A stretch of 64,000 nt of DNA. Origin: Desulfurococcales archaeon. Its GTDB lineage: Archaea > Thermoproteota > Thermoprotei_A > Sulfolobales > AG1. Position numbers and translations under genes: made by a program. Numbering within the stretch: the first letter of the stretch is position 1; the number at the start of each line of letters is the position of its first letter. The DNA lies in contig WYEN01000039.1 of NCBI GenBank assembly GCA_009903825.1, positions 1-64,000 on the forward strand, in the 5' to 3' direction. Shown here one piece after another: positions 1-64,000 of the stretch. The notes under the pieces were generated by a model, which was given only the letters and a program-made list of their open reading frames with translations, was not told where the DNA came from and did not search any database.

Positions 1-255
1 AGATTTGTATTTAGAAGTATTAATATGATCCCGTTGATATTGATTATATTTTTGAGGCTTAATGTGATAAATATATTGGTATATACACAGACGATTCTCT
101 CGATAATGCTTCCAGCAGTTATTATACCTCTTATATATGCCGTCTTAAATAGGGAACTTATAGGGTCTCATGTAAATATTTTTATTAAGATGATCTCTGT
201 TATATCCTCTATTTTCATCGTAGGAGTTAATTTAATGCTTTTAACGCATTCATAA
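1..255 (+). CDS. NRAMP-family metal transporter, C-terminal fragment
   Basis: The reading frame is open from base 1 and ends at TAA 253-255, so this is the last 84 residues of a gene that begins outside the window. The peptide is almost wholly hydrophobic. Its core, with TQTILSIMLP followed by PLIYAVLNRELIG, follows the order of the late membrane helices of NRAMP divalent-metal (Mn/Fe) proton symporters, where a Ser-Gln-x-x-Leu-Ser helix is followed by a Pro-Leu-rich segment and an Asn/Asp-Arg-x-x-Met/Ile-Gly loop. This is family resemblance by eye, and the catalytic N-terminal helices are not in view. The next gene starts 57 bases downstream. Confidence 0.6.
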   Translation, partial: RFVFRSINMIPLILIIFLRLNVINILVYTQTILSIMLPAVIIPLIYAVLNRELIGSHVNIFIKMISVISSIFIVGVNLMLLTHS

Positions 256-312
256 GAGTAAATGATGTTAATTTTTTATTAAAATATTCTTAAAAAATTA
301 AGGAGATGTTTA

Positions 313-1485
313 TTGGACTCGATAATTTTAGCAGGTGGTTTTGCAACACGTTTAAGACCTCTCACGCTCACCAGGCCTAAGCCTCTTCTCCCTATTCTTG
401 ATAAGCCTCTTCTAGACTGGATCTTAAGCGACTTGTTTATGATCAATTCTTTGAACAAAGTGATGTTCTCTCTACATAACATGGCTGACCAGATCATGTC
501 TCATGTTAAAAACAGATGGTTTTCATATGAAGACAAGCTTGAATATTTTATTGAGGAGAAGCCTCTTGGAGATGGAGGGGCCCTTATAAATATCATAAAA
601 TATCTTAGGGATAAAATTGATTATCCATTGTTAGTCTTAAACGGAGATCTTTTTATGCAGATAGATTATCAAAAAGTTATTAATTATCATGAGAAGAGAG
701 GAGGGCTAATGACTATAGTAGGCACATATGTTGATGACGTCTCAAGATATGGTTTTCTAAAAATATCTGATAATGATGTTCTCAGCGAGATCATTGAGAA
801 ACCTAAAGATCTTGTTGGGAGAGAGGGATTTGTAAATGCCGGAGTATATATATTATCAGAAGAATCTGTTAACATAATATTATCTGATGAAGATATTATT
901 AAAAAATCATTAGATTATGAAAGAAAAATCAGTATTGCAAAAGATCTGATACCTCTTCTAATTAGAAAAGGAGATGTGTATGTTTATAGACACGATGGAT
1001 TATGGATTGATATAGGTTCTCCTGGAGACTATTTTAAAGCCAATATTCACGCCATAAAAATTTTATGTGGTAAAAACACATGCGCGGATCCTACTGCTGA
1101 ATTAGATTCTGATGTAAAAATCGAAGATCCTGTGTTTATAGGAAGAAATGTACGTATTAAAAATGGAAGTGTTATAGGGTCGGAAAGTATTTTAATGAAT
1201 GATGTTTATATAGGCAGAGGAGTTTATATAGAGAATAGCTTGATTATGAACAACACTCATGTAGAAGACTATTCGATCATAAGAGGTGCTATAATTGGAG
1301 AGAACAATAGAATAGGTAGATGGGCAAGGATCTATAGAGAGACAGTGTTAGGATCATCAATATATATAGGAGATCATATATGTCTACCACCTAAGACGAA
1401 AGTTTTGCCTTACAAAGAGATTAATGAAGATATCTGTTTGAAATATTTTACTGATAAAAAAGAGGGCGATAACATAATAATTTAG
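313..1485 (+). CDS. Sugar-1-phosphate nucleotidyltransferase with C-terminal left-handed beta-helix
   Basis: A 390-residue enzyme that transfers an NMP from NTP to a hexose-1-phosphate to make a nucleotide sugar for glycosylation. The N-terminus carries the family signature ILAGGFATRLRPLT followed by RPKPLLP, which bind the NTP, and an NGD metal-binding motif near residue 112. From about residue 255 there are short hexapeptide-like repeats (isoleucine/valine-glycine steps) typical of the trimerising beta-helix of GDP-mannose or glucose-1-phosphate transferases. The start is TTG 313, with a GGAGAT ribosome-binding site five bases before it. The sugar and nucleotide specificity cannot be read from sequence. 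No glycosyltransferase genes lie beside it. Confidence 0.85.
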   Translation: MDSIILAGGFATRLRPLTLTRPKPLLPILDKPLLDWILSDLFMINSLNKVMFSLHNMADQIMSHVKNRWFSYEDKLEYFIEEKPLGDGGALINIIKYLRDKIDYPLLVLNGDLFMQIDYQKVINYHEKRGGLMTIVGTYVDDVSRYGFLKISDNDVLSEIIEKPKDLVGREGFVNAGVYILSEESVNIILSDEDIIKKSLDYERKISIAKDLIPLLIRKGDVYVYRHDGLWIDIGSPGDYFKANIHAIKILCGKNTCADPTAELDSDVKIEDPVFIGRNVRIKNGSVIGSESILMNDVYIGRGVYIENSLIMNNTHVEDYSIIRGAIIGENNRIGRWARIYRETVLGSSIYIGDHICLPPKTKVLPYKEINEDICLKYFTDKKEGDNIII

Positions 1486-1582
1486 ATGTTTTTGATGAAA
1501 TATTTTCGGAAATCTCTCTCTCCTCCAAAAAACTTTATATAGAAATAGATATTCTCAGAGGTCTCTATATTATGGAGTCTAT

Positions 1583-1825
1583 ATGTTTAATCGCATAATA
1601 TCTTTTAAATTAGATAGTAATATGTTGATAGATATAGAGAAAGCGGCCTCCAAGCTGGGTATAAGCAGATCTGAGCTGATAAGACTAGCGATCCAAAGAA
1701 TCATCAGAGAAAATAATATTCAAGAGCAAGCTCATATTAATAATTCTAATAAGAGAGGTGGAAATGGAAAAGATAAATATACAAATGATCATATTAAAAA
1801 GAGACGGATCGAGATCATAATATAG
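1583..1825 (+). CDS. Small ribbon-helix-helix (CopG/Arc-type) DNA-binding protein
   Basis: An 80-residue protein. Residues 1-45 read as a ribbon-helix-helix fold: a short strand (ISFKLDSNML), helix A (DIEKAASKLG) and helix B (SRSELIRLAIQRII). Such proteins dimerise and bind operators with the paired N-terminal strands. The C-terminal 30 residues are polar, Asn/Lys rich and probably disordered. A TATA-like element (CTTTATATAG at 1533-1542) and GGAG at 1574-1577, five bases before the ATG, support this start. The target is unknown. It may act on its own promoter or on neighbouring genes. Confidence 0.7.
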   Translation: MFNRIISFKLDSNMLIDIEKAASKLGISRSELIRLAIQRIIRENNIQEQAHINNSNKRGGNGKDKYTNDHIKKRRIEIII

Positions 1826-1859
1826 ATCTAAAGTTGCTATCTCTTCGTTATTTAATAAA

Positions 1860-3779
1860 TTAATGTTTTTTCCATGATCTGATGATTATTACTATTAAGA
1901 TTATCACTGCTGGAATCATTACTAAGAGAATGATTTCTGACAAAGAGATCGTTGTACTTAAAATCTGTTCTGTTTTTGTTGTTTCAGTTGTCGAAGAAGT
2001 TATTATGCTTATCTCAGATGTGGTATTTAGAATTGGAGAGGTTGAAGGTTGTGTTGTATATTTAACAGGCTTAGATGATGTGAATAGACTCAACCACATG
2101 GTGTCTGCTATAGCAAGTTCATAATAGAATATACTTGACATAGGATCGATGTTTGAAATGCTTTCTCCACGGAATATATATAGTGAGGGTATTGATATGT
2201 CATAACCTCGGCTCTTCAGATCTCCCAGATATTTTAGAGATATTTCTTTTATACTATTAAGAGTCTGAGTTATGTTGGTAGTAAACATTTCATGTAGATA
2301 TGAAGATACTAATGCTGTGAGATATATGGATAATGCGCTTGAGCCTATGTAGTCTTGGCTCATATATGCCATGCGAGCCTCATTTATTAATCTGTTGATA
2401 TTTGATATGCCAGATATTGATACTCCCAGAGAGGAGAGATAAGTATATAAAGTCTGTACATAACTTATTAAGAGATTCGAAGATCTTTTTATATGATCTA
2501 TGGGTATGGCAACTTCTGAAGGCTTCACATAATTATAAAGATCCATCCAAGTCATGCTTGAGTTTATACGCCATAAAGTGTATACAGCGTTATAAATATC
2601 ATCTATAGTGAGATATTGAATAGGTGGCCTAGGAATCATGTTAAGCGTAGTCTCTGCTTCATAAACTCTATAGGCGATCTCATTTAAAACAATCATTTTA
2701 GAAAGATCTATAGATCCTTCTCTTCTAAGAGCATCAACTAAGGATCTGTACGAATTCATTGTGTTATTAAATTCGAATGTTATCATGTTATAAAGATCGT
2801 TATATCTAGTCATGTTAACATAAATCTCAATGATCCATCGGGCGGTATCTAGATATATGACCGCAGAATAATAATCAGATGCAGCTGAGTAGTAATCTCC
2901 TTCTGAGAATGATCTAAAAGCTCTCTCACTAAGATTCTGAGCCGTAGCTATATAATAATTTACGACACTTCTGATCTGTGGATTTATTCTATAGCCTTCC
3001 ACGATGTTTTTAATAGATTGATAAGTGAGATTAAGATTCTCTGCCCATCTCAAGATCTTATTGTTGATATCTGGATCAATATATGGCTGAGTTTTCTCAG
3101 GCTCTGAAATCTTTATGCCAAGACTTCTGAGAGCATCATATATAGAAGCCACCTCAACAACTTTGATGCCAAGTCTCTCTCCCTCAGCAACCACATCAAC
3201 TTGTTTTCCTGTATTCAAGTCTGTGGAATACCTCTGCCCCGCAGGTATTAACATATATTTGGCGCCTATAGAATATGCGGCCTGTAGCTTCTGAGGTATA
3301 CCTCCCACAGGGCCTATTAATCCGTCAGGCATTATCATACCAGTCATTACAGTATCATTTCTAATACTTTGATTAAGAAGAAGCGATGCTATAGCTGCTG
3401 TGAGAAATCCGCTTGCAGAAGGACCTCCTATAATAGGTGTGTCAGAGACTATTTTCACAAGAAAATCATAGTTAGAGACGTTTATCTTGGAGACGTAAGA
3501 GGCTATGAGAAGACCAACATTTAAAGAGGCTTGCATATCTATCTGTGCCATAGGCTCAACTGAGAGATATATCACGCCATTCCCAGGCATCATTGAGACA
3601 TAAGCTTTTGTAGCCACGCCAGTATATCTACCATCATAATCTTGAGCCACAGCAAGTAAATAAAGATCTCTTGAACCTAAGAAACAAGATGAGGAGTCTG
3701 CATCATACACAGCTGGTAATGAATAAGATGTCAATACAATCATGATTATAACCAGAGACTTTAACATGAGATCTTTCAT
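1860..3779 (-). CDS. Secreted, membrane-anchored Lon-type (S16) serine protease
   Basis: A 639-residue protein with a hydrophobic N-terminal signal segment (about residues 5-25), an S16 Lon proteolytic domain (about 40-220), a long helical region (about 230-590), a Ser/Thr-rich linker and a C-terminal membrane helix (about 612-635). The Lon catalytic dyad is visible: Ser121 in GGPSASG and Lys164 in GGIPQKLQAA. No AAA ATPase domain is present, unlike LonA or LonB. The active site should face outside the membrane, so it probably processes cell-surface or secreted proteins. Related ATPase-free Lon-like proteins occur in other archaea. The substrate is unknown. The helical middle part is Tyr/Ser rich and may be a stalk. 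Confidence 0.8.
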   Translation of the reverse strand: MKDLMLKSLVIIMIVLTSYSLPAVYDADSSSCFLGSRDLYLLAVAQDYDGRYTGVATKAYVSMMPGNGVIYLSVEPMAQIDMQASLNVGLLIASYVSKINVSNYDFLVKIVSDTPIIGGPSASGFLTAAIASLLLNQSIRNDTVMTGMIMPDGLIGPVGGIPQKLQAAYSIGAKYMLIPAGQRYSTDLNTGKQVDVVAEGERLGIKVVEVASIYDALRSLGIKISEPEKTQPYIDPDINNKILRWAENLNLTYQSIKNIVEGYRINPQIRSVVNYYIATAQNLSERAFRSFSEGDYYSAASDYYSAVIYLDTARWIIEIYVNMTRYNDLYNMITFEFNNTMNSYRSLVDALRREGSIDLSKMIVLNEIAYRVYEAETTLNMIPRPPIQYLTIDDIYNAVYTLWRINSSMTWMDLYNYVKPSEVAIPIDHIKRSSNLLISYVQTLYTYLSSLGVSISGISNINRLINEARMAYMSQDYIGSSALSIYLTALVSSYLHEMFTTNITQTLNSIKEISLKYLGDLKSRGYDISIPSLYIFRGESISNIDPMSSIFYYELAIADTMWLSLFTSSKPVKYTTQPSTSPILNTTSEISIITSSTTETTKTEQILSTTISLSEIILLVMIPAVIILIVIIIRSWKKH

Positions 3780-3887
3780 ATATTCGTTCCTCGAGTATTA
3801 ATAAGCGACGACTAATATTTAAAAAAATTATTCACTTTATGTGAACATGATCAAGATTTTAAGAAGTATCTATGGCCAAAGAATCAG

Positions 3888-3983
3888 AGCCGGGGGCGGG
3901 ATTCGAACCCGCGAGTAAGCGGGTCTCAGGCGGATCTTAAGTCCACTGCAGCCCGCCGCCTTAGGCCGCTCGGCCACCCCGGC
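3888..3983 (-). tRNA. tRNA-Leu (anticodon UAA) with a 10-nt insertion in the anticodon arm
   Basis: Read on the minus strand, the acceptor GCCGGGG (3977-3983) pairs with CCCCGGC (3889-3895). The T arm is GCGGG-TTCGAAT-CCCGC, and a class II variable arm contains a GAG/CTC stem. The anticodon loop is CTTAAGA, giving UAA (Leu). The length is 96 nt including the discriminator, ten more than the usual 86. Removing ten bases from the 5-prime side of the anticodon arm leaves a perfect GCGGA/TCCGC stem, so a very short non-canonical intron is likely. The discriminator reads U rather than the usual A of tRNA-Leu. CCA is not encoded. Confidence 0.88.
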
Positions 3984-3996
3984 CCATTAATATTAG

Positions 3997-4006
3997 TTAT
4001 TTAAGG
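3997..4006. promoter_or_regulatory. Shared TATA-like element between tRNA-Leu and the GTPase gene
   Basis: The A+T-rich element TTATTTAAGG lies about 26 bases before the TTG start of the GTPase gene at 4027. On the other strand it reads CCTTAAATAA, about 20-25 bases before the 5-prime end of tRNA-Leu. Only 43 bases separate the two divergent genes, so one near-symmetrical TATA box may serve both. The distance to 4027 fits a leaderless GTPase transcript. Confidence 0.45.
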
Positions 4007-4026
4007 GGTAAAATCTTTATCTCATA

Positions 4027-5097
4027 TTGAGTATAAATAGTTGGTCTGGAATGTCTGAGTGTTTCAGTAGAAAACTAAGACATGTCAAGATCCATTATTT
4101 TGAAGAGATCAGATCTTCTGTATTAGAGTTGTTTAAAGAGAGAATACCTCTATCTTCTCGTACTAGAGTTCGTGAGAAGATTTATAGAGAGATATACACT
4201 AGAAAAATAGATAGATCTTATGATAAACTCATCTCAATGATCAGAGAATGTGCTTCTCTTCCATTGTCACACGAGCTACACATGTTTTATAAAGAGCTTC
4301 TAAGACTCTATTCTTTAGAAGATGTTTATAACGAAATGATATTAAGATGTAGAAACATAATATCAATCACAAGAGACATTCGAGACAAATATAAATCTTT
4401 AATCAAAAATTCTAGTAATAAAGAAGAGATGAAGAGATATGTTAGAGAGTTTATAGGAAGAATCCTCTCAGTCGCAAAGAGAAAACTTAGAGACAAAGAC
4501 GTCGATATTTTCAAAAAAATTATTAGAGAACTGTCTAGCATGCCATGTTTTGAAGAGGATGTCATGAAGATAGTTTTAACAGGAATGCCTCAGGTGGGGA
4601 AATCTACATTTATAAGCAAGATCTCAAATGCTCAGCCGGAGATATCTGTCTATCCTTTTACAACTAAAAAAATCATAGCAGGACATTTCATAGATGAAAA
4701 GAAAGGTATTAGGATCATGTTATTAGACACTCCAGGCTTATTAGATAGATCTGTTGAAGAGATGAACGAGATCGAGCTTAAAGCCGTGGCAGCTCTTAAA
4801 CATATGGCTGATGTGGCAATATTTCTTATTGATCCTAGAAGAGAATTTTATTATACAATAGACCAGCAGCTTAAAGTCTTAGATACTGTGAAAAATCTTC
4901 TTGGAGAGAAAAAGTTCTTTATTGCTATAAATAAGATAGATATATCATCAGAAGAAGAGATTGCTGAGGCTGAAAAAAAGATCATAGATTTAGGCTATTC
5001 AAAAGAGATGATCTATAAGATAAGTGCTGCAAAAAATATAGGTCTCACAGAGCTTATCTATAATATTTATGATATATTTTTAAAAACAAAGACATGA
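4027..5097 (+). CDS. NOG1/Obg-type GTPase
   Basis: A 356-residue protein with a helical N-terminal half and a G domain from about residue 180. The nucleotide-binding motifs are G1 GMPQVGKST (about 185-193), G3 DTPG (about 232-235) and G4 NKID (about 300-303). The helical N-terminus before the G domain matches the order seen in NOG1-type GTPases, which assist large-subunit ribosome assembly. The start is TTG 4027, placed by the upstream TATA element as a leaderless start. ATG 4051 is an alternative. It is divergent from tRNA-Leu. Confidence 0.8.
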   Translation: MSINSWSGMSECFSRKLRHVKIHYFEEIRSSVLELFKERIPLSSRTRVREKIYREIYTRKIDRSYDKLISMIRECASLPLSHELHMFYKELLRLYSLEDVYNEMILRCRNIISITRDIRDKYKSLIKNSSNKEEMKRYVREFIGRILSVAKRKLRDKDVDIFKKIIRELSSMPCFEEDVMKIVLTGMPQVGKSTFISKISNAQPEISVYPFTTKKIIAGHFIDEKKGIRIMLLDTPGLLDRSVEEMNEIELKAVAALKHMADVAIFLIDPRREFYYTIDQQLKVLDTVKNLLGEKKFFIAINKIDISSEEEIAEAEKKIIDLGYSKEMIYKISAAKNIGLTELIYNIYDIFLKTKT

Positions 5098-5144
5098 TTC
5101 TCTGAGGAAGATTATTATTAGCCGTCAGTTGCATCATAAAAAAG

Positions 5145-5510
5145 GTGAATATGATGAGTCAAGAGATGTCGCAGGAGCTTATAGATATAGAATATTTCAA
5201 AAAAATAGATCTTAGGATAGGAGTTGTTAAAGAAGCTTATAAGATAGAAGGAACAGGATTATTAAGACTTATAATAGATCTTGGCAATGGAGATGTGAGA
5301 CAAATTATCGCAGGAATAGCAAACTGGTATCAACCCGAGAAGTTAATTGGCAGAAAAGTTGTTGTTGTTGCAAATCTTAAGCCTAAGAAGATTAGAGGCT
5401 ACATAAGTCAAGGCATGATCCTTGCGGCAGGATGTGAAGAAGGTGGGGTACCATCAGTCTTGTATCCAGATCCTGATATAGAGACTAAACCAGGATCAAA
5501 AGTATGTTAA
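5145..5510 (+). CDS. EMAP/CsaA-type tRNA-binding domain protein
   Basis: A single OB-fold tRNA-binding domain of about 115 residues, as in the C-terminal dimerisation domain of MetRS, CsaA and archaeal stand-alone homologues. Visible family features are IDLRIGVVKEA, the central RQIIAGIANWY and VVVVANLKPKKIRG followed by SQGMILAA. Such proteins dimerise and bind tRNA, often in trans for MetRS. No synthetase is adjacent. The likely start is ATG 5154, five bases after GGTGA (5144-5148), rather than GTG 5145, which lies inside that site. Its stop overlaps the convergent gene by four bases. Confidence 0.8.
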   Translation: MNMMSQEMSQELIDIEYFKKIDLRIGVVKEAYKIEGTGLLRLIIDLGNGDVRQIIAGIANWYQPEKLIGRKVVVVANLKPKKIRGYISQGMILAAGCEEGGVPSVLYPDPDIETKPGSKVC

Positions 5511-6820
5511 TATCTCACAGACAACTTCTTGAACAAAGAGATCTTTTTCTCGATCTTTTCAATATTTAATAAAGCCATAGAGTGAGGAGACATTGAGAAG
5601 TTTAATCTATTAAACTCTGAATAAAGATCCTCCCAAAAACCTTTTTTATATAAGATCCTTGTTTTACCTAAGTAGCCGCTTGATATAATTGTAACTGGAT
5701 AAATCTTTCTAGAGTTATTTATTAACAACATATACAATTCTTTATCACTATCAATCCATATGTCGTGAATCATTATTTTTTTAGGGGAGATCGTTAGAAG
5801 AGGTCTTTCATCAATTATGTGATACTCTGTCTCAACAGGCTCTATAGTTTTCATAGATCTGCTCCAGGGAGATGCAAGATCTAGATCTGATTCTATTCTC
5901 AATATCAAAGAATTACTTTTTGAAATAACGTCAAGATCTTTATAAACCTCATATTCAGCATAGGGATGTGACGATAATATCAGAAACAATGTTTTATAAG
6001 GATCTGTGAGAGAGATCCACCAGTTTCTCAGCTTAATGTTCTCTTTAAACTCCTCGACATTATATCCGAGAGGTTGTGAGTATAGTATCTTATCAAAAGA
6101 CTTTATATTATGTCTAATAGATATTTCTCTCCGAGTTTTTTCTCCGATTCTTTTGATCACTATGTCATTTTCTTTATCAATATAAATATAAAACTCCTCT
6201 CCTACACATAAATCTAAATCCTCTGATCTAGAGCATCCATAGATTTTTGATGACACATCGATCTCTATGACGAAGTTTCTCATCTTAATATATATTGATC
6301 GATCCTTTACATATATTTTTAGATGCTCTCTCTCTAAATTTTTCTGCAGATCTTTAATTATAAAAGATCTTTCTTCAAATTTGTTTAACGAGACTGTTGT
6401 CGCAGGTGGGATCTTTATAAATCTCTCATTTAATAAATGAATCATTTCTTCTTGTGTAGGATTAAGAAGAGATTTTTCTTCAGAGATCTTTATATCTAAG
6501 AAATTTACTAATGTTTTAAACAGATCCTTGTTTATAAGAATCGGTGAGGTCATGCAATCTCTCAACGTCTTCTCTACTCTAGCTATCATACATTGATCCT
6601 CTATAGTCCCAGTATTATCTTTCAAAATATAGATCATGTTATCAGAATCATCATAAGTAATTACACATTTTTCCTCAAGATCTTTTTTAATTATCTTGTT
6701 AACGCCTAGAAACTGTAGAATAGATGGTAAAGTGCTTAACTCTACACAGTCTATATGAACATTCTCGTCTAAAAGCATCTTATGAAAATCTTGTGTACAA
6801 AGTTTCTCACATATTTTCAT
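5507..6820 (-). CDS. Conserved-looking protein of unknown function, paired with an M20 peptidase
   Basis: A 437-residue soluble protein that I do not recognise. It has no signal peptide, membrane helix or nucleotide-binding motif. The N-terminal half mixes helices and strands and carries several cysteines (CEKLC near the start, YGCSRSEDLDLC near residue 195). The C-terminal 150 residues look strand-rich, with repeated short hydrophobic runs and a conserved-looking DLASPWSRS. Its ATG overlaps the stop of the upstream M20 peptidase gene in an ATGA, so the two are translated from one transcript and probably act together, for example on a peptide or acylated substrate. That link is inference only. 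Confidence 0.6.
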   Translation of the reverse strand: MKICEKLCTQDFHKMLLDENVHIDCVELSTLPSILQFLGVNKIIKKDLEEKCVITYDDSDNMIYILKDNTGTIEDQCMIARVEKTLRDCMTSPILINKDLFKTLVNFLDIKISEEKSLLNPTQEEMIHLLNERFIKIPPATTVSLNKFEERSFIIKDLQKNLEREHLKIYVKDRSIYIKMRNFVIEIDVSSKIYGCSRSEDLDLCVGEEFYIYIDKENDIVIKRIGEKTRREISIRHNIKSFDKILYSQPLGYNVEEFKENIKLRNWWISLTDPYKTLFLILSSHPYAEYEVYKDLDVISKSNSLILRIESDLDLASPWSRSMKTIEPVETEYHIIDERPLLTISPKKIMIHDIWIDSDKELYMLLINNSRKIYPVTIISSGYLGKTRILYKKGFWEDLYSEFNRLNFSMSPHSMALLNIEKIEKKISLFKKLSVRY

Positions 6821-8163
6821 TCAGAGAAACCTTTTTCATCAGGTGTAAGAAGTTCTTGAACAAGTTTTTTATAGAATTTCGCCAGAGGCTCTAGACTCCA
6901 TATCTCAACATATTCATCAGGTCCGTGAGCGTTTCCTCCGACAGGTCCGAAATCTATGGCCTCCACACCAAAAGGAGAGAAATATCTTGAGTCGCTTGCT
7001 CCAGCTCTTTCAACAACCTCTGGTTTTAATCTTAATTCTTTCAACACTTTTATAGCTTTCTTAACTATTCTAGAGCTTTTAGGAGTATCTAGATAGCCTA
7101 CTCCACTATGAATAGTGTAAGAAGCCTCAGGAAGATATTCCTCTAATATCATTGATATATACTCCCTCAGATTTTTATAACCTTCTTTCTTAACAGGTGC
7201 TCTAACATCAATTTCAATAATATGTTTATCTCCTGAGAATCTATATACATTAGGTGTTGCAGTCACTCCATACATGCTGGGATACTCAGGCATAATCAAT
7301 ATTCGAGTCAATGGTAGCAACGTCTTAATAAGTTTGGTAAGATTTTTATCAACCTCATGAACCTCTTTAGATTCATCCGTCTCTTTAACAACTTCTGCCT
7401 CAACATACTCTGGAAGAACATTACTCTTTACAAAAGCTCCACTGATCTTTGACACGTAATAATCCTCTGAATCAATTTCTTGAGCAAGTTTTATCAATGG
7501 ATGAACATCAGAGCCTGGCGTAAAGTATGCGGCATGTCTGTATTTGCTCTCGAGAATATATCTTTTATTCATCTTGATGCCATGAACAAGTCTTCTTTTA
7601 CTTTCTATAGAGATCTCTATTCTAAAACTTGTTCTTCTTCTATTAATAACTACGAGACCTCCTCCATCTCCATTGATCATGTATGAGGGAAAGAGATTTT
7701 TTGTCATGAGATACTCTCTCAGTTTTCCAGCGCCATGCGCTCCTCCAGTCTCCTCATCACCTGTAAATGCCACTATGATTGTGCCTCCTAATCTAGAGGC
7801 TATTCTCTCGATCTCTCTTGATATATAAATCATGACAGCTACATTAGAAAGATCGTCTATAGCTCCTCTCCCATATATTCTTCCATTCTCTTCTATTCCT
7901 AGAAAAGGATCTCTGGTCCATGAAGGTCCCGGAGGAACAACATCAAAATGAGCGGTCATTAATATGATAGGTTTTCCAGAGCCTAAAGTATATATAAAGC
8001 TGTGATATCCCTCATCTTCAATATGATCAGGATCCAGTTTTTTATCTAAAAGAATCTCTTTTATACCTTCCACACATTGTTTAGAAGGCTTGATATTATT
8101 CTCAGGATCATTAACACATTTTAAAGTTATAAGATATTTCAAAAGCTCCACAGCAGTTCTCAA
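6817..8163 (-). CDS. M20 family metallopeptidase/deacylase (ArgE/DapE type)
   Basis: A 448-residue di-zinc hydrolase. The metal and catalytic motifs are in the family order: TAHFDVVPPG (first His and Asp), GRGAIDDLSN (bridging Asp), TGDEETGG (general base Glu and metal Glu) and a C-terminal GGNAHGPDEYV (last His). Members remove acyl groups from amino acids (acetylornithine, succinyl-diaminopimelate) or cleave dipeptides, and which applies here is not clear. The start is TTG with GAGGAG a few bases upstream. It is followed, with a four-base overlap, by the unknown 437-residue protein gene. Confidence 0.85.
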   Translation of the reverse strand: MRTAVELLKYLITLKCVNDPENNIKPSKQCVEGIKEILLDKKLDPDHIEDEGYHSFIYTLGSGKPIILMTAHFDVVPPGPSWTRDPFLGIEENGRIYGRGAIDDLSNVAVMIYISREIERIASRLGGTIIVAFTGDEETGGAHGAGKLREYLMTKNLFPSYMINGDGGGLVVINRRRTSFRIEISIESKRRLVHGIKMNKRYILESKYRHAAYFTPGSDVHPLIKLAQEIDSEDYYVSKISGAFVKSNVLPEYVEAEVVKETDESKEVHEVDKNLTKLIKTLLPLTRILIMPEYPSMYGVTATPNVYRFSGDKHIIEIDVRAPVKKEGYKNLREYISMILEEYLPEASYTIHSGVGYLDTPKSSRIVKKAIKVLKELRLKPEVVERAGASDSRYFSPFGVEAIDFGPVGGNAHGPDEYVEIWSLEPLAKFYKKLVQELLTPDEKGFSE

Positions 8164-8208
8164 CTAATAATCTCCTCAGAAAATTTATGATAAGACTAAT
8201 AATAATGT

Positions 8209-9006
8209 TTATTTCAAAAATCTTATGCGAAGATCTGTTAGATTATATTTATCAATGTTATACAAGGCGTTTATAAGCTCTATTCTAAACGTCCCAGGAT
8301 TATCGCCAGATCTTTTTTCGGCAATTTCACCAGCCTTCTTAAATACTGCTGAGCCTTCAATAGCAGCATTCATATGATCTTTATTAACAGCCATGAAGGA
8401 GGCCATTACAGATCCTAACATACATCCTGTTCCAGTGGTATATTTGAAAAGTTCTGAGCCTCCTTCGACGGCAGCTATCTCGTCTCCATCAGAGACATAA
8501 TCAATCTTGCCTGTCGCCACAGCAACTACGTTATATTTTTCTGCTAGAATACTGACCGCCTCGTAACCTGTCTCCGCCAAAGAATCTACTCCTTTAACCT
8601 TCTCTCCAAGTCCTGCTAATGAGAGCATCTCACCGGCATTTCCTTTTAATATTTTGACAGCACCTGTCTCAAGGATCTTCTTTGAAACTTCTGTTCTCAG
8701 TTTTGTGGCTCCAGCGCCAACAGGATCTAGAAGCAACGGCTTGTTATATTTTTCTGCGAGTAAGGCAAGTTTTATCATAGAATTAACCCATATATTATCT
8801 AAAGTGCCTATATTGATGTATATGCCATCAGCTACTAACACTAGATCCTCTAACTCCTCTATTGCATGTGCCATTATTGGTGAGGCTCCAATTGCTAGTG
8901 TAGCATTTGCTGCATCAGTCATTACAACAAAATTCATTATATGATGTATCAGAGGTCTTCTTCTTCTAATCTCTTTTATATCTTCAATAACATTTATTTT
9001 TCTCAT
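8209..9006 (-). CDS. thiM: Hydroxyethylthiazole kinase
   Basis: A 265-residue ribokinase-fold enzyme that phosphorylates 4-methyl-5-(2-hydroxyethyl)thiazole to salvage the thiazole half of thiamine. The length matches ThiM. Typical segments are the N-terminal PLIHHIMNFVVMTDAAN, LDPVGAGATKLR, ILKGNAGEM and TTGTGCMLGS with the catalytic cysteine near the end. No other thiamine genes and no TPP-type leader are visible around it, so it appears as a stand-alone salvage gene. It is divergent from rtcB across a 148-base spacer with A+T-rich promoter elements. Confidence 0.93.
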   Translation of the reverse strand: MRKINVIEDIKEIRRRRPLIHHIMNFVVMTDAANATLAIGASPIMAHAIEELEDLVLVADGIYINIGTLDNIWVNSMIKLALLAEKYNKPLLLDPVGAGATKLRTEVSKKILETGAVKILKGNAGEMLSLAGLGEKVKGVDSLAETGYEAVSILAEKYNVVAVATGKIDYVSDGDEIAAVEGGSELFKYTTGTGCMLGSVMASFMAVNKDHMNAAIEGSAVFKKAGEIAEKRSGDNPGTFRIELINALYNIDKYNLTDLRIRFLK

Positions 9007-9154
9007 CTACATAACCTGATACTCTACTCTATCCTCAACTTATAAATATTTTATAGGTAGTATATAGAGTAGGCAGTCTCAAATCTTTATTAAGCTTCTA
9101 AGTAATCTGTTGCATAAATGCTTATTAACATGTATCTCATTAATATACTGAGGT

Positions 9155-10606
9155 ATGTCCATGTCTGTAAGAATTGAAAAGACATCTGAGGAGTACGTAT
9201 GGATCATATCAAAGAGCTTTAGAAGTGATATGAAGACTGACGTGTATGTATATGCAGATGATTTTCTACTTAATAAGATGAGAGAAGATCTTACATTGAT
9301 CCAAGGAGTGAACGTGGCCACATTACCAGGAGTCTTAGGTAAAGTTCATGTACTACCAGATGGACATCAAGGATACGGATTTCCCATAGGTGGTGTCGCA
9401 GGATTCGACATAGATCAAGGCATAATATCTCCTGGAGGAGTAGGATACGATATAAATTGTGGCGTCAGACTTCTAAGGACAACTCTTACTGAGAAAGATG
9501 TGAGACCTAAACTTAGAGAGCTCGTGGATACTTTGTTTGAGAACATCCCAAGTGGCGTAGGAGCTACTGGAAAACTTAGATTAGGTATGGATGAGATCAA
9601 TAGAGTTCTTGATGAAGGAGTTGAATGGGCCATATCAAAAGGTTTTGGATGGGATGAAGACAGAGAATATATAGAATCTCATGGAAGAATCGAATGGGCT
9701 GATTCTACCAAGGTGTCTAAAGTTGCTAAAGAGAGAGGTAGAGAACAGCTTGGTACTTTAGGAGCGGGTAATCATTTTCTTGAGGTTCAAGTAGTAGATA
9801 AAATATTTGACGAGAGAATCGCCAAGAGATTAGGCCTTTTTGAGAATCAGATCGTGGTAATGATACACACAGGATCTAGAGGTCTTGGTCATCAGGTTGC
9901 TAGTGATTATCTCATAATTATGGAGAGAGCCATGAGAAAATATGGGATCAAGCCTCCTGACAGAGAGCTTGCCTCAGTTCCGTTCAACTCTCCTGAAGGT
10001 CAAGATTATTTTAAGGCTATGGCGGCTGCAGCAAATTTTGCATTCACTAATAGACAGCTGATCACTTATTGGAGTAGAGAGAGTTTTGGAAAAGTTTTTA
10101 AGACAGATCCTGATAAACTAGATCTTAGCATAATTTATGATGTAGCTCATAATATTGCAAAAGTTGAGGAGCATGAGATCGATGGTAAGAGAAGAAAAGT
10201 TGTTGTTCATAGAAAAGGTGCCACAAGAGCATTTCCACCTGGTCATCCGGAGATACCGAAAGAACATAAAGACATAGGTCAGGTAGTTCTGATCCCTGGT
10301 AGCATGGGCACAGCAAGCTATGTCATGGTCGGTGTCGAGAGTAGCATAAGAACCTTCTATTCAGCTCCTCATGGAGCAGGAAGATGGTCAAGCAGAGCTG
10401 GCGCCGTGAGAAGCTGGCCAGCTGATAAGATACTCAGCGAGTTAAGTAGCAGAGGAATTTATGTGAGAGCTGTTGATAAAAGGATCATATCTGAAGAGGC
10501 TCCACAGGCTTATAAAGATGTTGATAGAGTGGCTTTAGTAGCTGATAAAGTTGGTATATCTAAACTTGTTGCGCGTCTCAGACCTATTGGTGTTGCAAAA
10601 GGTTAA
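9155..10606 (+). CDS. rtcB: RtcB tRNA-splicing ligase
   Basis: A 483-residue RNA ligase that joins 2-prime,3-prime-cyclic phosphate and 5-prime-OH ends using GTP and Mn2+, the final step of archaeal tRNA splicing. The metal ligands are visible: GVGYDINCGVR (Cys), GAGNHFLEVQ (His) and HTGSRGLGHQ. The guanylylated histidine lies in the HGAGRWSSR loop. No intein interrupts it, although inteins are known in this family. A start at ATG 9161, six bases after GAGGT (9150-9154), is as likely as ATG 9155. It is relevant to the intron-like tRNA-Leu at 3.9 kb. Confidence 0.96.
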   Translation: MSMSVRIEKTSEEYVWIISKSFRSDMKTDVYVYADDFLLNKMREDLTLIQGVNVATLPGVLGKVHVLPDGHQGYGFPIGGVAGFDIDQGIISPGGVGYDINCGVRLLRTTLTEKDVRPKLRELVDTLFENIPSGVGATGKLRLGMDEINRVLDEGVEWAISKGFGWDEDREYIESHGRIEWADSTKVSKVAKERGREQLGTLGAGNHFLEVQVVDKIFDERIAKRLGLFENQIVVMIHTGSRGLGHQVASDYLIIMERAMRKYGIKPPDRELASVPFNSPEGQDYFKAMAAAANFAFTNRQLITYWSRESFGKVFKTDPDKLDLSIIYDVAHNIAKVEEHEIDGKRRKVVVHRKGATRAFPPGHPEIPKEHKDIGQVVLIPGSMGTASYVMVGVESSIRTFYSAPHGAGRWSSRAGAVRSWPADKILSELSSRGIYVRAVDKRIISEEAPQAYKDVDRVALVADKVGISKLVARLRPIGVAKG

Positions 10607-10629
10607 ATAAAAACACGTTTTTAATGATC

Positions 10630-11055
10630 TTATTTAGGTCTTAATAAAGAAAGTAGCAGAGATGCTGAATCGACAATATCTCTAAATGATATGATCCCTA
10701 CGACCTTTCCTTCATCATTTACGACCGGCAAATGTCTAATATTTAGCTCACGCATCTTTTCCATAGCTGTCGTTATAAGATCTGAATCTTTAACTACAAC
10801 AGGATTCTCTGTCATGAAGCTCCATGCAGGAGCGTCTCTTCTAAGATTCTTTGCCACAGCATATACTATGTCTCTCTCAGTGACTATTCCTATAGGCCTC
10901 TTCTCTTCATCAACGATCACTACGCTTCCAACACCTTTTTCATACATCAGAGCCGCTATTGTTGCTAAAGTAGTCTTCTCATCAACAATAATAACATCTC
11001 TAGTCATTATATCTGACACTCTAAGAGGAATCTCTCTCTTCTTAAATAAAGGCAT
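10630..11055 (-). CDS. Two-CBS-domain protein
   Basis: A 141-residue protein made of one pair of CBS domains (about residues 10-65 and 75-135), each with the repeated pattern VSDIMTRDVI / FMTENPVVV followed by RPIGIVTERDIV / KVVGIISFRDIV. CBS pairs bind adenine nucleotides or SAM and act as energy or ligand sensors, often for a partner enzyme. No effector domain is fused, so the partner is unknown. It is convergent with rtcB. Confidence 0.88.
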   Translation of the reverse strand: MPLFKKREIPLRVSDIMTRDVIIVDEKTTLATIAALMYEKGVGSVVIVDEEKRPIGIVTERDIVYAVAKNLRRDAPAWSFMTENPVVVKDSDLITTAMEKMRELNIRHLPVVNDEGKVVGIISFRDIVDSASLLLSLLRPK

Positions 11056-11111
11056 ATAATCAATCCCTCTTAAAATTATCTATCAACGAATATTAATATT
11101 GGTGTCTTAAA

Positions 11112-11606
11112 ATGAGCAGAAGTCGCAGAATTAATATTCTGTGGACTCCTTGGAGGATGAGCTATATATCATCTGTTGATAAAGTTAGAGAATGTATATT
11201 CTGTGAAGCTGTTAAAAATCCCGAGAAGTATTATCTAGTCTACGAGACTAAACATTCTATAGTCATGTTAAATGCTTATCCCTATAACACAGGTCATATA
11301 ATGATTGCTCCCAAAAGACACGTCCCCGATCTTACTTTGTTATCCGACGAAGAACTTCTAGACTTGATAAGACTTTTAAAAAGATCTTTGGAGATTCTGA
11401 GAGAAGTATATAATCCTCATGGTTTTAATATAGGTGTAAACATAGGCAGATCTGCTGGAGCAGGCTTTGAGGATCATGTTCATGTTCATGTTGTTCCCAG
11501 ATGGGTTGGAGACACCAATTTCATGCCTATAATATCAGCTACAAAAACTATTCCAGAGGATCTTAATGTTACAAAAGTCAAATTAAAAGAATATTTCAAC
11601 AAATAG
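11112..11606 (+). CDS. HIT-family hydrolase
   Basis: A 164-residue histidine-triad protein. The catalytic motif HVHVHVVPRW (His-x-His-x-His) is near residue 115, preceded by the usual NAYPYNTGHIMIAPKRHV substrate-binding segment. A CxxC-like start (CIFCEAV, about residues 23-29) suggests a zinc site as in Ap4A-hydrolase-type HIT proteins. It probably acts on dinucleoside polyphosphates or adenylylated nucleotides. Confidence 0.9.
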   Translation: MSRSRRINILWTPWRMSYISSVDKVRECIFCEAVKNPEKYYLVYETKHSIVMLNAYPYNTGHIMIAPKRHVPDLTLLSDEELLDLIRLLKRSLEILREVYNPHGFNIGVNIGRSAGAGFEDHVHVHVVPRWVGDTNFMPIISATKTIPEDLNVTKVKLKEYFNK

Positions 11607-11645
11607 ATTGTTCTTCGATATAAGATATAAGTATATTTATAAGTT

Positions 11646-12323
11646 ATGAACAATATTAATAATGATAACATGAGATTAATAGCACAACTCTCCATAATAC
11701 TTCTAATATTTATTCTAACAGGAGTTCTAGCAAGTTTATATACTCCAGCAGATTACAAAGATTATCTTTATAAAAGTTTTTCTGAACAGGCTAAAAGTAT
11801 TCTCGGCAATTTCAGTGGCGAGATCGACATTTTACAGCTTCCTCTTAAAATATTTGCAAATAATCTCATGGTGGCTCTAGTCATTTATGCTTTGTCACCG
11901 ACGATCATTCTTTCATGGGGGTTTTATCTATATCAGGCCTTCATGGTAGGAGCCATCGTAAGTGCTCCTGCACTTGATTATGAGATAATTAATAGCATAA
12001 AGACTAACATGCCTCAATGTATGTTGACTGAAGACAATCTTTTGATTATAAAACTTTCTCTATTAATACCACACGGGCTACTAGAGATCCCAGGTATATC
12101 ACTTGGGTTATTAGCTGGCACAATGATATCTAAAATGATTATTGATCTGATAAGAAGAGCTTTAGGAGCAACAATAGAAGTAAGAATTAGAGATACAGTG
12201 AAAAAATCTTTGAAACTACTTTTATATGCAGCAGTAATGTTGTTAGCAGCAGCTTATATAGAGACTTTTATCACGCCAGTAGTGGGAGGTTTGGTGATAG
12301 CTATAATATGTTTCATGAGATGA
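11646..12323 (+). CDS. SpoIIM/DUF95-type integral membrane protein
   Basis: A 225-residue protein with about five hydrophobic segments (near residues 12-30, 75-100, 108-120, 150-175 and 195-220). The motif PHGLLEIPGISLG in the fourth segment is characteristic of stage II sporulation protein M-like proteins, which are widespread in archaea that do not sporulate. The molecular role is not established. In archaea it often accompanies membrane-remodelling or transport genes, but nothing of that kind is adjacent. The next gene follows after 14 bases. Confidence 0.75.
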   Translation: MNNINNDNMRLIAQLSIILLIFILTGVLASLYTPADYKDYLYKSFSEQAKSILGNFSGEIDILQLPLKIFANNLMVALVIYALSPTIILSWGFYLYQAFMVGAIVSAPALDYEIINSIKTNMPQCMLTEDNLLIIKLSLLIPHGLLEIPGISLGLLAGTMISKMIIDLIRRALGATIEVRIRDTVKKSLKLLLYAAVMLLAAAYIETFITPVVGGLVIAIICFMR

Positions 12324-12337
12324 TGAGATGAATCATT

Positions 12338-12790
12338 ATGAAGGTCTGGAGAGAAGTTGTTGAAGACGTGAATGTTGAGGTGTTAGAGTTTGATGATACT
12401 GTCGAGACTGTTGAGAAAGCCTCTAGATTAAGCGGCTATCCTCCTCAGATGATCATAAAAACTTTATTGACAAGATCCGACGACAATGAGTATATGATTT
12501 TCATTGTGAGAGGAGATAGAAGAATTGATCATGGAAAAGTAGAGAAGTATTTCAAGAAAAAGATCTTTTTGGCAAAGCCTGATGAAGTCAAAAGGTTCCT
12601 TGGAGCGGATGTCGGAGCTGTGACTCCTCTCTCATCTAAAATTAAGACATTGAAGATAATAGTAGATCCTATGATATTAGAGCATGAGTATATAATATGT
12701 GGAGGAGGATCTTTAAACAGACTTTATAAGATAAAAACTACAGATCTTATTAAATATCTTAATCCGCAGATCATAGATTTATTTAAATAG
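12338..12790 (+). CDS. YbaK/ProX-type aminoacyl-tRNA deacylase
   Basis: A 150-residue single-domain protein of the YbaK/EbsC fold, which hydrolyses mischarged tRNAs. Family features are ETVEKASRLSGYPPQMIIKTLL with the conserved lysine, the central IVRGDRRIDHGKV and the late VGAVTPLS segment (the GxVxPxG-type loop). It probably edits a mischarged species such as Cys- or Ala-tRNA-Pro. It lies just after the SpoIIM-like gene and is convergent with guaA, nine bases away. Confidence 0.82.
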   Translation: MKVWREVVEDVNVEVLEFDDTVETVEKASRLSGYPPQMIIKTLLTRSDDNEYMIFIVRGDRRIDHGKVEKYFKKKIFLAKPDEVKRFLGADVGAVTPLSSKIKTLKIIVDPMILEHEYIICGGGSLNRLYKIKTTDLIKYLNPQIIDLFK

Positions 12791-12798
12791 ATCTTATA

Positions 12799-14343
12799 TT
12801 ACTCTGCCTCTATAGTAGAGGGAGGTTTAGATGTTATAGCATATGTGACCATTGTCACCTCTCTTATCTCTGAAATTATTCTCCGGCTGATCTCATCTAA
12901 AATCTCATAGGGGACTCTGCTCCAATCAGCTGTCATACCATCTTGACTATCAACAATTCTGATTACTATTATATATCCCTCTGATCTTTTGTCTCCTTTT
13001 ATACCAACCCATTTATCTTTTAATAAAACTGGAAACGCCTGCCATACTTTCTCATATAATCCATGTCTTCTAATTATCTCCTCAACGATTCTAGATGCTT
13101 TTCTAATAATACTAAGTCTTTCCTCATTGACTTCGCCAATAATTCTAACAGCGAGACCGGGGCCGGGAAATGGATGTCTGACTAGAATCTCTCTAGGGAT
13201 CCCTAGTAGCTCTCCTAATCTTCTCACTTCATCTTTATAAAGATCTTTAAGAGGCTCTATGAGTCTTAAACCAAGATCCTCGGGAAGACCTGCCACATTA
13301 TGATGAGATTTTATCTTTGACGCTCTCCTAGATCTTCCGCTTTCTATTACGTCAGGATAAGTAGTCCCCTGTGCCAGCCATTTTATAGAAGGATCTTTAG
13401 AAATGATCTCTTTAAATATCTCACCAAAGATTCTTCCTATTATTATTCTCTTCTCCTCAGGATCTGAGACTCCTCTTAAAGCATTTAAAAATCTTTCAGA
13501 AGCATCAATATACATAGGCTCTATACCTATTCTTCTGAGATTAGTAGAAACCTCCTCAACCTCTCCCTCTCTAAGAAGACCATGATTAACAAATACAGAG
13601 ACTAGTCTATCACCAACAGCTTTTTTAAGAATAGATGCTGTCACAGTAGAGTCGACGCCGCCGCTCACAGCACATAAAACTTTCTCATTATCAGAAACAG
13701 TATTTTTAATATTATTAATAACGTTGTTCAGATAATCTTCTAATCTCCAATTTCTTTTACAACTACTCAGCTCTAAAAAATTATTTAATATATCTAAACC
13801 TCTCTCTGTATGAATAACCTCAGGATGAAACTGAACTCCGAAAATCTTTCTCTCTTTTATTCTAAAAGCCGCTATATATCCTGTGTCCTCTGAAACAGCT
13901 AAAATCTCTGAATCTGGCGGAGGTTTTTCAACATAATCATTATGACTCATCCAAACCTCAAGAACATCTCCTAGTCCCTTGAAAAGATCTTTTTTATCAA
14001 GAATCTTTACTCTTGTTCTTCCAAACTCTCCTAAACCTCTCGACACTTTACCTCCAAACATATATGCAAGAAGCTGATGACCATAACATATTCCTAAGAT
14101 AGGTATATTTATATCTAGAAGCCATCTAGGGATCTTAGGAGCGTTCTCTTCATATATACTTGAGGGGCCTCCAGATAGTATAATGGCTTTCGGCGTGTCT
14201 TCACGAATTCTCTCGACAGAGATCTCATCAGGATCAATGATCATACTGTAGACATTTAGCTCTCTAATTCTTCTGGCAATAAGATGTGCATACTGACCTC
14301 CGAAGTCTATGACCCATATTTTATCAAGATCTTTTTTATTCAT
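12799..14343 (-). CDS. guaA: GMP synthase, fused glutamine amidotransferase and synthetase
   Basis: A 514-residue protein that converts XMP to GMP using glutamine and ATP. The N-terminal class I amidotransferase domain (about 8-195) shows GGPSSIYEENAP, the catalytic cysteine in GICYGHQLLAY and the His/Glu pair in FHPEVIHT. The N-type ATP pyrophosphatase domain carries the PP-loop AVSGGVDSTV (about 227-236), and the C-terminus has the usual dimerisation domain ending STIEAE. Many archaea have the two domains as separate genes, whereas here they are fused as in bacteria. Confidence 0.95.
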   Translation of the reverse strand: MNKKDLDKIWVIDFGGQYAHLIARRIRELNVYSMIIDPDEISVERIREDTPKAIILSGGPSSIYEENAPKIPRWLLDINIPILGICYGHQLLAYMFGGKVSRGLGEFGRTRVKILDKKDLFKGLGDVLEVWMSHNDYVEKPPPDSEILAVSEDTGYIAAFRIKERKIFGVQFHPEVIHTERGLDILNNFLELSSCKRNWRLEDYLNNVINNIKNTVSDNEKVLCAVSGGVDSTVTASILKKAVGDRLVSVFVNHGLLREGEVEEVSTNLRRIGIEPMYIDASERFLNALRGVSDPEEKRIIIGRIFGEIFKEIISKDPSIKWLAQGTTYPDVIESGRSRRASKIKSHHNVAGLPEDLGLRLIEPLKDLYKDEVRRLGELLGIPREILVRHPFPGPGLAVRIIGEVNEERLSIIRKASRIVEEIIRRHGLYEKVWQAFPVLLKDKWVGIKGDKRSEGYIIVIRIVDSQDGMTADWSRVPYEILDEISRRIISEIREVTMVTYAITSKPPSTIEAE

Positions 14344-14395
14344 CTTTTGTCTCCAAAAAATATAAAAGATTTAGAGAAAAAAGTGATTTTATGAA

Positions 14396-15991
14396 TCATT
14401 TTTTTGCAAATAGTTCTCTTACCTCCTCTGACACATAGCCTCTCAAAAGATCTCCTTTTAACTTGCTCTGATACTTAGGTATTATCCATAAGGTCATTAG
14501 AGGAGTATATATCAAGCCTGATGCTATGAAAGAGAATATCCATGAATTGTTAAATAATATTGTATGCCAGGGGTTGTAAGGTTCTGGCACATATATCAGC
14601 AGTGAGACTATGATGAAAGTTATTACTGCAGCTGGGTTGATGCCTCTCCAATATCTATAGATCCCTTTGCTAAGATATATATCCTCAAGATCTAGTTTAA
14701 ATCTTCTTATAAGAGCATAATCAAATATTATGATCCCTTCAACACTTCCCAGAAGACCTCCGTAAGTGAGTAGCCAGTTGGTGAGATACGTATATGCATT
14801 TCCATAATAAGTCCATGCTCCTAACAGTATTGAGATCAACACTACTATCAAAGATCCTTTGAACCATGAGAGCCTTTTTGGATAAACGTTTGCAATATCA
14901 TAGGCAGGACCCACAGCGTTGGCAAAAACATTTACTAGAAATGTTGCTAAGGCGAAGGAGATCAGAACTAAAACGCTTCCAGGAGGAGACATGTAGAGAC
15001 TTACAAGTATTATAGGATCCCATATGATCTCTCCATAGAGAATTTTTGATGCTGCTGCTGTAGTTGTTGCCATAAATGCTACGCTAGCCATTAAAAGAGG
15101 CATCGGCATTTGTCCAATAGCCTGAGCCCACTGGCTCTTGGCAAATCTTGTATAATCAGGCATTGTAAGAGCCATAGTCGCCCAAAAAGCTATGTTTCCA
15201 TTTAGAAAAGCCAGCATGCTCATAAGATCTGCATTATGATCAGGTTTTAACACAAAAAGATCAATACTCCAATTTGTCTGTCCTACAAAATATGTCCACG
15301 TATATACGAAGCCTATGATCACTATAGGTCCTCCTACTCTGGCAAGCCATTTGAGAAGAGGCTGAGCCTTTAATATCGGCGAGAAATAGAACACAATTAT
15401 CTGTGCAATAATTACTAACACAAATGTTGCCCAAAAGATCTCTGGGAATATCTTGCTGAACATGAAAGGATATTCGAGAGGATATTTAGACACAAGATCT
15501 CTTAACATATTAATTTTGTTAGCATATATAGCATAGATGCCTACGGCAGCCTCTGTTATTATATAAGTCTCTATACCCCACCAGCCTGCTCCGATAACAG
15601 CTCTTAATATCGATGGAAAATTGGCTCCATAAATCCCCCATCTGGTTCTAGTCAGCTGAGGCTCAGCAATGCCATATCTCGCTCCGCCGTGAGACTGTAT
15701 TAACATTGGTATCAGAACTATCAGGTTGCCTAAGAATACTATCAATATGGCCTGAAGAGGATCTAGCCCATATACGATCCCTACGCTGGCTAATGTCCAG
15801 CTTGGTATTATAAAAACCATTGACACCCATATCCAGAAGAATGTTAAAGCCCCCCATGTTCTGTTTTCTATAGGCGTTGGATGAATATCTATATTCCAGA
15901 GATATCTCTCTTCCTCATATCTTTTAAGAAGATCGATTTGTCCTCTCTCTAAATCTCTTCTTAAGACACCGTTCTCTATATATCTTTTCAC
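14396..15991 (-). CDS. NCS1-family nucleobase/cation symporter
   Basis: A 531-residue permease with about twelve membrane segments, of the length expected for NCS1 carriers of purines, pyrimidines, hydantoins or allantoin. The N-terminal PIENRTWGALTFFWIWVSM followed by QSHGGARYGI is the family start region with the unwound first helix, and ANAVGPAYDI is the conserved mid segment. Its substrate is not deducible. It is divergent from the DHDPS-family gene across 192 bases, so the two might be co-regulated. Confidence 0.85.
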   Translation of the reverse strand: MKRYIENGVLRRDLERGQIDLLKRYEEERYLWNIDIHPTPIENRTWGALTFFWIWVSMVFIIPSWTLASVGIVYGLDPLQAILIVFLGNLIVLIPMLIQSHGGARYGIAEPQLTRTRWGIYGANFPSILRAVIGAGWWGIETYIITEAAVGIYAIYANKINMLRDLVSKYPLEYPFMFSKIFPEIFWATFVLVIIAQIIVFYFSPILKAQPLLKWLARVGGPIVIIGFVYTWTYFVGQTNWSIDLFVLKPDHNADLMSMLAFLNGNIAFWATMALTMPDYTRFAKSQWAQAIGQMPMPLLMASVAFMATTTAAASKILYGEIIWDPIILVSLYMSPPGSVLVLISFALATFLVNVFANAVGPAYDIANVYPKRLSWFKGSLIVVLISILLGAWTYYGNAYTYLTNWLLTYGGLLGSVEGIIIFDYALIRRFKLDLEDIYLSKGIYRYWRGINPAAVITFIIVSLLIYVPEPYNPWHTILFNNSWIFSFIASGLIYTPLMTLWIIPKYQSKLKGDLLRGYVSEEVRELFAKK

Positions 15992-16080
15992 AAAGCCTCT
16001 CTAAGAATTTTATCATAGCTTAAAAGCTTTAAGTCTCAAGATTTTAAAGGCTTAATAATAATTAGCTAAATGAGATTTAC

Positions 16081-16098
16081 AAAAGATCTAGATCTTTT
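16081..16098. repeat. 18-bp perfect palindrome in a divergent promoter region
   Basis: AAAAGATCTAGATCTTTT lies between the divergent NCS1 permease and aldolase genes. It could be an operator for either. AGATCT is unusually common across the whole window, so the palindrome may partly reflect that bias. Confidence 0.3.
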
Positions 16099-16192
16099 TA
16101 AGATGGTATTACTATACTAATAAAATTGTATTCTATTCTATGACTATGAATAAATAATATTATGTGTTACTAAGAAGTATTATGTGGAGATT

Positions 16193-17107
16193 ATGAAATC
16201 AAATTTTTATGGAGTAATTACTCCTCTAATAACGCCTTTTTCAGAAGATTATTCAATTGATGAAGAAGGGCTTAGATGGCTTGTTAGATATTTGATTAAG
16301 AAAGGAGTTCACGGAGTTTTTCCAAATAGTACTACTGGCGAATTTGTTCATCTGACTAAAGAAGAGGCTTTGAGAATAACAGAGATCACTCTTGAAGAAT
16401 CAGGAGGCAACATATGGGTTATTCCTGGCATAAGCAGCAACTACACAGAACATTGTATCGAGTTAGGCAGAGCATTCAAAGATCTTGGTGTAGATGGAGT
16501 TATTGTGACACCTCCATATTTCTTTAAAATAGATCATGAGAGACTGAAGATTCATTTCTCTAAAATATTAGAGAAAATAGATCTTCCTGTGATAATATAC
16601 AACATACCATCTGCAACAGGGATCAACATTTCAATATCATTATATAAAGAACTTTCGAAAGAATATAACAATCTTGCTGGAGCAAAAGTAACATATGAAA
16701 ACTTTATCTATCTGAGACAGCTGATTCAGATGGTTAAGAGTGAGAGAAGAGATTTTGCGGTATTAACAGGTTTAGATGAGATGTTTCTGCCGCTTCTAAT
16801 GTTAGGAGGAGATGGCGGTATAATGGCTCTTGCAAATGTTTTTCCAGAGATTCATAGGGCCATCTATGACTCATATATGTCTGGAGATCTTTTGAAGGCA
16901 TTAGAGGAATGGAGAAAACTTCTGAAACTTGTGCGTATCTATGATTATACGTCATCATATCCAACAGCTATAAAATCTCTGTTATATGTTATTGGAGCAC
17001 CTATAAAACCTATTGCAAGACCTCCTTTAGAGATGGAGCGTAGTGATATAATAAAAAAGATTGAAGATATAGTCAAAGAAATGAATATGACTCAATTCTC
17101 ATATTAA
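16193..17107 (+). CDS. DHDPS/N-acetylneuraminate-lyase family aldolase
   Basis: A class I aldolase of about 304 residues. Family markers are PLITPF at the start, NSTTGEF (the GTTGE-type loop), YNIPSATG with the catalytic tyrosine, and AGAKVTY with the Schiff-base lysine near residue 160. Substrates in this family include pyruvate with aspartate semialdehyde, 2-keto-3-deoxygluconate and sialic acid, and the product here cannot be fixed. The start ATG 16193 is preceded by GGAG at spacing three. An in-frame GTG three codons upstream is less likely. No lysine genes are adjacent, which argues mildly for a sugar-acid or catabolic role with the divergent permease. Confidence 0.85.
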   Translation: MKSNFYGVITPLITPFSEDYSIDEEGLRWLVRYLIKKGVHGVFPNSTTGEFVHLTKEEALRITEITLEESGGNIWVIPGISSNYTEHCIELGRAFKDLGVDGVIVTPPYFFKIDHERLKIHFSKILEKIDLPVIIYNIPSATGINISISLYKELSKEYNNLAGAKVTYENFIYLRQLIQMVKSERRDFAVLTGLDEMFLPLLMLGGDGGIMALANVFPEIHRAIYDSYMSGDLLKALEEWRKLLKLVRIYDYTSSYPTAIKSLLYVIGAPIKPIARPPLEMERSDIIKKIEDIVKEMNMTQFSY

Positions 17108-17149
17108 TAGACGAGCTGTATAATTATATTTCACAAGATCTATATATGA

Positions 17150-17722
17150 TCATCTGGACCATATCTCCTCGTTCACACCTTCTAAGACATTAACGTATCT
17201 AGCGAGGACGTACAAAAGATCTGATAATCTATTAAGTATAATAAGATAGATCTTATGAATTCTGTTCTCATGATATAATTTAGAAGCTTTTCTTTCAGCT
17301 CTTCTACATATTGCTCTAGCTATATGAAATATTGAAGAAGATATAGATCCTGTTGGATAGACGAATACAAACTTTGGCTCAGGAATCTTACTCCATATCT
17401 CTTCAATTTTCTCCTCAATTTTCTTAAGATCTTTCTCATCAGTCATAGGATCTTTCAGTTTATCTATAGGTATTGCCAAGTCTCTGCCCACTCTGAATAA
17501 AAGTTCTTGAATATATTTTAATATCTCATCTATCTCATGATGTTTTTTAACAAGATCAGAGTTTTTTATCATGCTACGAGCTAATCCTATGAATGAATTT
17601 AATTCATCAATATCTCCCATAAGATCCATCAAAAGATCTTCTTTAGCTATCTTTTCTCCATACATTATGTATGTGAACCCCTCGTCTCCAAGATGAACAT
17701 TCTTCATAATAGTCATCCTCAA
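17150..17722 (-). CDS. PduO-type ATP:cob(I)alamin adenosyltransferase
   Basis: A helical protein of about 190 residues that transfers the adenosyl group of ATP to cob(I)alamin to make adenosylcobalamin. Family signatures are GDIDELNSFIG in the N-terminal third, FVYPTGSISSS in the middle and RAICRRAER with LNRLSDLLYVLAR at the C-terminus. The start overlaps the stop of the upstream PGI/PMI gene in an ATGA. Its start could be either of two nearby ATG codons (residue 1 or 3). No B12-dependent enzyme is seen in the window. Confidence 0.9.
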   Translation of the reverse strand: MRMTIMKNVHLGDEGFTYIMYGEKIAKEDLLMDLMGDIDELNSFIGLARSMIKNSDLVKKHHEIDEILKYIQELLFRVGRDLAIPIDKLKDPMTDEKDLKKIEEKIEEIWSKIPEPKFVFVYPTGSISSSIFHIARAICRRAERKASKLYHENRIHKIYLIILNRLSDLLYVLARYVNVLEGVNEEIWSR

Positions 17723-18738
17723 TGAGTCATATAATACTCTGAGACATGATCTCTATACATCTTTATATTGCCCGTATAAGAAGGATCTATGCCAAGTCTT
17801 TCGGCGGCGATGCTTGATGAGAGACCTGCTATATATGCACCTGCAAACATCTTAGATATATAGCTCTCGTTCTCTGGGAGAGCAATCTCTATTAATCTAA
17901 GATCCTCTGTTTTCTCAGAGATCTTTCTTAATAAGCCATAGACAAGCTCGCTCTCAAGATCTATAGGGTCATGGATATAATAAATTGATGTGGATAAGCC
18001 TTCTCTTAATGTCTCTATAAAATTGTGGCCAGCCTCTGGAAACACTGCTGTTTCTACAAAATATTTCAGATTTTCAGCATATTCTGTTCTGAAACGTTCT
18101 GTAACAACATCATATTTATATGTAGATATAAATACAATCCTTCTTTTATTTCTAATATCCTCTATAACTTCTTCCGCAACTCTCTCTGACAAAGGATCTA
18201 GCTCTGAAACCTTTTTAGAGAGATTTTTCAAAGAAGATTTTATCACCTCCATATCTAGACCTAACAGCTCGATCATTTTTAAAGCTCCTATAAAAAGATA
18301 TGGTAGCGAAGCTCTTGGAAGAAGACCTTTTTCAACTTTAACTATGGGAGCGCCATCTCTCGAAGCCTCTTCGTAAAGAGCTCCTCCGCTTGTGACAACT
18401 CCACGCTCTATATTTTCATCACGAGATCTTCTGTATACTCTCAGAGTCTCAGCAGTGTCTCCTGAATAGCTTACAGCAATAAGAAAAAGCTCTTTTTTAA
18501 AATCTTTCAGATAAGATGGCATGTAGGCGTGTTTTCCTGATAAGATCATAATCTTTTGTTTATCAAATTCTTCTTCAAATATTTTTCGAATAAAATCTCC
18601 TATGATCCCTGATCCTCCCATCCCAGTTATATAAACGATCTTCTTGGAGTATATATTTCTCCTATTCTCAATATCTAGTTCTAACGCCTTAATAATCATT
18701 TCATCCCATGACCTGTAGACATCACGGAGACGAGCCAT
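17719..18738 (-). CDS. Bifunctional phosphoglucose/phosphomannose isomerase
   Basis: A 339-residue SIS-fold isomerase interconverting glucose-6-P, mannose-6-P and fructose-6-P. The signatures are GMGGSGIIGDF near residue 40, SYSGDTAETL near residue 90 for phosphate binding, ERFRTEYAENLK and PEAGHNFIE, plus a C-terminal catalytic-type lysine and histidine region (NIKMYRDHVSEY). The length fits the archaeal bifunctional family. It is co-transcribed with the cobalamin adenosyltransferase gene by overlap, although the functions are unrelated. Confidence 0.9.
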   Translation of the reverse strand: MARLRDVYRSWDEMIIKALELDIENRRNIYSKKIVYITGMGGSGIIGDFIRKIFEEEFDKQKIMILSGKHAYMPSYLKDFKKELFLIAVSYSGDTAETLRVYRRSRDENIERGVVTSGGALYEEASRDGAPIVKVEKGLLPRASLPYLFIGALKMIELLGLDMEVIKSSLKNLSKKVSELDPLSERVAEEVIEDIRNKRRIVFISTYKYDVVTERFRTEYAENLKYFVETAVFPEAGHNFIETLREGLSTSIYYIHDPIDLESELVYGLLRKISEKTEDLRLIEIALPENESYISKMFAGAYIAGLSSSIAAERLGIDPSYTGNIKMYRDHVSEYYMTH

Positions 18739-18828
18739 TTAGATAGCCTCTTGATAAAAATTTGTTTGTTATAATAAATTGTTGTTATCAGAGAATACAA
18801 TTATATTCTTTGATGTATCCATTAAAAA

Positions 18829-18833
18829 GGTGA
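18829..18833 (+). promoter_or_regulatory. Ribosome-binding site that points to an AUA start for tyrS
   Basis: GGTGA, complementary to the archaeal 16S 3-prime end, lies six bases before ATA 18840. That ATA is the first residue position of the conserved TyrRS N-terminus. No ATG, GTG or TTG is in frame between the upstream TGA (18831) and GTG 18888. Confidence 0.5.
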
Positions 18834-18839
18834 AGTCGA

Positions 18840-19919
18840 ATAGACCTAGAGGAGAAGCTCAATATTGTTCTTGAGGGAACTGAGGAGGTGATATTAGTAG
18901 ATGAGCTGAAAAAACTTTTAGAGACTGGTGGAGTAGGCTACCTAGGTTTTGAGCCCTCCGGAGTTTTTCATATTGGGTGGATTGTGTGGGCTTTGAAATT
19001 CAGAGATCTAATCAAGGCAGGGATCAGAATGAAGCTTCTGGCAGCAACATGGCATGCATGGGTTAATGATAAGCTTGGAGGCGACATGGATCTTATTAAA
19101 AAAGCTGCTGAACATGTCTTCGAAGTTTTAGACGCTTTAGATATTAGAAGAGGTGAATATGAAATTGTTTATGCTGAAGATCTTGTCTCAGACCCTGGCT
19201 ACTGGGCTCTATTGTTAAAAGTGGCTAAAAACACCAGTCTTGCAAGAGCAAAAAGAGCTCTCACAATCATGGGGAGAAGATCAGATGAGGCTGAGACAGA
19301 TTTCTCAAAGCTGATTTATCCTTTCATGCAGGTCACAGACATATTCTACATGGATCTTGACTTGGCGTTAGGAGGCATTGATCAGAGAAAAGCTCATATG
19401 CTTACGAGAGAGCTTGCCGAGAAACTTAAGAGAAAAAAGATTGTTGCAGTACACACTCCTCTGATACCATCTCTACAAGGTCCTAGCATGGGTAGGATGG
19501 AGACTTCTCAAATAGAGATTGATGAGAGATATTCAGAGATTAAAATGAGTAAATCAAAACCTGAGACAGCAATTTTTGTCACAGACCAGCCTGAGGAGAT
19601 AGAGAGAAAAATATTAAAGGCGTACTGCCCACCGAAAGAAGTGGAGGACAATCCTATAATATCTATAGCACAAAATATAATTCTAAGGATCCAGAGAAAA
19701 TTTGTTGTTGAGAGACCAGAGAAATATGGAGGCGATATAGAGATAAGATCTTCTGAAGAACTGATCAAACTATATAAAGAAGGAAGTCTACATCCACTAG
19801 ATCTTAAGAAGGCAGTAGCTAAAGAATTAATCAGAATTTTAGAGCCTGTGAGAAACAGATTATCTACAGAAAGATCTAGAGAGATAATAATGGAGATAAT
19901 GAGAAAAAGTAGAAGATGA
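18840..19919 (+). CDS. tyrS: Tyrosyl-tRNA synthetase, apparent AUA start
   Basis: An archaeal-type TyrRS of about 359 residues (class I). The HIGH-like motif is FHIGW near residue 44, and the KMSKS loop appears as KMSKSKPETA. YPFMQVTDIFYMDLDLALGG and the IDQRKAHML tyrosine-binding segment are present. The first possible canonical start, GTG 18888, would remove sixteen residues (IDLEEKLNIVLEGTEE) that align with the start of other archaeal TyrRSs. That extension begins at ATA 18840 with GGTGA at correct spacing, so I place the start there. A G-to-A change or sequencing error at the start codon is the alternative. Confidence 0.9.
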   Translation: MDLEEKLNIVLEGTEEVILVDELKKLLETGGVGYLGFEPSGVFHIGWIVWALKFRDLIKAGIRMKLLAATWHAWVNDKLGGDMDLIKKAAEHVFEVLDALDIRRGEYEIVYAEDLVSDPGYWALLLKVAKNTSLARAKRALTIMGRRSDEAETDFSKLIYPFMQVTDIFYMDLDLALGGIDQRKAHMLTRELAEKLKRKKIVAVHTPLIPSLQGPSMGRMETSQIEIDERYSEIKMSKSKPETAIFVTDQPEEIERKILKAYCPPKEVEDNPIISIAQNIILRIQRKFVVERPEKYGGDIEIRSSEELIKLYKEGSLHPLDLKKAVAKELIRILEPVRNRLSTERSREIIMEIMRKSRR

Positions 19920-19992
19920 GATACGTAAAAATAAAAACATAAGCATTAATGTATAGAAGTATTCATAGTCTTTCTTATTAGCAGAAGATGTT

Positions 19993-20035
19993 TACAACTG
20001 AAAGCCTCGCCCTTAAGGGCGGGAAGGAGGTTTAG
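19993..20035 (+). repeat. Solitary IS200/IS605-type left-end-like hairpin
   Basis: The sequence around 20006-20023 forms a stem CCTCGCCC/GGGCGGG with loop TTAA, preceded by ACAACTGAAAG and followed by AAGGAGG. The same arrangement precedes the TnpB gene at 55.6 kb and recurs at 49.46 kb and, inverted, at 59.31 kb. No transposase lies beside it. The 382-base spacer 19920-20301 otherwise holds a possible 38-codon ORF and the promoter of the deoxyhypusine synthase gene. Confidence 0.6.
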
Positions 20036-20076
20036 GTTTTATACAATTGTTAAAATGCTCATAAACTTTTGAAAAA

Positions 20077-20193
20077 TTAGCTTGCTGGAGCACCAATTGA
20101 GTATAAAATCTCCAGCTCATATAAAATTCGATCTTTTTCATTTATCATAGCATCTTTTCTTTTTCTATCTATTTTTATATATACTCTGCTCAT
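20077..20193 (-). CDS. Possible 38-residue small ORF, unknown
   Basis: A short frame from ATG 20193 to TAA 20077 encodes a charged peptide starting MSRVYIKIDRKRKDAM. It has a heptad-like Lys/Glu stretch and ends GAPAS. I see no clear ribosome-binding site and recognise no family. It may be a small antitoxin-like protein, a gene remnant left with the neighbouring end-like hairpin, or chance. Confidence 0.25.
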   Translation of the reverse strand: MSRVYIKIDRKRKDAMINEKDRILYELEILYSIGAPAS

Positions 20194-20301
20194 ATGTCTA
20201 CCCGATTGATTCTAGGCTTGATATAAATAAAAAGTTGTGTATCAAACGATTTTAACAGTTGTATAATATAAGGATGCTTATAAAATTTCCTTCATATTTA
20301 T

Positions 20302-21258
20302 ATGGGAAGAATTTTGAAGAGGATCATTGATGTAAAAATGGATCCCGACATGAAAATCATAGATCTTATGAGAATATATGATGATATACATGGCTTTGTG
20401 GCCTCATCAATAAGTAGAGGAGCTGAGATTCTTAGAGAAATGCTTTTTAACAGCGATCTTAGGTTTCTAGCTTTTACAGGAAACATAGTTGCCACAGGAC
20501 TGAGAGGCATATTAGCTCAGCTTTTAGATTCAAGAGTCTTTAATGTTGTAATAACAACTTGTGGCGCGATAGATCATGATATAGCAAGATCTCTTGATCC
20601 AGATGGCTATTTTAAAGGAAGTTTTGAGGCTGATGATAAAGAGCTTCATGAAAAAAAGATTCATAGGCTTGGAAACATATTTATAAAAATGGAAAGCTAT
20701 GGACCATTGATCGAGAGATTTACTTATGAATTAATCGATGAGCTGATCAAGATCAAAAAAGAGTGGGGTGTAAGAGAGATCCTTAGAGAAGCTGGTAGAA
20801 AACTTATGAATATCGAGACATCAATATTAGGAGCCGCTTATAGAAATAATATACCTATTTATGTGCCAGGGATAACAGACGGAGCTTTTGGAACAGCTTT
20901 GTTTACTAAAGGAAGATTAACGGGACTTAAAATAGATCTTTTTAAAGACATGAGCGAGCTTTCAGACTTAGTCTTCAGATCAAAATCTTCAGGAGCTTTA
21001 ATTATCGGCGGAGGAATAAGCAAACATCATACAATATGGTGGAACCAGTTTAAAGAAGGTCTTAATTATGCAGTTTATATCACAACTGCACAGGAGTATG
21101 ATGGGTCTCTTAGTGGAGCAAAAACTCGAGAAGCGATTAGCTGGGGAAAGATAAATATTAAAGCCAGACATGAGGTCATATATTCAGAGGCGTCTATAGT
21201 TCTTCCTATACTAGCAGTCTTTATACTTTATGTGCTTAAAGACTCATCAAGATCTTAG
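20302..21258 (+). CDS. dys: Deoxyhypusine synthase
   Basis: A 318-residue enzyme that transfers the aminobutyl group of spermidine to a lysine of aIF5A, using NAD. The NAD/spermidine segments FTGNIVATGLRG, TTCGAIDHDIAR and IYVPGITDGAFG are present, and the active-site lysine lies in GGGISKHHT near residue 240. The C-terminal ITTAQEYDGSLSGAK matches the family. The start is ATG 20302 with a TATA-like run (GCTTATAAAA) about 25-30 bases upstream, suggesting a leaderless or short-leader transcript. Confidence 0.95.
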   Translation: MGRILKRIIDVKMDPDMKIIDLMRIYDDIHGFVASSISRGAEILREMLFNSDLRFLAFTGNIVATGLRGILAQLLDSRVFNVVITTCGAIDHDIARSLDPDGYFKGSFEADDKELHEKKIHRLGNIFIKMESYGPLIERFTYELIDELIKIKKEWGVREILREAGRKLMNIETSILGAAYRNNIPIYVPGITDGAFGTALFTKGRLTGLKIDLFKDMSELSDLVFRSKSSGALIIGGGISKHHTIWWNQFKEGLNYAVYITTAQEYDGSLSGAKTREAISWGKINIKARHEVIYSEASIVLPILAVFILYVLKDSSRS

Positions 21259-21373
21259 GCAATATCAATAAGATATCAATAAGTATAATAAATATGGATC
21301 AAGCCATAGCTGTGATACCAATTAAAAATGCTTTAATCGCTCATATATTTAGACATTGCTCGTCTTTAATGAT

Positions 21374-21398
21374 AGTTGATATGTTAAAAATATCAACT
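21374..21398. terminator. Inverted repeat between convergent genes
   Basis: AGTTGATAT (21374-21382) and ATATCAACT (21390-21398) form a 9-bp stem with a seven-base loop. It sits between the ends of the deoxyhypusine synthase and nucleotidyltransferase genes, which converge on this spacer. A transcript-end role is inferred from position. Confidence 0.35.
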
Positions 21399-21416
21399 CA
21401 GATCAAGCCTAAAGCA

Positions 21417-21986
21417 TTATATGTTTATACCAACAGATCTTAGTCTTGAGATTATCATCTTCTCCTCGTCTTCAAAATATGATATGGTCTCTCTGATTAT
21501 TGAGAGATCCAGTCTTAGCTTTCTCTCATTAACAAGATCTTTGATTAATGAAAGTTTCTCGATATCTTTGCTACTGCCTGTCCTGGCTTTCAAAACCACA
21601 TAATGCTCTGGAAGAATCATTTTAATAATTAAATCTCCGATTTTTATGTCTCTAGATCTTTCTATTATCTCTTGCGGGATATAGAAATCATATATGTTTT
21701 CAAAGATCTCTATCTCGATCTCGTATTCATCCTTTCTCATGGTAATCTTTGGCGTTCCAAACTCTGTGAGACCGAAGTCCCAACCTTTCTTGTAGCATAT
21801 TTCTCTTAATCTATCTTCTTGCTCTAGAATAGATCCTTTATATATAAAAAGATCTAGATCTTCATTGAATCTTTTTTCGCCAATGTTATAATAGAGAGCA
21901 ACACTTCCTATAATAGCTATATTAAGACCGAGCTCTTTTATAAGTATATTAAAAAGATCTGTTAGATCGTTAAGAGAATACTCCAA
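21417..21986 (-). CDS. Nucleotidyltransferase-fold protein (pol-beta superfamily, MNT/AbiEii-like)
   Basis: A 189-residue protein. Near residues 24-48 it shows the minimal nucleotidyltransferase signature, a Gly-Ser (AIIGSVALYY) followed by an Asp-x-Asp pair (EDLDLFIY). A later region, EHYVVLKARTGSSKDIEK, matches the substrate-side segment of stand-alone kanamycin-transferase-like or AbiEii-like proteins. No HEPN partner is adjacent. It may be an orphan toxin-type or housekeeping NTase. Confidence 0.65.
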   Translation of the reverse strand: MEYSLNDLTDLFNILIKELGLNIAIIGSVALYYNIGEKRFNEDLDLFIYKGSILEQEDRLREICYKKGWDFGLTEFGTPKITMRKDEYEIEIEIFENIYDFYIPQEIIERSRDIKIGDLIIKMILPEHYVVLKARTGSSKDIEKLSLIKDLVNERKLRLDLSIIRETISYFEDEEKMIISRLRSVGINI

Positions 21987-22074
21987 ATCTTCTTAACACC
22001 ATCAGAGAATATATTTTGTATAACATATATATTAACATGATGATGAAACGACGGTATAATGATCTGTGATTAGA

Positions 22075-23199
22075 TTATCCTTGACTGATCTCTTCAGAAT
22101 ATTTTGTTCCAGATATGCTTAGCTCCACCAGTATATCTATAAGATATTCAGATATGTCTGTGAGATAATCATATATTCTTATAAGATGATATCTAAAGAT
22201 CTCGTCTGGAAATGAAAGTTCTTTTAAAAGTTTTTCTCTGAAACTTTTTTTAACATTAATAATTTTAGACAAATCAGTTATTATCTTTTTAACGTCAGGC
22301 ACATCTTCGGTAATCTTTGTATCAAATATGTTTTTAAGAACCATCTCGAGATAATTGTTTACATATATAAAATGTCTCATGATCTCGTTTATCACCTCTC
22401 TCAATTTCTTAATATCTTCGACACTGAATCTTTTTTCAAGAATATATTTCACAGACTCTGAAGCATGATCTCCTATTCTCTCTAAAATATTACTTATTGA
22501 GATTAACATAGACAATATCCTCTGATCAACCCCTGGATCTATACTTAGATCTGTAAGAATCTTATTATATAATCTCCGGATCTCTAATCTGGCATCATCT
22601 ATTTCTGTGTCAAGCTCTTCAACATCTTCTATATCTATATCAAATCTTTTATGCATCTCTTCAGGTTTGTTTGGCTCTTCTAATAATTCTGTATAATCTT
22701 TAAGCATACTTAAGAGAAAAGAGACGCTGTTAAACTCTTTTATTAACATAGATCTGAGATCTGACTTCTCAGCAACCTCTCTTATTATTATATAATTTCT
22801 TCCTTCTTCATAGATCTCAAAACCTTTTAAATGTCTTAAAAGTATTCTAAGTTTTTTTCTCTCATCAATATTTATGTTCTTTTTAGAGTAGATTCTGAGA
22901 GACTTATAACCTAATATATATAAAGAGATCAATATATATCTTAATGTTTCTTCATCAATATCATCTATCGAGATTTCTACAGTCTTTGTCTCTGTTGTTA
23001 TAGGCTCTATCATAAGTCTTTTTCCAAGTCCTCTTATATAAACTCTTGATCCTTTTCTGATAAAATTTTTCTCACACCAGTCTTTAGGAAGATATATTAC
23101 ATAAGAGTCTCTAATCATCTGAACAGCTCTTATCTCAGATATACTAGTGCTCAACCTCTTCTCCATATAAACTTTTACTACAGAATATTTTATGAACAT
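22075..23199 (-). CDS. PhoU-like regulator with N-terminal AbrB-type domain
   Basis: A protein of about 363-374 residues. The first 50 residues carry an AbrB/SpoVT-like strand pattern (IRDSYVIYLPKDWCEKN then GSRVYI). The rest is a helical PhoU-type bundle with acidic clusters and metal-binding-type sequences such as ERIGDHASESVKYI. In archaea such proteins are thought to regulate phosphate uptake. The start is probably the second ATG at 23166 (MEKRLST), because homologues begin near there. ATG 23199 is also open. No phosphate transporter is adjacent. The MFS gene is divergent. Confidence 0.8.
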   Translation of the reverse strand: MFIKYSVVKVYMEKRLSTSISEIRAVQMIRDSYVIYLPKDWCEKNFIRKGSRVYIRGLGKRLMIEPITTETKTVEISIDDIDEETLRYILISLYILGYKSLRIYSKKNINIDERKKLRILLRHLKGFEIYEEGRNYIIIREVAEKSDLRSMLIKEFNSVSFLLSMLKDYTELLEEPNKPEEMHKRFDIDIEDVEELDTEIDDARLEIRRLYNKILTDLSIDPGVDQRILSMLISISNILERIGDHASESVKYILEKRFSVEDIKKLREVINEIMRHFIYVNNYLEMVLKNIFDTKITEDVPDVKKIITDLSKIINVKKSFREKLLKELSFPDEIFRYHLIRIYDYLTDISEYLIDILVELSISGTKYSEEISQG

Positions 23200-23228
23200 G
23201 TTTCAGAAATATTCAGGTGTTTTAAGAG

Positions 23229-24446
23229 ATGAGAGAAGGCGCTGTTAGAAGCTTAAGAGAATTATATGTTGTTCTCTTGCTATTAGGAGTAGCCTATTCT
23301 TCTTATGCTCTCGCCTATTCCTCTTATGTTTATCTGGCTAGATATTATGCAGAATCTCATGGAGTAGATTATGATAAACAGGCGTTCTACCAGATCATTG
23401 CAAATGTTATGTCTATAATTGGCATGACAAGCATTTTATGGCTTAACAAAAAATTTAACATGTTTGTCATAGCATCTTTATACACTTTTCTTCTAGCATT
23501 ATCGCCAACAATAGCTTTATCAAAAGATCCGTTTGTAATGATACCTTTATCTATCGTTATAATGGAGATATCTTTTCAGACAGGAATTATAGCAAGAAAT
23601 CTCATGATCATAGAGATCGGAGGTTCTTATCTAGGCAGGATACTAGGATTTCTCATGACAATTAACTCTTTAATGATGATCATAGGACCTGTCGCAGGCT
23701 ATAAAATAAAAGAAGTAGCAGGCTATAACATCATCTTTCTTCTTTCTTCATCTCTTTTCCTAATCTCTGGAGCAATGATATTGTCTGTTAATACATACAT
23801 CAATAGAAATTTGGATAGAGAATTTCGTAAGAAAGAAGCTTCTTTTAAAAATGTCTCTGTGATAAGACATCTACACACGATTTTGAAAAATAGGAAGCTG
23901 ATTTATTTTATTATATTTGCATCTATAGACAGGTTCTCATATAATCTATGGGCTCAGCTCATATTTGCGTTGACAGCCTCTGAAAATATCAGGGCAGAGG
24001 TCGTGTCAATTACATATTCTATTCAGAATCTCTCGTGGTTTGTCTCTCAATACATCTTCGGCTTGTTAAGTGATAAGATCAATCCTGTTTATATATTGTT
24101 TTTATCTGAATTTTTAACAGGTTTATCGGCTTATTTGTTGGCTGAAGGAATCTATTTGTATAGTGATATATACATAGTTTTCTCATTTATTTTGATAGGT
24201 CTCTCAATAGCTTCTTGGATCCCGTCTTACAATAAATACATACAGATCAATATTAAAAAAGATGATAGAACAATATTTATGACATCTGTTAATATATTGG
24301 CATCTTTAACAGGCTTCTCAGCACCATTGATCAGTGTTTATTTAAAAGATCTTTTGTTAAAAGGATTAGGACATCTATATATCGCAACTATTCTTCACAT
24401 TATTAATGCATCTATATTTTTGTATACTCAGAGAAGAGAGAGATAG
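23229..24446 (+). CDS. Major facilitator superfamily transporter
   Basis: A 405-residue protein with about twelve hydrophobic segments in two groups of six, separated by a basic loop near residues 195-220. The short N-terminal tail and the placement of charged loops fit MFS carriers. No substrate signature is evident. It starts 30 bases from the divergent PhoU-like gene. A C/D box RNA follows 36 bases after its stop. Confidence 0.8.
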   Translation: MREGAVRSLRELYVVLLLLGVAYSSYALAYSSYVYLARYYAESHGVDYDKQAFYQIIANVMSIIGMTSILWLNKKFNMFVIASLYTFLLALSPTIALSKDPFVMIPLSIVIMEISFQTGIIARNLMIIEIGGSYLGRILGFLMTINSLMMIIGPVAGYKIKEVAGYNIIFLLSSSLFLISGAMILSVNTYINRNLDREFRKKEASFKNVSVIRHLHTILKNRKLIYFIIFASIDRFSYNLWAQLIFALTASENIRAEVVSITYSIQNLSWFVSQYIFGLLSDKINPVYILFLSEFLTGLSAYLLAEGIYLYSDIYIVFSFILIGLSIASWIPSYNKYIQINIKKDDRTIFMTSVNILASLTGFSAPLISVYLKDLLLKGLGHLYIATILHIINASIFLYTQRRER

Positions 24447-24481
24447 AGATATTAACTTCTTTTATAATGTATATAATGAGT

Positions 24482-24530
24482 GTGATGAGGCTCGAAAGGT
24501 CGGATGTGTGAAGAGCCCGCGCAGGTCTGA
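24482..24530 (+). ncRNA. C/D box guide RNA (candidate 1)
   Basis: Box C GTGATGA (24482-24488), a 12-nt guide, box D-prime CGGA (24501-24504), a 3-nt spacer, box C-prime GTGAAGA (24508-24514), a 12-nt guide and box D CTGA (24527-24530). This is the standard archaeal double-guide layout for 2-prime-O-methylation by fibrillarin, Nop5 and L7Ae. The segment is much more G+C-rich than the flanking spacer, as expected for rRNA- or tRNA-matching guides. It lies between the MFS gene and a convergent small HTH gene. Confidence 0.75.
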
Positions 24531-24536
24531 ACCATA

Positions 24537-24872
24537 TCAATATACTGAGACTTTAGAGACGTCTTTTGTTAATTTTCTGAATATGTTAATGAGAATAGCT
24601 CCTTTATCACTAATTTTTAATCTAAGAGGATCATCTGATGTCTTTTCTATAAAACCGTTTTCTGTTAAATAAATTAATGCAGATGTGAAAAGATTCTCGT
24701 CATTAAAACCTATAGTTTTAGTCACAACTTCGGCAATATCTTTGATGCTATAATCTTTCTTAGGATCTAGATCCATGATATATAATATTGCGAGAGGATA
24801 TGACACTGCAAGATCTTTTTTTCTCAGATTATTCAGATCAGGATATCTTATTGATGTGAGTGAGCCGCTCAT
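24537..24872 (-). CDS. Small winged-helix protein
   Basis: A 111-residue protein. Residues 25-85 (SYPLAILYIMDLD..., YSIKDIAEVVTKTIG..., LFTSALIYLTENGFIEKTS) have the helix-turn-helix then wing arrangement of a winged-helix domain, ending with a strand (LRLKISDKGAILI). It is probably a transcription factor, with an unknown target. It is convergent with the C/D RNA and divergent from the Lhr helicase gene across a 189-base spacer. Confidence 0.6.
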   Translation of the reverse strand: MSGSLTSIRYPDLNNLRKKDLAVSYPLAILYIMDLDPKKDYSIKDIAEVVTKTIGFNDENLFTSALIYLTENGFIEKTSDDPLRLKISDKGAILINIFRKLTKDVSKVSVY

Positions 24873-25061
24873 TCAGATCACTTCATTAAGAGAGCTATAT
24901 TATGTCTCTAATAAAAATCATAGGCTACAGATCTTTTTATTAACAGAACAAAATTTTAATACATATTTAACAAGGTTTAGATCAAATGATTCTCAGGATA
25001 AAATTTATAACGTCTATCAAAAAATATGCTAAGATATTAGGAGAGTGTAAAGGGTTATAAA

Positions 25062-27773
25062 ATGATCATTTTTGCAGAAGATCCCGAGAACGATGAAGAG
25101 GCTTTGAAAAATTTGAGAGATTATGTTAGAGAATGGATGATAAATAGATATAAAAATCTCACTCCTCCTCAGAGAATGGCTATTCCATGGATTAAAAAAG
25201 GTTATAATATTCTTATATCAAGTCCTACTGGTACGGGAAAGACTCTTGCAGCTTTTATAGCTATTTTAGATGAGCTTTATAGATTATGGGAGAAGAATGA
25301 GCTGGAAGATAAGATATACGTTTTATACGTGTCTCCTTTGAGAGCACTTAATAATGATATGAGAAGAAATCTATTAGAGCCTCTCTCAGAGATTAATGAG
25401 ATCTTGATGAAAAAAGATGTGAAGCCTCCTGAGATTAGAGTTGCTGTAAGAACTAGTGATACAAAACCTACAGAGAGACAGAAGATGCTTAATAAACCTC
25501 CTCATATTCTCATAACTACTCCAGAGACTCTCGCCATAATACTTATAGCACCAAAGTTTCGTGAGAAACTTAAAGACGTTAGATGGGTCATAATTGACGA
25601 GATTCATGAGCTGGCTTCTAGTAAGAGAGGGACTCATTTAGTTCTTAGTTTAGAGAGACTAAGAGAGCTTGTTGGAAGAGATTTTCAAAGGATCGGACTT
25701 TCAGCAACTATAAACCCTCTTGAGGAGGTGGCCAGATTTTTAGTCGGTTATGATGACGAAGGAAGGCCTAGAGAATGTGTGATTGTTGATGCAAGATTTT
25801 CTAAGTCTATTGATATAAAAGTCGTGTGTCCAAAAATAGATCTAATAAGAGCATCTGCTGAAGAGATTAATCAGGCTATCTATGACACTATTGTCAAAAC
25901 AATTAAGAAATATAGAACGACACTGATCTTTACTAACACAAGACATTCAACTGAGAAAGTAGTATTTAAATTAAGAAAGATGTTTGAAAAGATCGATGGA
26001 GATATAAAGCCTGAAATGATCGAGGCTCATCACGGCTCATTATCGAGAGATGTGAGATTAGATGTTGAAGAAAGACTTAAGAGAGGATTATTAAAAGTTG
26101 TTGTGTCATCAACAAGTCTTGAGCTGGGTATTGACATAGGATATATAGATGCTGTGATCCTTCTCTCAAGTCCTAAGAGTGTCACCAGACTTTTACAGAG
26201 AGTTGGCAGAGCAGGTCATCATATTAGAGAGACCAGCGTAGGCAGATTAATAGTTGTTGATAGAGACGATCTTATAGAATGTACAGTCTTAGCTAAAGGA
26301 GCCATGGATAGAAAACTTGATAGAATAAAGATTCCTATGAAACCTCTGGACATATTGATACAACATATCATAGGTATGAGTATTGAGAAGAAGTGGAGTG
26401 TAGATGAAGCTTTAAAAGTTATTAGAAGAGCTTATCCTTATAAAGATCTTGACAAAGAGACTTTCTTAAATATATTGAGATATCTCTCTTCAAATATGAG
26501 CGAATTAGAACATCTAAAGATCTATTCGAAGATCTGGTATGATGAGAATGAAGGTGTCTTTGGAAGAAAGAGAGGTGCTAGAATGATATTTTATCTCAAC
26601 TCCGGTGCCATACCAGATGAAGCGAAAATTCCTGTGATAAACATAGGATCTTCTCCAAAGAAATGGATCGGTGATTTAGATGAGAGTTTTGCTGAGATAT
26701 TAGATAGAAATGATATATTTGTTTTAGGAGGAAAAGTATATAAAGTCGTTGATATAGAGCCCACAAAAATATTTGTGATCCCTGCCGACGGCGAGAGACC
26801 TACAGTTCCATCGTGGTTCTCAGAGATGCTTCCATTATCATTTGACTCAGCTTTACAAGTAGGTGAGTTTAGAAGAAAAATATATGAGAAGCTTGTTGAG
26901 GCTATAAAAAGAAACGATCTTGATGAAACAACGGAGAAGCTTATTAAAGAACTTATGAGAGAATACAGACTCGAGAAACATGCTGCAGAGATGATTATTG
27001 AATACGTCTTGGAACAGATCTATTATACTAACGGACTTGTGCCTTCTGATAGGCTGGTGTTAATAGAGGTGTTTAGAGAGCCTGAGAAAGAAATAGATCA
27101 TTTGATATTTCATTCGTTGTTTGGTAGAAGAGTTAATGATGCATTATCAAGAGCATACGGATATATTCTCTCGAGAATGCTAGGCATGGATATTAGAATA
27201 ACTGTGACAGATAACGGTTTCATACTCTCTGTGCCAAGAAGAATCAATGATTATAATAGTATTATATCAGAGCTTGTCAGGAATGTTAGAAAAGATAATA
27301 TATATGAGATACTGAGAAAAGCTGTGAGCAACACAGAGATCTTTAGAAAAAGATTTAGACATGTTGCTGAGAGAAGTATGATGATACTTAAGAACTATAG
27401 AGGCAAAGAGATTAGTATTGAGAGAAGACAGCTTAATTCAGAGGCTGTGTTAAAAGTTGTGAGAGAAATAAAAGGTTTTCCGATTTATGAGGAGACTGTG
27501 AGAGAGATATTAGAAGATTATATGGATATTGAGAACGCTAAAAAAGTGTTAGAGATGATCGAGAGAGGAGATATTGATGTGAAAATATTCATAGACCCAG
27601 ACTTCGTAAGATCACCATCTCCAATGGCTCATGGAATATATGCCACAGGAATTAGCGATGTAGTTCTTATGGAGGACAGAAGATCTTTGTTAATCAAACT
27701 TTATAATGAGATGATAGAGTTTCTAAAGAGAAAAGGATATATCACTGAACATAATATGATTACGGCTCAGTGA
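25062..27773 (+). CDS. lhr: Lhr-type superfamily 2 helicase
   Basis: A 903-residue helicase. The motifs are Walker A SSPTGTGKTLAAF (about 52-64), the DEIHEL motif II near residue 176, LSATI motif III near 212, TNTRHSTEK in the second RecA domain and QRVGRAGHH motif VI near 385. The long C-terminal half fits the Lhr core (winged-helix and beta-barrel-like domains). Archaeal Lhr proteins unwind forked DNA and RNA-DNA hybrids in repair. The four-Cys zinc motif found in some archaeal Lhr subgroups is not obvious here. Confidence 0.92.
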   Translation: MIIFAEDPENDEEALKNLRDYVREWMINRYKNLTPPQRMAIPWIKKGYNILISSPTGTGKTLAAFIAILDELYRLWEKNELEDKIYVLYVSPLRALNNDMRRNLLEPLSEINEILMKKDVKPPEIRVAVRTSDTKPTERQKMLNKPPHILITTPETLAIILIAPKFREKLKDVRWVIIDEIHELASSKRGTHLVLSLERLRELVGRDFQRIGLSATINPLEEVARFLVGYDDEGRPRECVIVDARFSKSIDIKVVCPKIDLIRASAEEINQAIYDTIVKTIKKYRTTLIFTNTRHSTEKVVFKLRKMFEKIDGDIKPEMIEAHHGSLSRDVRLDVEERLKRGLLKVVVSSTSLELGIDIGYIDAVILLSSPKSVTRLLQRVGRAGHHIRETSVGRLIVVDRDDLIECTVLAKGAMDRKLDRIKIPMKPLDILIQHIIGMSIEKKWSVDEALKVIRRAYPYKDLDKETFLNILRYLSSNMSELEHLKIYSKIWYDENEGVFGRKRGARMIFYLNSGAIPDEAKIPVINIGSSPKKWIGDLDESFAEILDRNDIFVLGGKVYKVVDIEPTKIFVIPADGERPTVPSWFSEMLPLSFDSALQVGEFRRKIYEKLVEAIKRNDLDETTEKLIKELMREYRLEKHAAEMIIEYVLEQIYYTNGLVPSDRLVLIEVFREPEKEIDHLIFHSLFGRRVNDALSRAYGYILSRMLGMDIRITVTDNGFILSVPRRINDYNSIISELVRNVRKDNIYEILRKAVSNTEIFRKRFRHVAERSMMILKNYRGKEISIERRQLNSEAVLKVVREIKGFPIYEETVREILEDYMDIENAKKVLEMIERGDIDVKIFIDPDFVRSPSPMAHGIYATGISDVVLMEDRRSLLIKLYNEMIEFLKRKGYITEHNMITAQ

Positions 27774-27849
27774 ATTAAATATGTTTTAATACCTCTTTTT
27801 CAATAAAAGAGTTAACTATATATCTTGAGGTCGTAAGATTTTTAATAGA

Positions 27850-28230
27850 GTGTTTGTGTTGATAGATGAGAAGACTAAAGAAGAGTGGAAGAGAAAGATC
27901 ATAGATACGTTAGAGAAGATTTATGATCCTGAAATACCTATTGATGTCTATAATCTAGGTCTTATATATGATATAAACATAACTGATGAAGGCGTAGTTA
28001 ATATAACAATGACTTTGACAGCAATAGGATGTCCTGTATCAAATGTGCTTCCATATCAGGTTTACGAGGCTTTACAGGCTTCATTGCCAGAAGCCAAGGA
28101 GATTAATATAGATGTAGTGTTTGATCCTCCGTGGACCCCTCTTAAAATGACTGAGAAAGGTAGAAAAATGTTTATAGAGATCTTTGGATATGATATCGTG
28201 GAACAGTGGAGAAGAAGAACAGGTGAGTAG
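27850..28230 (+). CDS. DUF59/MIP18-family Fe-S assembly factor (SufT/PaaD-like)
   Basis: A 126-residue protein with the family core: [17 protein letters not shown], then the strand [17 protein letters not shown] with the conserved cysteine, and [21 protein letters not shown]59 proteins help to mature or transfer iron-sulfur clusters. The start may be GTG 27850, or GTG/TTG two to three codons later. SerRS follows 44 bases downstream on the same strand. Confidence 0.85.
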
Positions 28231-28274
28231 AGAATAGTTTTTTCAGAACATGTTTATTAAAAGGTGTTATCTCG

Positions 28275-29648
28275 ATGAGCTGGATTATTTTAGATCTTTT
28301 GAGAAAAAATCCTGAAGAGCTGAAAGAGCATATTAGAAAAAGATTTTTAGACCCTTCTCTGGTAGATAAAGCGTATCAAATAGATCTTGAGTGGAGAAAA
28401 AAACTTCGAGAAGTTGAACAATTAAGACATAAACATAATGAGATTAGCGAAAAAGTAGGCAGAACCAAGGATCCTGTGGAGAGAGATAGGCTCATTAATG
28501 AGGCCCGTGAGATGCTTAATATGATCATGGAAAAAGAGAAGGAGCTTAAATATCTAGAAGATGAGCGTGAGAAGATCCTTCTTCAGCTCCCAAATATAGT
28601 TCACGAGAGCGTTCCTATAGGGGATGAATCTGCTAATAAGCCTATTAGAACATGGGGTGTGGCAAAAGTTTATAAAGAGGATCTTCAGCAATTTTTTGCT
28701 GAAACCAGAGAGAAAGGTGTTGAAATGAGATATGAAGAAATTGATTGGAAGCCTATTGGTCATGCCGATATGTTAGAATATGTTTTAAAACTAGGTAATA
28801 CCGAGAAAGCGGCTGAAGTCGCAGGCTCAAGATTCTATTATTTATTCGAAGATCTTGTCTGGTTAGATATGGCTCTTCTATGGTTTGCTATTGATAAGAT
28901 GACCCAGAAAGGATACATATTGGTTCTCCCACCGTATATGTTGCGTGAGAAAATTATAGAGGCAGTCACAGATTATGCAACTATAAAAGATGCTATATAC
29001 AAAATAGAAGGAGAAGATCTTGTTCTTATAGGAACTGCTGAACATTCTATAGCAGCTTTACATGCTAATGAGGAGATAGATGAGGATAGACTTCCACTTA
29101 AATATGTTGGGATAAGCCCTTGCTTCAGAAAAGAGGCAGGAGCAGGAAACAGAGATTTAAAAGGTATATTCAGAGTTCATCAGTTTCATAAAGTAGAGCA
29201 GTTTATATTCTCGCTACCTGAACAAAGCTGGGAGCTTCATGAAGAGATTACGAGAAATGCCGAGGAGCTTTTCCAAGAGCTTGGCCTTCCATATAGAGTT
29301 GTTAATATAGCATCAGGAGACTTAGGTGCTCCTGCCGCCAAAAAATATGATATTGAGGTGTGGATGCCTGCTCAAGCAAAATTTAGAGAGATGGTCAGCT
29401 CTAGTAATGTGCTTGATTGGCAGAGTTATAGATTAAAGATAAGATTTGTTAGAAAAAGAGGAAGAGTCAAGGGATATGTTCATACATTAAACTCGACAGC
29501 TATAGCCAGCACTAGAACGATAACTGCGATCTTAGAGAACTATCAGGATAGAGAAGGTGTTGTGGAGATCCCTAAAGTGCTAAGAAAATATCTTGAGCCT
29601 TTTCAGAAAGCTCCTAAAGATTATATTCACCCCGCGAAAAAGATTTGA
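28275..29648 (+). CDS. serS: Seryl-tRNA synthetase
   Basis: A 457-residue class II synthetase of the common (non-methanogen) type. Residues 1-110 form the long coiled-coil arm that binds the variable arm of tRNA-Ser. The catalytic core shows [11 protein letters not shown], motif 2 [23 protein letters not shown] and motif 3 with [13 protein letters not shown]. The start ATG is preceded by AAAAGGTG. It is followed by an HTH protein and then aRF1, forming a translation-centred run. Confidence 0.96.
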
Positions 29649-29707
29649 TTCTTTAGAGCTATAATATATCTTTTTATTTAACATATTATATTATCGAGAG
29701 TAGAGAT

Positions 29708-30430
29708 ATGAGCATAACAAATCCTGTAGACAAAGCTATACTTAATTATTTAAAGAGACATCCTAATTCAAAGCCTAGAGAAATAGCAGATGCATTAGGA
29801 TTCAGTCTAGTGGTCGTAAGATCATCTTTATATAGATTAAGAGAGAGAGGCCTTGTTGCTAGAACAAGCAGAGGATACATAGCTAAGGGGGATAGAAAAA
29901 GCGATGTTTTATATGACGAAGAGAACGTTATACAAAATGATGTCTCAAGATCTAGGTTAGAGACTCTTGAAAAAGAGATCAATTCTTTAAAAGATCGTGT
30001 TTCTGAGATCGAGAGAAGCCTACAGGATTTTGGTGAGGTTATTCAGAAGATAGAGAAGAACCTTGCTGAGATAAGATTAACCATAAGATCTTTGAGAGAT
30101 GTTGTTAATTTTGGAGAAAGAAAAAAGAGCTTAGATCCTTTTATATCAAAACTTTCGACAGAAAAGATCTTGGGACTTAACGAGGCCAGAAGATTAGCCT
30201 CCGAGGGGCTTGGAAGCTTAGATAAATATGTGGAAGATGGAGTAGCTGTCGTAATAGGCAAGATCGTTGTTAGCAGAGAATTTTATGAGAGCATTATAAT
30301 GAGAATGCCTATTAATGTTGAGGAGGTTAATCAGCTAGGTCCTAAAGAAAAGATTCTTATAGAGACATTGATCAGTGAAGGTCTTGCGTATATAGATAAT
30401 ACACATATGATAAAAATTGTGTCAGAATAA
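29708..30430 (+). CDS. HTH protein with coiled coil, crenarchaeal-type hypothetical
   Basis: A 240-residue protein. The N-terminal 60 residues look like a winged helix (AILNYLKRHPNSKPREIADALGFS, then VVRSSLYRLRERGLVARTS). Residues about 80-130 form a coiled coil of hydrophobic heptads, and the C-terminal 100 residues are mixed helix and strand with no recognised domain. It is probably a DNA-binding protein that dimerises through the coil. It lies between serS and the release-factor gene on the same strand. Confidence 0.6.
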   Translation: MSITNPVDKAILNYLKRHPNSKPREIADALGFSLVVVRSSLYRLRERGLVARTSRGYIAKGDRKSDVLYDEENVIQNDVSRSRLETLEKEINSLKDRVSEIERSLQDFGEVIQKIEKNLAEIRLTIRSLRDVVNFGERKKSLDPFISKLSTEKILGLNEARRLASEGLGSLDKYVEDGVAVVIGKIVVSREFYESIIMRMPINVEEVNQLGPKEKILIETLISEGLAYIDNTHMIKIVSE

Positions 30431-30508
30431 CAATCTGTTGAAAATCTTAATAGATGAATAAACTTATTTTAGTCTTCTATTATAAATTAGATAGGTGAGC
30501 TCTATTTA

Positions 30509-31602
30509 GTGAGTATAGAGTTGATAGAAAAACTCTTAAAAAGATACTAGAGATCTTAAGAAAATGGCAGGCTCCGGCAACAATATTATTAAGTCTATAT
30601 ATACCTCCTGGAAGACCTGTCGCTGACGTGCTGGATCTTTTGCGAAGAGAGTATTCTATAGCAGGAAATATAAAGCTTAAGAGAACTAGAGACTCTGTTC
30701 AGACAGCTCTTCAAATGGCTATAGATGATCTTGTGAGAATCCCTAAGATACCTGATAATGGTTTAGTAATATTTGCAGGAATAGATCCTGATAGTGGAGA
30801 ACAGATCCATATGTTGTTTGAGCCTCCAGATCCTGTCCCTATATTCTTTTACAGAACTGATAAATGGTTTCATATAGAGTTTCTAGAGCCAATGATCGAA
30901 GAGTCAGAGGTATATGGAATAATAATTATCGAAAGAGATCAAGCCACATTAGCATTGTTAAAACCAAGCGGCTTTGTGATCTTAGATGAGATCGAGGATT
31001 ATATACCCGGTAAACATAGTAAAGGCGGTCAAAGTCAGAGAAGATTTGATCGAATAATTGAACAGATGGTGGAGGATTTTTATAAAAAAGTTGGTGAAAG
31101 AGCTAACAGAGAGTTTCTGCCATATCTAGAGGAGAAGAAGTTGAAAGGCATATTAGTTGGAGGTCCTGGCTATTCAAAGATTGATTTTCTAAAGGGAGAA
31201 TATATGGATTATAGATTAAGATCTTTGGTTATAGGAGAGCCTATAGACGTCTCTTACCAGGGAGAGGCTGGCGTCAGAGAGCTTCTGGAGAAGGCTAAAG
31301 AGTTTTTGAAAGGACACAAATATGTTGAAGGATTAAAGGCTCTAGAAGAATTCAAATATCATCTGGCTAAAGATGATGGCCTGGCATTATATGGAAGAAA
31401 AGAGATTGAAGAAGCCTTAGAGATGGGAGCTGTAGAGAAACTCATTTTGTTAGAAGAGGTTGAGGATGCTGACAAGCTTGCTTCTAAAGCTTCTGAGAAA
31501 GGTGCTGAAGTGATCTATTTGTCTGAGAGTATTCCAGAGGGGATGTGGATTAGAAAAGTTTTTAATGGGGCAGTAGCGATCTTGAGATATAGAATTGATT
31601 AA
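30509..31602 (+). CDS. prf1: Peptide chain release factor aRF1, needing a -1 shift near its 5-prime end
   Basis: aRF1 recognises all three stop codons and releases the peptide. The GGQ motif is in HSKGGQSQRRFDR, and the N-terminal recognition region has NIKLKRTR. The conserved N-terminus (KKILEILRKWQAPATILLSL) lies upstream of the first in-frame canonical start (GTG 30628). No canonical start precedes it in that frame after TGA 30496-30498. In another frame, GTG 30509 with GGTGA upstream encodes MSIELIEKLLK and then hits TAG 30548-30550. A -1 slip at the A run 30538-30542 joins the two into about 364 residues. This may be a programmed frameshift or a lost A in the sequence. Confidence 0.88.
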
Positions 31603-31624
31603 AAAATATTAATTAGGTGAGCAT

Positions 31625-32131
31625 GTGTATCTAAGATATCTATCTAAGAGAGAAAGTAGAGAACTTCTCGAAAAACTTAAAAAAGATTTTAAACTTGTTC
31701 AAGAGTTTGATCATATTATCGTCTCAGAGACTGTTTTAAAGGATAAGAAAATAAAGATTTACATAGGAGTATCAAGTACAGAAAAAATTCCTCTAGCCAT
31801 AGATCTTGTGGAAGAGTTTATTCCCGCTATACATGCATTAAACAAAGATCTTATGAAAATAAATTATGTGAAAATAGATCAAGGAGCTATGCCCAGGATA
31901 TTAAATGGCGCAGATGTGATGGCTCCTGGAATAGTTGAGACATCTGATTTTAAAATCAATGATCTTGTCGGTGTAAGAGAGTTCGAAAGATCTCTTTATA
32001 TAGCGGTTGGAAAAGCTCTCATGAGCTCAGAAGAAATAAGACTTTTGAGAAGAGGTAAGGCTGTTAAAACTATTCATTACGCCGGCGATATCATCTGGAG
32101 AAATATTATAGATATCTTAAAGAAGATTTAA
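31625..32131 (+). CDS. PUA-domain protein, MCT-1-like
   Basis: A 168-residue protein. The C-terminal 80 residues form a PUA domain (YVKIDQGAMPRILNGADVMAPGIV, then VGVREFERSLYIAVGKALM). The N-terminal domain resembles the MCT-1/DENR-partner family, which binds tRNA or ribosomes in initiation and recycling. The start is GTG 31625, four bases after GGTGA. It directly follows aRF1 (22 bases), which supports a role in termination or ribosome recycling. Confidence 0.8.
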   Translation: MYLRYLSKRESRELLEKLKKDFKLVQEFDHIIVSETVLKDKKIKIYIGVSSTEKIPLAIDLVEEFIPAIHALNKDLMKINYVKIDQGAMPRILNGADVMAPGIVETSDFKINDLVGVREFERSLYIAVGKALMSSEEIRLLRRGKAVKTIHYAGDIIWRNIIDILKKI

Positions 32132-32168
32132 ATACTGTGGGATAGGTTTTAAACATTGTAAATTTCTG

Positions 32169-32192
32169 TAAGATCTTTTAAAAAAGATCTTA
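32169..32192. repeat. Inverted repeat upstream of the CoA-transferase gene
   Basis: TAAGATCTTTT (32169-32179) and AAAAGATCTTA (32182-32192) form 11-bp arms with a two-base spacer. The site sits 37 bases before the CoA-transferase start and 38 bases after the PUA gene stop. It could end the upstream transcript or act as an operator. It contains the AGATCT word that is common window-wide. Confidence 0.35.
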
Positions 32193-32228
32193 ATATAATT
32201 TATATTGTTTTCTTTAAGTAACTAATAG

Positions 32229-33896
32229 ATGGAGAGGTCTCTTATGACGCCTAAGTTGACAAGTGTTGAAGAGGCGTTATGTTGTGTTCCAGATAGATCT
32301 GTCATTGCTGTATCAGGTTTTAATCTTCTTACTACGCCGGAATATTTGATCCTTGAGTTGTTTAATCAATATAGAAGAACAGGTCATCCTAAAGAGCTAT
32401 TCTTCATATTTGAGACATTGCCGGCGGTTCCGGGCAGGGCTTTCGATAAAATTGCTGAGATCATATATAGAGATAAAGACTATGATTTTATGAGAGGCGT
32501 CTTAGCACCTTATCTAGGCTTCTCACCGTGGCTTCAGAAGCTTACTTCAGAGAATATTATAGAAGTATATGCGTGGCCTATAGGAATAACAGTTTATTGG
32601 TTTAGAGAGATTGCTTCTGGAAGACCTGGTCTTCTGACAAGAATCGGGCTGGGCACTTTTCTTGATCCTCGTGAGGATATGGGGGCAATGAATGAGCTTG
32701 CCAAAGAGAGAAAGACTTGTAGAACATCTATAGTGTATATCAATGATGAGGAGTATCTATTTTATCAAGCTCCTAAACCTGATGTTGCTCTGATAAGAGG
32801 TTCTATAGCTGATGAGATGGGGAATATATCTCTAGCTGATGAGGCCATAAGAGGTACTGTATTAAATATTGCTCAAGCAGCAAAGGCTATGCCTAAGAGA
32901 GGTGTTGTCATTGCTCAAGTCAAATGGGTGACCAAGACAGGATCTATAAATCCTAGAGATGTTGATGTGCCGGCTCCACTAATAGATCATGTGGTGATAT
33001 CTCCTAAAGAATATCATTGGCAGTCTGGAAGTTTTGAATATGATCCAAGGCTCTCGTATAGAGTGATTCCTCCTATAAATATTCGAGAGATAGGTGCTGG
33101 AGAGATTGAGAGATATTCTGAACATGAGCATATAATTGCTAGAAGAGCTTTAATAGAGCTTGCTTCAATGGTTATTGAGAAAGGAAAGCCTATTCTAGTG
33201 AATCTAGGAATTGGAATACCTGCATTAATATCATGGCTTGCTGCTTATGAAGAGATCTCTGACTACATAATTTCAGTAATAGAATCAGGCGTATGGGGAG
33301 GAGTAGCATTATCAGGACAGGACTTTGGTGCAGGCATCTCACCATTTGCATTAACAACTATGCCTGACATGTTTACAAATTTTGAGGGAGGCATCATAGA
33401 TACTGCTGCGTTAGGATTTTTAGAAGTTGATAAAGAAGGTAATGTAAATCCGTCAATGCTTCCAGGAAGAATATATGGGCCAGGAGGATTCCCAGTTATC
33501 GCAGGAGGATCTCCTAAGACCATATTCACAGGAAGCTTTACCGCTGGCGAGAGAAAGATATATTATGACCATGTTAATCATAGACTTGTCATTGAGAGAG
33601 ATGGGAGTATAATAAAATTTGTTGAGAAAGTATATAAGAAATTCTTCAGCGGCAGATATGCCTTGAAATATGGACATGAGATAATTTATATCACTGAGAG
33701 AGCAGTCTTCAGACTGTCGCCTGAGGGAGTCGCATTAATAGAGATCGCCCCGGGCATTGATGTAGAAAGAGATATATTATCTAAAATGAGATTTAAACCT
33801 GTTATCTCAGGTTCTCTGATTGAGATGGACAAAAGGATCTTTACTAAGACCAGAATGGGACTTAGAGACGAGGTATTGAGAGGTTTAAAAAGATAA
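32229..33896 (+). CDS. Family I CoA-transferase (propionate/acyl-CoA transferase-like)
   Basis: A 555-residue protein with the two tandem Rossmann-like CoA-transferase halves in one chain, as in propionate CoA-transferase. The catalytic glutamate lies in SVIESGVWGGVALSG near residue 355. The N-terminal part has the glycine-rich ALIRGSIADEMGNIS pattern, and a second ILVNLGIGIPALIS is typical of the beta half. It moves CoA between carboxylic acids. Substrates cannot be told, and no linked beta-oxidation genes are visible. The start could be the ATG at 32229 or the one at 32244. Confidence 0.82.
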   Translation: MERSLMTPKLTSVEEALCCVPDRSVIAVSGFNLLTTPEYLILELFNQYRRTGHPKELFFIFETLPAVPGRAFDKIAEIIYRDKDYDFMRGVLAPYLGFSPWLQKLTSENIIEVYAWPIGITVYWFREIASGRPGLLTRIGLGTFLDPREDMGAMNELAKERKTCRTSIVYINDEEYLFYQAPKPDVALIRGSIADEMGNISLADEAIRGTVLNIAQAAKAMPKRGVVIAQVKWVTKTGSINPRDVDVPAPLIDHVVISPKEYHWQSGSFEYDPRLSYRVIPPINIREIGAGEIERYSEHEHIIARRALIELASMVIEKGKPILVNLGIGIPALISWLAAYEEISDYIISVIESGVWGGVALSGQDFGAGISPFALTTMPDMFTNFEGGIIDTAALGFLEVDKEGNVNPSMLPGRIYGPGGFPVIAGGSPKTIFTGSFTAGERKIYYDHVNHRLVIERDGSIIKFVEKVYKKFFSGRYALKYGHEIIYITERAVFRLSPEGVALIEIAPGIDVERDILSKMRFKPVISGSLIEMDKRIFTKTRMGLRDEVLRGLKR

Positions 33897-33915
33897 AAGT
33901 TTTTTCATCAGATTC

Positions 33916-34368
33916 TTAGACTCTCATACATTTCAGAAGATTCATTAGAGCCTTCAGCAATGCTGCAAATTCAGGACTTCTGATCATGTTTAACATCTCG
34001 AATAAGCTCATCTTTTTCTCAGGATACTTCTTAAACTCTTCGTAACTTTTCTCCACACACTTAGGAGTCTTCTCGGCAAGCTCAGCGATTTGAGCATGAT
34101 TTAAATTGCTAACTAGATATAGAAACATCATGAGATTACCTAACATTGCCATGACCTCTTTCTTAGAGATAAGATTAAACACTAGATCAGTATTTTCATT
34201 TAATGTCTCAATCAGCTCGGTAGCTCCTATGTTGCTAACACCTTCTAAAATCTTAATCATGTTCTCAACAACCTCGTTTTTCTCTGCTAAAAGCTCTAAT
34301 AATCTCATTAGTTTCTCACTTTTCTCTGGAGAGAGACCTTCTATTTTAATTGTTAAAGTGCTCATCAT
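33916..34368 (-). CDS. DUF1641 protein, partner of the SQR-like oxidoreductase
   Basis: A helical protein of about 150 residues of the DUF1641 type, ending in an Ala/Leu-rich segment (ALLKALMNLLKCMRV). DUF1641 genes commonly sit beside sulfide:quinone oxidoreductase-like genes in Sulfolobales and relatives, and here too it follows one directly. GAGGTGAT just before the paired ATG codons at 34368 and 34365 fixes the start there, about eight bases after the upstream stop. An upstream in-frame start at 34410 would overlap that gene and lacks such a site. The biochemical role is unknown. Confidence 0.75.
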   Translation of the reverse strand: MMSTLTIKIEGLSPEKSEKLMRLLELLAEKNEVVENMIKILEGVSNIGATELIETLNENTDLVFNLISKKEVMAMLGNLMMFLYLVSNLNHAQIAELAEKTPKCVEKSYEEFKKYPEKKMSLFEMLNMIRSPEFAALLKALMNLLKCMRV

Positions 34369-34375
34369 AATCACC

Positions 34376-35533
34376 TCAACCAAATATATCTTTAAACCAG
34401 TATTTCTCAAAAGCCATTTTAGCGACTCTTAAAATGCTCATTCCGCCTAACATATAGCAGTCAGGATATTTAGCTCTACCTTCCAGCATCTCGGCAAACT
34501 CACAGAATGCGCCTGCCCCTATAAAGCCTAGATCCATTACACACACTCCTGTTTTATTCCAATCTAATTGCATATATACTCCATTGATCTCATCTGCTAT
34601 TCTCGTAGATATATAATCTGCTTGGAAATGTGCGAATACTCCTGCCATTCCAAGTCCTATTGTAGGAGCTATTATATCTCCAAGTCCATAAACCTCTTTA
34701 TAAGTCGGATGATTAAGAGTTTTCTTGTCAACCTTCATATAGCCGCTTCCAGAGTCCAACAGATCTGGATTATTTTTAATAGGCTTAGAAGGCTCATGTG
34801 GAGGAACTAAGATCGCTAGATCATAATTCAGCTTCTCTCCTTTATCACTTATTATAACTTTATTCTCTGTATCGACATGATCAATTATCCATCTCCCAAT
34901 AAACTCTATCTTATACTGCTCCATAAGTCTGCTGAACATTTCCGCGAAAAACGGTCCGAAGCCCTCCATAGGCTTGGTCCACTCTGGATGTATAACTTTG
35001 ATCTCTGTCTTATCACTTATTTTTCTCTGCTCTGCCAGATATCTTATCATAAAAGCTATTTCAAAAGGTGCCGGAGGACATCTATGAGGAAGTCTCGTGG
35101 ATCCTATAACAACTTTTCCACCTTTGAATCTTGCGATCTCTTCTCTAAGTTTCAGAGAAGTATCCATCTCCCATGGATGATATATCTTGTCCAGCCCCTT
35201 GATCTTTTCAGGAACAAGCTCAGCTCCTAAGCTTATAGCTAGATAATCATAGTTTAAAACATTATTTGTAGTCTTAACCTGTCTATTAGCAAGATCAATA
35301 CTTAAGACCTCCTCATTTAAAAATCTGATCTTTTTTTTCTCTAATAGCTTCAGAGGTCTTCTAGCATGATCAGGCTCTCTAATACCCATAGAAATCCATA
35401 GATATGTCGGTCTAAACTCGTGGTAAGGATTTCTGTCTACAACAGTTATATTTACTTTCTCACCTAGTTTTTTAGCGAGTCTAGACGCTAAAACAGCTCC
35501 TCCAGCTCCTCCACCTAATATGAGAATATTCAT
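34376..35533 (-). CDS. Sulfide:quinone oxidoreductase-like FAD enzyme
   Basis: A 385-residue member of the disulfide oxidoreductase superfamily. It has the N-terminal FAD motif ILGGGAGGAVLASRL, a second glycine-rich region, the redox-type cysteine in HRCPPAPFEIA near residue 150, GLGDIIAP for FAD near 295, and a second cysteine in GVCVMD near 335. SQR oxidises sulfide and passes electrons to membrane quinones. The two cysteines and the DUF1641 partner fit that role. The C-terminus has the amphipathic segment expected for membrane attachment. Confidence 0.85.
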   Translation of the reverse strand: MNILILGGGAGGAVLASRLAKKLGEKVNITVVDRNPYHEFRPTYLWISMGIREPDHARRPLKLLEKKKIRFLNEEVLSIDLANRQVKTTNNVLNYDYLAISLGAELVPEKIKGLDKIYHPWEMDTSLKLREEIARFKGGKVVIGSTRLPHRCPPAPFEIAFMIRYLAEQRKISDKTEIKVIHPEWTKPMEGFGPFFAEMFSRLMEQYKIEFIGRWIIDHVDTENKVIISDKGEKLNYDLAILVPPHEPSKPIKNNPDLLDSGSGYMKVDKKTLNHPTYKEVYGLGDIIAPTIGLGMAGVFAHFQADYISTRIADEINGVYMQLDWNKTGVCVMDLGFIGAGAFCEFAEMLEGRAKYPDCYMLGGMSILRVAKMAFEKYWFKDIFG

Positions 35534-35720
35534 TTTTTCACCAAATAATTTAAAACACGCATATATATATATTTGTTTGAAAAAAATTCAATTAATTCAA
35601 AAAATAAGTAATATGTAAAATAAATCTTGCTACTGTATTAGCTTTATATAACCTACATATTTTGAAAAAGATCTTTTAAATGCTTATATTTTTGTAATCC
35701 AATAAACTCAGGCTGAGACT

Positions 35721-36668
35721 ATGGAGTACAGAGAGCTTGGCTGGACCGGGTTGAAGGTGTCTGCTGTAAGCTTAGGAGCTTGGCAGTTCAGCGAGTCATG
35801 GGGCGTATTAGATTATAATCTTGCGAAAAGCATTATTGAGAAGGCTGTCAATGTAGGTATTAATTTCATAGATACTGCAGCCGTCTATGGCAGAGGAAAA
35901 AGTGAAGAGTTTGTTGGAAGAGCGTTAAAAGAGTTAGGTGTCAAAGATAAGGTTCTTATAGCGACAAAACTTCCCGGAGACTTTATGAATGAATATGACG
36001 TTTTTAAAGGAACTGAAAGATCTTTAAAAAGATTAGGAGTCGATATTATAGATCTGATGCAGGTTCACTGGCCTCCTATATGGCATAACTTCCCAACTTG
36101 TGAATATATGAGAGCTTTAGAAAGACTGGTGATCATGGGCAAGATAAGATATATAGGGCTCAGCGATTTTCCTGTGGAGCTGATAGAGTCAGCTAGACAA
36201 TGTCTCTCAGTCACAGATATAGTAAGCATACAGATCAGATATAATCTCGTTGAGAGATATGCTGAGAAAGAGCTCATACCATATGCCGAGAGAGAAGGTC
36301 TTGCAATACTTGCGTGGAGCCCTATTGCAAAAGGTGCTTTAAGTGGAAAATATGATTCTAAGAATCTTCCTCAGTTCACTGATGTAAGAGCTAATGATGC
36401 AGTTTTTCATCCTGAGAATATGGCTAAATTAGATGTATTAATAAACAAATTAAGAGAGCTCTCTCAGAAATATAATAAAACTCCCACACAAATAGCTTTG
36501 AGATGGCTTTTACAATATACTCCAAATGTCATACCTATTCCAGGAGCTAAATCTCCTCAACAGGTTGAGGAGAATGCTGGGGCTGCAGATTTCATCTTGT
36601 CGTTAGAAGATTTTCTAGAGCTGGATAGGATCAGTAGAAGCATAAGGATCAGTTATGTCACTTGGTAA
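35721..36668 (+). CDS. Aldo/keto reductase
   Basis: A 315-residue TIM-barrel NAD(P)H oxidoreductase. The catalytic set is visible: Asp in NFIDTAAVYG with Tyr in the same segment, Lys in LIATKLP and His in MQVHWPP. The nucleotide-binding end PGAKSPQQVEENAGA is near residue 275. The substrate is unknown. A long A+T-rich 187-base spacer separates it from the divergent SQR-like gene. Its 3-prime end overlaps the convergent lipid-reductase gene by 11 bases. Confidence 0.9.
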   Translation: MEYRELGWTGLKVSAVSLGAWQFSESWGVLDYNLAKSIIEKAVNVGINFIDTAAVYGRGKSEEFVGRALKELGVKDKVLIATKLPGDFMNEYDVFKGTERSLKRLGVDIIDLMQVHWPPIWHNFPTCEYMRALERLVIMGKIRYIGLSDFPVELIESARQCLSVTDIVSIQIRYNLVERYAEKELIPYAEREGLAILAWSPIAKGALSGKYDSKNLPQFTDVRANDAVFHPENMAKLDVLINKLRELSQKYNKTPTQIALRWLLQYTPNVIPIPGAKSPQQVEENAGAADFILSLEDFLELDRISRSIRISYVTW

Positions 36669-37749
36669 ATTTATCTGCGAAACTTTCTAACAATATTTTT
36701 AAACTCTCTCTTCTTATAGCAAGACTCAAAAGATCTTTTTTAGTTATCATGCCTAAGGAAATTTTTATCAAAAGATCTTCTGGAGTCTTCATGAGGAACT
36801 GTTTTCTGAGATTGGGATCTATTTTTATCTCTATATCAAGTATTTTCTTCTGAAGATCTATGGCGTTAAAGATGTCAAGTTTTTTAAGTTCTGATAAATA
36901 GTCGGTGCCAGACTTTAAAGATTTGTATAATGCTATTGATGTATATATAGAAGGTCTTATACCTTCTCCTGTGGCAGGCATTACAGCTCCGAGAGCCTCA
37001 CCTATGTGATAAGGATCTTTATCTTTAACAAGATCATGATCTATTCCATTTACCGTGACATAAGCTCCCTCTCTTCTAATGATCAATGAATTTCTAAACT
37101 GGTTTTTTGATATAATAAGTTTTCTGAGCATCTCTTCTAATATTCCTACAGAGGCGTAGCCTCCTATTCCTATTCTAGCTCTTCTCTTATTCTCTGGGAA
37201 AAACCATGTATAGCCTACAAGATTTGAGTCAAAGTATAACTCAGGTATCTCAGGCTCTTCGAAAGAACCTTCTAAATGATATTGTATGGCAGGAATTTTC
37301 TCAAGATCTTTCTTCTGATTATAGAAGCCTCCGGCGTTTACAACAACATCGTATTTTGTTCTGAGTCCATTGGCTTCGATCATGTTCTCAGAAACATGTC
37401 TCGCTCTTGATCTAAGCCTTAGATCTATTCCTTCAGAGAGCTTCTTCAGAAAAAGTTTTTTATCAATAATATATCCTAAAACTTTTCTCTTTTTATTCTC
37501 AAAAAGTAGAGATCCATCCAGATAAACTCTGTAGCCTGAGTACTCCCACACGATGCTGTCCTCAAGATCTTTTATAAAAGGTTTTAAGAGACTAGAGTCC
37601 TCGCCTGATATATGCGGGAATCCCCATCCACATGGTTTGACAGCAAGTTCTGACTGAACTTCATAAACAGTCACTTGAAAACCTGATTCATTCAGAAGTC
37701 TTGCTAGAGAAAGTCCTGCAGGACCCGCACCTATGATCCCTATTTTCAT
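36658..37749 (-). CDS. Geranylgeranyl-reductase-family FAD protein
   Basis: A 363-residue flavoprotein. IGIIGAGPAGLSLARLL at the N-terminus binds FAD ADP. VVVNAGGFYN and a later GAVMPATGEGIRPSIYTS segment are typical of the digeranylgeranylglycerophospholipid reductase group, which saturates archaeal isoprenoid lipids or quinone side chains. Whether it acts on lipid or menaquinone tails cannot be told. It is convergent with the aldo/keto reductase and divergent from gatD. Confidence 0.8.
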   Translation of the reverse strand: MKIGIIGAGPAGLSLARLLNESGFQVTVYEVQSELAVKPCGWGFPHISGEDSSLLKPFIKDLEDSIVWEYSGYRVYLDGSLLFENKKRKVLGYIIDKKLFLKKLSEGIDLRLRSRARHVSENMIEANGLRTKYDVVVNAGGFYNQKKDLEKIPAIQYHLEGSFEEPEIPELYFDSNLVGYTWFFPENKRRARIGIGGYASVGILEEMLRKLIISKNQFRNSLIIRREGAYVTVNGIDHDLVKDKDPYHIGEALGAVMPATGEGIRPSIYTSIALYKSLKSGTDYLSELKKLDIFNAIDLQKKILDIEIKIDPNLRKQFLMKTPEDLLIKISLGMITKKDLLSLAIRRESLKILLESFADKFTK

Positions 37750-37808
37750 CTTGATGCTACCTATATAATTTGGAATAGATTAAATATTCAATCTAATTCT
37801 CAATATAA

Positions 37809-39137
37809 ATGGGTAGTCTGTTGAATGAGTTGAATAAAGCATATAAAATACTTGGTGTAGAGCCCGGTCTCTACATAAGATTTCGTTATAAAAATGAGAT
37901 TTTAGAAGGAGTTGTCATGCCTCCTTACGTCTTTACAGATCCTGATATCATTGTCGTCAAACTTAAGAATGGTTATAATATAGGTGTGTTATATAGTGAG
38001 ATAAAAGATCTTGAGATAATAGAGATGAAAAGGCCCGAGGTCGGCTCGATCTCTTCTGAGAAAATTGTTCAAAGAAAAGATCTTCCTAAGATAATAGTTG
38101 TTGGGACAGGAGGCACCATAGCCTCTAAAATAGAGTATGAGACAGGTGCTGTCAAACCTTCTACATCAGTTGATGAACTTATAGAGGCAATACCAGAGGT
38201 TCTCGACATAGCATATATAGAGAGTGAGACATTATTTAGCATACTTTCAGAGAATATGAGACCAGAATATTGGGAGATCATTGCTGAGAGAATATATAAC
38301 TATATGCGAGACGAGGCTTATAAAGGTGTTATAGTGACACATGGTACAGATACTATGAGTTTTACTGCCTCAGCAATAGCGTTTGCTATTCAGAGAAAAA
38401 ATATTCCCATTGTATTTGTGGGTTCGCAGAGAAGCAGTGATAGACCTAGTAGTGATGCAGCACTTAATTTTATAGGTGCGGTGATAACCGCCGTGAAAGC
38501 TCCTTTCGCAGAGTCTGTGATAGCTATGCATCACGAGACTTCTGACACAAAGATCGCTGTAAGTCGCGGTGTGAAAACTAGAAAAATGCATACTTCTCGT
38601 AGAGACACGTTTAGAAGCATAAATTCCAGACCTCTTGCATTGGTAGATCCTTTTAAGAAAGACATGGAGCTGATCGAAAAAGAATATATTCCCAGAAGCA
38701 AGGAGGAGCCTATTCTTATGAATGGTTTTGATAAAAAAGTGGCTTTGATATACAGCTATCCAGGAATAGATCCCGAGATCTTAGAGTTTCTTATCGAGAA
38801 GAAATATAGAGGAATAGTTATTGCCGGAACAGGATTTGGTCATGTTCCAGAATATATGATACCTGTGATCAGAAAGGCTATAAACAATAATATAGCTGTG
38901 GCAGTCACTTCACAGACACTTTATGGAAGAGTTAATCTAAGCGTTTATCAGACTGGCAGAGAGATGTTAAGAGCCGGCGTAATACCTTGTGAAGACATGC
39001 TTCCAGAGACAGCATATGTAAAGCTTTCATGGACTTTATATAGGACGGATAACATTGAGTCTGTGAGAAAGATCATGTCGACAAACTATGTTTATGAAAT
39101 GAACCCGAGATTAACAGAAGATCTTTTTTTAAGGTGA
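37809..39137 (+). CDS. gatD: Glu-tRNA(Gln) amidotransferase subunit D
   Basis: A 442-residue asparaginase-type subunit that releases ammonia from Gln or Asn for the archaeal GatDE complex. After an N-terminal SH3-like domain (about 1-75) the asparaginase domain begins with VVGTGGTIASKI (first threonine near residue 100), followed by THGTDTMSFTA and the QRSSDRPSSDAA region. gatE begins four bases after its stop, so they are co-transcribed. Confidence 0.96.
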   Translation: MGSLLNELNKAYKILGVEPGLYIRFRYKNEILEGVVMPPYVFTDPDIIVVKLKNGYNIGVLYSEIKDLEIIEMKRPEVGSISSEKIVQRKDLPKIIVVGTGGTIASKIEYETGAVKPSTSVDELIEAIPEVLDIAYIESETLFSILSENMRPEYWEIIAERIYNYMRDEAYKGVIVTHGTDTMSFTASAIAFAIQRKNIPIVFVGSQRSSDRPSSDAALNFIGAVITAVKAPFAESVIAMHHETSDTKIAVSRGVKTRKMHTSRRDTFRSINSRPLALVDPFKKDMELIEKEYIPRSKEEPILMNGFDKKVALIYSYPGIDPEILEFLIEKKYRGIVIAGTGFGHVPEYMIPVIRKAINNNIAVAVTSQTLYGRVNLSVYQTGREMLRAGVIPCEDMLPETAYVKLSWTLYRTDNIESVRKIMSTNYVYEMNPRLTEDLFLR

Positions 39138-39141
39138 TGTT

Positions 39142-41088
39142 ATGAGCTACAGATTAAATTATGATGAGATAGGTCTAAGAGTAGGTCTAGAGATTCATCA
39201 GCAACTTGATACAAAAACTAAATTATTCTGTTCATGTCCAACGTCGCTAGCGGAAGATCCTTATAAAAATGCTGTAATTATTGAGAGAAGACTTAGAGTA
39301 GGAAAAAGCGAGCTTGGAGAAATAGATCCAGCCGCATTATTTGAGTTTCGTAGAGGAAGATTATATAGATATCTTGCCTCTCCATCATATTCATGTCTAG
39401 TAGAACTCGATGAAGAACCTCCACATCCAGTCAATAGAGAAGCTCTAGTCATAGCATTGGCAATAGCCAAGGCATTAAGATCTAACATAGTTGATGAGAT
39501 ATATTTTATGAGAAAAATTGTTGTGGACGGATCTAACACATCTGGTTTTCAGAGGACAGCAATCATTGGGTTAGGAGGTTATGTAGAGACTAGTCAAGGA
39601 ATTGTGAGAATACAGAGTATAGCATTAGAAGAAGATTCTGCCAGAAAGATTGAGGAGAAAGATAATATAGTGACATATTCGTTAGATAGATTAGGCATAC
39701 CTCTTATAGAGATCTCAACAGCGCCAGACATAAGATCTCCGGAACAAGCTGAGGAGACGGCATTTAGAATCGGAGTTCTTATGAGATTGACAGGTAAAGT
39801 GAAGAGAGGATTAGGAACCATAAGACAGGATCTTAATATTTCAATTAAAAATGGAGCAAAGATAGAGATAAAAGGAGTTCAAAAACTTGAGCTTATATCA
39901 AAAATAGTCGAGCTAGAAGCCTATAGACAATATAGGCTGCTTCAGCTGAAGAACATATTATTAGAGAGAGAAGTTCCGAGAGAAGATATCTCATTAGATA
40001 AATTAGTTGATATAACAGATCTTTTTGTTAATAATAAAAATAAGATCGCAAGATTTATCAGAGAAATTCTTGAGAAAAATGGAGTAGCCCTTGCGCTTCC
40101 TCTGAAGAGATTCAAAGGATTATTAGGATTTGAGCTGGGTCCTAACAGAAGATTCGGCTCTGAGCTAGCTGATCATGCTAGAGCATGGGGAGGTGTGGGC
40201 GGGTTGATACATAGCGATGAACTGCCTAAATATGGAATAGATGAAGAGTTTTTAAAAGAGATCTTTAGAAGATTATCTTTATCACATGAGGAAGATGGTT
40301 TCATAATAATTATTGATGAAAGAGAGAAAGTGTTAAAAGCTTTTGAAGCTGTAATCAAAAGGATTCATCAGGCCTTTGAAGGAGTTCCTCAAGAGACTAG
40401 GGCTGCTCAAGAGGATGGCACCACAAGATATATGAGACCTCAACCTGGTAGTGCGAGAATGTATCCTGAGACAGATCTTATCCCAGTAAAAGTTGATGAA
40501 GAGCTACTTAAAGAGGCTGAGAAATATGTTCCAGAACCTTTCGAAATAAAATTGAGAAGATTTGTTGAAGAACATGGTCTTAGTAAGGATCTGGCCTATT
40601 CTTTAATAAGATCCCGTTATATAGCATTGTATGAGGAGCTTGTGAGAAAGTATAGTCCTAAAATCTCTCCACAGCTTATTGCTTCAACATTAATTAATAC
40701 TTTAAAAGCTTTGTCTTCTGAAGGTTTAGATGTCTCTCAATTAGATGAGAAAGATCTTGAGGAGATCTTCAGAGCTCTTTCTGAGGATAAGTTCTCTAAA
40801 GAACTGATACCTGATGTGTTAAGGGTCAAGATTAAAGAGAGAGATAAAAATGTTGATGAGATCCTTAGAATCCTTAGTATAAAAAGGATCTCATTAGAAG
40901 ATCTTGAGAAAATAATTGATGAGATCATTAGTAAAAGTTCTGAAGAAATCATTAAAAGAAGAGAAAAAGCGTTCAACATTATAATGGGTAGAGTGATGGA
41001 GAGTGTTAGAGGTAAAATAGATGGTAAAATAGTTGCTGAGATAGTAAAAAGAAAAATATTAGAGCTCCTAAGATCTAGCGGACAATAG
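39142..41088 (+). CDS. gatE: Glu-tRNA(Gln) amidotransferase subunit E
   Basis: A 648-residue GatB-family subunit that phosphorylates Glu-tRNA(Gln) and amidates it with ammonia from GatD. The N-terminal VGLEIHQQLDTKTKLFC-type region, SRAG-like DGSNTSGFQRT and the C-terminal YqeY-like helical tail (about 510-645) are in order. An archaeal-specific AspRS-like insertion lies near 270-420. This indicates that the organism makes Gln-tRNA indirectly. It ends one base from the stop of the convergent TBP gene. Confidence 0.96.
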   Translation: MSYRLNYDEIGLRVGLEIHQQLDTKTKLFCSCPTSLAEDPYKNAVIIERRLRVGKSELGEIDPAALFEFRRGRLYRYLASPSYSCLVELDEEPPHPVNREALVIALAIAKALRSNIVDEIYFMRKIVVDGSNTSGFQRTAIIGLGGYVETSQGIVRIQSIALEEDSARKIEEKDNIVTYSLDRLGIPLIEISTAPDIRSPEQAEETAFRIGVLMRLTGKVKRGLGTIRQDLNISIKNGAKIEIKGVQKLELISKIVELEAYRQYRLLQLKNILLEREVPREDISLDKLVDITDLFVNNKNKIARFIREILEKNGVALALPLKRFKGLLGFELGPNRRFGSELADHARAWGGVGGLIHSDELPKYGIDEEFLKEIFRRLSLSHEEDGFIIIIDEREKVLKAFEAVIKRIHQAFEGVPQETRAAQEDGTTRYMRPQPGSARMYPETDLIPVKVDEELLKEAEKYVPEPFEIKLRRFVEEHGLSKDLAYSLIRSRYIALYEELVRKYSPKISPQLIASTLINTLKALSSEGLDVSQLDEKDLEEIFRALSEDKFSKELIPDVLRVKIKERDKNVDEILRILSIKRISLEDLEKIIDEIISKSSEEIIKRREKAFNIIMGRVMESVRGKIDGKIVAEIVKRKILELLRSSGQ

Positions 41089-41089
41089 A

Positions 41090-41680
41090 TTATAGCTGTT
41101 TATATAGATCTTCTATTTTCGCAGGAGGCTTAAGACATCCATACTGGTCTAGAATATTATAAACCTTATAAACTACTTCATTAACCTCTTCCTCACTTTT
41201 GGCACCTGTTATAACCATCTTACCTGATGAAAATATTAGAAGAACGACTCTAGGCTCTGTCATTCTAAATATTAGTCCTGGAAACTGTTCAGGCTCGTAC
41301 ATAGAGCTTTTTAACATAAAGGCTGCTTTCTCAAGAATGACTTCAACTCCTAAATTAGCTGATGCCACAATATTCTGTATCTGAATCTTAGGTTTCTCCA
41401 TTATTGTTATCCCACCTTTTATGAAACTTTTAAGAATCTTTTTAACCGCTCTTATAAGATCTTGTGTCTTTTTCGCGCCTGTGACAACCATTTTACCAGA
41501 TTTAAATATTAATGCTGTCACCTTAGGATTCTCTAGCCTCAGTATTAGTCCTGGAAATTGTTCAGGATTATACTCTATATCTTGAATAGCTTGTTCGATA
41601 AGAGCAAGATCTAATGTCTGATTAAGTATTACTGTGGCGACTATATTCTCGATCTTCACTTCAATCTTAGGCTTTGACAA
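41090..41680 (-). CDS. tbp: TATA-binding protein
   Basis: A 196-residue protein with the two imperfect TBP repeats (about residues 8-92 and 98-185). Each has the pattern PEQFPGLI(L/F)R then a strand and SGKMV(V/I)TGAK. It binds TATA boxes and recruits TFB and RNA polymerase. The C-terminal tail is short and lacks the acidic extension seen in some archaea. A 275-base spacer upstream holds divergent promoters for this gene and the ESCRT-III paralogue and is otherwise empty. Confidence 0.96.
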
Positions 41681-41908
41681 GCTTTAAATCACCTTATATA
41701 TATATCATAAGTAGACTTAAATAATAAATATAAGCTTTTGATACTATACTCGTGATCTTCTTTAGACAATGAGTTCCTAATATAATAGATTGATTATTAT
41801 CAAATGAACGTTTTTAAGAAAAAAGAATAGTGATCTTCGTATATTTTTATTCAAAAAATATCGAGACACGATCTTATCAAGATCTTTGTGTGATGAAGAT
41901 GGGCAATA

Positions 41909-41917
41909 TTTTTAAGG
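41909..41917 (+). promoter_or_regulatory. TATA-like element of the ESCRT-III paralogue gene
   Basis: TTTTTAAGG lies 47 bases before ATG 41956, and GAGGCCC (from 41944) serves as ribosome-binding site. The cdvA gene has a TTTTTAAGC box 46 bases before its ATG and also a GAGGCC leader, so the two division-type genes share a layout. Confidence 0.45.
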
Positions 41918-41955
41918 AGTTTTAAACTAAAAGCATTCTTATCGAGGCCCGGCGT

Positions 41956-42612
41956 ATGGGGCTGGCTAAAGATATTGGCAAAAGATGGGAAGGAGGAGAG
42001 TCTATAGGTGAGAAAATTAAAAAGACATTCGCTAAGAAAGAGCCTATTAAATACAAATTATTAATGTCCAACTATAAGATCAGATCTATGGCTGCAAGAA
42101 TAGAGGTTCAGCTGGAGAGATTGAAAGAGAGAGATAGAGCGTTGTTTGAGAGAGTTGTGGATGCAATCATTGCTAAAGATAATACTAGAGCAACTATGCT
42201 TGCTAATGAGATAGCAGAGATAAGAAAAGCTGCTAGACAGCTAGCTATGGTTCAAGTTGCTTTAGAGCAGATCTCTATGAGAATCGAGACAGTAGTTCTC
42301 TTAGGAGACACATTTGCAAGCTTAGCACCTGTGTTAGGCGTGGTCAGAGAACTTAGAGGACTTGTCAGAGGTTTAATGCCAGAGTTCTCTTATGAGATGT
42401 TAGAGTTAGAAGAGAGTCTTAGAGAAGTCGTTTTAGAGACTGGAGAAGGGATTGCTGCACCTGTCTCTGAAGCCACTTACGCATCTCCAGAGGCGAGAAA
42501 GATATTAGAAGAAGCCAAGATAGTGGCAGAGCAGAGGATTAAAGAGAGCTTCCCAGCATTACCAACAATACCATCTGCTTCGCAGGAAGCTGCGAAATCA
42601 GAAGCTGGCTGA
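41956..42612 (+). CDS. ESCRT-III (CdvB-like) paralogue
   Basis: A 218-residue helical protein with a basic N-terminal helix (KIKKTFAKKEP), two long hairpin helices (about 35-110) and an acidic later helix, the order of an ESCRT-III core (Snf7 fold). It lacks the C-terminal winged-helix domain seen in CdvB at 60.9 kb, so it corresponds to the shorter CdvB1/CdvB2-type paralogues that drive late membrane constriction. The C-terminal tail, EAKIVAEQRIKESFPALPTIP, has a proline-rich stretch that could be a MIM-type binding site for the CdvC MIT domain. Confidence 0.85.
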   Translation: MGLAKDIGKRWEGGESIGEKIKKTFAKKEPIKYKLLMSNYKIRSMAARIEVQLERLKERDRALFERVVDAIIAKDNTRATMLANEIAEIRKAARQLAMVQVALEQISMRIETVVLLGDTFASLAPVLGVVRELRGLVRGLMPEFSYEMLELEESLREVVLETGEGIAAPVSEATYASPEARKILEEAKIVAEQRIKESFPALPTIPSASQEAAKSEAG

Positions 42613-42656
42613 AAAATCGGATTTATTATAGAATCAATTTTTAAATACTATTCTTT

Positions 42657-44453
42657 TTAAATAGTTTTCTCGGTCTGTTCTGTCTCTATCTTCTTAAGCT
42701 GTTTGAAATACATTTCTAAAAGCTCTTTCTCTGTAGTGGCATCTTCAGGATTTTTATCATCTCTCCATCTGATGAATCTTGGGAATCTAATGGATATTCC
42801 AACACCTTTTCTCACACTATCAAGACAACATGTGTGTAATGGTGAGAGAGTGAGTTCTGCACCTATAACCTCCATAACATATTTAGGCACAGTCCATACA
42901 TCAGGCTCTATCTCAGACACTACTCTAGGATGTCTATGAGATATTTTTGTCTGTTCAATTCTCTTATTAAGCTCTATAAGATCTGAGTCTGAGAATCCTG
43001 AGCCTACTTTACATATGGTTCTAAACACATCTTTCTCAGGATCATATGCTGCTAATAATGCTGTTCCTATTTTACCTCCTCTTTTACCTCTTCCATAGAA
43101 TCCTCCTACTAAAACAAGATCTACTGTATCGATCATCTCGCTTTTATAATCTCTTTTATACTTGATCCATAGCCATCCACGAGCTCCAGCCTGATAAATA
43201 CCTGATAGAGATTTTATAACAAGACCTTCATTACCTTCCTCCAGAGACTTTAAGAAAAACTTCTCTAACTCGTCTGGATCAGAGATCTCTTTATATTCAG
43301 CTATAGAGAACTCAGGTCTCTGTTCTATATATTTAATTAAATACTCTCTTCTCTCTATTAAAGGCCTGTCCACAAGACTTACTCCGTCTACATACAATAT
43401 ATCAAAGAGTCTTACAGCAACAGGATATTCTTCAATAATTTTTGAAATATCATGTTTTCTTTTTCTATGCATAAGCTCTTGAAAAGGTCTATACTCTCCT
43501 GTGTCAGGATCTAATGCCACGATCTCTCCCTCTACTATGGCCTCTCTTGCTTTAATATATTTCCTGCTCATCTCAATAACATCTGGATATTGATGAGATA
43601 TGTTCTCTAATCTTCTTGAGAATATTATTACATTATCATCTTTCTTATGAATCTGAGCTCTCTCACCATCATATTTAAATTCTGCAATTCCTTTTCCACC
43701 GACCTTATCTAATATCTCTCTAGGATCACTTAATCTCTCAGCTAACATAGGTCTCACTGGAATGCCAATTGAAGGAGTTATAATCTTGATTTTCTCTATA
43801 CCTTCGCGAATAAGTATCCTGCCTATCTCTCCAAGATCGGCTCTTATGTTATAAGCTTTCTCAATAACAGGTTTAGAGCTTTCTCCTCCTCCTAAAGCCA
43901 CAGCTAAAGCCTCGATAATAGTCGCGTCTCCCACACCTAATCTCAGTCTGCCTTCAACAAATCTCACTATATATTTAGCTTCTTTAGGAGAAGCCTGTTG
44001 TAAAAGACCTACGAAGGTTCTTATCTTAAGATCCCTAGATCCTTCTCCAGTCATTCTAGCAATCTTAACAAGTGTAGAATGAACATCAGACACTGTTAGC
44101 TTTTTCTCTGAAGAAGAAATGAATCTTGTGAGAGCTGTTGATTGAGTCTTTCTAATTTTAAGATTCTCAGCAACTCTCCCAAGATCTCCAAGCTTTTTAT
44201 ATAGATTTTCAACCTCGTTCTCAGAGAAACCAGTTGCGAGACTGATAGATTTTATAAGAAGCTTCTCACTAATACCTATCTCAGGCTCTCCATACCAGCT
44301 GGGCCATAGACTTCCTTGGATAAAATATATGACTTTATCAATATCGTCAGGGTCAGCTTTTTTAAATAAACTAGCTAATATACTTGTCAAAGTGATTCTA
44401 CTGCTTGTACCTTCTAATCTCTCGAAAGTCTCTGCTAAAACCTCAAATAACAT
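42657..44453 (-). CDS. lig: ATP-dependent DNA ligase
   Basis: A 598-residue ligase I. The adenylated lysine is in EFKYDGERAQIH near residue 258, with further nucleotidyltransferase motifs (FSRRLENI, EGEIVA, EGLVIKS, WIKYKRDY) and a C-terminal OB fold. The N-terminal 230 residues form the helical DNA-binding domain. It seals Okazaki fragments together with PCNA. A C-terminal PCNA-binding motif is not evident by eye, and in crenarchaea the binding site is N-terminal. Confidence 0.96.
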   Translation of the reverse strand: MLFEVLAETFERLEGTSSRITLTSILASLFKKADPDDIDKVIYFIQGSLWPSWYGEPEIGISEKLLIKSISLATGFSENEVENLYKKLGDLGRVAENLKIRKTQSTALTRFISSSEKKLTVSDVHSTLVKIARMTGEGSRDLKIRTFVGLLQQASPKEAKYIVRFVEGRLRLGVGDATIIEALAVALGGGESSKPVIEKAYNIRADLGEIGRILIREGIEKIKIITPSIGIPVRPMLAERLSDPREILDKVGGKGIAEFKYDGERAQIHKKDDNVIIFSRRLENISHQYPDVIEMSRKYIKAREAIVEGEIVALDPDTGEYRPFQELMHRKRKHDISKIIEEYPVAVRLFDILYVDGVSLVDRPLIERREYLIKYIEQRPEFSIAEYKEISDPDELEKFFLKSLEEGNEGLVIKSLSGIYQAGARGWLWIKYKRDYKSEMIDTVDLVLVGGFYGRGKRGGKIGTALLAAYDPEKDVFRTICKVGSGFSDSDLIELNKRIEQTKISHRHPRVVSEIEPDVWTVPKYVMEVIGAELTLSPLHTCCLDSVRKGVGISIRFPRFIRWRDDKNPEDATTEKELLEMYFKQLKKIETEQTEKTI

Positions 44454-44598
44454 GTCCAGTCTCCCAATAATATATTAGCTTATATCATTGAAAATATTTT
44501 CCAACTCCTGATCAAACGGCCTATTTCTAATAGTATTATGAATCTTCATCTGAAACCTTGTATTTAAATTATCATTTTAAAACCAGAGGAAATGATCA

Positions 44599-44646
44599 TC
44601 AGAGGGCTCTCTTAAATCATCTTTCATAGCTTTTAACCTTCATCAT
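44599..44646 (-). ncRNA. C/D box guide RNA (candidate 2)
   Basis: On the minus strand: box C ATGATGA (44646-44640), a 12-nt guide, D-prime-like ATGA (44627-44624), a 3-nt spacer, C-prime-like ATGATTT (44620-44614), an 11-nt guide and box D CTGA (44602-44599). The spacing matches the other three candidates in this window. It lies in the 266-base spacer between the ligase and the small membrane protein gene. Confidence 0.62.
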
Positions 44647-44672
44647 CCTATTAAAGATCATGGTACAACAAG

Positions 44673-44686
44673 TTTTTAAGCATTAT
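44673..44686 (+). promoter_or_regulatory. Promoter element shared with cdvA
   Basis: TTTTTAAGCATTAT at 44673-44686 is identical over 14 bases to the element at 60114-60127 before cdvA. It lies 47 bases before ATG 44720, while the cdvA copy lies 46 bases before ATG 60160. Confidence 0.5.
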
Positions 44687-44719
44687 TCATCTTAAGCAGA
44701 TTATACGGGTAATACACTC

Positions 44720-44968
44720 ATGAGCTCTAATGATGCTGTCAATGTGATCAAAGATTTTATTAATAATACATTATCTACTTTAGGAGGTGTGAAAGGCTCT
44801 CTTGCTTTAGCAGGTCTAGCAATAATTATGATAGTGTTAATTGTATATGCTGTATATGGCTTCATAAAATTTCTAAGATTCACTTTAAGACTTAAACCTC
44901 ATGAGTTTGCTCTAGCGATATTAGCGATAGGCTTTGCTCTTATAGTGATAGCAATTTTATTACCATAA
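44720..44968 (+). CDS. Small membrane protein with two helices, unknown
   Basis: An 82-residue protein with a polar N-terminus, a first membrane helix near residues 28-48, a basic loop (KFLRFTLRLK) and a second helix near 58-80 ending at the C-terminus. I recognise no family. The promoter element upstream is the same 14-mer as before cdvA at the same distance, which suggests shared timing with cell division. That is inference only. It is convergent with enolase. Confidence 0.6.
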   Translation: MSSNDAVNVIKDFINNTLSTLGGVKGSLALAGLAIIMIVLIVYAVYGFIKFLRFTLRLKPHEFALAILAIGFALIVIAILLP

Positions 44969-44977
44969 AAAATTGTT

Positions 44978-46270
44978 TCATATTTTTATGATACTGCCGT
45001 GATAAACAGCCTCATCATTTAAATAATGTTCTATTCTTAAAAGCTCATTATACTTTGCTGTTCTCTCAGATCTTGCAGGAGCTCCTGTTTTTATAAATTC
45101 TGCGTCTAGACCTACTGCAAGATGTGACAAGATATTATCTTCTGAATCTCCGCTTCTATGACTCATTATTGTTATAAGATTATTTCTCTTAGCCAACTCA
45201 ATAAAATTTATAGTCTCAGTGAAAGTTCCTATCTGATTTATTTTTACTAAAGCAGCTGTCACAGATTTTCTCTCAATACTTTTCTCAAGTCTCTTAATGT
45301 TTGTTGTCAAAAGATCGTCTCCAACAATTTTTGTGTTTTTAACTTTTGAGACTAGCCTGCTAAAATTCTCATAATCATCTTCATGAAAAGGATCTTCTAT
45401 AGAAAAGATCTTGTATTGATCTATTAGATATAAATAGAATTCTAAAAGTTCTTCTGCTGATAACTTTTTATCATCTACCTCATAGACGTCTTTATCTCTC
45501 ACATAAAATTGTGAGGCCGCGCAATCAAGTGATATAAACACCTCTTCTCCTAAACTATATCTAGATCTTTCGACAGCTTCTCTCAAAAGTTTTAATGCAT
45601 CTTCAGTTTTTGATAAAGGAGGAGAATATCCTCCTTCATCTCCTACATTAACTGCTGAAGCTCCATACTTACTTTTGATCACGTCTTTAAGTATCTTATA
45701 GATCTCTACGCCAGCTCTTAAGGCGTCAGAGAATCTAAGGAATTTTATTGGCACAATCATGAATTCTTGAAATGATAATTTGTTTCCTGCATGTACACCG
45801 CCATTAATGATATTCATCATAGGAATAGGGATCTTAAAACTTCTTAGGCCACCTATATATCTGAAGACAGGCATCTTATAAGTGTCAGCAGCAGCCTTAA
45901 GAACGGCAAGACTCACGGCTGTCGTAACGTTTCCTCCTAGTCTTGATTTATTTTCTGTGCCATCAGTTTTTATAAGAAGCTCATCAATATATCTCTGATC
46001 TCTAGAGTCTAAGCCTATTAAAATTGGTTTAACAAAATTTTTCACGTTTTCAACAGCTTTATAAACAGATCTTCCTCTATAAACCTCTGGATTGTTATCT
46101 CTAAGCTCATAAGCCTCATGAATCCCTCTAGAGGCGCCTGATGGCGCAATTGCTCTTCCAAAACCTCCTTCAGTGATCACAGCTACTTCAATAGTAGGAT
46201 CCCCTCTTGAATCTAATACTTGTAAAGCATCAACATCTTTTATACGAAACAGATCATCAGATGCTCTCAT
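44978..46270 (-). CDS. eno: Enolase
   Basis: A 430-residue enzyme converting 2-phosphoglycerate to phosphoenolpyruvate. Metal and catalytic segments are visible: LDSRGDPTIEV at the start, GASRGIHEAYELRD, NVGDEGGYSP, IEDPFHEDDYE, VGDDLLTTN, KINQIGT and SHRSGDSED near the end. The length is typical. No glycolytic genes are adjacent. Confidence 0.97.
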   Translation of the reverse strand: MRASDDLFRIKDVDALQVLDSRGDPTIEVAVITEGGFGRAIAPSGASRGIHEAYELRDNNPEVYRGRSVYKAVENVKNFVKPILIGLDSRDQRYIDELLIKTDGTENKSRLGGNVTTAVSLAVLKAAADTYKMPVFRYIGGLRSFKIPIPMMNIINGGVHAGNKLSFQEFMIVPIKFLRFSDALRAGVEIYKILKDVIKSKYGASAVNVGDEGGYSPPLSKTEDALKLLREAVERSRYSLGEEVFISLDCAASQFYVRDKDVYEVDDKKLSAEELLEFYLYLIDQYKIFSIEDPFHEDDYENFSRLVSKVKNTKIVGDDLLTTNIKRLEKSIERKSVTAALVKINQIGTFTETINFIELAKRNNLITIMSHRSGDSEDNILSHLAVGLDAEFIKTGAPARSERTAKYNELLRIEHYLNDEAVYHGSIIKI

Positions 46271-46308
46271 AAGATTACACCAAAAATATATATCTTGAAC
46301 CTAAATAT

Positions 46309-46653
46309 ATGTCCCGAAGGATAATAATGGATCACGAGATTACATTGATATATCCTGTAATATTATCATTATCATACCCATTGATCAAAAAGATCTATGG
46401 AGGCAAAGTAAATGAAAAAGCATTAAACATAACGTATTCTTTGGCTATATATCTTCCTATATATTTATATATAGCTGTCTATCTAAAAGAGAACTTAATA
46501 AAGATCTTCATGATCGTTACCTCTTTGTCTACTAACTTTATATGTCTGAGAAATTATTACATAAATTTTTCAGATAATAAGCTGAGAACTAAAGACTTCA
46601 TATTTGTCTTGTTAAACCTCGTCTTAACAATTCTGTTAATAGTGTTGACATAA
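46309..46653 (+). CDS. Small integral membrane protein, 3-prime end at a TnpB relic
   Basis: A 114-residue protein with about four hydrophobic segments (near residues 10-25, 42-60, 65-82 and 98-113) and short polar loops. It is not recognised. The stop codon TAA (46651-46653) lies within sequence that matches the 3-prime end of the TnpB gene, so the original C-terminus may have been lost or replaced when the element arrived. It is divergent from enolase. Confidence 0.5.
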   Translation: MSRRIIMDHEITLIYPVILSLSYPLIKKIYGGKVNEKALNITYSLAIYLPIYLYIAVYLKENLIKIFMIVTSLSTNFICLRNYYINFSDNKLRTKDFIFVLLNLVLTILLIVLT

Positions 46654-46815
46654 ATACAGCATTAGACATGACGAGAAGAATAGGATACAAGATGACAGAA
46701 CAAAAAAGATAGAAAGCTATTTGGCAACACATATTGGCGTCATATCATTAATCTCTCCGCCAGAGAGCTAACACCTGAGACCCAGAAATTTGAAACCCCG
46801 CCCTAGAGGGCGGGA
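46647..46815 (+). pseudogene. Relic of a TnpB 3-prime end with its right-end hairpin
   Basis: About 165 bases align with the last part of the intact TnpB gene at 57.02-57.19 kb: the INAALN-type segment, the GAGAGCTA-type run and the CCAGAGGGCTAACAC-type stretch. The reading frame is broken by stops and indels, but the right-end hairpin CCCGCCC-TAGA-GGGCGGG (46797-46814) is intact. The rest of the 506-base gene-free stretch 46654-47159 holds a C/D RNA, a palindrome and the amidohydrolase promoter. Confidence 0.8.
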
Positions 46816-46907
46816 TGGATCATAATAAATTAAGAGGCAAGTACAACTCTTTAAAGTAGTAGGGCTATGAAAAACTTAATTAAATTTTAGTACAAATATT
46901 TATCATG

Positions 46908-46957
46908 ATGATGAAGTGGGCAGCCAGTGACTAATGATCGATCGTAGCTCACTCTGA
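46908..46957 (+). ncRNA. C/D box guide RNA (candidate 3)
   Basis: Box C ATGATGA (46908-46914, a second overlapping copy at 46905), an 11-nt guide, D-prime-like GTGA (46927-46930), a 3-nt spacer, C-prime-like ATGATCG (46934-46940), a 13-nt guide and box D CTGA (46954-46957). Flanking TTTA and TAAA can form a short terminal stem. It lies in a gene-free spacer and is more G+C-rich than its surroundings. Confidence 0.65.
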
Positions 46958-47004
46958 TAAAAGATCTTTATCTTAATCGTTGTATTCTCCACAGTTTTTA
47001 CAGA

Positions 47005-47024
47005 TTTTAGAAAATTTTCTAAAA
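47005..47024. repeat. 20-bp perfect palindrome
   Basis: TTTTAGAAAATTTTCTAAAA lies in the spacer between the C/D RNA and the amidohydrolase gene. It is a possible operator or transcript-end hairpin. Composed almost wholly of A and T, it may also be chance. Confidence 0.25.
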
Positions 47025-47159
47025 CTTCTATAGAATGCTCTTTTAATTTATACTTATAATATGTTTATGATAGGTTTATTTTTATCAGTTTTAATCTAAA
47101 AATATTATCGAAATAGATTTATTATAATTCAGAATATTCAAATATTGAGAGAAATGTAG

Positions 47160-48125
47160 ATGTGTGAAGAAAAGTATATAGATGCTCATGTTCATCCATT
47201 GATTGATCCTATGAAAATCATCAAAGAAGCTGATAATGCATGTGTTGATAAACTATTTCTCTTAGCTACAGAGATCTTGTTGAAGAAAATTAATGATAAA
47301 AAAGTTAGAGAGAGACTGAGAAGGATCTCTGAAGAAACATTTTTTCTCTTAGATCTTGAGATATATAGAAGATTAGGTGTCTCAGACATTGTGAAGGCTT
47401 TGGAGATGTTTTACGAGGATCTTTTGAAATCATATTCTGAGGCGAGAATATTATCTGAGGATGTCTTAGAGATCTGGAGAATATTTCCTGATAGAATTGT
47501 CCCAATAGGATCTATTGATCCAGATCTTCCTGAAGATCTATTGATGAAAAGATTGAAAGAATTATATAAGTTGGGCATCAAAGGGATCAAGCTTTTACCA
47601 ACGTTACAACTTTTTGATCCGGAGGATAATGATGGTTTCGAGATAATTATGGAGTTTGCAGAGAAAAATAAGCTGATAATGATAATTCATACAGGATGTG
47701 ATCCAGGGCCTTTTGAGATTCCTGCCTTATCTCAATGGGCTAATCCTCTTAAGCTAGAGAGAGTTTTAGAGAGATACTCGCCAATAATTATATTAGCTCA
47801 CATAGGGTCTTATTGCGCTTATAGATATGGCATATGGTTTAATGAGGCTCTCAGAATATTAAAGAGATTTGAAAATGTATATGCAGACACTTCAGCTGTC
47901 AATGATTTTATATTTTATGAAGAGAGAATTATAAAGAAAATAAGAGAAGAAGTAGGTTTTGAGAGAATATTATTCGGCTCGGACTATCCTGTAGTGTTAA
48001 ACTCGACAATTAAAGAAGAGATCGATCTTGTTTTAGAAAGTCCTTATATAAATGATTATGAGAGACATCTAATTCTTAGAGAAAACGCTGAGAAAATACT
48101 AAAAGAGATCTCTAGAGATCTATAG
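47160..48125 (+). CDS. Amidohydrolase-2 family metal-dependent hydrolase
   Basis: A 321-residue TIM-barrel protein. The first metal motif is YIDAHVHP (His-x-His) near residue 8. MIIHTGCDPGP near 180 and LAHIGS near 220 supply later histidines, and the C-terminal FGSDYPV supplies the catalytic Asp. This fits the amidohydrolase-2 (ACMSD-like) group, whose members decarboxylate or hydrolyse diverse substrates. The specificity is unknown. The 3-prime end overlaps the convergent orc1/cdc6 gene by 14 bases. Confidence 0.8.
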   Translation: MCEEKYIDAHVHPLIDPMKIIKEADNACVDKLFLLATEILLKKINDKKVRERLRRISEETFFLLDLEIYRRLGVSDIVKALEMFYEDLLKSYSEARILSEDVLEIWRIFPDRIVPIGSIDPDLPEDLLMKRLKELYKLGIKGIKLLPTLQLFDPEDNDGFEIIMEFAEKNKLIMIIHTGCDPGPFEIPALSQWANPLKLERVLERYSPIIILAHIGSYCAYRYGIWFNEALRILKRFENVYADTSAVNDFIFYEERIIKKIREEVGFERILFGSDYPVVLNSTIKEEIDLVLESPYINDYERHLILRENAEKILKEISRDL

Positions 48126-49371
48126 TTTGCGTATTATATGAATCTTGGAGTTCAGTTGTTAACAGATTTTCTAATTCTCTCTCAACATAATCTCTTATAA
48201 GAGGATCTTGTATAAAGATCTCTATTAAAGTAGAGGGATTCACTGTTATCTTTAATATTCTCGTCTTTCCATATCTTCCTCTGTTAACTACTCTAGCTGA
48301 TAATATTCCCAGAGCCTCCAGCTCTGATATTATGTCGCTAACTCTTCTCTGTGTCACAGGATCTATACCAAGTTTTTGAGATATCTCTCTATAAACCATA
48401 TATAACTCTCCTGTCGTGACATTAACTCCTTCAGACTCCATTTTTAGAAGTGAGAGAAGAACTATTCTACTGTGGAAAGGTAATGTAGAGACCAGCTGTA
48501 TAACTCTCTCTTTCTCAAGCTCATCATAAGCTTTATAAACATGTTCTTCTAAGACTTTCTCAGCCTGTTCTCTTTCAGCGATCTCACCTGCTATTCTAAG
48601 AAGATCCAGGGCTCTTCTAGCATCACCATGTTCTCTAGCGGCTAGGGCCGCACATATTTTTATAGCCTCCTCACTGACAGAATTCTCTTTGAAAGCAAGT
48701 TTAGCTCTCTCACGTAGAATATCCTCCAGTTGTATAGCGTTGTAAGGTGGAAAAACCATCTCCTCCTCACCTAAGCTGCTTCTCACTCTTGCATCAAGAT
48801 TTTCCACAAATCTTATGTTATTAGTGATCCCTATGATCCCTACTTTAGCTTTGGTAAGATCCTCATTTATTCTAGCCAGTTTATATAATACTTCATCACT
48901 CTCATTTCTAGCCAGAAAATCAAGCTCATCTAAAACAACTATATAAATTCTTTTCTCAGAGTCTAGAAAATCTCTAACTCTCTTATACACCTCAGCTGTT
49001 GACAAACCTGTGAAAGGAAGTTTCAAACCTGATAACTCGCCTATTCTCGTAAAAACACGATAAGAAGTATTGTCAATTCTAGTATTAATATAGAACCATT
49101 TAACAGGTCTATTAAACTCTAGGCTTTTATCACTTAATCTCTTCAAAACATATTTGACCACAGCAGTTTTTCCAGTCCCAGTTAACCCATAGATAAATAA
49201 GTTGCTAGGTCTCTCTCCTTGTAATGCCACTGAAACTATCATGCCAAGACTTTTAATCTGTTCTTCTCTATGTGGAAGTTGTTCAGGTATATAATCAGGT
49301 CTTAAAACTTCTCTATTAACAAAGATTTTAGGTGCTAAAGCTCTTGAAAATATCTTATCCAACTCATCCAA
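48112..49371 (-). CDS. cdc6: Orc1/Cdc6 replication initiator
   Basis: A 419-residue AAA+ initiator. Walker A is YGLTGTGKTAV (about 61-71), Walker B is VVLDELDFL near 145, and the sensor region GITNNIRFVENLDARVRSSL contains the arginine finger. The C-terminal 90 residues form a winged helix that binds origin DNA. Archaeal origins often lie next to such genes. The 191-base upstream spacer has an end-like hairpin of IS605 type but no convincing origin recognition box. Confidence 0.95.
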   Translation of the reverse strand: MDELDKIFSRALAPKIFVNREVLRPDYIPEQLPHREEQIKSLGMIVSVALQGERPSNLFIYGLTGTGKTAVVKYVLKRLSDKSLEFNRPVKWFYINTRIDNTSYRVFTRIGELSGLKLPFTGLSTAEVYKRVRDFLDSEKRIYIVVLDELDFLARNESDEVLYKLARINEDLTKAKVGIIGITNNIRFVENLDARVRSSLGEEEMVFPPYNAIQLEDILRERAKLAFKENSVSEEAIKICAALAAREHGDARRALDLLRIAGEIAEREQAEKVLEEHVYKAYDELEKERVIQLVSTLPFHSRIVLLSLLKMESEGVNVTTGELYMVYREISQKLGIDPVTQRRVSDIISELEALGILSARVVNRGRYGKTRILKITVNPSTLIEIFIQDPLIRDYVERELENLLTTELQDSYNTQTIDL

Positions 49372-49447
49372 ATGAAGCTACCGTTAATTATGTTCTCATA
49401 TGAAATATATGATGAAACCCCCAAAGATCTTGTTGTATACATATTAA

Positions 49448-49496
49448 AATGTATTACAACTTAAAACCTTGCTCTTTAGGGCGAAAAGGAGGTCAG
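49448..49496 (+). repeat. Solitary IS200/IS605-type left-end-like hairpin, degenerate
   Basis: ACAACTTAAAACCTTGCTC, then TTTA, then GGGCGA and AAGGAGGTCAG match the end-like element at 20.0 kb with several changes. Some stem pairs are now G-U wobbles, but the stem can still form. It sits between the divergent-facing ends of the orc1/cdc6 and moaA region, with no transposase. Confidence 0.5.
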
Positions 49497-49562
49497 ATCT
49501 CAATACTTCTTCTAACATCTCCAAGATCTTTTTATAAGAATTTCAGAGCTTATACAAAGATC

Positions 49563-50615
49563 TTATGAGAAAGATCTTTTGGGAATCTCTATTCTTATTG
49601 TCCCGCGAGGTTTGTCTATTGTAAAATATTTCTCAGCAATTAAATCGAGATTTCTATCAATCCTCCATTTAAAGAAAGGCTCTCTTAAATCGTTTGCCAA
49701 TGTTATCATTTTAATTATATTTTTTATCTTCTCTTCTCTAGTGAGATCCTCATTAAATAAGATAGGCTTAAGATCAATTATGTTATCATTTCTCATAAGA
49801 CATGGCTTGAGAAATCCATCTGCAGTAAGTCTCAGTCTTCTACATCCGGCGCAAAAGATCGGGTTGCTCACAGGTCTCACAAACTCTACATAGCCTCCTT
49901 CTATTAAATGATAAAGAGGTCTGTTATGCATCTCGACTCTGATTCTAAGTCTATCAGCTTTCTCAATAATCTTCTTCTCAATAATGTCTAGAGGCACAAA
50001 TTTTTCTTTAAAAATCTCTGCACCAGAACCTACTGGGTGAAGCTCAATGAATTGTAGAACCATGTCATCTCTTCCTCTGATCAGCTCTATGAAACTCTCG
50101 ATCTCATTGTCATTAAGATTTTTTAAAACAACAACATTAATCTTGATCTGTTTGAATCCTATTTTTTTAGCCAGCTCAACTCCTCTTAAAATTTTCTCTA
50201 AATAATCTCTCCCAGTAATATATCTAAAGATCTCTCTGTTTAGAGAATGAAGACTAATATTTACTCTATCAACTCCTGCATCTCTAAGATCTTTCGCCAG
50301 CTCCTCTAAAAGAAAGCCGTTTGTAGTAAGAGATATGTCCTCAGCAGAAGTTCTTGTTTTAATAGCTTTTATAATATCTATTATGTCTCTGCGTAGAAGA
50401 GGCTCTCCACCAGTTATCTTAAATTTTCTAACACCAATTCTTGAGAAAGCTTCTGCCACAATACCTATAGATTCTACATCAAGCTCTATTTTAGAGTTTA
50501 TATCTTCACCCTCCATATGACAGAATATACAATTAAAGTTGCATCTATGAGTCACTGTTATTCTAAGAACATCAACAGATCTTCCGTATCGATCTGTTAG
50601 TCTTTGATTCTGCAT
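49563..50615 (-). CDS. moaA: GTP 3-prime,8-cyclase MoaA (molybdopterin synthesis)
   Basis: A 350-residue radical SAM enzyme for the first step of molybdenum (tungsten) cofactor synthesis. The N-terminal SAM cluster motif is CNFNCIFC near residues 26-33, GGEPLLRRD follows, and the C-terminal cluster cysteines are in FCAGCRRLRLTADGFLKPCL (about 257-276). The length is typical. No other moa genes lie beside it. The presence of this gene implies molybdo- or tungsto-enzymes. Confidence 0.95.
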   Translation of the reverse strand: MQNQRLTDRYGRSVDVLRITVTHRCNFNCIFCHMEGEDINSKIELDVESIGIVAEAFSRIGVRKFKITGGEPLLRRDIIDIIKAIKTRTSAEDISLTTNGFLLEELAKDLRDAGVDRVNISLHSLNREIFRYITGRDYLEKILRGVELAKKIGFKQIKINVVVLKNLNDNEIESFIELIRGRDDMVLQFIELHPVGSGAEIFKEKFVPLDIIEKKIIEKADRLRIRVEMHNRPLYHLIEGGYVEFVRPVSNPIFCAGCRRLRLTADGFLKPCLMRNDNIIDLKPILFNEDLTREEKIKNIIKMITLANDLREPFFKWRIDRNLDLIAEKYFTIDKPRGTIRIEIPKRSFS

Positions 50616-50751
50616 TTAGCCTCCCACATGTTCATATAAGAAGTTTTCTTTGTCTATAATTTTATGAGATAAAATATTAATAAATCTAAATATTATAGCT
50701 CTTCAACAGGTATATATGTTAGATCATAAATAATTAAGAGGGGGCATATCT

Positions 50752-51897
50752 TTGAAAACCAAGGTTTTTCAAGAGAATCTAAGGAGATTAATTGATTTCT
50801 CTGAGAGAAATAATATTCATAAAATAATGATTTTAAATGATTCAAACCAGACGTGGCTGGGAGCTTCTAGATTAAGAGGATCTCTTTTGATCATAGATAT
50901 CTCAGAAAGAGAGATAAGATACTACACACCACTTTTAGAATATTATAGATCATATGATATCATCAAGAGCAATATTGATCAAAGCTTTAATCTAAAGATC
51001 TATGCATATTATAGATATAAGCTTCAAGAAGTGCCTGAGGATATAAATGTGTTAGACAAAGATCTGAACAAGATAATATCTGAGGAGATAAAAGTTTCAT
51101 CAGAGAAAGAACTTAGATGTGGATATGATGATATAAATATGATTTTCTCAGACGAGCTAAGAGATGTTTTAAAAAAATATTGTATAGATATAAGAAATGA
51201 AGTTCTCGACATAAGATCTGTGAAAACATCTTATGAGATAGAGATCATATCAAAAGCGGCTGAGATATCTATCAAGGCATTAAGAAAATTATTAGACGAG
51301 GAGTTGATAGGCTACTCAGAGAAACAAATTGCTGCAAGACTCTTATATATGATAAGATTCTATGGCGCTGATGAAGAAGCTTTTCCACTGATAGTTGCCT
51401 CAGCCAGCAACTCTGTCTATCCTCATTCAAAACCTGAGGACAGAATAATTAGATATGGAGATGTGATTCTCATAGACATTGGAGCTAGAATTAATGAGTA
51501 TAATTCCGACATGACACGAATGATTGTTCATAAAGGATCTGGAGCATATGAGGGATATATTGAAGCTGTTAACGAGGCCGTGAATAATTCTCTTGAGAAG
51601 ATCTCGGCAGGAATCAAAGGATCTTTTATAGATAATATTGCTAGAGAAACGCTCAGAAGAAGAGGATTAGCAAAGTATTTCATTCATTCATTAGGTCATG
51701 GAGTAGGTATAGATGTTCATGAGAAACCTAGTTTATCTCCTGATTCACAGGATATATTAAGAGAAAACATGATCTTTACTATAGAGCCTGGCATATATAT
51801 AAAAGATCTTGTTGGTATAAGAATAGAAGAGCTTGTTTTATTAGATAAGAGAGGTCCTAAAGTTCTTACAGATATGGAGAGAATAATTTTCTATTGA
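50752..51897 (+). CDS. M24 Xaa-Pro dipeptidase/aminopeptidase
   Basis: A 381-residue pita-bread-fold metallopeptidase. After an N-terminal domain (about 1-150), metal ligands appear in the usual order: DIGARINEYNSDMTRM (two Asp), HSLGHGVGIDVHE (His), FTIEPGIYI (Glu) and GIRIEELVL (Glu). It removes residues from the N-terminus before proline. The start is TTG 50752 with GAGGGGG upstream. Confidence 0.92.
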   Translation: MKTKVFQENLRRLIDFSERNNIHKIMILNDSNQTWLGASRLRGSLLIIDISEREIRYYTPLLEYYRSYDIIKSNIDQSFNLKIYAYYRYKLQEVPEDINVLDKDLNKIISEEIKVSSEKELRCGYDDINMIFSDELRDVLKKYCIDIRNEVLDIRSVKTSYEIEIISKAAEISIKALRKLLDEELIGYSEKQIAARLLYMIRFYGADEEAFPLIVASASNSVYPHSKPEDRIIRYGDVILIDIGARINEYNSDMTRMIVHKGSGAYEGYIEAVNEAVNNSLEKISAGIKGSFIDNIARETLRRRGLAKYFIHSLGHGVGIDVHEKPSLSPDSQDILRENMIFTIEPGIYIKDLVGIRIEELVLLDKRGPKVLTDMERIIFY

Positions 51898-51915
51898 GAC
51901 ATATTAAGCTTAATT

Positions 51916-52218
51916 TTGATTTTTAATATATTAGAAATGGTCATGTTTTATCAAAGAAAAAGTCTCATAGATCTTATTAAAGACGTTCTGCCAGAGGATC
52001 TGAGCAAAAATGAGCTGGACGTCTTAGATTATTTCTTGAGAAACATATCTGTTGGAGAAATAATTGCTTTAAAAGAGATAAGATTATTATATAAAATAGA
52101 TGATCCTGCGCCTATTCTTGAGAAGCTTCTGAAGAAAGGTCTTATAGAGAGAGGCGAGGGATGTTTTAATCTATCTAAAAATCTTAGAGATCTTCTCAAA
52201 ACTAGAATGAAGAGTTAA
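51916..52218 (+). CDS. Small winged-helix-like protein, unknown
   Basis: A protein of about 90-100 residues. LSKNELDVLDYFLRN, ISVGEIIALKEIRLLY and PILEKLLKKGLIERGEG form a helix-turn-helix with a short wing. Several starts are possible (TTG 51916, ATG 51937, ATG 51943), and none has a clear ribosome-binding site. Its 3-prime end overlaps the convergent Ncs6-like gene by 48 bases, which is unusual here and may mean that one of the two frames ends earlier in practice. Confidence 0.5.
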   Translation: MIFNILEMVMFYQRKSLIDLIKDVLPEDLSKNELDVLDYFLRNISVGEIIALKEIRLLYKIDDPAPILEKLLKKGLIERGEGCFNLSKNLRDLLKTRMKS

Positions 52219-53097
52219 ACAGTATCTACAGAGATGTTTTTCATTATCTATAGGAGCTGAACAAATTCTACATCTCTTATATCGAGAATAATATTTAGAC
52301 ATAAGATTAGGGTGTGAGAACATAAACTCTCTAGATGAGAGACCTAATGTATACATCTCTCTTATGATCTCGTCGTTCAAAAATTTTGAGAGAAACTCTT
52401 TTATCCTATGATCTATAGAAGAAAAAAATTGTTGTAAAGATTTCTCAAGCACAAGATCATCTTTTACATCTGTTAATGATAATGCTATAAGATCTTCTGT
52501 TACTAAATTATAGATAGGATTTGATATTATTATCTCATCAAAAACTCTTTGAGGATAGGTTTCTGAAATCATCTCTTTGGCAGAGTATATAAATGAGAAG
52601 ATGTTTTTCAGAAAAACATCATTACGTGTGCATGGGATAAGAATCTTTTTTATATTCATATCAAGAGCTTTCTCAACGCCTATTAGATACCTGATCTTTG
52701 TAAAACATGTGATGAAAGAAATATAATCATTAAATCCCTCGCTACATAACATAATGTAGTTCACAGGATCTATGATTATCTGAAAGATACTATCCATAAG
52801 ATCTTTATAAAAATGTTGTTTCCATGGAAATGTTAGTAAATAGATCTGGTTTTTATAGTTAGAAGAGATCTTTATTATGATCTTGAGTAGACTAACATCC
52901 CAGATATTTGGGATGAAAGTGTCTACATAAAGAATTTTTTCTTCTCTTCTCAAACCGCTATATCTAGATAAGCTTCTTATAATGTTACGTTCAATACTTC
53001 TATAGAGACATTTTTTACATAATTTCTCTCCTGAATCTCTTTTTATATAAAAAGCCTCTCTAACACCACATTTTTCACATAGCGAAGCCTCTGGCAA
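52171..53097 (-). CDS. Degenerate Ncs6/TtuA-like protein without a PP-loop
   Basis: A 308-residue protein. The N-terminus, CEKCGVREAFYIKRDSGEKLCKKC, is the first zinc finger of the tRNA 2-thiolation enzymes Ncs6/TtuA, and the C-terminus has the second (RCRICSAPIDNEKHLCRYC). The Ser-Gly-Gly-x-Asp-Ser ATP-binding loop that should follow near residue 55 is absent; instead the region reads YVDTFIPNIWDVSL. It therefore keeps the metal-binding ends but probably cannot activate tRNA with ATP. It may be a non-catalytic partner. The start is TTG 53097, directly downstream of a C/D box RNA. Confidence 0.6.
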   Translation of the reverse strand: MPEASLCEKCGVREAFYIKRDSGEKLCKKCLYRSIERNIIRSLSRYSGLRREEKILYVDTFIPNIWDVSLLKIIIKISSNYKNQIYLLTFPWKQHFYKDLMDSIFQIIIDPVNYIMLCSEGFNDYISFITCFTKIRYLIGVEKALDMNIKKILIPCTRNDVFLKNIFSFIYSAKEMISETYPQRVFDEIIISNPIYNLVTEDLIALSLTDVKDDLVLEKSLQQFFSSIDHRIKEFLSKFLNDEIIREMYTLGLSSREFMFSHPNLMSKYYSRYKRCRICSAPIDNEKHLCRYCLTLHSSFEKISKIFR

Positions 53098-53099
53098 GA

Positions 53100-53147
53100 T
53101 CAGTCCTCACACGGCTCATCATATATCAGTTCCGTGTCGCACATCAT
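53100..53147 (-). ncRNA. C/D box guide RNA (candidate 4, most canonical)
   Basis: On the minus strand: box C ATGATGT (53147-53141), an 11-nt guide, D-prime CTGA (53129-53126), a 3-nt spacer, C-prime ATGATGA (53122-53116), a 12-nt guide and D CTGA (53103-53100). Box D ends two bases before the TTG start of the Ncs6-like gene and the RNA begins 30 bases after the trpS stop, so the RNA sits between two same-strand genes and may be processed from a shared transcript. Confidence 0.85.
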
Positions 53148-53176
53148 CCAAAATAATATTTTGTTAAGAAAAAATA

Positions 53177-54337
53177 TTATTCATAGATTATCTCCCACAT
53201 CTGTCTAGCCAACTTACCTTCATATTTAAAGATGTGCACAAGCTCTTTAGCCTCCTCTCTTCTCTGTCTATGTTGTTCTAGAAAATCGTTTAATCTCTCG
53301 ATCAAGATCTCTTTTAATTCTCCGGTTAATAATCTTCCTGATCTATAATCCTCCTCGATCTCTTTGATTCTTTTATCATCAGGCTCGAACAACATATAAA
53401 GCCATTGAAATGAGACATCTATATCAGGGTTTCCACCTAATTTTCTATGAAGTTCAATCGTAGGCTGGCCGCCTGAGAACGCATATCTCATAATCTTTCT
53501 TCTTACAGTCTTAGGATCATCTTGAAGAAATATTGCCGTCTCAGGTCTTGAAGTACTCATTTTTCCTTCAAACCCTGTTAATGGTGGAAGAAATTTTGAG
53601 TGTATAGCAGCAGCCTTGTAATATCCGAAGCCTTCAGCAAGATCTCTCTGAATTCTCCAATAAGGATCCTGGTCTATTGCAGCTGGTATCAGACATCTTT
53701 TTTTCTCAAACATAGTAGGCACGATCTGTAGGGCTGGATAAAATGTCAGACCTATATTTGTGTCTCCACTGAATCCAAACACAGATCTAACTAAATTCAG
53801 ATTTATTTTTTTAGCAATTTTAATCGCTAGAGGATACATGTTTCTGATATACTCTGTGTCTAAGAAAATAAATGTTTTATCAGGATCGAATCCTACTGCT
53901 ATTATATCGAGAATATTTTCATAAGCCCATCTCCTCACCTCATCTAGACTCATCTTCTCTTCGTCTAGAAACTTCTCATCATCAGTGATCATTATATAGA
54001 CATTTACATTAAAAACTTCTTGAAACCATCTGGTCATTATAAAAGGTATCAGATGACCTACATGCATAGGACCTGAAGGTCCTCTCCCGGTATACAAAAA
54101 GAATCCTCTGCCATTCTCGATGTCATCAAGTATCTTATCAAAATCTCTGTGAGAGAAGAAGACGCCTCTTCTAAGAAACATATGAAGCTCTCTTCCAGAT
54201 ATTCTCTCGAGTTTATTCAGCAATTCTTTGTTCAAAGGTTGTGTACCAAAGATCTTTATTAATTTATCATAGTCTACTCTCCCTTTTACCTCCCAAGGTG
54301 TGACTTGAAAATCTTCTTTCATCTCATTATTCTCCAC
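53177..54337 (-). CDS. trpS: Tryptophanyl-tRNA synthetase
   Basis: A 386-residue class I synthetase of the archaeal/eukaryotic type. The N-terminal VTPWEVKGRVDYDKLI segment is typical. The HIGH motif reads MHVGH near residue 92 after GRGPSGP, and the KMSKS loop reads KMSTS near 260, followed by RPETAIFLQDD. AAIDQDPYWR is the tryptophan/tRNA-binding region. It is upstream of the C/D RNA and the Ncs6-like gene on the same strand. Confidence 0.96.
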   Translation of the reverse strand: MENNEMKEDFQVTPWEVKGRVDYDKLIKIFGTQPLNKELLNKLERISGRELHMFLRRGVFFSHRDFDKILDDIENGRGFFLYTGRGPSGPMHVGHLIPFIMTRWFQEVFNVNVYIMITDDEKFLDEEKMSLDEVRRWAYENILDIIAVGFDPDKTFIFLDTEYIRNMYPLAIKIAKKINLNLVRSVFGFSGDTNIGLTFYPALQIVPTMFEKKRCLIPAAIDQDPYWRIQRDLAEGFGYYKAAAIHSKFLPPLTGFEGKMSTSRPETAIFLQDDPKTVRRKIMRYAFSGGQPTIELHRKLGGNPDIDVSFQWLYMLFEPDDKRIKEIEEDYRSGRLLTGELKEILIERLNDFLEQHRQRREEAKELVHIFKYEGKLARQMWEIIYE

Positions 54338-54400
54338 AAACTTTAGCCACCAAAATTTTTCATTAAAAATCAGTATATATTTTATCTAACAGATATTGAG

Positions 54401-54748
54401 TTGAGGCTTGTCAACATGAGTGAAGAGCCTGTATACAGAGCGATCTTTTTTGGAAGAGCTAGAATAGGTGAGATGATAAATATTTTCAAAGATATTAGAT
54501 TAAGACCTGAGGATTTCTCAAGCCCAGTGGCTATTCAAATGGCTCTCTCAAGAATATATGAAGGTCTTATGAGAAGTCTCACGTCAGAGCCTAAGAAAAC
54601 TTATGTGGCAGAAGTGAGTTTCCAAGACTCTATGGGCAATACCATAGTTTTCGCCACAGATCTTGGTGAGAATATTCCTCCATTTTCCTCTCAGACTGTC
54701 AAGGTGAAAATAGTCGTGGAGTTTTATTCAGAAGATCAGAATATATAA
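54401..54748 (+). CDS. Conserved-looking hypothetical protein
   Basis: A protein of about 110 residues that I do not recognise. A helical N-terminal half (RIGEMINIFKDIRLRPEDF, then AIQMALSRIYEGLMRSL) is followed by strands (KKTYVAEVSFQDSMGN, TVKVKIVVEFY). No membrane helix or zinc motif is present. The start is probably ATG 54416 (MSEEPVY). It lies 52 bases before the zinc-ribbon protein gene on the same strand. Confidence 0.55.
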   Translation: MRLVNMSEEPVYRAIFFGRARIGEMINIFKDIRLRPEDFSSPVAIQMALSRIYEGLMRSLTSEPKKTYVAEVSFQDSMGNTIVFATDLGENIPPFSSQTVKVKIVVEFYSEDQNI

Positions 54749-54799
54749 ATGATCAGTTTTAATTATAATATATTCTGTTAAGTTAATATAATTTCGGTT

Positions 54800-55630
54800 A
54801 TGCCCAGAAAGAGAAAGGAGGAAAAAGAAGAAAAAGAAGATTCTTCTAAGAAAAAAGTGAGAAAAGAGAGTATAGAGAATAGTTCTAAGAGTATTTCAAA
54901 GATTTCTAAGAGAAAAAGTTTTGATATTGATTCATGGATTGATGAGAGATTAAATGATCTAGCTGTCAAACTTGAGATCGAGTATTTAAATCTTGATAAA
55001 AGCTTGTTAAAAGATATTATCAAGAGAATTGTAGAGCTTTTATGGGAGGAAGATAAGAGACCTGACATGGATAGATTATCTAACAGGATCAAGAGAAACA
55101 TAGAGAGACTTAGAACAATTATCGCTCAAATGATTATAGAATCAGGAGTCTCTCTGTCAAATGAAATGTTAGAGTATGTGACAACCTCCGCAGGTCCGTG
55201 GATACTTTCTTACGCCTCTTCTCTATATAAAATTGCTAAAGACAGAGGCAGAGAAGATCTTATAAATATCATGAGAGGCGCATGGGTGAAATGGTGGATA
55301 CAGATTAGAGGGACAGAAATACCTCCAGAATGTCCTAGATGTAAATTTAATTCATTAATGAGCGATGGCACATGTATAGTATGTGGATATACTCCTTCAG
55401 CATCAGAGTTATTAAAATATAACAACTTTGATCTTTATGTAGATAATCTTATTAAAAAGGGAGATTTAAACAGAGTCAAGCTAATCTTAGAGAAAGGATA
55501 TGTGATAATTTCATCAACAGGTATTAAATCTCCAGATGAAGAGAGATATAAATTTGATATAGAGGTTCATCTGCCAACCACATATAAAGAAAAGATCCTT
55601 TCTCATTTAAAAGAACTTGGTAAGACATGA
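54800..55630 (+). CDS. Hypothetical protein with charged tail and zinc ribbon
   Basis: A 276-residue protein. Residues 1-45 are a low-complexity Lys/Glu/Ser tail. Residues 50-170 are helical, with a Trp-rich stretch (AWVKWWIQIRG) near 155-170. CPRC and CIVCG (about 178-196) form a zinc ribbon. The C-terminal 75 residues are mixed, with a strand-rich end. I recognise no family. The TnpB element begins within about 12 bases of its stop, so the element inserted next to the intact gene. Confidence 0.55.
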   Translation: MPRKRKEEKEEKEDSSKKKVRKESIENSSKSISKISKRKSFDIDSWIDERLNDLAVKLEIEYLNLDKSLLKDIIKRIVELLWEEDKRPDMDRLSNRIKRNIERLRTIIAQMIIESGVSLSNEMLEYVTTSAGPWILSYASSLYKIAKDRGREDLINIMRGAWVKWWIQIRGTEIPPECPRCKFNSLMSDGTCIVCGYTPSASELLKYNNFDLYVDNLIKKGDLNRVKLILEKGYVIISSTGIKSPDEERYKFDIEVHLPTTYKEKILSHLKELGKT

Positions 55631-55670
55631 CAACGTAAGGGCAAGCCTCGCCCTTCAGGGCGGGGTATAT
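55631..55670 (+). mobile_element. Left end of the TnpB element
   Basis: ACAACGTAAGGGCAAG precedes the hairpin CCTCGCCC-TTCA-GGGCGGGG (55646-55665). The same pattern occurs as solitary copies at 20.0, 49.46 and 59.33 kb. The element runs from about here to about 57205. There is no tnpA gene. Confidence 0.7.
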
Positions 55671-55692
55671 TTTATAAGTTTTTATAATATTT

Positions 55693-57183
55693 TTGAGGGT
55701 CGGGTCTTTGGCGGACAGAAAATTTAGGATGTCCAGCGGGGGGAATCCCCGAGGTGTGTCCGCCAGAGAGCCTGACCCTCTTCAGTCTTTTCGAGAGCTT
55801 ATAGAGAAGAGAAAAAAGAATAATAAAAGAGCTGTCAGGCTGAGACTGCTTCCAGAGAAACATGAGGAGGAGATATTATTTGATATCGGCTTGGCATCTG
55901 TGAGGTTGTGGAATGAGCTTAACTACGAGAAGAGAAAGCTGTTCTTCAGAGACTCTTTGACGCCTGAGAAGAGAGCTGAGATCAACAGAAAATATTATCA
56001 CAAGTATAAGAAAGTTCTGGGTGTAAATGCTGGTCAGATTATTGATAAAAATGAGGAGACTTGGGAATCATTTTTTGAGCTTCTGAAAATGAAGAGACAG
56101 AGAAGATTACCGTCGCATATCAGTAAGATTTCTCCACCAGGCTATTGGAAGGATAGGATCACAGGTAAAAAGAAGATCCATATTTTGATTAGAAATGATA
56201 GATATTATTTAGAGCCTATCAGTGATGGTGAGGGCCGTCTGATTCTTAAAGATTTTAAACTTAGTATAAGATATGTTGGCAGAATAAGATGGGAGGGCAA
56301 ACAGGGAAGGCTTGAGATAATATATGAGGCTAATAGATGGTTCGCTTATATACCTATAGAAGTTGGAGAAAAATCTTCTAAATCAAATCTCAAAGGATAT
56401 ATAAAGCCTAGTTATAAAGATAAGAAAAATAGGATCTTTAATCCTAAAAGTATTAAACAGAGAGATCCTGTTGGAGATAAAAAGGCTTTCATAGATATAG
56501 GTCTTAACAATTTATTTGCCATAGTAGTCTCAGATGGATCAGCATTGCTCGTCAAAGGAGGATCTATTAAATCTGAGTATTACTGGTGGAAAAGAGAGAT
56601 CTCTACATATCAAGCTGTAAGAGATCTGCTTAGAAACGCTGAGATCCATAAATGGGTAGAATATCATGAGAAATATCTTAAAGCATTATATAAGAGGAAT
56701 GAGAGGCTTAGACATCTCTATAGAACGGCTATAAGATTTCTAGCTGAGATGTTATGGAGTAGAGGAGTTGAGAAGATATACATAGGATATCCAATAATGT
56801 TATCACAAAACAACGGTAATGAGTATAATACTAATATATGGTGGTATAGAAAAATTATTTTATGGATGATTGATGTGTTTATTGAATATGGAATAGATAT
56901 TGAGATTATTCCAGAAGATCATACAAGTATAGAATGTTCTATATGTGGAGAGATACATAAAAATGGAAGAATATACAGAGGACTATATGTATGTAGAAAA
57001 ACTAATAAAAAAATTAATGCAGATATAAATGCGGCATTAAACATAGCAAGAAAAATAGGATATAAAATAATAATATCAAGAAAAATAGAGAGCTATCTTA
57101 TAACACATAACGGCGTGAAATCATTAACCCCCCGCCAGAGGGCTAACACTCGAGACCCAGAGGTTCGAAACCCCGCCCTTTAG
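55693..57183 (+). CDS. tnpB: TnpB (IS200/IS605-type RNA-guided nuclease family), probably catalytically altered
   Basis: A TnpB protein of up to 496 residues. The recognisable family region starts near residue 49 (KRAVRLRLLPEK). RuvC-I Asp is in FIDIGLNNLF near residue 267 and RuvC-III Asp in INADINAALNIA near 442. The RuvC-II position, normally a glutamate, reads IYIGYPIML near 362 with Gly instead. The zinc finger has CSICG but only a single cysteine (YVCRKTNKK) in the second knuckle. The start is uncertain: TTG 55693 and GTG 55755 are the only canonical ones and lie in a G+C-rich stem-loop. The stop TAG sits inside the right-end hairpin, so the 3-prime end probably overlaps an omega RNA. 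Confidence 0.88.
   Translation: MRVGSLADRKFRMSSGGNPRGVSAREPDPLQSFRELIEKRKKNNKRAVRLRLLPEKHEEEILFDIGLASVRLWNELNYEKRKLFFRDSLTPEKRAEINRKYYHKYKKVLGVNAGQIIDKNEETWESFFELLKMKRQRRLPSHISKISPPGYWKDRITGKKKIHILIRNDRYYLEPISDGEGRLILKDFKLSIRYVGRIRWEGKQGRLEIIYEANRWFAYIPIEVGEKSSKSNLKGYIKPSYKDKKNRIFNPKSIKQRDPVGDKKAFIDIGLNNLFAIVVSDGSALLVKGGSIKSEYYWWKREISTYQAVRDLLRNAEIHKWVEYHEKYLKALYKRNERLRHLYRTAIRFLAEMLWSRGVEKIYIGYPIMLSQNNGNEYNTNIWWYRKIILWMIDVFIEYGIDIEIIPEDHTSIECSICGEIHKNGRIYRGLYVCRKTNKKINADINAALNIARKIGYKIIISRKIESYLITHNGVKSLTPRQRANTRDPEVRNPAL
55695..55780 (+). repeat. Long G+C-rich stem-loop at the 5-prime end of tnpB
   Basis: Arm 55695-55717 pairs with 55757-55780 over 23 base pairs with one bulged G (55770) and two G-U pairs. 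The 39-base loop contains a second hairpin, CGGGG/CCCCG at 55737-55741 and 55747-55751. It is far more G+C-rich than its surroundings and lies across the only canonical start codons of tnpB. Confidence 0.75.
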
Positions 57184-57205
57184 GGCGGGGAGGGGTCATA
57201 TATCT
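57120..57205 (+). ncRNA. Right end of the TnpB element, probable omega RNA scaffold
   Basis: The segment overlapping the tnpB 3-prime end contains CCGCCAGAGGGCTAAC and the perfect 8-bp hairpin CCCCGCCC-TTTA-GGGCGGGG (57171-57190), followed by AGGGGTCATA. In characterised TnpB systems the guide RNA comes from this position, with the guide just beyond the element end. The relic at 46.8 kb keeps the same hairpin and TCATA. The RNA itself is inferred. Confidence 0.5.
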
Positions 57206-57236
57206 TACGAACGTTCTTTATAAAACCAATACTACT

Positions 57237-57731
57237 CTATTTTATATCTGTTAATGAAAGCTCATATTCTTCTTTGAATGTTCTCATTATAACCATAGTA
57301 CTTGTTGATATAACACCATCTATCTTTCCTACGTCGTCCAATATCTTCGCCAGATCAATATGATTCTTTACAATGACAAAAGCTACCACGGTAGGTTCGC
57401 CAGTGACATCATATATAGACACGATCTTGTCAAAACGTTTTAATGATTCTACTACATCCTCCATCTTCTTAGGATCTGTTTTTATAAATATTAATGCTTT
57501 TATTCTGAAGCCTAGTTTATCATAGTCTATCAAAGCTATGGTCTTTTTGATATATCCTGTTTTGCGTAGTTTTTTAACTCTTATATAAGCTGTTGAAGGG
57601 CTTATATCAAGTATTTTACCGAGCTCAGTAAATGTTATGTCACTATTCTTCTGTAGTATCTCTAAGATCCTGAGATCTTTATCATCTATCTCTTCCCCTC
57701 TTCCTCTAGGTTTTCTACTCAAGATATTCAC
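57237..57731 (-). CDS. Lrp/AsnC-family transcription regulator
   Basis: A 164-residue protein. The N-terminal HTH is DKDLRILEILQKNSDITFTELG then SPSTAYIRVKKLRKTGYI. The C-terminal RAM (ligand-binding) domain includes GFRIKALIFIKTD and YDVTGEPTVVAFVIV. It may respond to an amino acid. It follows the PCNA gene on the same strand after about 60 bases and lies next to the TnpB right end. Confidence 0.9.
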   Translation of the reverse strand: MNILSRKPRGRGEEIDDKDLRILEILQKNSDITFTELGKILDISPSTAYIRVKKLRKTGYIKKTIALIDYDKLGFRIKALIFIKTDPKKMEDVVESLKRFDKIVSIYDVTGEPTVVAFVIVKNHIDLAKILDDVGKIDGVISTSTMVIMRTFKEEYELSLTDIK

Positions 57732-57791
57732 CTCTCCTTTTATATATTCAAAATAAAGTTTATATTGTTAATATGTTTTCTACTAAAATTT

Positions 57792-58559
57792 TTATGCTCT
57801 AGGAGCCAGATAATATATTATTTTCCCGCTTGGTGTTAGACCCATCTCTAATTTAAGAGGTATTCCACTGCCAAGCCATACGTCTACAGCTGTTGATATT
57901 TTAACAAGTTTTGATATAGGTGATAGATATGATGCGTCATAATCTGCTGAGACCTCCTCTGATGCAGTTGACTCTAGAAGAGAGCCGTTTTCTCTTGTAA
58001 GTCTTACATATCTCTTCTGAGTATCTGCTTCTCTAAGCTCTAACATGTTAGGGTCTAATTTAAATGTTATATAATTTGCTATCGCAGTAAGATCTGATAG
58101 AGCTGAAGCAAAAGGATCTGGTTGTACAGATGCTTTACCAGGATACTCAATCTCAAGTCTAGGTATCTCTTCTGAAGGCAGTTCTAAGCTTCTGAATAAA
58201 AATCTTCTCCGAGGTATTCCTTCAATCATGATCTCTATGTTTTCTTCATCAGCCTGTAAAGAGACTCTATTCTGTCTCTTAACATCTTCCATCGCTGTGG
58301 AAAGATTTTTTGTTGAGATCCCTACTCTAAGAGGTCTCTGAACTTTGTATTCGAGAAAGCTTTCTTGAGGAAACTCTACTTCAATCATTGAGACTTTGGC
58401 AGGATCTATAGCTATAATCTTTAAAAGACCTTCCTCAGATATGTTTATATATACATCGTCAGCAAGTGAAGATATGGCGTCGACAAGTGATAATAATGTT
58501 TTTGTATCTGCAAACACTAAAGACACCGGATATTCTCTCGACATTATAAACTCCCTCAT
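57792..58559 (-). CDS. pcn: PCNA sliding clamp
   Basis: A clamp subunit of about 250-255 residues that tethers polymerase, ligase and FEN1 to DNA. VSLVFADTKTLLSLVDAIS, FKLDPNMLELREAD and the C-terminal LKLEMGLTPSGKIIYYLAPRA are typical. Crenarchaea often have three PCNA genes, and only one is in the window. The start is more likely ATG 58544 (MSREYP), six bases after GGGAG, than ATG 58559. It is divergent from the MBL gene. Confidence 0.95.
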   Translation of the reverse strand: MREFIMSREYPVSLVFADTKTLLSLVDAISSLADDVYINISEEGLLKIIAIDPAKVSMIEVEFPQESFLEYKVQRPLRVGISTKNLSTAMEDVKRQNRVSLQADEENIEIMIEGIPRRRFLFRSLELPSEEIPRLEIEYPGKASVQPDPFASALSDLTAIANYITFKLDPNMLELREADTQKRYVRLTRENGSLLESTASEEVSADYDASYLSPISKLVKISTAVDVWLGSGIPLKLEMGLTPSGKIIYYLAPRA

Positions 58560-58629
58560 CTACATATTTTTATAAAATATTAAATTAGTTAGGTATCCAT
58601 TAATATTTTCTTTTAGAATATTAATTCTG

Positions 58630-59313
58630 GTGTCTAAAATTTCTATAGTAAAGATCTCTTGGCATGGTCATGCATGTATAAGTATTGAGAATTTAGGAAA
58701 AATTCTTGTTATAGATCCTCATGACGGCTATTCTCTAGGTATTAAAAGACCTGAGATAAAAGCTGATTATATATTGATCACCCACGATCATTTTGATCAT
58801 AACGCCTCAAATGTTGTAGCGAAGAAAGATAGTAAAATATTTAAAATGAAAGAAGGAGTGTTTGAGGCAGATCCTTTTAAGATTTTAGGTGTAAAAACTT
58901 TTCATGATAAAGAGAGAGGAAGGAGAAGAGGTCTTAACATAGCTTATAAAATAACTACTTCAGGAGGATTAGACATATTTCATGGAGGAGATCTTGGCCA
59001 CATACCTGATGAAGAAATGCTTAGAAAAATTGGAGAAGTAGACATAGTTGTACTTCCTGTGGGAGGAACTTTCACAATAGATCATTCGGAGGCTTTAGAG
59101 ATCTTTAGTATGATGAAAGGAAAAATATTTATACCTATACACTACTGGATCAAAGGTATAAATCTTCCGCTTGCCCCTATAGACAGCTTTGTTAAAGAGG
59201 CTGAGAGAAGAGGTCTAGAGATCATTAGATCAGAGAGTAACACGTTGGAGATTGAAGATAATAAAAATGTTGTCAGCGGATTAAAAAGAGCCTTGATCCT
59301 TAGATATATCTGA
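58630..59313 (+). CDS. MBL-fold metal-dependent hydrolase (UPF0173-like)
   Basis: A 227-residue metallo-beta-lactamase-fold protein. It starts with the strand ISWHGHACISIE, then the zinc motif THDHFDHNA (His-x-His-x-Asp-His) near residue 55, FHGGDLGH and PIHYWIK for later ligands. The compact length and the N-terminal WHGHA fit the UPF0173 / lactonase-like group. The substrate is unknown. The start is GTG 58630. Confidence 0.88.
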   Translation: MSKISIVKISWHGHACISIENLGKILVIDPHDGYSLGIKRPEIKADYILITHDHFDHNASNVVAKKDSKIFKMKEGVFEADPFKILGVKTFHDKERGRRRGLNIAYKITTSGGLDIFHGGDLGHIPDEEMLRKIGEVDIVVLPVGGTFTIDHSEALEIFSMMKGKIFIPIHYWIKGINLPLAPIDSFVKEAERRGLEIIRSESNTLEIEDNKNVVSGLKRALILRYI

Positions 59314-59353
59314 CCTCCTACCCGCCTTAAAAAGCAAGGCTTTCAGCTGTAAG
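59311..59353 (-). repeat. Solitary IS200/IS605-type left-end-like hairpin, inverted
   Basis: On the minus strand, CAGCTGAAAGCCTTGC, then a T-rich loop, then GGCGGG and TAGGAGGTCA match the copy at 20.0 kb. The stem is imperfect. It lies at the 3-prime end of the MBL gene and overlaps its stop codon region. Confidence 0.5.
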
Positions 59354-59427
59354 ATCCTAATAATATCATGAATAATCGATATGTTAAAAATTTAAAAATA
59401 TTTTTAAAAAATATTGTGGCGAATATT

Positions 59428-60054
59428 ATGAGTGAACAAAAAGAAAGAGAAGAAGTTTTAAGAGGGGTCAGAGGAAGTCTAACATCATTAATAGTATGGA
59501 TCGCTCTTTACATAATAGTTAGCGCTATAATAAATAGTGTGCTTCCAGAGGTTTTGAGGCCTATGATAGATTTTAAAGGGCTTGTCCTAGACCCCTATGG
59601 AACATATATAAACATTGTGCTGGCTCTAGTCTTTGGATATTTCATAATAAGATCTTTCGCTAACTTCATGTACTGGTCTATGAGAGTCAGATATCCGCAT
59701 CCAACGGCGGCTGCCATTAGAAGTATAATGATGATAGTGGGTATAGGTGCTTTGTTAGCAGGCATAGCGGGAGGTGTTGCTGGAGGAGCATCTGGAGTAG
59801 CTTTAGGAGGTTTTCTAGGCATCGTGATAGGTTTCGCATCTCAACAAGTGCTTGGACAAGCAATTGCAGGATTATTCTTGTTAATAGCAAGACCATTTAA
59901 GATTGGAGACTACGTAGTGATTGCAGGCGAACAGGGAACTGTTGAAGATATCTCAGCAATGTTTACAATCGTTAGAAAAGATGATGGTTCAATAGCTCTT
60001 GTGCCAAGTGGAATGATAGTAGGCTCTAAGATATATCTTCTTAAAAAGAAGTGA
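59428..60054 (+). CDS. MscS-family mechanosensitive channel
   Basis: A protein of about 208 residues with three membrane segments (counted from ATG 59428: about 15-38, 55-75 and 95-145) and a Gly/Ala-rich pore-type helix (GGVAGGASGVALGGFLGIVIGFASQQ) as in MscS. The beta domain RPFKIGDYVVIAGEQGTVEDI follows, and the cytoplasmic vestibule is short. ATG 59428 (MSEQKER) is favoured over ATG 59368 because an A+T-rich TATA-like run lies about 25-30 bases before it. It would release ions under membrane tension. Confidence 0.82.
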   Translation: MSEQKEREEVLRGVRGSLTSLIVWIALYIIVSAIINSVLPEVLRPMIDFKGLVLDPYGTYINIVLALVFGYFIIRSFANFMYWSMRVRYPHPTAAAIRSIMMIVGIGALLAGIAGGVAGGASGVALGGFLGIVIGFASQQVLGQAIAGLFLLIARPFKIGDYVVIAGEQGTVEDISAMFTIVRKDDGSIALVPSGMIVGSKIYLLKKK

Positions 60055-60113
60055 TTTTTTACATATCTTTCTCTATTTTTCTTCTCCACAGATGTTTATC
60101 ATTATACATGTGA

Positions 60114-60127
60114 TTTTTAAGCATTAT
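60114..60127 (+). promoter_or_regulatory. cdvA promoter element
   Basis: TTTTTAAGCATTAT lies 46 bases before ATG 60160. GAGGCC (from 60147) is the likely ribosome-binding site. The same 14 bases occur at 44673-44686 before the small membrane protein gene. Confidence 0.55.
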
Positions 60128-60159
60128 ATTATAAAGCTGATAGTCTGAGGCCGATTAAT

Positions 60160-60876
60160 ATGGTTTCGATAGAAGAAGTTGAGAAATATCTCGGGTCTAA
60201 AATAACAGATCCTTATGGTAGAGTCGTCGGTGTTTTATCATCTATCTATTCTGATGTAGATGGAAACGTCTCAGGAGTAGAGGTGGTGTCTGAGGACTAT
60301 TCGATTAAATATGTAGGTTCTGAGAGACTAGTGATATCTCATGATGGACTGATCATATTGCCTGAGTGGAAGGTTGAGGCTCTAAAAGTTGAGGCTCAAC
60401 TTGATAGAGCAAGAAAAAGAGCTAGAGCTATAGAAGATCTGTATCTTAATAAAGAGATAAGCTCTCAAGCATATGAGGAGATGAAGAAACAGATAGAGGC
60501 TACTCTATCAAGATTAAAAGAAAAAGCTAAACAGGTGAGATCTGTCTTAAGAAAAAGACTTGGAGAGGTGGAGGATGAGATTCTTCATGTTGATAAAGCA
60601 ATGAATCATCTGAAGCTCGTTTATACATCAGGAGAGATAAGTGAACAAAGATTTAAACAATCAATTGATATGCTCAGAAGCTCTAAAAACAAGTTTATTG
60701 AAGAGAAAAAAGATCTTGAGAAGCATATTGAGTTGATAGAGAAGTTAGAGACAGAGATATCTGCACCAGTTAAACAGCCTCAGATAACAACGATATCTCC
60801 ACAGTCTGTGCAACAGCCTCAGACAGCTCAGTCTCAGACCCAACAGTCTCCTATCAATGTGATAATAACTGCCTAA
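60160..60876 (+). CDS. cdvA: CdvA cell-division protein
   Basis: A 238-residue protein with an N-terminal PRC-barrel-like domain (about 1-70: LGSKITDPYGRVVGVLSSIYSD), a long coiled coil (about 75-205) and a Gln/Pro/Ser tail ending SPINVIITA. CdvA binds membrane and DNA and recruits CdvB to mid-cell. The tail should contain the CdvB-binding motif. It heads the cdvABC operon, with cdvB starting about 28-37 bases later. Confidence 0.93.
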   Translation: MVSIEEVEKYLGSKITDPYGRVVGVLSSIYSDVDGNVSGVEVVSEDYSIKYVGSERLVISHDGLIILPEWKVEALKVEAQLDRARKRARAIEDLYLNKEISSQAYEEMKKQIEATLSRLKEKAKQVRSVLRKRLGEVEDEILHVDKAMNHLKLVYTSGEISEQRFKQSIDMLRSSKNKFIEEKKDLEKHIELIEKLETEISAPVKQPQITTISPQSVQQPQTAQSQTQQSPINVIITA

Positions 60877-60913
60877 ACAATCGTTTTAAAATAATTAGCG
60901 GAGGATGATCTTA

Positions 60914-61891
60914 TTGCTTGATTTAGGAGGTGATGTAGAGAAGAGAAATAAGGAGCTTGGGTTTATGCACGTAATCATATCTCCGATCCTAAAGATCATT
61001 AGAAAAGAGAGTTCTCCTGCTAGAAGAGCGTTGGAAAGTCTATTAATAGAGATAGAGCTGGCCATAAACTCTCTAAGCGATGTGTTAAGTAGGTTAAAAA
61101 AGAGATACGAGGATCTTTATACATCAGCAGTCAAATCTGTTGCTCAGAGAAATATGGCTAAGGCGACAATATATGTCAACGAGCTTGTTGAGATCAGAAA
61201 AATAATTCTGAGACTAACGATCTCTCACAACTTCTTAGAGCAACTCAAGGTCAGGCTGGGAACATTAAACGAGCTTGATAAGGCGGCTCCGCTTTTAATA
61301 TCTCTCAACAAGACAATAGAATATTTAAAGCCTGTGGTCGCTCCTATAGTGCCTGGAGTTGCTGTCTCTCTAGATAAAATATCTTCAGAGATAAACTCTC
61401 TCTTAGGCAGCACAGCTGTTCCCACCAATATAATGGACACAGAGAAGATCAGGCTGAGCAGTAAAGAGGCTGAGGAGCTGATGAAAAAGATAATTAATGA
61501 TGCTGTGAAGACTGTAGACACAAGTCTTCCAAAACTTATTCCAGAGCTATCTAAATTAATATCAACAGATCTTTCCGAGGAGATAATACTGCCCACAGAG
61601 ATATTCTCGACACAATCAGACGTTAAAAAGACGTCTGAGGACAACAAAATTAGCATGTCTAAAGAGGCAGATAATAATATTATAAAAGATGTTCAAAAAA
61701 TCTCTACAGCTAATGTTCAGAGAAAAATTGATGATCTGGAGAACAAATTATTAGATTATATAGTCGCCAGAGGAGGTTTTCTTGATATAAATGATTTCTG
61801 TAAATTATATGGGTATACACGTGAGGAGGTCTCGACAGCATTAGATAGTTTAGTTAAAAAAGGAAGGATTAAAATAGTTAACAGATCTTGA
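60914..61891 (+). CDS. cdvB: CdvB, ESCRT-III protein with winged-helix C-terminus
   Basis: A protein of about 325 residues. An ESCRT-III core (about 15-180) has the basic N-terminal helix and long helices (RRALESLLIEIELAINSL, YVNELVEIRKIILRL). A middle region (about 190-240) contains a Pro/Leu stretch (PKLIPELSKL), a possible MIM2 site for CdvC. The C-terminal winged helix (DYIVARGGFLDINDF...) is the CdvA-binding module. TTG 60914 is favoured as the start because GGAGGATGAT lies just before it, while ATG 60905 is inside that site. Confidence 0.92.
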   Translation: MLDLGGDVEKRNKELGFMHVIISPILKIIRKESSPARRALESLLIEIELAINSLSDVLSRLKKRYEDLYTSAVKSVAQRNMAKATIYVNELVEIRKIILRLTISHNFLEQLKVRLGTLNELDKAAPLLISLNKTIEYLKPVVAPIVPGVAVSLDKISSEINSLLGSTAVPTNIMDTEKIRLSSKEAEELMKKIINDAVKTVDTSLPKLIPELSKLISTDLSEEIILPTEIFSTQSDVKKTSEDNKISMSKEADNNIIKDVQKISTANVQRKIDDLENKLLDYIVARGGFLDINDFCKLYGYTREEVSTALDSLVKKGRIKIVNRS

Positions 61892-61939
61892 TTTTTTGAT
61901 GATAATTAATGTCATGATCAAGATGATTGCTGAGGTGTC

Positions 61940-63082
61940 TTGATGAATGGATATTCTACAAATGCGTTGGAGAGACTGGCTAAAGAATATGCTGATCTTG
62001 CGATAATGTCTGAGAGAAAAGGCAAATATGAGGATGCTATCAAATATTATAAAAAAGCTGCTGAGGTCTTGAAAAAGATTATCACTTTAAACAGAGATAT
62101 AATGATGAAAGAAACATATATAGAGTATATAAAAGAGTATGAGAAAAGAGCTGAATTTCTAGAGAAGAATCTACAAAAACTTGCCTCAGGCCCTCAAGAA
62201 GGTTCTCAGGCTCAGGATGTAGATATTGATTTATTAGTCTCTCCACCTCCTAACATAACTTTTAATGACATAGTTGGTATCGAGGATGTGAAAAAAGTTT
62301 TAAAAAGATCTATTGTATATCCTATTAAAAGACCTGATCTTTATCCTAAAGAGATCGGATGGTCTAAAGGTGTTCTTTTATTCGGCCCGCCTGGTAATGG
62401 CAAGACAATGCTTGCAGGAGCAATTGCTAGAGAGATCAATGCTGCCTTTATATCTGTTGATGCTGCCAGTATAATGTCTAAATGGCTGGGAGATGCTGAA
62501 AAGAATGTGAGTAAAGTGTTTTCAAAAGCTAGAGAGATCTGGCTGAATAAAGGAGTTCCTGTGATAATATTTATTGATGAAGTCGACTCTCTCATGGGAA
62601 TATACTCGACAGAGGTTGGCGGGGAGGTTAGAGTAAGAAATCAATTTCTTAAAGAGATGGATGGCATACACACAAAAGGTTCTTCAGAACTTATATTTGT
62701 TATCGGAGCAACTAACAAGCCGTGGGTTCTTGACATGGCTTTCATAAGAAGATTTCAAAAAAGAATATATGTTCCGCCTCCTGATAAAGAGACTAGAAAA
62801 ATGTTGTTTAAATATTATACAAAATCTATCAAAATAGCCGATGACGTGGACTTTGACCATCTTGCTGAAATTACTGAAGGCTATTCAGCCAGTGATATTA
62901 AAGATATTGTGAGAGACGCTTATGAGATGTGTATTGAAGAGATGTTTGAAAAATCTATTGAAGAGCCTCCTCCTTTATCAATGAAACATTTGAAAACCGC
63001 TTTGTCTAAGAGAAGCCCTAGCATATCTCAAGACATGATCAAGGTTTTTATAGAGTGGAATAAAAAATTCGGAGCTATATGA
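61940..63082 (+). CDS. cdvC: CdvC, Vps4-type AAA ATPase
   Basis: A 380-residue ATPase that disassembles ESCRT-III polymers. The N-terminal MIT domain (about 5-75, ANALERLAKEYADLAIMSERKGKYEDAIKYYKKAA type) binds CdvB. The AAA core has Walker A GPPGNGKT near 150, Walker B VIIFIDEVDS near 208 and the arginine-finger region IRRFQKRI. The C-terminal helix closes the Vps4 fold. It is the last gene of cdvABC and is convergent with the DRG-type GTPase. Confidence 0.95.
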   Translation: MMNGYSTNALERLAKEYADLAIMSERKGKYEDAIKYYKKAAEVLKKIITLNRDIMMKETYIEYIKEYEKRAEFLEKNLQKLASGPQEGSQAQDVDIDLLVSPPPNITFNDIVGIEDVKKVLKRSIVYPIKRPDLYPKEIGWSKGVLLFGPPGNGKTMLAGAIAREINAAFISVDAASIMSKWLGDAEKNVSKVFSKAREIWLNKGVPVIIFIDEVDSLMGIYSTEVGGEVRVRNQFLKEMDGIHTKGSSELIFVIGATNKPWVLDMAFIRRFQKRIYVPPPDKETRKMLFKYYTKSIKIADDVDFDHLAEITEGYSASDIKDIVRDAYEMCIEEMFEKSIEEPPPLSMKHLKTALSKRSPSISQDMIKVFIEWNKKFGAI

Positions 63083-63085
63083 CGA

Positions 63086-64000
63086 TCAAATGTTTTTTGC
63101 ATGGATCTCTATTATATCTCCGTCTTCAACAACATGATCTTTTCCTACTCTCATGCCAGGATATTTAGCAGAAGGCCCCCAAATCTTGGCATATTGAAAT
63201 CCTTTATAAAGATCCTCATGTAAGATCTTTGCTATCTCAATAACTGTAGTGCCTCTCTTAATTATAAGTGGTTTTTCAGAGATTTTTCCATTGGGAGGCT
63301 TTGTATAAATTCTAATTAGTTCTAAAAGATCTGTTAGATATCTTCCTAAATCATCTGAGAAATATTCTTTCTCAGATACACACATAACAGGAGCCATATT
63401 TCCGACAGCTTCTATAAGTCTTCTACAATTATCTCCTTTTACATCAAGATCTTTTTTAGTTCCTATCACTATTGTAGGCTTATAAATATTTATTCCCATA
63501 AGAGCGTTCTCTACATCTTCTAAAGTAACTTTTCCAATGATCTTTATCTCAGCTCTATAAATCTTATAACTCTCTAATAATTTCTTCACATCTTCAGGTC
63601 CTGCATTAACGAGTTCTCCCATAAAAACAAACTTTATATTGTTTACGCCACTACTTTTTACAATCTCTACTCTACCACTAGGTCTCGTAATTATAATGCC
63701 TTCCTTCTCAAGAATATCTCTTAATGAAGTAAATTGTGCAACAGGATCTTGAGAAAGATCTATTGTCATGATAATTCCATCAGCATTTCTAGCTAATCCA
63801 ATCACTCTTCTATTGATCTTGACATCTTCATCAGGAACTATAGAAGGTGTATCAATTAATTGAAACTGTATATCATTATACACAAAAATACCTGGAACAG
63901 GAGTCTTTGTGGCATATGGTATATCGCTTATAACAACTTTAGCATTTGTAAGAGTCTTCATCAGAGTAGATTTTCCAGATTTTGTATAACCAATTAGAAC
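63086..64000 (-). CDS. DRG/Obg-type GTPase with TGS domain, 5-prime end outside the window
   Basis: Open from the window end to the stop at 63086 (about 304 residues visible). The frame continues past ATG 63961 through LIGYTKSGKST, the G1 motif, so the true start is beyond 64000. G3 is DTPS and a G4-type motif GTKKD is near the middle. The C-terminal TGS domain (about the last 70 residues) has GPSAKYPGMRVGKDHVVEDGDII. This order is that of archaeal DRG GTPases, which act on ribosomes. The G3 motif reads DTPS where DTPG is usual. Confidence 0.85.
   Translation of the reverse strand, partial: VLIGYTKSGKSTLMKTLTNAKVVISDIPYATKTPVPGIFVYNDIQFQLIDTPSIVPDEDVKINRRVIGLARNADGIIMTIDLSQDPVAQFTSLRDILEKEGIIITRPSGRVEIVKSSGVNNIKFVFMGELVNAGPEDVKKLLESYKIYRAEIKIIGKVTLEDVENALMGINIYKPTIVIGTKKDLDVKGDNCRRLIEAVGNMAPVMCVSEKEYFSDDLGRYLTDLLELIRIYTKPPNGKISEKPLIIKRGTTVIEIAKILHEDLYKGFQYAKIWGPSAKYPGMRVGKDHVVEDGDIIEIHAKNI

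Follow-up and report, generated by a model that had tools for sequence, protein, structure and literature searches.

Background

Programmed frameshifting that adjusts the supply of a release factor is known from bacteria, where prfB, the gene for RF2, carries a +1 frameshift site of consensus CTT_TGA_C preceded by a Shine-Dalgarno (SD) sequence (PMC3711429). Recoding is also known in the class-1 release factor genes of a/eRF1 type of two giant viruses, Mimivirus (R726) and Megavirus (mg280), for which autoregulation was proposed by the authors, who stated that such autoregulation is absent from the archaeal and eukaryotic homologues (PMC3521657). In crenarchaea, a programmed -1 frameshift has been reported in the fucA1 gene of Sulfolobus, and a 2021 review of archaeal recoding makes no mention of the archaeal class-1 factor aRF1 (PMC8211752). 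The GeneTack survey of frameshifted genes could not detect frameshifts lying less than 50 nt from the start codon (PMC3711429), which may be why a frameshift in aRF1 has been missed so far. No report of one was found in the open literature, to which the search was confined; an earlier report, in subscription journals or genome annotation notes, is possible.

Here we analyse the aRF1 gene in a stretch of 64,000 nucleotides from a Desulfurococcales archaeon (hereafter the window). The best explanation of its 5' end is very probably a programmed +1 frameshift at the gene's own stop codon, that is, an autoregulation of the prfB kind acting on a factor that is not homologous to RF2.

Results

An aRF1 gene without an ordinary start codon

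The gene and its surroundings comprise the following features:
30496-30498, plus strand: aRF1-frame stop TGA, 4 codons ahead of the first codon read after the proposed shift
30508-31602, plus strand: main aRF1 open reading frame, entered by the proposed +1 shift (TIGR03676, Pfam, 3agk, motifs)
31613-32131, plus strand: downstream neighbour, an archaeal PUA-domain protein (arCOG04150-like), given as context only

The identity of the product is supported by the full-length family model TIGR03676 (411.4 bits against a cut-off of 234.7), by the Pfam domains eRF1_1, eRF1_2 and eRF1_3, all above their cut-offs, and by 3agk as the best solved relative (E 5.6e-120), with other a/eRF1 structures also matching. 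The GGQ motif is present, NIKLK stands at the NIKS position, as it does in 3agk, and YRTDKWF stands at the position of YxCxxxF, a YxTxxxF variant of which has been described from Sulfolobus, Caldivirga and Hyperthermus (PMC2613156). By GGQ, NIKS and YxCxxxF the window protein thus belongs among the class-1 factors of the a/eRF1 family. The gene is single copy in its genome, where the other match is of low significance (E 8e-4, 25% identity) and is probably pelota. With no second copy, and with aRF1 found in every one of the 118 near-complete genomes of the order, the gene must be expressed.

The aRF1 frame is open from 30499 to 31602 (367 codons), directly after the in-frame TGA at 30496-30498, which rules out ordinary initiation further upstream in this frame. 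Its first ATG, GTG or TTG occurs only at codon 43, well inside conserved domain 1. The missing start noted in a first-pass annotation of this DNA is thereby confirmed, and the coordinates given there are right. A first start located more than 30 codons into the frame was unique to aRF1 among the 53 open frames of at least 150 amino acids in the window, and the gap is therefore not a matter of chance. From 30508 the main frame reads AGT GAG TAT AGA GTT GAT (SEYRVDRK...) for 364 codons plus stop. A tRNA-Leu (CAG) gene of 97 nt, on the minus strand at 3887-3983, was the sole tRNA gene detected in the window.

A start, a putative slip codon and a stop immediately upstream

Immediately 5' of this frame, with aRF1 in +1, the window reads GTG AGC TCT ATT TAG T (30495-30510), an element absent from the first-pass annotation (GTG AGC TCT ATT TAG, 30495-30509). 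Its parts and a box upstream of it, all on the plus strand, are:
30466-30474, plus strand: TATA-like box CTTATTTTA, lying some 25 nt (approximately) 5' of GTG 30495, by sequence reading only
30495-30497, plus strand: proposed aRF1 start codon GTG in the zero frame, also GTG at the same codon in the sister species
30495-30509, plus strand: zero-frame leader reading frame GTG AGC TCT ATT TAG (M S S I stop), of a geometry common to eight families
30504-30506, plus strand: proposed P-site slip codon ATT (NTT in 102 of 104 shift genes)
30507-30509, plus strand: in-frame stop TAG, then T, the proposed switch point (TAG, TGA or TAA in shift genes)

The product including the leader residues would comprise about 368 amino acids, with a predicted join (M)SSI-SEYRVDRK. 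One other open frame in the window, at 35587-34376 on the minus strand, fits a loose start-NTT-stop pattern, but unlike aRF1 it has a normal ATG at codon 19. The TATA-like box would give an almost leaderless mRNA, and a second A/T-rich stretch lies at 30480-30489, upstream of the GTG. In the Sulfolobaceae-like family (f11) a clear TTTTTAAG/TTTTATA box is found about 35 nt upstream of the ATG, a position which suggests an mRNA leader of only about 8 nt, and from their sequence the aRF1 mRNAs of families f1 and f2 look nearly leaderless.

Conservation of the +1 geometry across the order

We surveyed 150 genomes, namely a first set of 30, a further 119 of the order and one from a neighbouring family (f12) within the same class, and added 20 genomes from more distant lineages for comparison. 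A start, one to three sense codons, NTT and a stop, followed by aRF1 in +1, define the shift class, which contains 104 of the 150 genomes, in eight families with the neighbouring one included; because the class is defined by the pattern itself, the fair measure of its conservation is the fraction within each family. These fractions are 4/5 in f1, 25/30 in f2, 15/15 in f3, 4/4 in f4, 25/25 in f9, 1/3 in f10, 29/29 in f11 and 1/1 in f12, and the geometry was found in none of the surveyed genomes of f5, f6, f7 and f8. Named loci place Desulfurococcaceae archaeon AG1 (L032) in f1, Thermogladius (L038, L042, L043) in f9 and Fervidicoccus (L040) in f8. In the more distant lineages, within the same phylum, aRF1 starts in frame in the ordinary way.

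Within the 104 shift genes the slip codon is ATT (46), CTT (36), TTT (18), GTT (2) or TAT (2), the stop is TAG (73), TGA (29) or TAA (2), and the start, located 3-5 codons before the stop in 104 of the 150 genomes, is ATG (75), GTG (25) or TTG (4). The sister species L003 (G001), of the same genus and the closest genome, with an 84% identical protein, reads GTG GGC ATA ATT TAG, with an ATG just before. In f11, represented mostly by finished genomes, ATG AGT CTT is followed by TGA (28) or TAG (1), often with C next; the nine bases ATGAGTCTT and the T after them never vary in the 29/29 genomes, not even at wobble positions, and ATGAGTCTTT is the same at every position over the 29 genomes, whereas third positions downstream of the invariant site drop as low as 37%. 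Three f3 genes show natural swaps of the stop, with TAA in L084, TGA in L090 and TAA in L091 where TAG would stand, and keep the frame geometry. Next to the slip codon the protein has S, D, E or N according to lineage, and the codons concerned (AGY, GAN, AAY) all keep the zero-frame stop. Since stop and following residue vary only among codons that keep the zero-frame stop, and the f11 site is invariant, this stop appears to be under selection.

Several loci depart from the common arrangement. TTTAG is kept without a canonical zero-frame start in L006, L023 and L080; in the latter two (f2, genus g14) TTTAG(T) is preceded by a GTG 8 nt upstream, not 7, which suits neither a +1 shift nor a start in frame, and L006 (f1), from a low-coverage assembly, resembles them. 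L025 and L027 (f2, genus g25) read GTG ATG AAG TAT TAG C, keeping start and stop, with TAT as a poor +1 slip codon. L017 (f7) has no in-frame ATG, GTG or TTG; its ACG takes the place of an ATG in a relative, and GTG...GGT TGA C follows in the zero frame further downstream. This gene may use either an ACG start or a separate frameshift. In L107 and L108 (f9, genus g43) the aRF1 frame stays open for about 100 codons upstream (open frames of 465-468 amino acids), and the annotation may therefore be calling a long spurious N-terminus.

Coding evidence and the case against normal initiation

In 72 of the 104 shift genes the stretch before the conserved core offers no ATG, GTG or TTG in the aRF1 frame. 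In 68 of the 104 a stop in the aRF1 frame, often TGA inside ATGAGT, lies at most 4 codons upstream of the site, by which ordinary initiation is nearly excluded. From the slip site onward, codons with a single change showed a synonymous to nonsynonymous ratio of 1059:536 in the aRF1 frame, against 197:1266 and 181:1301 in the other two frames (pairs not independent). Likewise, third-position changes between slip site and core numbered 1725 in the aRF1 frame against 890 and 496 (pairs not independent). As most of these genes have no such start upstream, and the codons between slip site and core evolve as protein, ribosomes must enter the aRF1 frame at the site.

Evolutionary history

A quick tree of the aRF1 N domain (170 rows, 140 columns), which does not firmly tell gains from losses, requires five changes of the shift state. 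When the tree is rooted with the outgroup, f6, without the shift and weakly placed, splits first, followed by f11, with the shift, and then by the rest. This order fits an early gain with later losses in f5, in f7 together with part of f10, and in f8. The uninterrupted genes, found in f5-f8, part of f10 and part of one f2 genus, look like losses on the tree; in that f2 genus (L078, L079, L081) the same TTTAG stands in frame with a GTG, which looks like a recent loss of the shift.

Alternative explanations

The first-pass annotation had joined the frames through a -1 slip on an A5 run, starting from GTG 30509:
30509-30550, plus strand: earlier proposed frame GTG...TAG with A5 at 30538-30542, rejected here
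The sequence on which it rested is as described, GTG 30509 opening VSIELIEKLLKRY* up to the TAG at 30548, with A5 at 30538-30542; the window frames can indeed be joined in this way, and the A5 run is kept in the sister genome (CTCAAAAAGATC in L003). The proposed start, however, is GCG in the sister. Between the two genomes, differences in that frame almost all change the amino acid (V/A, L/W, K/G, L/I, L/S, Y/S), whereas most differences from the TTT|AGT codon onward are silent when read in the frame of aRF1. We reject the -1 model because its start is lost in the sister and the silent changes fall in the aRF1 frame rather than its own; moreover, a -1 geometry is not shared among relatives, and a +1 site with a start lies directly upstream. 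A slip of this kind is thus very unlikely, and the combination of a conserved slippery run with a conserved upstream-frame start, as expected of the fucA1 type, is not found. What does hold of that proposal, and is well supported, is the idea that an archaeal class-1 factor frameshifts at its own stop as prfB does; its site, direction and start codon were wrong. Independent reads with six A residues, or uninterrupted frames in relatives, had been named there as what would expose a sequencing or assembly error. Uninterrupted frames do occur, but only in the groups listed above, and 104 of 150 genomes carry the shift geometry. The window comes from a 126-contig assembly, and frameshifts at 5' ends are common artefacts; yet the same geometry recurs in 104 independent genomes, single-contig finished ones included (f11, f9, f3), and a single-copy gene of an essential type with intact motifs does not look decayed, so that error or decay is hardly credible.

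It is also unlikely, if less so, that the leader serves as a regulatory mini-ORF and that aRF1 synthesis begins, directly or by re-initiation, at some non-standard codon close to the slip site, with no frameshift. The leader is very short, with its stop overlapping the first main-frame codons, archaea can initiate at unusual codons, and L017 offers ACG in place of ATG. Against this, no near-cognate start is conserved, for which a non-standard aRF1 start was rejected: 49 of the 68 tightly bounded genes also lack CTG, ATA, ATT, ATC and ACG between the frame stop and the core. Nor would a mini-ORF explain NTT in 102 of 104 slip codons or the recurrence of CTT TGA C. Slippage of RNA polymerase on a short T run could restore the frame in part of the mRNA, the site having three to five T, but most sites have only three or four, and T runs this short are not known to be slippery for RNA polymerase; conservation of the adjacent stop codon would be left unexplained, making this a highly improbable account.

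Proposed mechanism

For the +1 frameshift, the site geometry, its conservation, coding in the shifted frame, the absence of an ordinary start and the single gene copy are directly supported; that the ribosome shifts at this codon, how it slips at ATT and that the level of aRF1 sets the ratio of products we infer from sequence. Initiation would take place at GTG 30495, and the ribosome, having read GTG AGC TCT ATT, would stall with P-site tRNA-Ile on AUU and UAG (30507-30509) in the A site. With plentiful aRF1 the short peptide would be released at UAG; with scarce aRF1 the peptidyl-tRNA on AUU would slip +1 onto UUU (30505-30507), and reading in the +1 frame (AGU GAG UAU AGA...) would yield full aRF1. 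The net effect would be a negative feedback on aRF1 of the bacterial prfB kind.

A tRNA with a G34 anticodon that leaves CTT or TTT pairs well again on UUU, and ATT keeps two of three pairs (wobble); the slip codon of the window is thus poorer in re-pairing than CTT or TTT. Scored with the genome's own 16S tail (GGATCACCTCCT), a procedure that gives a spacing of 3 for the E. coli control, SD pairing 3 nt from the slip codon was not consistently present in the shift genes, the spacing being mostly 7-8 or 14-16. No stimulatory RNA structure was detected downstream of the site in the shift genes (mean z -0.16). As the leader has only 3-5 codons, peptidyl-tRNA drop-off could compete with the slip.

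Discussion

The aRF1 site is real, conserved and functional-looking. For the order as a whole (the Sulfolobus/Desulfurococcus group) we consider it likely that the only class-1 factor is made via a +1 shift at its own stop, through a switch that arose independently of prfB, acts 3-5 codons from initiation without an SD at the distance seen in prfB, and was lost on several occasions; since aRF1 reads all three stop codons, any one of them would serve. If true, a core cellular gene of archaea would carry a conserved programmed +1 frameshift, and two domains would clearly have converged, in release factors that are unrelated, upon one slip sequence (CTT TGA C) and one logic of feedback. For these species, the annotated N-termini of aRF1 may then be wrong, and constructs used in the laboratory may be truncated. 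A test system is at hand in genetically tractable species such as Sulfolobus acidocaldarius.

Comparison with known systems

With fucA1 the locus would share a programmed frameshift in a crenarchaeal gene, but fucA1 is an enzyme gene shifting in the -1 direction on a slippery run, with most relatives full length. The likeness to Mimivirus R726 and Megavirus mg280 would lie in recoding, frameshifting included, within an a/eRF1-family gene; unlike aRF1 here, these belong to giant viruses and combine the frameshift with readthrough of a second stop. The closest parallel to the proposed shift is prfB: a single gene for a class-1 release factor shifts in the +1 direction at an early stop, recognised by that very factor, after an NTT slip codon, with the rest of the gene in +1 (ATT TAG T in the window), and CTT TGA C is identical in many f11 aRF1 genes. 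The two differ in that aRF1 is not homologous to RF2 and is read by an archaeal ribosome, that the stop is TAG in the window and in most families, TAA also occurring, and that ATT and TTT slip codons are common. The leader of E. coli prfB has about 25 codons, against 3-5 in aRF1, where no SD-like stimulator stands consistently at a spacing of 3 nt from the slip codon. The window gene, which encodes an aRF1-type protein and not a bacterial RF2, is therefore not a prfB, but we propose that it works like one.
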